Origin: a virus | Length of the DNA stretch: 21,779 nucleotides | IMG/VR virus record: IMGVR_UViG_3300047089_000076 | Coordinates: 1 to 21,779 of that record | Reading direction: 5' to 3' (one strand) | Shown: piece after piece, positions 1-21,779 of the stretch | How positions within the stretch are numbered: the stretch's first letter is position 1 | How the letters are laid out: each line of letters begins with the position of its first letter | Notes under the pieces: generated by a model | Database searches by the model: none | Told to the model about the DNA's origin: nothing | The model's input: the letters and a program-made list of their open reading frames with translations, nothing else | Position numbers and translations under genes: made by a program

Positions 1-86
1 CGCCCCTCGCCAGCCTGTCTCGGGACCAGCTGATCCGCGAGCTTGACCGGTTGCGCGGGCTGGTCAGCCTTGGTCTGGTCCCCTAA
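1..86 (+). CDS. 3' end of an unidentified gene (partial)
   Basis: An open frame enters from the left edge and ends with TAA at 84-86. The visible tail of about 27 residues ends in RDQLIRELDRLRGLVSLGLVP, with a leucine/arginine-rich amphipathic pattern that could form a short helix or coiled coil. The 5' part lies outside the window, so the function cannot be assigned. It reads in the same direction as everything downstream but is separated from the next gene by about 300 bases, so it probably belongs to a preceding transcription unit. The frame has no competing credible gene, but only 28 codons are visible, so confidence is moderate. Confidence 0.5.
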   Translation, partial: PLASLSRDQLIRELDRLRGLVSLGLVP

Positions 87-222
87 GCCTCTGGTCCCGC
101 TCGCTTTTCCCCGCCCTAGCATAGGGAGGGCCATTGGTCCTGCTGGTCCGGGACCGCGACGCCACCGGGCTTACCGCCCCCTCCCGGGGGTCCCGGCCGC
201 GCGCGTTGAACCCATGACCCAT

Positions 223-234
223 TTTCATATGAAA
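223..234. promoter_or_regulatory. Perfect 12-bp palindrome, candidate operator
   Basis: TTTCATATGAAA reads identically on both strands and overlaps the start of the first copy of the 46-bp tandem repeat. A near-identical element, TTTCATGTGAAA, sits at 16141-16152 just after the capsid terminator and before the next ribosome binding site. Two occurrences, both in non-coding gaps upstream of genes, suggest a protein-binding site. No regulator is visible in the window, so the role is inferred. Confidence 0.3.
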
Positions 235-319
235 TTCGCGTCCCCTCAACTTTCGTTACGCTGCTGCACTGCGTATGAAATTCGCGTCCCCTCAACTTTC
301 GTTACGTTGCTGCACTGCG
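228..319. repeat. 46-bp tandem duplication (two copies)
   Basis: Copy 1 is 228-273 and copy 2 is 274-319. They match over their full length except one position (C at 261, T at 307), and the match continues one base further (274 and 320). Each copy starts TATGAAATTCGCG and ends GCTGCACTGCG. The repeat lies in the non-coding region upstream of the fibre operon, so it is not a coding repeat. It may hold duplicated binding sites or a promoter-like element; it could equally be a recent slippage duplication or an assembly artefact at a repeat. Confidence 0.85.
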
Positions 320-356
320 TGAGTAGCCCGGGTATTTGCACTTTGTCTCTCGCTGT

Positions 357-375
357 GTGTAGTGTCTCACTACAC
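357..375. promoter_or_regulatory. 8-bp stem, 3-nt loop hairpin before the late operon
   Basis: GTGTAGTG (357-364) pairs perfectly with CACTACAC (368-375) around the loop TCT; a T-G pair at 356/376 can extend it. The purine-rich ribosome binding site GGGGGAG (379-385) and the ATG at 390 follow immediately. No U-run follows, so it is not a typical terminator. Possible roles are an mRNA 5' stem affecting translation or stability, an operator, or a structured promoter. Confidence 0.5.
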
Positions 376-389
376 GGTGGGGGAGACAA

Positions 390-1781
390 ATGTCGACCAC
401 CTTGAAGCCTCGCACGACGGCTCCACGGGCACCCGCACCTGCGCCTCCGGTGCGGCAGTTCTCGTTCACCGATTTCCAGGTGGCGAACCCAGCTGCGCCA
501 CCGCCCGGCGATCGGCTGGATGCCGAGTTCGACCGCGCCGATAACGCCATCGCCGATGTCATTGACTGGACTGGCACAAGCCTCAATACCGATGGTTCGA
601 TCCGCGACGGCGCGATCGGCCAGAACCAGCTGCTGCCCGGCCTTTTCGCGGACATCTCGGGCGACATCATCGCCGATGTCCAGCCCCTGGTCGACGATGC
701 CCAGGCGTTCGCCGATGCCGCTGCCGCCTCGGCCCTGACCGCGTCCGACGCCGCCACCACCGCGCAGAACCAGGCCACCGCGGCGGCTGGATCGGCCACC
801 AACGCCGAAGTCGCCGCGATGACCGCCTCGGGTGCCGCCGCAGCCGCCCTCGACGAGCAACTGGCGGCGCAAACCGCGGCCACCAACGCCGTCAACGCCG
901 ATAATCACGCCACCGGCGAGGCTGCGCTGTGCATCGATTATGGCGTCGTGACGCAGGCTTGGGCCGAGCACATGCCCGACCCTATCCCGCCCAACATCCT
1001 CGCCGTGATGGGTGTCACCGGCGATCATTGGTCTTCGCGCTGGTGGGCGAACCAGGCTGCCCAGGCTTTCGGGGCGATGACCTCGCTCTATCTTGGCGCG
1101 TTCCATGGTCCGCCCACGTCCACGCCGACTGGAGACCCGATCCCCGTAGGCGCCATCTATTACGATCTCGACGTGCCCGGCATGTTCGTCTGGAATGGCA
1201 CCCACTGGGTGCCGATGATCGGTCCAGGCAAGTCACTGACCATCAGTCTCGCGTATACCGCCACCGCCGGGCAGACCACGCTCGTTCTCACCTCGTCCGA
1301 TCTCAATGGCAAGAACTACGCGCTGAACGCGACTGATCCCGAGCCGATTGAGGTCTATCTCAACGGCGTGCGGTCGTGGGGCGGCACATCAGGCGATTAC
1401 ACCGTCAATGCAGCGACATCGACCATCACTTTCGCCGCCGGCCTTCTTCTGGGCACGCTGATTATTGTTGATATACTTGCGCCGCTCTCACATCTGGCAC
1501 CTGGCCGCGTCACCACGGTCGGCTTGCTGGATTTCAACATCGATCCGACCACCGGCACTCCCGGCCAGATCGACGGCACGCGGGTCACCTTTCCGCTCGC
1601 CAAGGCATCTGATCATTCCTCGGTGTCGGTTGCTTCCGCGACCGAGCTGCAAGTCGTACTCGCCGGCGTCATCCAACAGCCTGGCGCCGATTACAACACC
1701 AGCACGACCACCATCACCTTCGGCGAACCACCCACACCCGGTGATCGTGCCTGGGCGCTGTGGTTCTCGCCCGGCGGATAG
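390..1781 (+). CDS. Tail fibre protein with virion-anchor N-terminus
   Basis: A 463-aa structural protein. Residues 1-35 are Pro/Ala-rich and lead into FSFTDFQVANP. Residues 38-85 hold the pattern LDAEFDRADNAI ... TDGSIRDGAIGQNQL, which resembles the anchor region of many short-tailed phage fibres (LDAEFN ... DG.l.N.sVg...L). Residues about 95-175 are alanine-rich with heptad character and probably form a trimeric coiled coil. Residues 212-228 (WSSRWWANQAAQAFG) and the following YLGAFHGPP ... GAIYYDLDVPGMFVWNGTHW segment are recurrent in phage tail proteins. Two repeated beta-type units with VYLNGV / VVLAGV cores fill the C-terminal third. The start is supported by GGGGGAG just upstream. It probably anchors the downstream fibre proteins to the virion or contacts the host directly. 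Confidence 0.8.
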   Translation: MSTTLKPRTTAPRAPAPAPPVRQFSFTDFQVANPAAPPPGDRLDAEFDRADNAIADVIDWTGTSLNTDGSIRDGAIGQNQLLPGLFADISGDIIADVQPLVDDAQAFADAAAASALTASDAATTAQNQATAAAGSATNAEVAAMTASGAAAAALDEQLAAQTAATNAVNADNHATGEAALCIDYGVVTQAWAEHMPDPIPPNILAVMGVTGDHWSSRWWANQAAQAFGAMTSLYLGAFHGPPTSTPTGDPIPVGAIYYDLDVPGMFVWNGTHWVPMIGPGKSLTISLAYTATAGQTTLVLTSSDLNGKNYALNATDPEPIEVYLNGVRSWGGTSGDYTVNAATSTITFAAGLLLGTLIIVDILAPLSHLAPGRVTTVGLLDFNIDPTTGTPGQIDGTRVTFPLAKASDHSSVSVASATELQVVLAGVIQQPGADYNTSTTTITFGEPPTPGDRAWALWFSPGG

Positions 1782-1787
1782 AGCCAG

Positions 1788-2702
1788 ATGTCGCGCAATT
1801 TCAACTTCAGCCAGGCGGCGAACAATGGCGTGACGGTCCTGCCGGACCTCAATCTCGGCCTGCCCGCCGTGGGCAACGTGCTCTCCGTCAAAGCCACCAC
1901 CGGCGGCATCGTGACCACCGCGTTTACCGTGCCCGCCAGCGCCGCGCCTGCCGTTTCCTCGTTCAACACGCGCACCGGCGCGGTGACCTTGAACTCGGCC
2001 GATGTGACCACGGCCCTCACGTTCACCCCATACAACGCGACCAACCCCCTCGGGTATCAGACCGCCTCACAGGTCTCGACCGCGCTTGCGAGCTACCTCC
2101 CACTGGGCGGCGGCACTCTGACCGGACCGCTCGTGCTCTCGGGATTGCCCTCTGGTGGCAACGACGCGGCCAGCAAGACGTATGTAGATACAAAAGCGGC
2201 GTCGAGCGGGGTCACCTCGTTCAATTCACGCGCCGGCGCCGTGACCCTGTCCTCGGCGGACGTGACCGGGGCGCTGACTTTCACGCCCTACAACGCTACC
2301 AACCCGGCGAATTACACCACCAAGACCTATGTCGACGGCGCTATTGCCGCGATCCCCGCGCCGCCTGCCGCGCGCAACCTTGCCAAGCTTCAGGCGCAGT
2401 GGGTGACCGGCGCGGTCGTTGCAAATGATACAGTTTATCTCGCATACGACGCGCCCTATGGCGGCACGATCAACGCGCTGACCTACTTTACCGGCAACGG
2501 CAGCTTCACCGTTGCGGTCCAGATCAACGGTGTCTCGGTGACCGGCCTCGGCGCCGTCGCCATTTCGTCCGCTACACCCGCGACCACCAACGCCACCGCG
2601 TTGAACACCTTCTCTTCGGGCGCGCGGATCACGGCGGTGATCACGGCAGCGACCGGTTCGCCGACCGATGCGTTGCTGTCGCTCGCTGTGACCTGGAGTT
2701 AG
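1788..2702 (+). CDS. Tail fibre protein with duplicated FNxRxGAVTL module
   Basis: A 304-aa Ala/Thr/Gly-rich fibre protein starting six bases after the previous stop. A 32-residue module beginning V-S-S-F-N and ending PYNATNP occurs at residues 56-87 and again at 142-173 (VxSFNxRxGAVTLxSADVTxALTF core), a unit recurrent in phage fibres. Between them lies LPLGGGTLTGPLVLSG (about 104-119) followed by SKTYVD, the classic phage tail-repeat pattern; a second KTYVD is at 179-183. The C-terminal part (from about 190) is beta-rich with no family I recognise and may be the receptor-binding tip. No strong ribosome binding site is seen, so it is probably translationally coupled to the upstream fibre gene. 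Confidence 0.75.
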   Translation: MSRNFNFSQAANNGVTVLPDLNLGLPAVGNVLSVKATTGGIVTTAFTVPASAAPAVSSFNTRTGAVTLNSADVTTALTFTPYNATNPLGYQTASQVSTALASYLPLGGGTLTGPLVLSGLPSGGNDAASKTYVDTKAASSGVTSFNSRAGAVTLSSADVTGALTFTPYNATNPANYTTKTYVDGAIAAIPAPPAARNLAKLQAQWVTGAVVANDTVYLAYDAPYGGTINALTYFTGNGSFTVAVQINGVSVTGLGAVAISSATPATTNATALNTFSSGARITAVITAATGSPTDALLSLAVTWS

Positions 2703-2706
2703 CGCG

Positions 2707-4173
2707 ATGGCATACATCTTCGGTGATAGCTACGATCTGTACGCGACAATCGGTGATTGCCTTGTAGGGTACTGGGACACCGGTACCGTAGGTACTGCTG
2801 CGCTTGCGGCAGGACGGTTCACCGGTAGCCAGACACTGCAAATGGCCGGCGCCCCGTGTAATTTTACCAAAAGCAGCAACGTCAACGACGTGGTTCATCA
2901 TCTCGTGGTGGCGTTTCGCCAAACGGCTGTACTAAGTGGTGCGACGTTGGGTGGCTACCTGCAACTGCTCGATGGCGTCACTGGGCAATGTTGCGTCGTG
3001 TTTCGCCAAGATGGTGCAATCCTGCTAACCTCAGGCACACCGGGCGGCACGATATTGGATACTTATACTGGTGCCGTGATTGCCGCAAATACCTGGACTG
3101 CATTCGAGATCGAGATCGTCATCAACAACACGACCGGTAGCTGGGCGGTGCGTAAAAATGGGAACACCAGCAACGACCACGCGCTGGGCAGCCTGAACAC
3201 ACGCGTTTCTGCGAACAACTACGCTAACAAGCTGACGATTGGCATGAATGGCACGGTCAACGCGACACATATGGACGACCTGCTCTGGCGCAGCGACGCA
3301 GCCTCCGTGCCGTGGGTCGGCGACATCCGCTGCTATGCCCGGATGCCAGCGAGCGATGCCAGCGTGCAGTTCTCGCGGTCGCCGGCTTCGGTTACTGTGG
3401 CACAAAACGTAGCAGCATCCGGTACAGTCTCTAAAGCGGCAAACGCCGGTTTGATGTCGGCTTTCACCGCTACTTATAGCGGCACGATTGCAACGGGCAC
3501 GATATCGGTCAGTACCGGCGGAACCGGGAACATGAAAGCGGCGATCTATGATGCAACCAGGACGACGGTCCTGGCGACATCTAACGCTGTGGTCAATCCA
3601 GTGACCGGGTCTAACGCGATAACATTCGGAACGCCGGCTGCCGTTACTCGCGGTGTGACCTATTATCTGGCGGTGGACCAGGACTTTACGGTTGTTTACA
3701 ACGCAGCGAACAGCAGTGCCAGCAACTCGTCATTCACCACGACGTATGCCAGTTTCCCGGCCGCAAGTCCCGCCCTAACAACGCCATCCCAAGGAACCGC
3801 CTGCACCGTCAACATCACGCCGACCGTCAGCGCCGAGTTCGTCAACGAGACGCTACAGGACGGCACCACGTCCTACGTCTACGACGCCACGGTCGGGCAC
3901 AACGATTTCTATAATATCGCCGCCATCGCCTCGACGCCGGTCGCCACGATCGCGGTCACCACGCGCGGCTTCACGGAGAAGTCTGACGCAGGCACGCGCA
4001 CCGCCGCGGTGCAGCTCAAATCAGGCGGCGCGACGGTGGCCGCGCCGACGCTTACGCTGGCCTCCAGCTGGTTGTGGGCGTGGCGCACTGACCTGACCGA
4101 TCCGAATACGGGTGCGGCGTGGACGCCGGCGGCGGTGAATAATGCCCAGATCGGCCCGACCGTGGTGAGCTGA
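2707..4173 (+). CDS. Phage structural protein with lectin-like (ConA/LamG-type) N-terminal domain
   Basis: A 488-aa protein. Residues about 10-210 have the pattern of a concanavalin-like jelly roll: FTGSQTLQM, then VVHHLVVAFRQTA, WTAFEIEIVINNTTGSWAVRKNG, and finally MDDLLWR, typical of phage lectin-like domains. The middle (about 220-340) is Ser/Thr/Ala-rich beta sequence with NMKAAIYDATRTTVLATS. The C-terminal 130 residues include a LQDGTTSYVYDATVGHNDFY segment and end in a WRTDLTDPNTGAAWTPAAVNNAQIG pattern seen in phage surface proteins. TGGAG eight bases before ATG supports the start. Its first kilobase reads less GC-rich than its neighbours, consistent with later acquisition. Role inferred: carbohydrate binding at the tail tip. 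Confidence 0.65.
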   Translation: MAYIFGDSYDLYATIGDCLVGYWDTGTVGTAALAAGRFTGSQTLQMAGAPCNFTKSSNVNDVVHHLVVAFRQTAVLSGATLGGYLQLLDGVTGQCCVVFRQDGAILLTSGTPGGTILDTYTGAVIAANTWTAFEIEIVINNTTGSWAVRKNGNTSNDHALGSLNTRVSANNYANKLTIGMNGTVNATHMDDLLWRSDAASVPWVGDIRCYARMPASDASVQFSRSPASVTVAQNVAASGTVSKAANAGLMSAFTATYSGTIATGTISVSTGGTGNMKAAIYDATRTTVLATSNAVVNPVTGSNAITFGTPAAVTRGVTYYLAVDQDFTVVYNAANSSASNSSFTTTYASFPAASPALTTPSQGTACTVNITPTVSAEFVNETLQDGTTSYVYDATVGHNDFYNIAAIASTPVATIAVTTRGFTEKSDAGTRTAAVQLKSGGATVAAPTLTLASSWLWAWRTDLTDPNTGAAWTPAAVNNAQIGPTVVS

Positions 4174-4176
4174 GCA

Positions 4177-4977
4177 ATGACAACGACCTGGAGTACGACC
4201 GACAAGAGCGCGGCATGCACGCTCAGCGGCGGCAACCTTGTCGCGAGCTTCCCCAGCGCATCTCTTGGCGTGCGCAGCATCGACCGGGTCTACAGCGGCA
4301 AGTACTACTGGGAAGTCACCTTCACAACGGCATCCAACCTTTCGATCGGTATCTGTCCGGGTGGCGCCAATCTCGCGACCCTTGCCTCTGGCACCGCTAC
4401 CGCCCAAAGCGTGATCGTCACTAGCGGCGGCACCAGCTTTATGGGCGCCACTTCGCTCGGAAGCATCGGCGGCACCTTCGGTAACGGCTGGGTCTTGTGC
4501 GTCGCCCTCGACGCGACCAACGGCATTGTCTGGTTCAGGAACGGCGCGGCAGGGAACTGGGACGGCAACGCTGCACACAACCCAGCGACCGGCGCCGGCG
4601 GGAACAATTTTGTACCAATCGGTGCTCCTCCGGGTTTTGGGGTCTATGCCTGCGCGAACGGCGGCGGTGGTGGTGGTGTAGCCACCGCCAACTTCGGTGC
4701 ATCCGGTTTCACAGGAGCCGTGCCGTCCGGATTTACCAGCGGTTTCCCCGACAGCACTACGCCGGTCACCAACGCGGTCGACACACAGGTCACCCTGGAG
4801 CACTGGCTCACCACCAACCCCGACGCACAGGTCACCCAGGTCGCGCTCGAGCACTGGGCCACGGTCACTGGCACCGGCGTACAAGCCATCGCCACGCAGA
4901 TCGCGCTGGAACACTGGGCCAGTGTCGCGAACGTCCCGACCTCGATCAACGGCCCCATGATCACGATGATCGGATAG
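4177..4977 (+). CDS. SPRY-like phage protein with TQVALEHW repeats
   Basis: A 266-aa protein. Residues 35-190 match the SPRY domain plan: RVYSGKYYWEVTF, then SIGIC, then WVLCVALDATNGIVWFRNG, then FVPIGAPPGFGVYAC, closing with TANFGASGFTGAVPSGFTSGF. SPRY-like domains act in binding and occur in phage structural proteins. The C-terminus carries three copies of an eight-residue motif, TQVTLEHW, TQVALEHW and TQIALEHW (nucleotides 4783-4806, 4834-4857, 4894-4917), related to a VTQVALE-type repeat common at the ends of phage structural proteins. The start lies four bases after the preceding stop, suggesting coupling. Role inferred: tail or fibre accessory protein; the ligand is unknown. Confidence 0.65.
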   Translation: MTTTWSTTDKSAACTLSGGNLVASFPSASLGVRSIDRVYSGKYYWEVTFTTASNLSIGICPGGANLATLASGTATAQSVIVTSGGTSFMGATSLGSIGGTFGNGWVLCVALDATNGIVWFRNGAAGNWDGNAAHNPATGAGGNNFVPIGAPPGFGVYACANGGGGGGVATANFGASGFTGAVPSGFTSGFPDSTTPVTNAVDTQVTLEHWLTTNPDAQVTQVALEHWATVTGTGVQAIATQIALEHWASVANVPTSINGPMITMIG

Positions 4978-4986
4978 CGAAAAGCC

Positions 4987-6498
4987 ATGACTTCGCGCGT
5001 CCAGAGCCAGCATCTCACCACCACCGGCACTACTCCCGGCAGCGGTACTCGCCCGCCCGGCGAACTCTGGGTGAACTTTGCGGACTACCACTTCGGCATG
5101 ATCAATCAGGCGCAGGCCCCGGTCGATCTCCTGCCCATCCACGTCTATGTCCCGACCGCTGGTTACGGCACCGGCGACATCGTGGTGAACGGCACTCAGC
5201 TCCTGCAAGCGCGCACGCCACTCACGCCGCATTCCTTCGTCGCCGGTGAGTGGAACGTCTTCCAGACCACCGTGCAGCTCGATGCGCGCTACGACGCCCG
5301 CTATGACGCGCGCTACCTCCAGCTCACTGGTGGAACCTTAACCGGTTTGCTCACCTTATCTGGTCCACCCACCGCGCCACTGCACGCGGCAACGAAGGCT
5401 TACGCCGAGAGCTACGCCGACACCCACGGCGTGCAGACATTCAACGGTCGCAGCGGCGCGATCACGCTCACCACGGCGGATGTGACGGCAGTTGCCGATG
5501 CAACCTACGTCAACGTGGCCGGCGACACGATCACTGGTTCTCTCACTATCAACGGCAATCAGTTTGTCGGCGGCGTGATGAATGTCGGGGGCAACGGCAT
5601 CCTCTACAGTGCTCTTGGTCCCAACCGCTTCTCGTTCGGCTGGGATGGCTCGTTCATTGTCGGACACGTCGAGGGCAGCGGTTATGTGGCGCAACTAGCA
5701 AATGTCGGCTGGGTGCAGGGCAACTATTACGCGGCCGGCACATCGGACGCGCGCTACCTATACAAGACCGGGGACGCCTGCACTGGCAGTCTGAACGTCA
5801 ACGGCAACCTCAGCACAGAGGGTACGCTCTACGGCCAGATCGGTCGCGTCTTGTCGGTCAACGCGGGGAACAACCCTGCCATGGCCATGTATAATACCAC
5901 CGTCAGCTACGCAGGCGGCTTTTGGATCGCCGGAGCTGGCGCCGTTCAGTTCGGCGCTACCGATGGTAATGGCGTTCCGGTCAGCACTCACGGCTATCTC
6001 AGCGCCAGCACCTTGGGGTTCTATACGAGTGGTTCGGTCTCGATTGCGATCAATGGCGGCGCGAACACACTCTGCTACGGCAATGCTTCAAACTTCAACG
6101 TGCCCGGCAATGCGTGGAAGCCCGGCGGCGGTGTATGGGCTGACAGTTCAGATGCCCGCATCAAGACCGTGATCGATGGCTATTACAGCGGGCTGGATGC
6201 CATCCTGGCGCTGCGTCCGGTGCGCTACACGTTCAAGAATAACTGGCATCGTGGCGACGATATGCCGCCGCCTCACGAGGGCGTGGACGGCGCGCAGGAG
6301 TTCATCGGCCTTGTCGCGCAGGAAGCCGAGATCCCGATGCCCGAGATGGTCAGCAAGATCAGCGCCATCATTGACGGCGTGCCGGTAGACGATCTGCGCA
6401 CGCTCGATATGACTGCGCTGTCGCTGGCGCTGATCAACGCCGTCAAGGAGCTGGCCCAGCGCATTGCTATTCTGGAGGCCAAAGGGGACACGCCATGA
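4987..6498 (+). CDS. Tail fibre/spike with C-terminal S74 autoprocessing chaperone
   Basis: A 503-aa fibre. Residues 100-110 are a DARYDARYDARY repeat followed by LQLTGGTLTGLLTLSG, a collar/tail-repeat pattern. Residues 149-167 hold a copy of the FNxRxGAxTL module found twice in the fibre gene at 1788-2702. The central region is Gly/Asn-rich beta sequence. From residue 388 the protein is a peptidase S74 (intramolecular chaperone) domain: SDARIK gives the Ser388/Lys393 dyad, then ILALRPVRYTF, EFIGLVAQE and a C-terminal helix LALINAVKELAQRIAILEAK. In this family the chaperone drives trimerisation and then cuts itself off before the catalytic Ser, leaving a mature fibre of about 387 residues. 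This is the best candidate for the main receptor-binding or depolymerase protein, though no enzymatic domain is recognised. Confidence 0.88.
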   Translation: MTSRVQSQHLTTTGTTPGSGTRPPGELWVNFADYHFGMINQAQAPVDLLPIHVYVPTAGYGTGDIVVNGTQLLQARTPLTPHSFVAGEWNVFQTTVQLDARYDARYDARYLQLTGGTLTGLLTLSGPPTAPLHAATKAYAESYADTHGVQTFNGRSGAITLTTADVTAVADATYVNVAGDTITGSLTINGNQFVGGVMNVGGNGILYSALGPNRFSFGWDGSFIVGHVEGSGYVAQLANVGWVQGNYYAAGTSDARYLYKTGDACTGSLNVNGNLSTEGTLYGQIGRVLSVNAGNNPAMAMYNTTVSYAGGFWIAGAGAVQFGATDGNGVPVSTHGYLSASTLGFYTSGSVSIAINGGANTLCYGNASNFNVPGNAWKPGGGVWADSSDARIKTVIDGYYSGLDAILALRPVRYTFKNNWHRGDDMPPPHEGVDGAQEFIGLVAQEAEIPMPEMVSKISAIIDGVPVDDLRTLDMTALSLALINAVKELAQRIAILEAKGDTP

Positions 6499-6950
6499 GC
6501 GATACCGTCATCGACAACCCACCCTATGAGCCGCCGCCTGGTGGCGCCGATGTCGCGCCTCCCGTGGTCCTTGAGGACCCGCCGGACCCGGAGGTGGTGG
6601 CGCTGATCGAGGACACCGCGTTGCCGCCCGATCCGCGTGATCCGCCGGATGAGCCGATGGCACCGATTGATCCGCCCACCAACGTCGATGCCCCGGCGAT
6701 CCTGGGCGTCGGCACGGTGGGGGAGGTCCTGTCCTGCACGATGGGCAACTGGACCGGCGAGCCGACCTCGTATGTCTATCAGTGGGCGACCGATGGGCCG
6801 GTCGGTGTCGGTGGCGACACCTACCTCATCGCCGACACCGATGCCGGCAAGGACATCACCTGCACGGTCACTGCCTTCAACGCGGCGGGTTCGGCTGAGA
6901 GCACGTCGAATGCTGTCTCCGTGCCGCCCGCCGCGGTGAGGGAAGCGTGA
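6495..6950 (+). CDS. Pro-rich protein with Ig-like domain
   Basis: A 151-aa protein whose ATG overlaps the preceding stop as ATGA, implying translational coupling to the S74 fibre. Residues 1-65 are acidic and proline-rich (PPDPRDPPDEPMAP), probably an extended linker. Residues 66-145 look like a bacterial/phage Ig-like fold: VGEVLSCTMGNWTGEP, YVYQW, then DAGKDITCTVTAFNAAGSAESTSNAV. The two cysteines (in LSCTM and ITCTV) sit where Ig-type domains often place a bridge. Ig-like domains on phage virions commonly give weak binding to cell-surface or environmental carbohydrates; that role here is inference. Confidence 0.6.
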   Translation: MSDTVIDNPPYEPPPGGADVAPPVVLEDPPDPEVVALIEDTALPPDPRDPPDEPMAPIDPPTNVDAPAILGVGTVGEVLSCTMGNWTGEPTSYVYQWATDGPVGVGGDTYLIADTDAGKDITCTVTAFNAAGSAESTSNAVSVPPAAVREA

Positions 6951-7339
6951 TGGCGCAGCCCCCTGTCGCCTTTGCGCCGCCGAAGACTGTGCCGGTGTTC
7001 CGCGTGCAGAAGTCTGCTTGGCGCGACTACCTGCTGAGCGGCGGTGCCATGCAGATCGCCGTCAGCCAGCCGCCGGCGCAGCTCGCCACCGCGGCGACCA
7101 CGGTCACCGGGCAGCTCTACGTCGACGCCAGCCTGAACCTCTACCCGCCCACGGTGACCGTGGATCTGATCCAGCGTGGCGCGGTGAAAGCCACCAACAC
7201 GCCGGCCGTTACCACGACCGGTGTCTTCAGCACGACGTTCCCGGCGAACACGCTCGCTGCCGCGAACACCGCCACTGCCAGGGTGTCCTGCACCTTGCCG
7301 GTGGCGACGGCAACTTCGGCCAGTTTCAACGTCACTTAA
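6950..7339 (+). CDS. Small phage protein with Ig-like/beta-sandwich fold
   Basis: About 129 aa, starting at the ATG that overlaps the previous TGA (TGATG); an in-frame GTG at 6947 would add one residue. The N-terminus (about 30 residues) is Pro-rich and basic, with FRVQKSAWRDYLLSGG. Residues 45-129 alternate hydrophobic and Thr residues, with TVTGQLYVDASLNLYPPTVTVDL ... GVFSTTFPAN ... NTATARVSCT, which reads like one bacterial Ig-like domain. It sits between another Ig-like protein and a Pro-rich repeat protein, so it is likely a virion decoration or tail-accessory protein. No enzymatic motif is seen. Confidence 0.55.
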   Translation: MAQPPVAFAPPKTVPVFRVQKSAWRDYLLSGGAMQIAVSQPPAQLATAATTVTGQLYVDASLNLYPPTVTVDLIQRGAVKATNTPAVTTTGVFSTTFPANTLAAANTATARVSCTLPVATATSASFNVT

Positions 7340-7379
7340 CAGAACACGGAACGACCCAACTAACTCAACAGGAGTGAAC

Positions 7380-7955
7380 ATGCCGTATGTATCTGGGTTC
7401 CTTCGCACGCGTAGCGGTGGCGGCGAGATTGACAACACGTTGCCTGGCGGTGGCGAGATCGACAACACGCTGCCGGGTGGCGGCGGCTGGATCGACAACT
7501 CGCTGCCACCGCCTCCGGGCCTCTGGCCGCCGCCTGCGACCATCTGGCCGCCCATCGCACTGCCGCCGGATTATCCAATGCCGCCTGGCGCAATCTGGCC
7601 GCCGGTGCATCCGCCTGTCGCGGGCATGCCGTTGCCAGGGGGACCGCCTGGACACGCTGGCACGCCGCTGCCGCCAGCACCGGGCCGTCCAGACGCGGGC
7701 TTGCCACCAGCACCAGCGCGTCCTGACGCGGGCTTGCCGCCCGGAGGTGTCGCTGGTCATCCGCTGCCAACACCACCGGGTCACGCCCCCTCGGGCAAGT
7801 TCCTTGTGGCAATCGTGGCGGCGGCAGCCGGTGGTCTCAAGGTGATTGGTTACACTGTCGTTGATCCTGGCTTGGCTGTCGGCATGCCGTTGCCAACGCC
7901 TCCCGTCACGGTCACGCCGCCGATCCAGCCGACGCCGGAACCGCGTCGGGGCTAA
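7380..7955 (+). CDS. Pro/Gly-rich repeat protein of phage type
   Basis: A 191-aa low-complexity protein starting at ATG 7380, with AGGAG at 7370-7374. Order: MPYVSGFLRTR; GGGEIDNTLP twice and a variant GGGGWIDNSLP; a segment of PPGLWPPP / IWPP units; two PAPxRPDAGLP repeats; then a short hydrophobic segment, FLVAIVAAAAGGLKVIGYTVVD, and a PTPP-rich tail. Similar Pro-rich proteins with IDNTLP and WPP units occur in many uncultured tailed phages, next to tail or lysis genes, without known function. The segment FLVAIVAAAAGG might be a beta strand or weak membrane contact. The open frame extends upstream to 7221, but the ribosome binding site and the overlap with the previous gene favour 7380. Confidence 0.6.
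   Translation: MPYVSGFLRTRSGGGEIDNTLPGGGEIDNTLPGGGGWIDNSLPPPPGLWPPPATIWPPIALPPDYPMPPGAIWPPVHPPVAGMPLPGGPPGHAGTPLPPAPGRPDAGLPPAPARPDAGLPPGGVAGHPLPTPPGHAPSGKFLVAIVAAAAGGLKVIGYTVVDPGLAVGMPLPTPPVTVTPPIQPTPEPRRG
7416..7508 (+). repeat. 30-bp tandem coding repeats (GGGEIDNTLP)
   Basis: Three consecutive units at 7416-7445, 7446-7475 and 7476-7508 encode GGGEIDNTLP, GGGEIDNTLP and GGGGWIDNSLP. The third is three bases longer and more diverged. Synonymous changes between the first two show they are not brand-new copies. Confidence 0.8.
7674..7739 (+). repeat. 33-bp tandem coding repeats (PAPxRPDAGLP)
   Basis: Two adjacent units, 7674-7706 and 7707-7739, encode PAPGRPDAGLP and PAPARPDAGLP with a few base differences. 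They lie inside the Pro-rich protein and extend its linker-like character. Confidence 0.75.
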
Positions 7956-7981
7956 TCGTAAGCAAGGGGAATTATTCTGGC

Positions 7982-8668
7982 ATGCTGAAAACTGTCCTGC
8001 TGGCCGGTATCGCGAGTGTTCTCGCGATACCGGCATCCGCCACCCTGATCCTCGATGAGAGCGTCAATGGCGGCGGCTTCACGACGCTCTGCTCTGGCGG
8101 CCCGGCGTGCAGTCCCGGCGTCACCTTTACCGATCCGGCCGGTATCACGTTCCTGATCCTGGGTGCGTCTTCCAATGCTCCTGGGACGCCAACCAACGGG
8201 GACGTGACACAAGCCGCCGTGCGCGTCACCAACAGCTCCGGCGCGACGCAATCGATCGTGCTGCGCGCAGGGGATACCAACTTCACCGCGCCCTCGGGCG
8301 CCACCACCCTCAGCAACAACATCAGCGGCACGGTGATCACTGGCAGCGCCGCTAATCTCTTTTCGTCCACCGCGTGCGCTAATCCGTCCGACGCGCAGAA
8401 CAGCTGCGCTGGCGCGTTCACCACTCCGGTGATCAACAGCAACATCACGCAGAGCAACAGCAGTGGCGCGAACAGCAACAACCTGTCGATCGCCAACCTG
8501 CTTGCGCCGTTCTCGCTCACCGAGGCGCTTAACTTCACGCTCGGCGCGGGGAGTGTGATCACGTTCTCTGCCAGCGCGGATGTGGTGCCGGCGGGCGAAC
8601 CGCTGGGCCTGGCGGTGCTTGGTGTCGGGCTGCTGGGTCTCGGCATGGTGCGTTCGGTACGACGGTGA
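7982..8668 (+). CDS. Exported protein with PEP-CTERM-like sorting signal
   Basis: A 228-aa protein. Residues 1-20 form a signal peptide (Lys3, hydrophobic core, cleavage expected after ASA). The mature body is rich in Ser, Thr, Asn and Gly, with two cysteine pairs (CSGGPAC at about 37-43 and CANPSDAQNSC), as in many exosortase substrates. The last 28 residues are tripartite: VPAGEP (202-207), a hydrophobic stretch LGLAVLGVGLLGLGMV, and a basic end RSVRR. This resembles the PEP-CTERM pattern (VPxPEPxxLALLGxGLLGLG...RRR) with E206-P207 kept. Known family members are processed by host exosortase and sent to the envelope or extracellular matrix. An AAGGGGA site lies 11 bases before ATG. Its stop overlaps the terL start. 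It is probably a moron-like gene altering the host surface; a structural role is possible. Confidence 0.65.
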   Translation: MLKTVLLAGIASVLAIPASATLILDESVNGGGFTTLCSGGPACSPGVTFTDPAGITFLILGASSNAPGTPTNGDVTQAAVRVTNSSGATQSIVLRAGDTNFTAPSGATTLSNNISGTVITGSAANLFSSTACANPSDAQNSCAGAFTTPVINSNITQSNSSGANSNNLSIANLLAPFSLTEALNFTLGAGSVITFSASADVVPAGEPLGLAVLGVGLLGLGMVRSVRR

Positions 8669-10239
8669 CACCCGACGTTGTCCGCTACGAGGCTGTCCTC
8701 AAGCGGTTGATCGCGGTCACCGAGGCGGAAACCTCGATGCTCGCGTTCACCCGCTTGATGATGCCCTCGCCGCGCTACCCCGACGATCCCGACCACTCGC
8801 GCTACGAGGTGCAGCGGTTCCATCAGGTCATCTGCGCGGCCCTGGAAGAACTTGCGGCTGGCCGGATGCGGCGGCTGATCATCAATCTGCCGCCGCGGCA
8901 CGGTAAAACCCAGCTCGCGTCCAAGATGTTCATCGCCTGGTTCGCGGGCCTGCACCCTGAACTCTCCACCATCTTCGGCACCTATAACGAGAAGTTCTCC
9001 CAGGACATCGGCCGCGCGGTGCGCGACATCATGGTCTCGCCGCCCTATGCCCAGGTGTTCCCGAACACGGTCCTCAAGGACGATAGCAAAGCCTCTGACC
9101 GTCTGGAGACCACTCAGGGCGGCATTCTCGCCTTTGTGGGTCGCGGCGGCACCACCACGGGGCGCGGCGGCGATCTCCTGTGCATCGATGACCCGATCAA
9201 GGACCGCATGGAGGCGGACAGCCCGACCATCCGGGATACCCTCTGGACGTGGTTCACCCAGGTCATCGCGTCTCGCCTGATGGACGAGACAGGCCGGATC
9301 ATGCTGATCCAGACGCGCTGGCATCAGGACGATCTGATCGGCCGCCTGACCGACCCGCACAACTCATACTATGACCCCGAGGAAGCGGCCGAGTGGCACA
9401 TCATCGATCTGCCGGCGCTGGCGTTCGATGACGGCAAGGACCCCCTCCATCGCGAAGTGGACGAACCGCTCTGGCCTGGCCGCTTCGGCAAGACCTATCT
9501 GCACGCGCTCAGGCGCCGGGACCACCGCGGGTTCAGCGCGCTCTATCAGGGCCGGCCGTCACCCGCCGGCGGCACGTTCTTCTCGGTGGACTGGCTGCAC
9601 ACCTACCGGCCGAACGAACTGCCCTCGAACTTGCGTTGCTACGCGGCGTCCGATCACGCTGTCGCCCTCAAGCAGGGCAGCGATAAGACCTGCCTCATGG
9701 TGATCGGCGTCGACAAGGACGACACGATCTGGGTGCTGCCCGACTGCGTCTGGCGACAGATGACCGCGGAACAGACCACCGAGAGCATGCTGCGCATGAT
9801 GAAGCTGCATAAGCCTTTGTTCTGGTGGGCTGAGCGCAGCCACATTTCTAAGTCGATCGGTCCGTTCCTGCGCAAGCGCATGCTGGAGACGCACACGTTT
9901 TGCAGCCTGATCGAGATGCAGCCCATCGCGGACAAGCAGACCCGGGCGCAGTCGATCCAGGGCCGCATGAGCATGGGCAAACTCAGATTTCCCGAACGCG
10001 CGCCCTGGTGGCCGGCGGCGCGCGACCAGATGCTGAAGTTCCCCTACGACGCGCACGACGATTTCGTCGACACGCTGGCCTATATCGGCCTCGGCCTCAC
10101 GCTGCAGGTCAGCGCGTCAGCCGAGCGCCGGGACAAGGACGATGACAAGCCGGACGAACACACGTTTGGCTGGCTCAAGATGCAGCGCGACCAGGCAGAG
10201 CGCAGCGTTCGTCTGGGCTTCGCGTCAGGAGGCTGGTGA
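8665..10239 (+). CDS. terL: Terminase large subunit
   Basis: A 524-aa DNA-packaging motor protein. The GTG start overlaps the previous stop (GTGA). The ATPase half shows Walker A LPPRHGKT (75-82), Walker B LLCIDDP (171-177) and the coupling motif QTRWHQDDL (216-224). The nuclease half has an RNase H-like arrangement of acids: ASD330, WWAE390 and HDDFVD (464-469). TerL docks on the portal, translocates DNA with ATP and cuts concatemers. It is followed by the portal gene, with one small gene between. No small terminase is recognisable in the window; it may lie upstream of position 1 or be one of the unidentified small proteins. Length and motif spacing are normal for the Terminase_6 type. Confidence 0.96.
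   Translation: MTPDVVRYEAVLKRLIAVTEAETSMLAFTRLMMPSPRYPDDPDHSRYEVQRFHQVICAALEELAAGRMRRLIINLPPRHGKTQLASKMFIAWFAGLHPELSTIFGTYNEKFSQDIGRAVRDIMVSPPYAQVFPNTVLKDDSKASDRLETTQGGILAFVGRGGTTTGRGGDLLCIDDPIKDRMEADSPTIRDTLWTWFTQVIASRLMDETGRIMLIQTRWHQDDLIGRLTDPHNSYYDPEEAAEWHIIDLPALAFDDGKDPLHREVDEPLWPGRFGKTYLHALRRRDHRGFSALYQGRPSPAGGTFFSVDWLHTYRPNELPSNLRCYAASDHAVALKQGSDKTCLMVIGVDKDDTIWVLPDCVWRQMTAEQTTESMLRMMKLHKPLFWWAERSHISKSIGPFLRKRMLETHTFCSLIEMQPIADKQTRAQSIQGRMSMGKLRFPERAPWWPAARDQMLKFPYDAHDDFVDTLAYIGLGLTLQVSASAERRDKDDDKPDEHTFGWLKMQRDQAERSVRLGFASGGW
10227..10232 (+). promoter_or_regulatory. Consensus ribosome binding site for the 54-aa membrane protein
   Basis: AGGAGG lies eight bases before ATG 10241. It is the best Shine-Dalgarno match I noticed in the window and fixes the start of a gene that would otherwise be missed inside a longer open frame beginning at 10142. 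Confidence 0.7.
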
Positions 10240-10240
10240 G

Positions 10241-10405
10241 ATGTGCTTCTCGGTCCTCTGGCTGGTGCAGTGGTTGATCGCATTGGTGATCATCGCCGGC
10301 ATTATCGCCATAGCGCAGCACCCTGAATGCGCCACCTACGGCGCACACATAGAGGTCATAAAGAAACCAGATGATCACGATGATCGCGATCGATGTCGGG
10401 CATGA
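10241..10405 (+). CDS. Small membrane protein between terL and portal
   Basis: A 54-aa protein one base after the terL stop, preceded by a consensus AGGAGG (10227-10232) lying inside terL. Residues 4-26 (SVLWLVQWLIALVIIAGIIAIAQ) form one clear transmembrane helix; the tail is polar and His/Asp-rich (PDDHDDRDR). Its end overlaps the portal start region (ATGA at 10402-10405). Comparable MCF..LW-starting small membrane proteins accompany portal genes in other phages without known role. It could be a holin or an antiholin-like partner of the lysis candidates 2.5 kb downstream, but nothing in the sequence decides this. Confidence 0.65.
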   Translation: MCFSVLWLVQWLIALVIIAGIIAIAQHPECATYGAHIEVIKKPDDHDDRDRCRA

Positions 10406-12759
10406 TGGGACCACCTACGGGACCACCGCCCGGCATGGGACCACCGGGTATGGGTAGTCCCGCGAACAGCATGCAGCTCGATCCGACCCCGGCGACAGTC
10501 TCCCAGGTCCCCGGCACGGGTCAGCCCACCTACGTCCAACGTGATCGCCCGGTCCCGGACGACCCGCGGCGCAAGCTGGTCAACCGCTGGCAGGACAAGG
10601 TCAAGCGTGCCAAGCGGCACTGGCGCACGCAGTTCCGCCGCATGCGCGAGAACATGGAGTTCTGTGAGGGCCGTCAGTGGCCCGAGATGGCCAAGACCGA
10701 GAAGCGTGACGATCGCTATGTCGCGAACATCTGCATCCGCCACGTCTTGCAGCGCACCGCGGAGCTTTACCCGAACAACCCGACGATGCAGGCCAAGACC
10801 AAGCCGCGGCTGTTGGCGCAGACCTGGGACGGCACGCAGATGCAGCTGCAGCAGGCACAACAGTCGGCCTTGATGGCCTCGCAATCCGGCCTTCCGCCCG
10901 ATCCGCACAGCATGGCGATCCTGCAGGACGCCGCGATGATCAAGCAGTTCGACGAGATGATGGATCGCGTCGGACGCACGCTCGAACTGATGTATGAATA
11001 CAACATCGCGGAGCAGACCCACTCGTTCAAACAGTCTATGAAGATGTCGATCCGCCGCGCTATCATCACGGGGGTCGGCTACGTCAAATTAGGTTTTCAT
11101 CGGGCCATGCGGATGGCCCCCGAGATCGAGAACCGCATCGCCGATATGTCCGAGCGCCTGGCCAATATCGAACGCCTGGCTGCCGACCTCTCGGACAAGG
11201 AGATCCAGCCTGACAGCGCGGACGCCGAAGAACTCCGCATGGCGATCAAGAGCCTCGCCTCCGAGGGCCAGCTGGTGGTCCGCGAGGGGCTGACTTTCGA
11301 CTATCCCGACAGCACGGCGATCATCCCGGACGTGCGGTGCCGGACCCTTCGTGGCTTCCTGGGCGCCGACTGGGTGGCGCAGGAATACCTGCTCAGCCCG
11401 GACGAGATCGAAGAAATCTACATGGTCGACGTGGGGACCGGGTACACGGCGTACAACGAGGACGGCAACTCGACCGGGTATGAACCGGCGGCCGAGCAGC
11501 ACTATTACGCCGGCTATGGTGGGACCAATGACGACGGCGGTGGTCCCGCGATGCCCTGGGCCTGCGTCTGGGAGATCTGGTCCCGTAAGGACGCCACGGT
11601 CTACGTGGTGTGCGACGGCTACCCGGACTTCCTGCAGGAGCCGACCATGCCGGATGCCGAGACCACGCGGTTCTGGCCGTGGTTCTCGATCGTCTTGAAC
11701 GAGGGCTACGACGAGAAGTCGCTCTACCCGCAATCCGACATCGATCTGATCCGCGACATGCAGCTGGAACTCAACCGCTCGCGCCAGGGCTTACGCGAGC
11801 ATCGTCGCGCCAATCGCCCGAAGACCGCGGTCGCCGCGGGCCTCCTGGAGGCGCCGGACCTGGAGAAGCTGCGCACCCACCCGGCGAACGCGCTTCTGGA
11901 ACTTAACGCCCTGGCGCCCGGCCAAAAGATCGAGGATGTCTTGCAGGTCATCAAAATGCCGCCCATCGATAGCGCGGTCTACGACACGGCTCCGGTGTTC
12001 GAGGATGTCTTGCGCGTCCTGGGCAGCGACCAGGCGGATCAGGGGACCACGTCTGACGCCACGGCGACCGAGGTGTCGGTCGCGCAGTTCAGTCAGAACA
12101 CCGACCTCAGCTCCACGATCGACGACATCAACGACATGATGACCGAGCTGGCGCAGGCGGCCTCTCAGCTCCTGGTGCTCAACGTCAGCCAGGACACCGC
12201 GATCAAGGTGGTGGGACCAGGGGCGGTGTGGCCCATGCTGAATAAGCAGATGGTCGCTGACAACGTCTGGCTGGAAGTCAACATCGGCGCCAACGGGCCG
12301 CCCAACCGGCAGGAGGATGTCCAGGTCCTCACCCAGCTGGTGCCGATCCTGCAGCGCATCCCTGGGATCAATCCCGAGTGGCTGGCCAGACAACTGATCC
12401 GCCGCATGGGTGATGACATCGATCTGACCGAGGCGTTCGCCGAGGGCACGCCCAGCATCGAGGCGATCAACCAGATGATGGCGCGGCCTCCGGCGCCGCC
12501 TGGGGCGCCTGGTCCTGGGGCGGGTCCCGGTCCCACTGGTGCCGGCAGAGGGCCTCCACGGCCTCCTGGGCCGGGCCAGGACCCCAATGCGCAGGGGCCG
12601 GTCGGCATGACCAACGCGATGACCGGTCCGGGCACCCAGGGACCTCTCGGCCCCCACGTTCCGCCGCTGCAGGTCTACGGTAACAACGGCAACCGTCCGG
12701 GGCCGGGAACCGGGCCACCGCGCGGCTTTATGACGGGCGGCGGACCCCCGACGCCGTGA
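10393..12759 (+). CDS. Portal protein
   Basis: A 788-aa protein directly downstream of terL. Residues 1-22 are Met/Gly/Pro-rich (MGPPTGPPPGMGPPGMG), then a basic helix RRKLVNRWQDKVKRAKRHWRTQFRRMRENMEFCEGRQW (about 59-96). The central part carries the expected alpha/beta portal core with a long helical section, DIDLIRDMQLELNRSRQGLREHRRANRP, and the C-terminus from about 697 is again Gly/Pro-rich. The size fits P22/N4-class portals (about 725-763 aa), clearly larger than T7's 536. Twelve copies would form the DNA entry vertex. The start is uncertain: ATG 10393 gives the longest product, while ATG 10402 overlaps the previous stop as ATGA and fits coupling. Neither has a good ribosome binding site. 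Confidence 0.88.
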   Translation: MSGMMGPPTGPPPGMGPPGMGSPANSMQLDPTPATVSQVPGTGQPTYVQRDRPVPDDPRRKLVNRWQDKVKRAKRHWRTQFRRMRENMEFCEGRQWPEMAKTEKRDDRYVANICIRHVLQRTAELYPNNPTMQAKTKPRLLAQTWDGTQMQLQQAQQSALMASQSGLPPDPHSMAILQDAAMIKQFDEMMDRVGRTLELMYEYNIAEQTHSFKQSMKMSIRRAIITGVGYVKLGFHRAMRMAPEIENRIADMSERLANIERLAADLSDKEIQPDSADAEELRMAIKSLASEGQLVVREGLTFDYPDSTAIIPDVRCRTLRGFLGADWVAQEYLLSPDEIEEIYMVDVGTGYTAYNEDGNSTGYEPAAEQHYYAGYGGTNDDGGGPAMPWACVWEIWSRKDATVYVVCDGYPDFLQEPTMPDAETTRFWPWFSIVLNEGYDEKSLYPQSDIDLIRDMQLELNRSRQGLREHRRANRPKTAVAAGLLEAPDLEKLRTHPANALLELNALAPGQKIEDVLQVIKMPPIDSAVYDTAPVFEDVLRVLGSDQADQGTTSDATATEVSVAQFSQNTDLSSTIDDINDMMTELAQAASQLLVLNVSQDTAIKVVGPGAVWPMLNKQMVADNVWLEVNIGANGPPNRQEDVQVLTQLVPILQRIPGINPEWLARQLIRRMGDDIDLTEAFAEGTPSIEAINQMMARPPAPPGAPGPGAGPGPTGAGRGPPRPPGPGQDPNAQGPVGMTNAMTGPGTQGPLGPHVPPLQVYGNNGNRPGPGTGPPRGFMTGGGPPTP

Positions 12760-13142
12760 GTTATCTCGCGACCGAGCCGCATGTTCACGCCGGCAAGTCG
12801 ATCGAGACTGGGCACTGCGTCGCTTATGTCCAGAAGGCTGCCGGAGCGCCACCCACGCAGTACTGGCGCCGTGGCGAGCGGGTGCGTGACGCTGAGGACG
12901 TGCCCACCGGTACCGCCATCGCCACTTTCTCACAACGTGGTCGATACGAGAACCGCATGGATGGGTCCTCGCACGCGGCGATCCTGGTGTTCCGCGAGGA
13001 CCAGGGGCTGACCTGTTGGGACCAGTGGAAGGGCAAGCTCGTGAGCCAGCGTTTGATCCGCTACACGGGTGGCGTGGGACCAGCCTGCGATGACGGGGAC
13101 CAGTATTACATAATCGAGCCGACCGATAATGACCGAAGCTGA
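12756..13142 (+). CDS. BPSL0067-like putative peptidoglycan hydrolase (lysin candidate)
   Basis: A 128-aa protein starting at a GTG that overlaps the portal stop (GTGA). The sequence follows the BPSL0067 family plan: GHCVAYVQKAAGAPPTQYWRRGERVR (residues 19-44), GTAIATF (52-58), a RYENRMDGSSHAAILVF stretch (63-79), then WDQWKGK and a C-terminal RLIRYTGG. Cys21 and His73 lie where NlpC/P60/CHAP-type cysteine peptidases keep their catalytic pair. Family members are single-domain proteins of roughly this size found in phages and proteobacteria. With a one-segment membrane protein next, it is the best endolysin candidate in the window. It has no signal peptide, so release would need a holin. Alternatively it could be a virion-associated murein hydrolase. 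Confidence 0.7.
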   Translation: MSYLATEPHVHAGKSIETGHCVAYVQKAAGAPPTQYWRRGERVRDAEDVPTGTAIATFSQRGRYENRMDGSSHAAILVFREDQGLTCWDQWKGKLVSQRLIRYTGGVGPACDDGDQYYIIEPTDNDRS

Positions 13143-13317
13143 AGCCAAGGGCATCGTTGGACTGAGCAAGCAGCTTGTTACGGCGTTGCCTGCTCAGTTC
13201 CTTCTGTTGCTACTGATCAACATCCTTCTGGTTGGCGGCTTCGTCTGGCACATGGATAGCCAGTTGGATGCGCGTGAGCGCGTGCTGATCAAGCTGGTCG
13301 AAACCTGTGGCAAGTGA
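13129..13317 (+). CDS. One-segment small membrane protein, holin candidate
   Basis: A 62-aa protein overlapping the lysin candidate by 14 bases. Residues 1-18 are polar (MTEAEAKGIVGLSKQLVT), then LPAQFLLLLLINILLVGGFVWHM forms a single strong transmembrane helix. The C-terminal 20 residues are charged (DSQLDARERVLIKLVETCGK) with one Cys near the end. The pattern ALPAQFL..LINxL recurs in small phage membrane proteins. Its position directly after a putative peptidoglycan hydrolase suggests a holin or holin regulator, but no experimentally defined holin family is recognisable. Confidence 0.7.
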   Translation: MTEAEAKGIVGLSKQLVTALPAQFLLLLLINILLVGGFVWHMDSQLDARERVLIKLVETCGK

Positions 13318-13352
13318 CGATAGCACGACTTATGGTGCCTTTGAGGGATTTC

Positions 13353-13556
13353 ATGGACTTACACCCGATCGACCGCATCGCCGTTCCGCCTGGTTGTCCC
13401 TGCGATTTCCGCTATGAAGGTGTCCAGCCAGTCGTGCAGAAATGCCGGTCGTGTGGCCGAGAGATCGGCAGTTGGACGGCATGTCCTGACTGTCCAGAGC
13501 CGCCAAAGGGAGTTTCAAAGGATTATGAGCGACGATCCTCCAGTCATACTGACTAA
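13353..13556 (+). CDS. Cys-rich mini-protein (zinc-ribbon-like)
   Basis: About 67 aa from ATG 13353, which has GAGGG at 13343-13347. An upstream GTG at 13314 that overlaps the preceding stop would give 80 aa. Six cysteines are arranged as CPC, then CRSC 15 residues on, then CPDC 10 residues later, with GREIGSWTACPDC resembling a zinc-ribbon knuckle. It is short for an enzyme and probably binds metal, nucleic acid or protein. It overlaps the next gene by 32 bases in another frame. I recognise no family. Its presence between lysis-like and head genes gives no firm clue to function. Confidence 0.5.
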   Translation: MDLHPIDRIAVPPGCPCDFRYEGVQPVVQKCRSCGREIGSWTACPDCPEPPKGVSKDYERRSSSHTD

Positions 13557-13728
13557 GGCGGCATTCCGTCGGTTCTGGTTTCGTTACTGTGAATACGCCC
13601 CAGAGGAGAAGCTGATCGAGTATGCCGAGAAGGACCCTGACGCCAGCGCGGCCCTTGGCGCAGCGGAAGATGAGATCGCGGAATACTGGCCGATGCTAGT
13701 CGAGGAATGTCGCCGAAAGGCACCATAA
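13525..13728 (+). CDS. Small acidic helical protein, unidentified
   Basis: A 67-aa protein starting MSDDPPVILTKAAFRRFWFRY. ATG 13525 is preferred over an earlier in-frame start at 13414 because AAGGGAG (13506-13512) and AAAGG (13518-13522) lie just upstream and because the longer version has no family character. The body is helical and acidic (EEKLIEYAEKDPDASAALGAAEDEIAEYWPMLVEEC). It overlaps the Cys-rich gene by 32 bases. No known family is recognised; a small DNA-mimic or head-accessory role would be speculation. Confidence 0.5.
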   Translation: MSDDPPVILTKAAFRRFWFRYCEYAPEEKLIEYAEKDPDASAALGAAEDEIAEYWPMLVEECRRKAP

Positions 13729-13864
13729 TCACCAATATCGTTCCATCATCTGACAGATAAGGTCTTCGTCATAGTTCGTCTCGTCCGTGGCTTGTGTGTC
13801 ATGCACTAGACACAAACACAACACAGGCGCATAACCCGTTGCTGGTCCATAGGATCGGCAAGCC
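13729..13864. other. 136-base gap before the scaffold gene
   Basis: No supportable gene is seen. The composition is more AT-rich than the surroundings. It contains an imperfect hairpin, TGTGTC (13795-13800) with GACACA (13809-13814) around an eight-base loop. Given its position before scaffold and capsid, which need high expression, it may carry a promoter; no clear -10/-35 pair was recognised. Confidence 0.4.
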
Positions 13865-14995
13865 TTGTCAGAGACCACGACCACAACGGACGGCCCAGCC
13901 CCTTCAGACGCGCCCTCGTCCAGCGCCGTCGATACGCCCAGCGCGCCCGCGCCATCGGACGCGCCGGCTGACAGCACCCCGCCCTCGTCAGGCACCGACA
14001 GTACTGCGCCTTCGTCAGGCGACAGCCGCCAGTCCGACCGCGATGGATTGCTTGCCGCAGTCCGCAAGGTTGTGGAGACTACGTCCGAGCCTTCAGCCGT
14101 CCCCTCAGCAAAGACTGACGCGGATGCCGAAGGTGGGGATAAGTCTCCCGGGGACCAGGCAGCGGCTCAGGGACAGTCCGGGGACCAATCCCCGCCGGAA
14201 CCCGCCAAGCCCGAACCCGACGCAGATCCGACCGAAGCTGATCTAAAGAAGCTCCGGCCGGAAACCCGCCGGCGCATTGAACGTCTCATCGCGCAACGCA
14301 ATGAGGCCCGTCAGGCCCATGAAGCGATCCAGCCGGAGCTGACCCAGCACCGGCAGCTCCAGGGCTATCTGCAGCAGCACCAGTTGGCGCCCGACGATGT
14401 CAACATGCTGCTGGGGGTCGGCGCTTCGTTACGCCGCGGCGACTACCAGGGCTTCCTGAACGGCGTCATCCCCTACGTGATGGCGGCCCAGGAGGCACTG
14501 GGACTGCGCATCGCCCCCGACATTCAGAAGCAGGTCGACGAGGGGGTGATCGACGAGAACGCAGCCAGGGAACTCACCCGTACGCGGCACCGCGCCGCGC
14601 AGGCCGAGGCCAAGCTGCAGGACGTAAATCGGGCGGCGACCACCTCTCAGCAGGTCCAGCATGTGGAGCGTATCCGCAGCACCGTGGACACCTGGGAACA
14701 GGACATCCGGCGACGCGATCCCGACTATGCCCAGATCGAGGGTGCTGTGCGTCGCTATGCGCAGGGTCTCCTGCAGGAGCGTGGCTCGCCACGCAACGAT
14801 CAGGAGGCGGTGGCGCTGGTGCAGGCGGCGTATGACGAAGTCCGATCCATGTTTGCCCAGACGCGTCCCGCGCCTCGGCCGACACGGCCTGCTCCGTCCA
14901 GCATCCATGTCGCAACCGGCACGCAAAGCGCCGATCCACGCAACTTGAAAGAGGCGGTGGTGATGGCGCTCAGCAATATGCGGCGTGCCTCCTGA
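13865..14995 (+). CDS. Head scaffolding protein
   Basis: A 376-aa protein immediately upstream of the capsid. The frame has a TAG at 13850-13852 and no ATG before residue about 181, so the TTG at 13865, preceded by AGGATCGG, is the likely start. Residues 1-125 are disordered, rich in Ser/Thr/Pro/Ala/Asp. Residues 124-165 form a charged helix (EADLKKLRPETRRRIERLIAQRNEARQ). Residues 174-245 contain LAPDDVNMLLGVGASLRRGDYQGFLNGVIPYV and a VDEGVIDENAARELTR segment, the usual plan of podoviral scaffolds. Another coiled region follows and the C-terminus is short and basic (MALSNMRRAS), as expected for a capsid-binding tail. Scaffold guides procapsid assembly and is then lost. Confidence 0.82.
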   Translation: MSETTTTTDGPAPSDAPSSSAVDTPSAPAPSDAPADSTPPSSGTDSTAPSSGDSRQSDRDGLLAAVRKVVETTSEPSAVPSAKTDADAEGGDKSPGDQAAAQGQSGDQSPPEPAKPEPDADPTEADLKKLRPETRRRIERLIAQRNEARQAHEAIQPELTQHRQLQGYLQQHQLAPDDVNMLLGVGASLRRGDYQGFLNGVIPYVMAAQEALGLRIAPDIQKQVDEGVIDENAARELTRTRHRAAQAEAKLQDVNRAATTSQQVQHVERIRSTVDTWEQDIRRRDPDYAQIEGAVRRYAQGLLQERGSPRNDQEAVALVQAAYDEVRSMFAQTRPAPRPTRPAPSSIHVATGTQSADPRNLKEAVVMALSNMRRAS

Positions 14996-15009
14996 CATGG
15001 TAAAGCAAA

Positions 15010-16089
15010 ATGGCCTTCACGGCAGGAGAACTCACGAATATCGCTAACGCTGCACTCGACTTCTACTACAACAAGGGAGATACCTTCAAACAGAGTATCC
15101 AGGCCAAGCCGCTGCTTCGCATGATGGAAGCCGGTGCCAAGTCCTTCCCCGGTGGCAAGGGCAATATCAGCCTCGCGGTGAAGGGTGATTACGGCGCTGG
15201 CGGGACCAACGACCACGTCGTTGGCTATACCCACAATGACACGGTCAATTTCTACACCCCGGCGAATATCAAGCGGGTGAACTACCCGTGGCGTGAGCAT
15301 CACATGGGCCTCACGCTGACCCACACGGAACTCAAGATCGACGGCATCAGCGTCACCGATGACGCCGGTGACGGCAGCAGCCTGTCCAATCACTCGGATC
15401 GCGATGTCACGGTCCTGGTGAACCTCTTGCAGGACAAGCTGGAGGACTTTGGCGAGCAGTATGCCCGGTCCATGAACAGCCTCATGTGGGGCGACGGCAC
15501 GGGTGACGCTAAGGCCCTCGCGGGCATGCAGGCGATCATCGTCGACGTGCCGAACACTGGCTCGCTGGGCGGCCTGGCACGCACCAACACCTGGTGGCAG
15601 AACCGCAGTGCCACGCCGGCTTATGGTACCGCCGGTGGCCGCGCCGCGATCACTTCGGCGACCACGGCGGGTGGCGCTCTCCTGCAATTCCTGCAGAACG
15701 AGTATCGCCAGTTGATCCGCTACGGTGGCCGGCCGTCGAAGTTCCTCGCCGGCAGCGCCTTCATCAATGCGATGGAGATCGAGCTGCGCGCCAACGGTAA
15801 CTACTCGATGACCGGTTTCACCGGCCCTCAGGACGGCAGTATGGGCAGCCTGAAGTTTATGAATTGCACCATTGAGTACGACCCAACGCTCGATGATCTC
15901 GGCCGGTCGAAGTTCGCCTACTGGTTCGACCCGCGGCACATCTATCTGATGAAACAGGACGGTGAGTGGGACCACAAGTTCACGCCCAGCCGGCCGTACA
16001 ACCAGTTCGTCATGTACAAGTCGATGACCCATACAGGGCAAATGGTGGCGCAACAGGTGAACTCGGCGCTCGTGGTGGCTATCGCGTAG
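15010..16089 (+). CDS. Major capsid protein
   Basis: A 359-aa protein placed between scaffold and a strong terminator-like hairpin. Early residues MAFTAGELTNIANAALDFYYN lead to KPLLRMMEAGAKSFPGGKGNISLAVKG, and the middle carries VNYPWREHHMGLTLTHTELK, NLLQDKLEDFGEQYARSMNSLMW and WFDPRHIYLMKQDGEWDHKF, consistent with an HK97-type coat protein. This identification rests on position, length and general pattern rather than on one diagnostic motif. It would form the icosahedral shell. The ribosome binding site is poor (GGTAAAGCAAA before ATG), so translation may be coupled to the scaffold gene 14 bases upstream. Confidence 0.85.
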   Translation: MAFTAGELTNIANAALDFYYNKGDTFKQSIQAKPLLRMMEAGAKSFPGGKGNISLAVKGDYGAGGTNDHVVGYTHNDTVNFYTPANIKRVNYPWREHHMGLTLTHTELKIDGISVTDDAGDGSSLSNHSDRDVTVLVNLLQDKLEDFGEQYARSMNSLMWGDGTGDAKALAGMQAIIVDVPNTGSLGGLARTNTWWQNRSATPAYGTAGGRAAITSATTAGGALLQFLQNEYRQLIRYGGRPSKFLAGSAFINAMEIELRANGNYSMTGFTGPQDGSMGSLKFMNCTIEYDPTLDDLGRSKFAYWFDPRHIYLMKQDGEWDHKFTPSRPYNQFVMYKSMTHTGQMVAQQVNSALVVAIA

Positions 16090-16096
16090 CGCCCGA

Positions 16097-16143
16097 GGGG
16101 CAGCGCCGGCGGCCTGCCAACCCGCGCCGGCGCTGCTTCGTTT
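16097..16143 (+). terminator. Rho-independent-like terminator after the capsid gene
   Basis: GCAGCGCCGGC (16100-16110) pairs perfectly over 11 bp with GCCGGCGCTGC (16126-16136); G-T and G-C pairs can extend it to 16097/16139. The loop is 15 bases. A T-containing run (TTCGTTT) follows. Stem strength is high but the U-tract is short and interrupted, so partial termination is likely. T7 also has a partial terminator just after its capsid gene. Confidence 0.75.
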
Positions 16144-16152
16144 CATGTGAAA
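16141..16152. promoter_or_regulatory. Second TTTCATRTGAAA inverted repeat
   Basis: TTTCATGTGAAA differs by one base from the palindrome at 223-234 and lies between the capsid terminator and the AGGAG (16156-16160) of the next gene. Its arms TTTCA/TGAAA are perfect. It could be a regulatory site restarting transcription after the terminator; chance cannot be excluded. Confidence 0.3.
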
Positions 16153-16168
16153 CACAGGAGAGAAGCCT

Positions 16169-16333
16169 ATGCCGTCAGTCTCCAAAGCTCAGTCCCGCCT
16201 GATGCACGGCGTTGCGTCCGGCAGCATCAAAGGCTCTAGCGTGCCGAAAAAGGTCGCGCGTGAGTTCGTCGCGGCCGACAAGGGCAAAAGTCAGGCCAAG
16301 CTGCCCAACCGCAAGTCCGCGAGGGGGCGATAG
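16169..16333 (+). CDS. Small basic phage protein (MPSVSKAQ type)
   Basis: A 54-aa lysine-rich protein beginning MPSVSKAQSRLMHGVASGS and containing VPKKVAREFVAADKGK and KLPNRKSARGR. Many phages and prophages encode a short protein of this kind (M-P-x-x-SKaQxRlM ... S.p..Va.eFv.aDk), of unknown function. AGGAG lies eight bases upstream of ATG. It is the first gene after the capsid terminator. The high positive charge suggests binding of nucleic acid or of an acidic partner; that is inference only. Confidence 0.75.
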   Translation: MPSVSKAQSRLMHGVASGSIKGSSVPKKVAREFVAADKGKSQAKLPNRKSARGR

Positions 16334-16335
16334 CC

Positions 16336-17028
16336 ATGCCCGCGTTCCATCTGTTGCGCTGTATGGTCGCTCTGGGCGGCGACAGCGGCACCACGGTCTA
16401 TCGCCACCGTGCCCGGCCAATCGTGTTCCCCGAGCTGCCGATCCTGCAGTACCTGCATGGCGAGGAAGCCATCACCGACATCGCCGTGGTCGGTACCTGG
16501 GAGACCACCAACGACGAGGTGCTGGCCCGGCTGAACCAGACCTACGCACCGGAGGCGGTGCAGGCGGTGTTCCCGGGGAACCGTCCGCGGTTGCCCTTAT
16601 CGGACGCTTCGCTCCCGCGTTGCACACTGCCGGTCTACAAGCCGCGGCCGACCCGGCCGGACAATCCCGATCCAAGGCTGAAGCCGCTCGATCAGTTCAC
16701 GATAACGCCGGACATGCCGGTGCTTGATCCGCCCGACCTGCCCTCGGAGGACGAGCCGACGCCGGACGAGATCGCGGCGCATGCACAGGACGACGCCGAT
16801 GACATGGGACTGGCCGATCCTGACGCTGGCGCTGGTCCTGATGGTCCTGAGCTTCCTGATCAGATGATGCCTCGTCCCGGGGACCAGCCACACATCGTGC
16901 GCGACACACTTGGCCGCGGCTCGTCCCGTCGCGCCGGCGCGGCACGCGCTCCAGCGACGCTGCCTGACGTGAACGCCGGCAGCAGTCATTCGCCGGCGTT
17001 CTTCGCTGGGCATCGGAGCCGTCCCTGA
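16336..17028 (+). CDS. Head-adjacent protein of unknown function
   Basis: A 230-aa protein two bases after the preceding stop. The N-terminal half (1-110) is folded-looking: HLLRCMVALGGDSGTTVYRHRARPI, then LPILQYLHGEEAITDIAVVGTW, then NQTYAPEAVQAVFPGNRPRLPLS. This pattern (a short strand with L.C.VAL.GD, then vLqylHGEdAv) recurs in phage proteins located between capsid and tail adaptor. The C-terminal half is disordered, rich in Pro, Asp and Glu to about residue 190, then basic. It may be a minor head or decoration protein. I do not recognise a characterised family. Confidence 0.65.
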   Translation: MPAFHLLRCMVALGGDSGTTVYRHRARPIVFPELPILQYLHGEEAITDIAVVGTWETTNDEVLARLNQTYAPEAVQAVFPGNRPRLPLSDASLPRCTLPVYKPRPTRPDNPDPRLKPLDQFTITPDMPVLDPPDLPSEDEPTPDEIAAHAQDDADDMGLADPDAGAGPDGPELPDQMMPRPGDQPHIVRDTLGRGSSRRAGAARAPATLPDVNAGSSHSPAFFAGHRSRP

Positions 17029-17780
17029 TGGGCAAGCAGCTGCGCGACATGCTGACCGATCTCCGCGCTGAGATCGGTCACTCGACCAATGTCGCGCACG
17101 GCATCAACGACCGCGACACGCTGCTCTACTACCTTAACCGCACGCAGCTGCAGTTGTACCAGGACTACGACTGGCCGCAGCTGATCATCGATCGCGACAT
17201 CAAGCTGGAAGACGGCACGCGCTTCTACGACTACCCGGCTGATCTCGCTTTCGACGACATCACGCATATCTGGGTGCTGATCAACACGGTCTACAACGAG
17301 CTGGCCTACGGCATCGGTCCGTACGAGATGGTGCTGTGGAACTCGGACAACGGCTTCAAGTCCTGGCCTACCCGCAAGTGGATGCACCACGCGGACGACA
17401 ACACGATGGAGCTGTGGCCGGTCCCCGACGCCAGCGCAGCCAGCGCCAACGCCATCATCCGGGTGCGCGGGACCAAGACCGTCTTCAAGATGATCAACGA
17501 CAGCGACGAGGCGACCCTGCCCGACAACCTGATCGTGCTGTTCAGCGCGGTCGAGATCCTGCAGCGGGACGCCGCCAAGGATGCCGCGCTCAAGCTGCAG
17601 AAGGCCAACGAGGCGATGCGGCGGCATCGGGTGCGGCAGTTCAGCCACAAGCAGGTCCGCCCCATGGCGATCGGCGGCGGCGGTGGCGACGCGCAGTCGC
17701 GGCCCGGGCACCAGCCGGTCCTGGGACTTGACTACGTGCCCCCGGGGTACGGAAGCGGACCTGGGTCAGTGCAGCACTGA
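17028..17780 (+). CDS. Head-to-tail adaptor (tail tubular protein A-like)
   Basis: A 250-aa protein starting with TGATG overlap. Residues 1-60 read MGKQLRDMLTDLRAEIGHST ... LLYYLNRTQLQLYQDYDWPQL, the typical opening helices of T7 gp11/P22 gp4-type adaptors. The middle includes FYDYPADLAFDDITHIWV and WPTRKWMHHADDNTMELWPVPD, then IIRVRGTKTV and a helix EILQRDAAKDAALKLQKANEAMRRHR. The last 40 residues are Gly/Pro-rich and probably unstructured. This protein would form the 12-mer ring below the portal. The neighbour downstream is nozzle-like, as in T7 and P22. Identification is by pattern and order. Confidence 0.8.
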   Translation: MGKQLRDMLTDLRAEIGHSTNVAHGINDRDTLLYYLNRTQLQLYQDYDWPQLIIDRDIKLEDGTRFYDYPADLAFDDITHIWVLINTVYNELAYGIGPYEMVLWNSDNGFKSWPTRKWMHHADDNTMELWPVPDASAASANAIIRVRGTKTVFKMINDSDEATLPDNLIVLFSAVEILQRDAAKDAALKLQKANEAMRRHRVRQFSHKQVRPMAIGGGGGDAQSRPGHQPVLGLDYVPPGYGSGPGSVQH

Positions 17781-19201
17781 TGCCTGATAGCAAGGTCTTC
17801 TCGGTCACTGACTTCAAAGAGGGTCTTGACGTGCGCAAGACCCCGCTCACCGCGCCCGGTGGATCACTGCGTATCCTGGAGAACGCGGTGATCAACCAGG
17901 GCGGCGAGATCGAGAAGCGCCTCGCTTTCGTGCTGATGACGACGATGCCGGCGGGCTGGATTTATCTGATCGGCCAGGGTGGCAATCTGCACGCGTTCTG
18001 CGTTGGTGGCGCTGCACCCATCCCGCCTGGGATAACGCCGGTGCCGATCGTGCCGCACACTCTGGAGGCACCGCCAGGAGGGGACACAGTCACCTGGATC
18101 GCGGACATCGAAGCGTACGGCACGTCGTTCTACGTCTGCGGCGTCAGTTCAACGCGCTGGTATTGCTGGTACAACGACGTGCTGGTGTATGAAGCGGACG
18201 GTAGCTTGAGCAGCGGTAGCTACGCGCGCACCTGGAAGTCCAAGATGTATCGGATCGACGGGGATTATCTGCGCTTCTCCGGGGTGAACAACCCGGCGCA
18301 GAATGACCCGGCCTCCGTCACGGAACCAGGCGCCGGCTTCATCAACCTGGCCCTCAACGACCCGGACGCTGAAGCTCTGGTCAGCATGGAAATCTATTAC
18401 GCGCAGCTGGCGATCAGTGCCCGTCTGCAGACCCAGCTGTGGAGCCTCGATCCCGATCCGACCAAGGACACGCTGAGCCAGCTGTTGCGGATCGGCTGCG
18501 CCGCACCTCGCTCGATGGTGCAATTCGGCACCGGTGATGTCCTGTTCCTGTCCGATAGCGGCGTGCGCAGCCTGAAGGCGCTCTACGTCAACCTGGCTGC
18601 CAGCGTGTCGGACGTTGGATCGGCGATCGATCCTCTGCTGATCGAGGCGCTTCGTTTGAACCCGGGATATACCGGCTGGTGTGACGCCGTGGTGCAGCCG
18701 ATCCAGGGGCGCTACTGGCTGTCTTATGTCAACACGATCTACGTGCTGTCGTACTTCCCCGCCGGCAGCATCACGGCGTGGTCGACCTTCAATACCGGCT
18801 TTCTGGTGAAGAACTTCGCGCTGGTCGGCAACCAGATGTTCGTGAACGACAGCAATGGCAACATCTATCTCTATGGCGGGCTTACTCATAACGAATACGA
18901 CAGCACCAAGGTTATTGTCCGCACGCCGCATATGAGTGCCGACAGCCCGACCGAGAACAAGCGCATCAAGAGTTTCGACGTGATGTGCCAAGGCGCGTGG
19001 TCCATAAACATCGGCATGTTGCCCAACAACACCGAGGCGTTCGAGCTGGCCGCCAATATCACGAACAACACCTATGGCTTGATGAGCATCCCCTTTGCCG
19101 GTTACGGCACGCATCTGGGCATTCACATGGAGCATCAGGCCCCCGGACCGGCCGTGATGTCGGCGCTGCATTTCAATCTGCAGGCAGGGGTCGTCAAATA
19201 A
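17780..19201 (+). CDS. Tail nozzle / DNA stabilisation protein (tail tubular B-like)
   Basis: A 473-aa protein, again coupled by TGATG. The start MPDSKVFSVTDFKEGLDVRKTPLTAPGGSLRILENAVINQGGEIEKR is typical of podovirus nozzle proteins (F..GLd.R......NA....GG.i.KR). The rest is a beta-rich chain with repeated aromatic motifs, e.g. SFYVCGVSSTRWYCWYND, RTWKSKMYRIDGDYLRFSGVNNP, GDVLFLSDSGVRSLKAL, RYWLSYVNTIYVLSYFPAGSITAWSTFN, that fit a propeller. It lies between T7's gp12 (794 aa) and smaller P22 gp10-like forms (472 aa); its length equals the latter. It plugs or lines the tail after packaging. Confidence 0.8.
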   Translation: MPDSKVFSVTDFKEGLDVRKTPLTAPGGSLRILENAVINQGGEIEKRLAFVLMTTMPAGWIYLIGQGGNLHAFCVGGAAPIPPGITPVPIVPHTLEAPPGGDTVTWIADIEAYGTSFYVCGVSSTRWYCWYNDVLVYEADGSLSSGSYARTWKSKMYRIDGDYLRFSGVNNPAQNDPASVTEPGAGFINLALNDPDAEALVSMEIYYAQLAISARLQTQLWSLDPDPTKDTLSQLLRIGCAAPRSMVQFGTGDVLFLSDSGVRSLKALYVNLAASVSDVGSAIDPLLIEALRLNPGYTGWCDAVVQPIQGRYWLSYVNTIYVLSYFPAGSITAWSTFNTGFLVKNFALVGNQMFVNDSNGNIYLYGGLTHNEYDSTKVIVRTPHMSADSPTENKRIKSFDVMCQGAWSINIGMLPNNTEAFELAANITNNTYGLMSIPFAGYGTHLGIHMEHQAPGPAVMSALHFNLQAGVVK

Positions 19202-19782
19202 TGGGTGTCGTCAATGCACACGAGGTGACGCTTGAGGGCCTGACCCACATCGTGCGCAACATGCGCGAGCGGGACCGGCGCGAGATCTTCGCGCTGCGCT
19301 GGGACGATGACGAGGACGCGCTGATCCGCGACATCCTGCATGTCGCCGGCGCGATGTGGCGGGTCTGGACCTGGGACGGCGAGCCGGTCGCAGTCAACGG
19401 CGTGATCCCGATGCGCCCCGGCGTAGTGATCTGCGGCGCGTTCGGCACCGACAAGTGGCGCCTCGCCTTACGTCCGATCACGCACTGGTCCCGCGACTTT
19501 ATCATCCCGGCGCTGCAGCACGCGAACTATCACCGCGGCGAAGCTTATGTCCTGGCCGCCAACACCGACAGCCGGCGCTGGATCGAGATGCTGGGTGGCA
19601 AGATCGAGACGCTGTTGCAGGGCTACGGCCGCAACCGCGAGGACTTCCTTCTCTACGTCTGGGACCTGACCAGGAGCGACGATCATGTGCATCGGCGGCG
19701 GCCACGCCAGCAGCGGCCCGCAATACGGGATGACGCCTTATGTGGACCCTCAGACGGGACAAGCCCAGTACTACTACACTGA
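19201..19782 (+). CDS. GNAT-like internal virion protein (T7 gp13 type)
   Basis: A 193-aa protein starting at ATG 19201, overlapping the last base of the previous stop. Residues 44-155 have an acetyltransferase-like shape: VWTWDGEPVAVNGVIPMRPGVVICGAFGTDKW, then SRDFIIPALQHANYHRGEAYVLAANTDSRRWIEMLGGKIE, and GYGRNREDFLLYVW at the end of the fold. T7 gp13 and related proteins at this genome position have this shape and probably lack acetylation activity. No clear acetyl-CoA pyrophosphate loop (Q/RxxGxG/A) is visible, so a structural role is more likely. The last 31 residues (from about 162) overlap the next gene in another frame and are Arg-rich, so the fold probably ends near residue 156. Confidence 0.7.
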   Translation: MGVVNAHEVTLEGLTHIVRNMRERDRREIFALRWDDDEDALIRDILHVAGAMWRVWTWDGEPVAVNGVIPMRPGVVICGAFGTDKWRLALRPITHWSRDFIIPALQHANYHRGEAYVLAANTDSRRWIEMLGGKIETLLQGYGRNREDFLLYVWDLTRSDDHVHRRRPRQQRPAIRDDALCGPSDGTSPVLLH

Positions 19783-20629
19783 GGTTGGCGTTCCCGGGGA
19801 ATACGCTGCGCGCGGGGCACAGACCGTGACGCAGTATCAGACGATGGCGAGCCAGGATCTGAGCGACAAGCAGATCAAGGCGCAGCAGGACATCGCGCAG
19901 CAGCAGCAAGAGTTCAATCAGCAGATGGCTGACGCCCAGAAGGCGCAGTACGATCAGCAACAGCAACAGGCCCAGGACCAGGCCGCGCGGCAGAGCGAAT
20001 ACGATACCGGGCGGGCGCAGGCGCTCAGCACGGGCACCGACCAGATCAACCAGGCGTTCGCCAAGTTCTCGCCGGATTACTTCAATCAGTACGCCAAGGA
20101 CTACATGGCCAAGGCGCAGGACGACATCACCTATCAGCAGAACCAGGCGCAGAAGGACCTGGCCTTCAGCCTCGCCCGTCAGGGCATCTCGAACAGCCAG
20201 GCTGGGGTCAATCAGACGGGCCTGATCCAGGAGACCGCCGGGCGTGCTGCCGCCGTGCAGACACAGAACGCGCAGGAACAGGCCAACGCGCTACGCTCCA
20301 ACGTCGCCGGCGCCAAGCAGAACCTGCTGGGCCAGGTCACCGCGTCCGAGAGCATCGGCTCCCCCATAGCGGGCAGCACCGAGCAGGACGTGAACGCGGC
20401 ACTGAACACCCAGAGATCAGCGATCTCGGGTATCACCGCCAACGCTGGCGACGTGGTGGCCAGCACGTCGGGCGTGCCCAGTGTCAGTCCGCTGGCGAAC
20501 ATCTTCTCGGGCGTCCTGGGCGGCGCCGGCAGCTTCCTGAGCGGATCGCAGGCGGCGCAGGTCCAGGGCGCGTTCAACCGAGCCTACGGTGTGACCGGGA
20601 CCAACCCAAGCGCGAGCAGCACGCGATGA
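19685..20629 (+). CDS. Gln/Ala-rich internal virion protein
   Basis: A 314-aa protein starting MCIGGG at ATG 19685 with AGGAG (19672-19676) eight bases upstream; it overlaps the acetyltransferase-like gene by 98 bases. Residues 50-110 are Gln-rich and helical (LSDKQIKAQQDIAQQQQEFNQQMADAQKAQYDQQQQQAQ), a likely coiled coil. The middle has FNQYAKDYMAKAQDDITYQQNQAQKDLAFSLARQGISNSQAG, a motif common in phage core/tail proteins (LARqGi..S....). The C-terminal 80 residues are Gly/Ser/Ala-rich. Like T7 gp14 it starts with Met-Cys. It is probably ejected with DNA or forms the inner core. I would not assign a T7 equivalent more precisely. Confidence 0.72.
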   Translation: MCIGGGHASSGPQYGMTPYVDPQTGQAQYYYTEVGVPGEYAARGAQTVTQYQTMASQDLSDKQIKAQQDIAQQQQEFNQQMADAQKAQYDQQQQQAQDQAARQSEYDTGRAQALSTGTDQINQAFAKFSPDYFNQYAKDYMAKAQDDITYQQNQAQKDLAFSLARQGISNSQAGVNQTGLIQETAGRAAAVQTQNAQEQANALRSNVAGAKQNLLGQVTASESIGSPIAGSTEQDVNAALNTQRSAISGITANAGDVVASTSGVPSVSPLANIFSGVLGGAGSFLSGSQAAQVQGAFNRAYGVTGTNPSASSTR

Positions 20630-20638
20630 GGCAGACCC

Positions 20639-21706
20639 ATGTGTGAACCGATCTCAGCCGGGATTGCCGCAGGCGTCGGGGCGCTGGCCACGGTTGCCGG
20701 CACTGTCATGTCATCGCAGGCGCAGTCTGCGCAGGCGCGTGCCATCGCGGCGCAGAACCGCGCCACGATGCAGGCGCAGCAACAGGGCTTCACCGAGCGC
20801 CTGCGTGCGGGCCAGGCGCAGACCGCGGGTCAAGCCGCGGCGATGCAGCAGACCCTGCAAGACCAGACCGCGGCAGCGCAGCAGATGCGCGACGCGCAGA
20901 TGAGCGCGCTCAAGGGTTACCAGAGCACCCTCGACACCGAGAACGTCCAGGCGGCCAAGCTGCGTGATACCGGCGACACAGCCGCCCAGACCCTCCTGGG
21001 ACAGACCACTGGTCCCGCGCTGGATCAGGCGCAGACCACGTCAGCGGCCCAAGCCGCAGCTCTCTTGCAACCCAGCCTGCCCCCGGGACCACAGCCGACT
21101 GACCCATCGGGCGGGAACAACGCGACTACCAGCGACCCGAACTACCAGTCGGCCTTGGCCCGGCGCACCGCCGAGGCTGCCACCAACATCCGCACCTATG
21201 GCGGTCGGATCGGCCAGGTCGAGAGCTACAACGCGCCGCTGGAAGCCATCAACCTCGCCACCAGCGCGAACAAGACCGGCATCATGCCGGCGCAGACCGC
21301 GGACTATCTCCTGCGCTCCGGCAGCAACGTGCGTCTATTGCCCTCTCAGGTGGCCTACGGGGCCGCCACAGGCGAGGGACAGGCCGCCCAGGGTCTGCTG
21401 CAGTCGCGTGGGCAGAACGCCCTGGACGCGGCCTCGCTGTCCTACGGCAATGCCACCGACATCGCCAACCTGACGCAGAGCGATGCCGATACTCTGGCGG
21501 CCAACAAGGCGAAGCAAGCCACGGCTGACGCCCAGTTCCAGCAGAGCCTGGGCGGCCTGGTCTCGGGGATCGGCAATCTCGGCCTTTACGGGGCCGGGCG
21601 CTATGGCGATCTGTTCGGCAGCGGTATCGATACTGCGGCTAACGCCAATTACCAGGCAGGTGCGTTCGCGACGCAGCCGTCCGGCACATATGGTCCGTTC
21701 AAGTAG
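20639..21706 (+). CDS. Internal virion protein (T7 gp14-like)
   Basis: A 355-aa protein starting MCEPISAGIAAGVGALATVAGTVMSSQAQ: a hydrophobic, glycine-rich first 25 residues as in T7 gp14 (MCWMAAIPIAISGAQAIS), which inserts in the outer membrane to form part of the ejection channel. Residues 30-100 are an Ala/Gln-rich helix. Later segments include YQSALARRTAEAATNIRTYGGRIGQVESYNAPLEAINLA, GIMPAQTADYLLRSG and DADTLAANKAKQATADAQFQQSLGGLVSGIGNLGLYGAG. The gene is longer than T7 gp14 (196 aa). GAGG lies just upstream, overlapping the end of the previous gene. The assignment rests on N-terminal pattern, composition and order. Confidence 0.7.
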   Translation: MCEPISAGIAAGVGALATVAGTVMSSQAQSAQARAIAAQNRATMQAQQQGFTERLRAGQAQTAGQAAAMQQTLQDQTAAAQQMRDAQMSALKGYQSTLDTENVQAAKLRDTGDTAAQTLLGQTTGPALDQAQTTSAAQAAALLQPSLPPGPQPTDPSGGNNATTSDPNYQSALARRTAEAATNIRTYGGRIGQVESYNAPLEAINLATSANKTGIMPAQTADYLLRSGSNVRLLPSQVAYGAATGEGQAAQGLLQSRGQNALDAASLSYGNATDIANLTQSDADTLAANKAKQATADAQFQQSLGGLVSGIGNLGLYGAGRYGDLFGSGIDTAANANYQAGAFATQPSGTYGPFK

Positions 21707-21720
21707 AGGCGCCCTGAACC

Positions 21721-21779
21721 ATGCCCTTCTTCAACACCGGCAACGCGCAGTGGGACCAGGGCTTCAACACGCTGGGCGG
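21721..21779 (+). CDS. 5' start of the next virion gene (partial)
   Basis: ATG 21721 opens a frame (MPFFNTGNAQWDQGFNTLGG...) that runs off the right edge after about 19 codons. GAGG (21705-21708) lies 12 bases upstream. By analogy with T7 order it might be a gp15/gp16-type internal core protein, but the visible part shows only an aromatic, Asn/Gly-rich start. Too short for assignment. Confidence 0.5.
   Translation, partial: MPFFNTGNAQWDQGFNTLG

Follow-up and report, generated by a model that had tools for sequence, protein, structure and literature searches.

Sequence comparisons indicate that P0001, the gene directly preceding the terminase large subunit gene (terL) in the DNA analysed here, belongs to the mobile accessory genes (‘morons’) carried by tailed phages of soil, and that its predicted exported product derives from PEP-CTERM proteins. 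This reading draws on a homologue which passes a PEP-CTERM model, a bacterial homologue with a canonical tail, recombination between tails and bodies, canonical copies in other phages and the lack of exosortase in the phage records tested.

The window, i.e. the whole stretch of DNA analysed, comprises 21,779 bases and constitutes the entire virus record, which may be a fragment. P0001 lies among genes for portal, capsid, adaptor and tail proteins, and the relevant features are the following:

7380..7955, + strand: Pro-rich protein with IDN(T/S)LPG repeats, encoded directly upstream of P0001
7982..8668, + strand: P0001, predicted PEP-CTERM-type exported protein of 228 aa (open reading frame and translation; conservation in IMG/VR; signature of purifying selection)
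7982..8041, + strand: signal peptide, residues 1-20, AxA-type site between ASA and T (read from the sequence; A(N/Q)A before T in homologues)
8042..8584, + strand: body, residues ~21-201, all-beta, with invariant Cys 37, 43, 132 and 142 (alignment; AlphaFold2 model; matches resembling carbohydrate-binding modules, Z 7-9)
8585..8665, + strand: tail, residues 202-228, consisting of VPAGEP, a hydrophobic helix and basic RSVRR (hhalign; model helix 208-227)
8665..10239, + strand: terminase large subunit, overlapping the P0001 stop by 4 nt (phrog_38, E 4e-104; PF03237 and PF17289)

The reading frame (7982-8668, + strand, 228 aa) opens with an ATG preceded, about 10 nt 5′, by a Shine-Dalgarno-like AGGGGA. 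Several elements proposed in the initial annotation are borne out by the translation. The N-terminus, MLKTVLLAGIASVLAIPASA followed by T, is a signal peptide by inspection and by conservation in the homologues, with the claimed cut after ASA20. The two claimed cysteine pairs correspond to C37, C43, C132 and C142 of the body, which are invariant in six aligned members. The C-terminus runs V202-P-A-G-E-P207, then LGLAVLGVGLLGLGMV, then RSVRR, so that the hydrophobic helix followed by a basic cluster, typical of PEP-CTERM proteins, is present. Likewise, the stop codon (TGA, 8666-8668) overlaps the GTG start of terL at 8665, as claimed. Further downstream (12756-13317), a protein of 128 aa, with Cys and His close to the N-terminus, is overlapped by a 62-aa one-helix protein; the two could be an endolysin-holin pair, and neither matches any family.

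P0001 homologues occur in nine IMG/VR contigs at 61-100% identity. The four cysteines and the string SADVVPAGEP never vary among the six members aligned, and dN/dS values of ~0.14-0.34 between diverged copies indicate purifying selection. A regular expression for the tail, run on every stop-to-stop open reading frame of 93 loci, retrieved only the P0001 family and one canonical PEP-CTERM protein. Together, the homologues, the conserved residues, the dN/dS values and the selectivity of the tail pattern confirm that the reading frame is real and beyond chance. The P0001-type gene sits beside different portal or terminase genes in the window, in L003, in L004/L007 and in L005. Among ~80 relatives of the window TerL, it is restricted to the window and to two near-copies of it, L001 and L002, while L055 carries another PEP-CTERM protein; the usual terL neighbours in this set are genes like those at 6495-6950 and 6947-7339. 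Cultured phages gave no match, whether queried with P0001 or with a canonical PEP-CTERM protein of phages.

The PEP-CTERM/exosortase-EpsH system (TIGR02595, PF07589; Haft 2006, PMC1569441) shares with P0001 a signal peptide, a body without known domain, the Glu-Pro pair, the helix, the basic end and a modular tail found on unrelated bodies; in addition, P0001 is homologous to chromosomal members of the Acetobacteraceae. Unlike the known members, P0001 is phage-encoded within a structural-gene operon, reads GEP after a two-residue insertion and remains below the model cut-offs. The founding description reports Pro-Glu-Pro as near-invariant in the family (PMC1569441), whereas P0001 keeps Glu-Pro and inserts Ala-Gly after the first proline. 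Gly-Glu-Pro thus replaces Pro-Glu-Pro, and since its acceptance by an exosortase is putative, we describe P0001 as a variant rather than a full PEP-CTERM protein.

The interpretation given in the initial annotation is partly supported. Its central proposal, that the phage encodes an exported protein ending in a variant PEP-CTERM tail, holds up, and most of the checks suggested with it come out in its favour. P0001 itself falls below every CTERM cut-off and has no Pfam or PHROGs match either, while the homologue L005, 61% identical to P0001 and with the same VPAGEP tail, passes TIGR02595 with 17.9 bits (cut-off 16). VPAGEP formally fits the VPxxxP-CTERM motif (TIGR04143), but this class was rejected on score (9.7 bits, cut-off 30). 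When the P0001 group was compared with canonical phage PEP-CTERM proteins by hhalign, the tails fell in register (98.8%); only the C-terminal 65 columns align, with VPAGEP against VP--EP. VPAGEP tails were found in phages only, in five P0001 populations and one L098 population. None terminates a cellular protein in 299 Acetobacteraceae genomes, and matches in three of these genomes were discarded as internal chance matches. Host recognition of the VPAGEP form is consequently without precedent.

The tail behaves as a module, and tail and body recombine independently. Between the window protein and L007, the tails are 89% and the bodies 65% identical (p 1e-4), whereas L005 and L007 share 88% of the body and 59% of the tail (p 2e-6). 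L003 and the window protein are 91% identical in the body and 37% in the signal peptide. Furthermore, L098, L101 and L134 place a P0001-type signal peptide and a VPAGEP tail around an unrelated body, so that the tail is common to the P0001 and L098 bodies, as expected of PEP-CTERM modules; L102 is a partial copy. Homologues of the L098 body, e.g. in L055 and L164, end in VPEP. A small lipoprotein-like gene (CGRSFRSCAAYIAILGPTT) lies at 9085-9297 of L098 and also in L101, L134, L004 and L007, its end overlapping the start of the PEP-CTERM gene; it was rejected as part of the module, having no counterpart in the window.

Finding a PEP-CTERM protein in a phage late operon had been called unusual, a view to be corrected in the light of IMG/VR. 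A strict VPEP pattern scan gave 67 further IMG/VR contigs, 66 of them with a matching canonical VPEP-tail open reading frame. Homologues of terL, portal or capsid genes lie on the fetched stretch in 23 of the 66, the safe core of a set which may include proviral or mis-called host DNA; 45 have at least two genes in common with reference phages. Both canonical phage proteins tested pass Pfam PF07589, and L146 and L164, two phages with PEP-CTERM genes, have tail genes in common with the window (up to 80%). Of 43 canonical PEP-CTERM genes in the main body family, 24 immediately follow a Pro-rich IDNTLPG gene of the type found at 7380-7955 of the window. Such IDN(T/S)LPG genes, which have no Pfam or PHROG match, also precede PEP-CTERM genes in different phage lineages at 3268-3777 of L315 and 4739-5320 of L093. 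Three virus-called contigs (L172, 3952-5534; L186, 559-1966; L159, 3063-4515) each hold two adjacent PEP-CTERM-type frames, which are either phage arrays or host DNA called viral.

Comparison with bacterial genomes shows that P0001 is homologous to cellular PEP-CTERM proteins and suggests that it derives from host versions. A P0001 profile search of 299 Acetobacteraceae genomes returned a full-length homologue in genome G074 (E 1e-33), the closest bacterial one found (blastp: 36% over 193 aa, E 3e-27). This protein is chromosomal by its neighbours, ends in VPEPGSLALLGTALIAIGAVGWVRRRRA, with the canonical VPEPGSLALLG, and its genome has an exosortase. Sabulicella was matched by the profile at 3.5e-13. 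At E <= 1e-6, matches are enriched in this family: they occurred in 9 of 299 Acetobacteraceae genomes, but in a sample drawn across the class in 2 of 385, including the centre genome itself (Fisher p 0.012). When genomes were scanned with the main phage body family, homologues of full or nearly full length came up in Acetobacteraceae only (Sabulicella, Roseococcus and a Rhodopila MAG, 42-45%), and its other matches cover little beyond the tail. In the tree, the P0001 clade lies beside the G074 protein with weak support (71/79), and a second phage family groups with Sabulicella proteins (96/97). These placements suggest that the phage families were acquired separately, although long branches make this unsure.

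Exosortase is present in 75 of 200 sampled Acetobacteraceae genomes and in nine of ten selected genomes with matches; none was detected in 22 phage records tested. The search for a host exosortase, proposed alongside the original claim, gave a positive answer for the probable host lineage, while the host of the window phage itself is one we infer. The soil phages carrying P0001 probably infect Acetobacteraceae. The window TerL has no close prophage in this family (best match 39%), and the closest named phage TerL belongs to a Microcystis phage (55%). An Acetobacteraceae chromosome contains a prophage, L312 (G118:C1:2710500-2730499), which is kin to the PEP-CTERM-bearing soil phages; it matches L098-type phages in TerL (57%) and portal (61%), and the stretch read contains no PEP-CTERM gene.

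The AlphaFold2 model of P0001, of modest confidence (pLDDT 66), shows strands within residues 21-203 and a helix at 208-227. The best structural matches of the body are a surface glycan-binding protein (SGBP-B), CBM61 and an adhesin domain (Z 8.4-9.0); 7kwc reaches Z 9.0 and many carbohydrate-binding modules 7-8.5, values of 7-9 being common and middling. A PDB sequence search with P0001 gave no match. The matches are suggestive: the predicted body weakly resembles carbohydrate-binding beta-sandwiches, and glycan would be its most likely ligand.

PEP-CTERM proteins have been linked to exopolysaccharide (PMC1569441), and this link, taken with the structural matches, underlies our reading of P0001 as a glycan-binding protein exported and displayed late in infection. 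P0001 would be made together with the late genes, as its operon position suggests, and exported by the Sec pathway. The C-terminal helix would then hold it in the inner membrane with the basic end inside, until a host exosortase receives it and, presumably by cleavage of the VPAGEP form, frees it or passes it on to the outer surface or the exopolysaccharide. There the beta-sandwich body would most likely bind glycan and alter the host surface, with the outcome that sister phages are excluded or that envelope and matrix bearing receptors do not trap the progeny. Use of the host sorting system is probable; surface change, a block to re-infection and release from biofilm are roles that we infer. 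We argue the proposed benefit from the parallel of other phage envelope proteins, among them the T5 lipoprotein Llp, a phage-made exclusion protein acting on receptors (PMC9586334); the role may be similar, but the anchor and sorting route of P0001 differ. If expressed late, the protein has little time to be displayed at the surface, which counts against the scheme. We nevertheless lean slightly towards it as a whole: a PEP-CTERM-derived protein, sent to the host surface by the host exosortase for late glycan-binding display, leading to superinfection exclusion or matrix change. More tentatively, and on balance we doubt it, VPAGEP could be an edited, phage-specific signal by which many soil phages hijack or jam the host exosortase and deliver interchangeable bodies to the surface or matrix.

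A related but unlikely account makes P0001 a decoy, recognised at VPAGEP yet left uncut, that jams the host exosortase and blocks the export of matrix proteins late in infection. The confinement of VPAGEP to phages, always as a two-residue insertion with E-P and V-P kept, is what one would expect of it. Canonical phage versions coexist with VPAGEP, which implies that the variant is selected or tolerated; yet most phage copies are canonical VPEP, and a decoy needs no conserved four-cysteine body under purifying selection. The neighbourhood of the gene invites another explanation, in which P0001 is an inner-membrane-anchored periplasmic protein acting in lysis or envelope disruption with small membrane proteins and a lipoprotein. 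In L098 and its relatives the PEP-CTERM gene follows the small lipoprotein-like gene with overlapping ends, the latter has a weak match to an Rz-like spanin family (E 0.066), and small one-helix proteins are encoded near the PEP-CTERM gene in G313 and L003. However, the spanin match is not significant, the window lacks a relative of the lipoprotein, most close TerL relatives lack the gene, and the homologues of P0001 are ordinary chromosomal PEP-CTERM proteins. We regard a lysis role as quite improbable.

The position among structural genes, together with tail-fibre domains in the Foldseek list, would also suit a virion or tail-associated protein whose C-terminal membrane helix is ordinary and whose likeness to PEP-CTERM is convergent. 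Such convergence is very hard to reconcile with the signal peptide, the canonical tail of the cellular homologue, the TIGR02595 score of L005 and the exchange of the tail with a body that has VPEP-ending relatives. Finally, the presence of P0001 in few of the ~80 TerL relatives fits an accessory gene and might also reflect a captured host gene in decay, useless to the phage. A dN/dS of 0.14-0.34 and copies without stops in at least three phage backgrounds disfavour decay through the signal of selection, and we give it hardly any credence. Late display of a glycan-binding protein thus stays our preferred interpretation.

Our literature search on PEP-CTERM and exosortase in phages, prophages and viruses found no paper on phage PEP-CTERM proteins among the open-licence papers searched. 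In the nearest report, the gene transfers counted in virus contigs from hot springs include 13 proteins of the TIGR03118 family, which has a putative exosortase-interaction domain (PMC11003980); like P0001, they are virus-contig proteins with an exosortase-interaction-type tail. They belong to another family, however, and are given as a count only, with no phage module or mechanism described.

In many environmental bacteria, PEP-CTERM proteins link surface proteins with exopolysaccharide; to our knowledge, the role of most of them has not been established. Dozens of soil phages with recombining PEP-CTERM tails and bodies point to the PEP-CTERM surface layer as a target of phage selection. Because similar proteins are found in dozens of other soil phages, phages seem to remodel the outer surface of their hosts repeatedly, as a strategy that has gone largely unnoticed. 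P0001 offers, through VPAGEP, a testable handle on exosortase specificity, and likewise a handle on how phages act on the matrix and on superinfection in soil.
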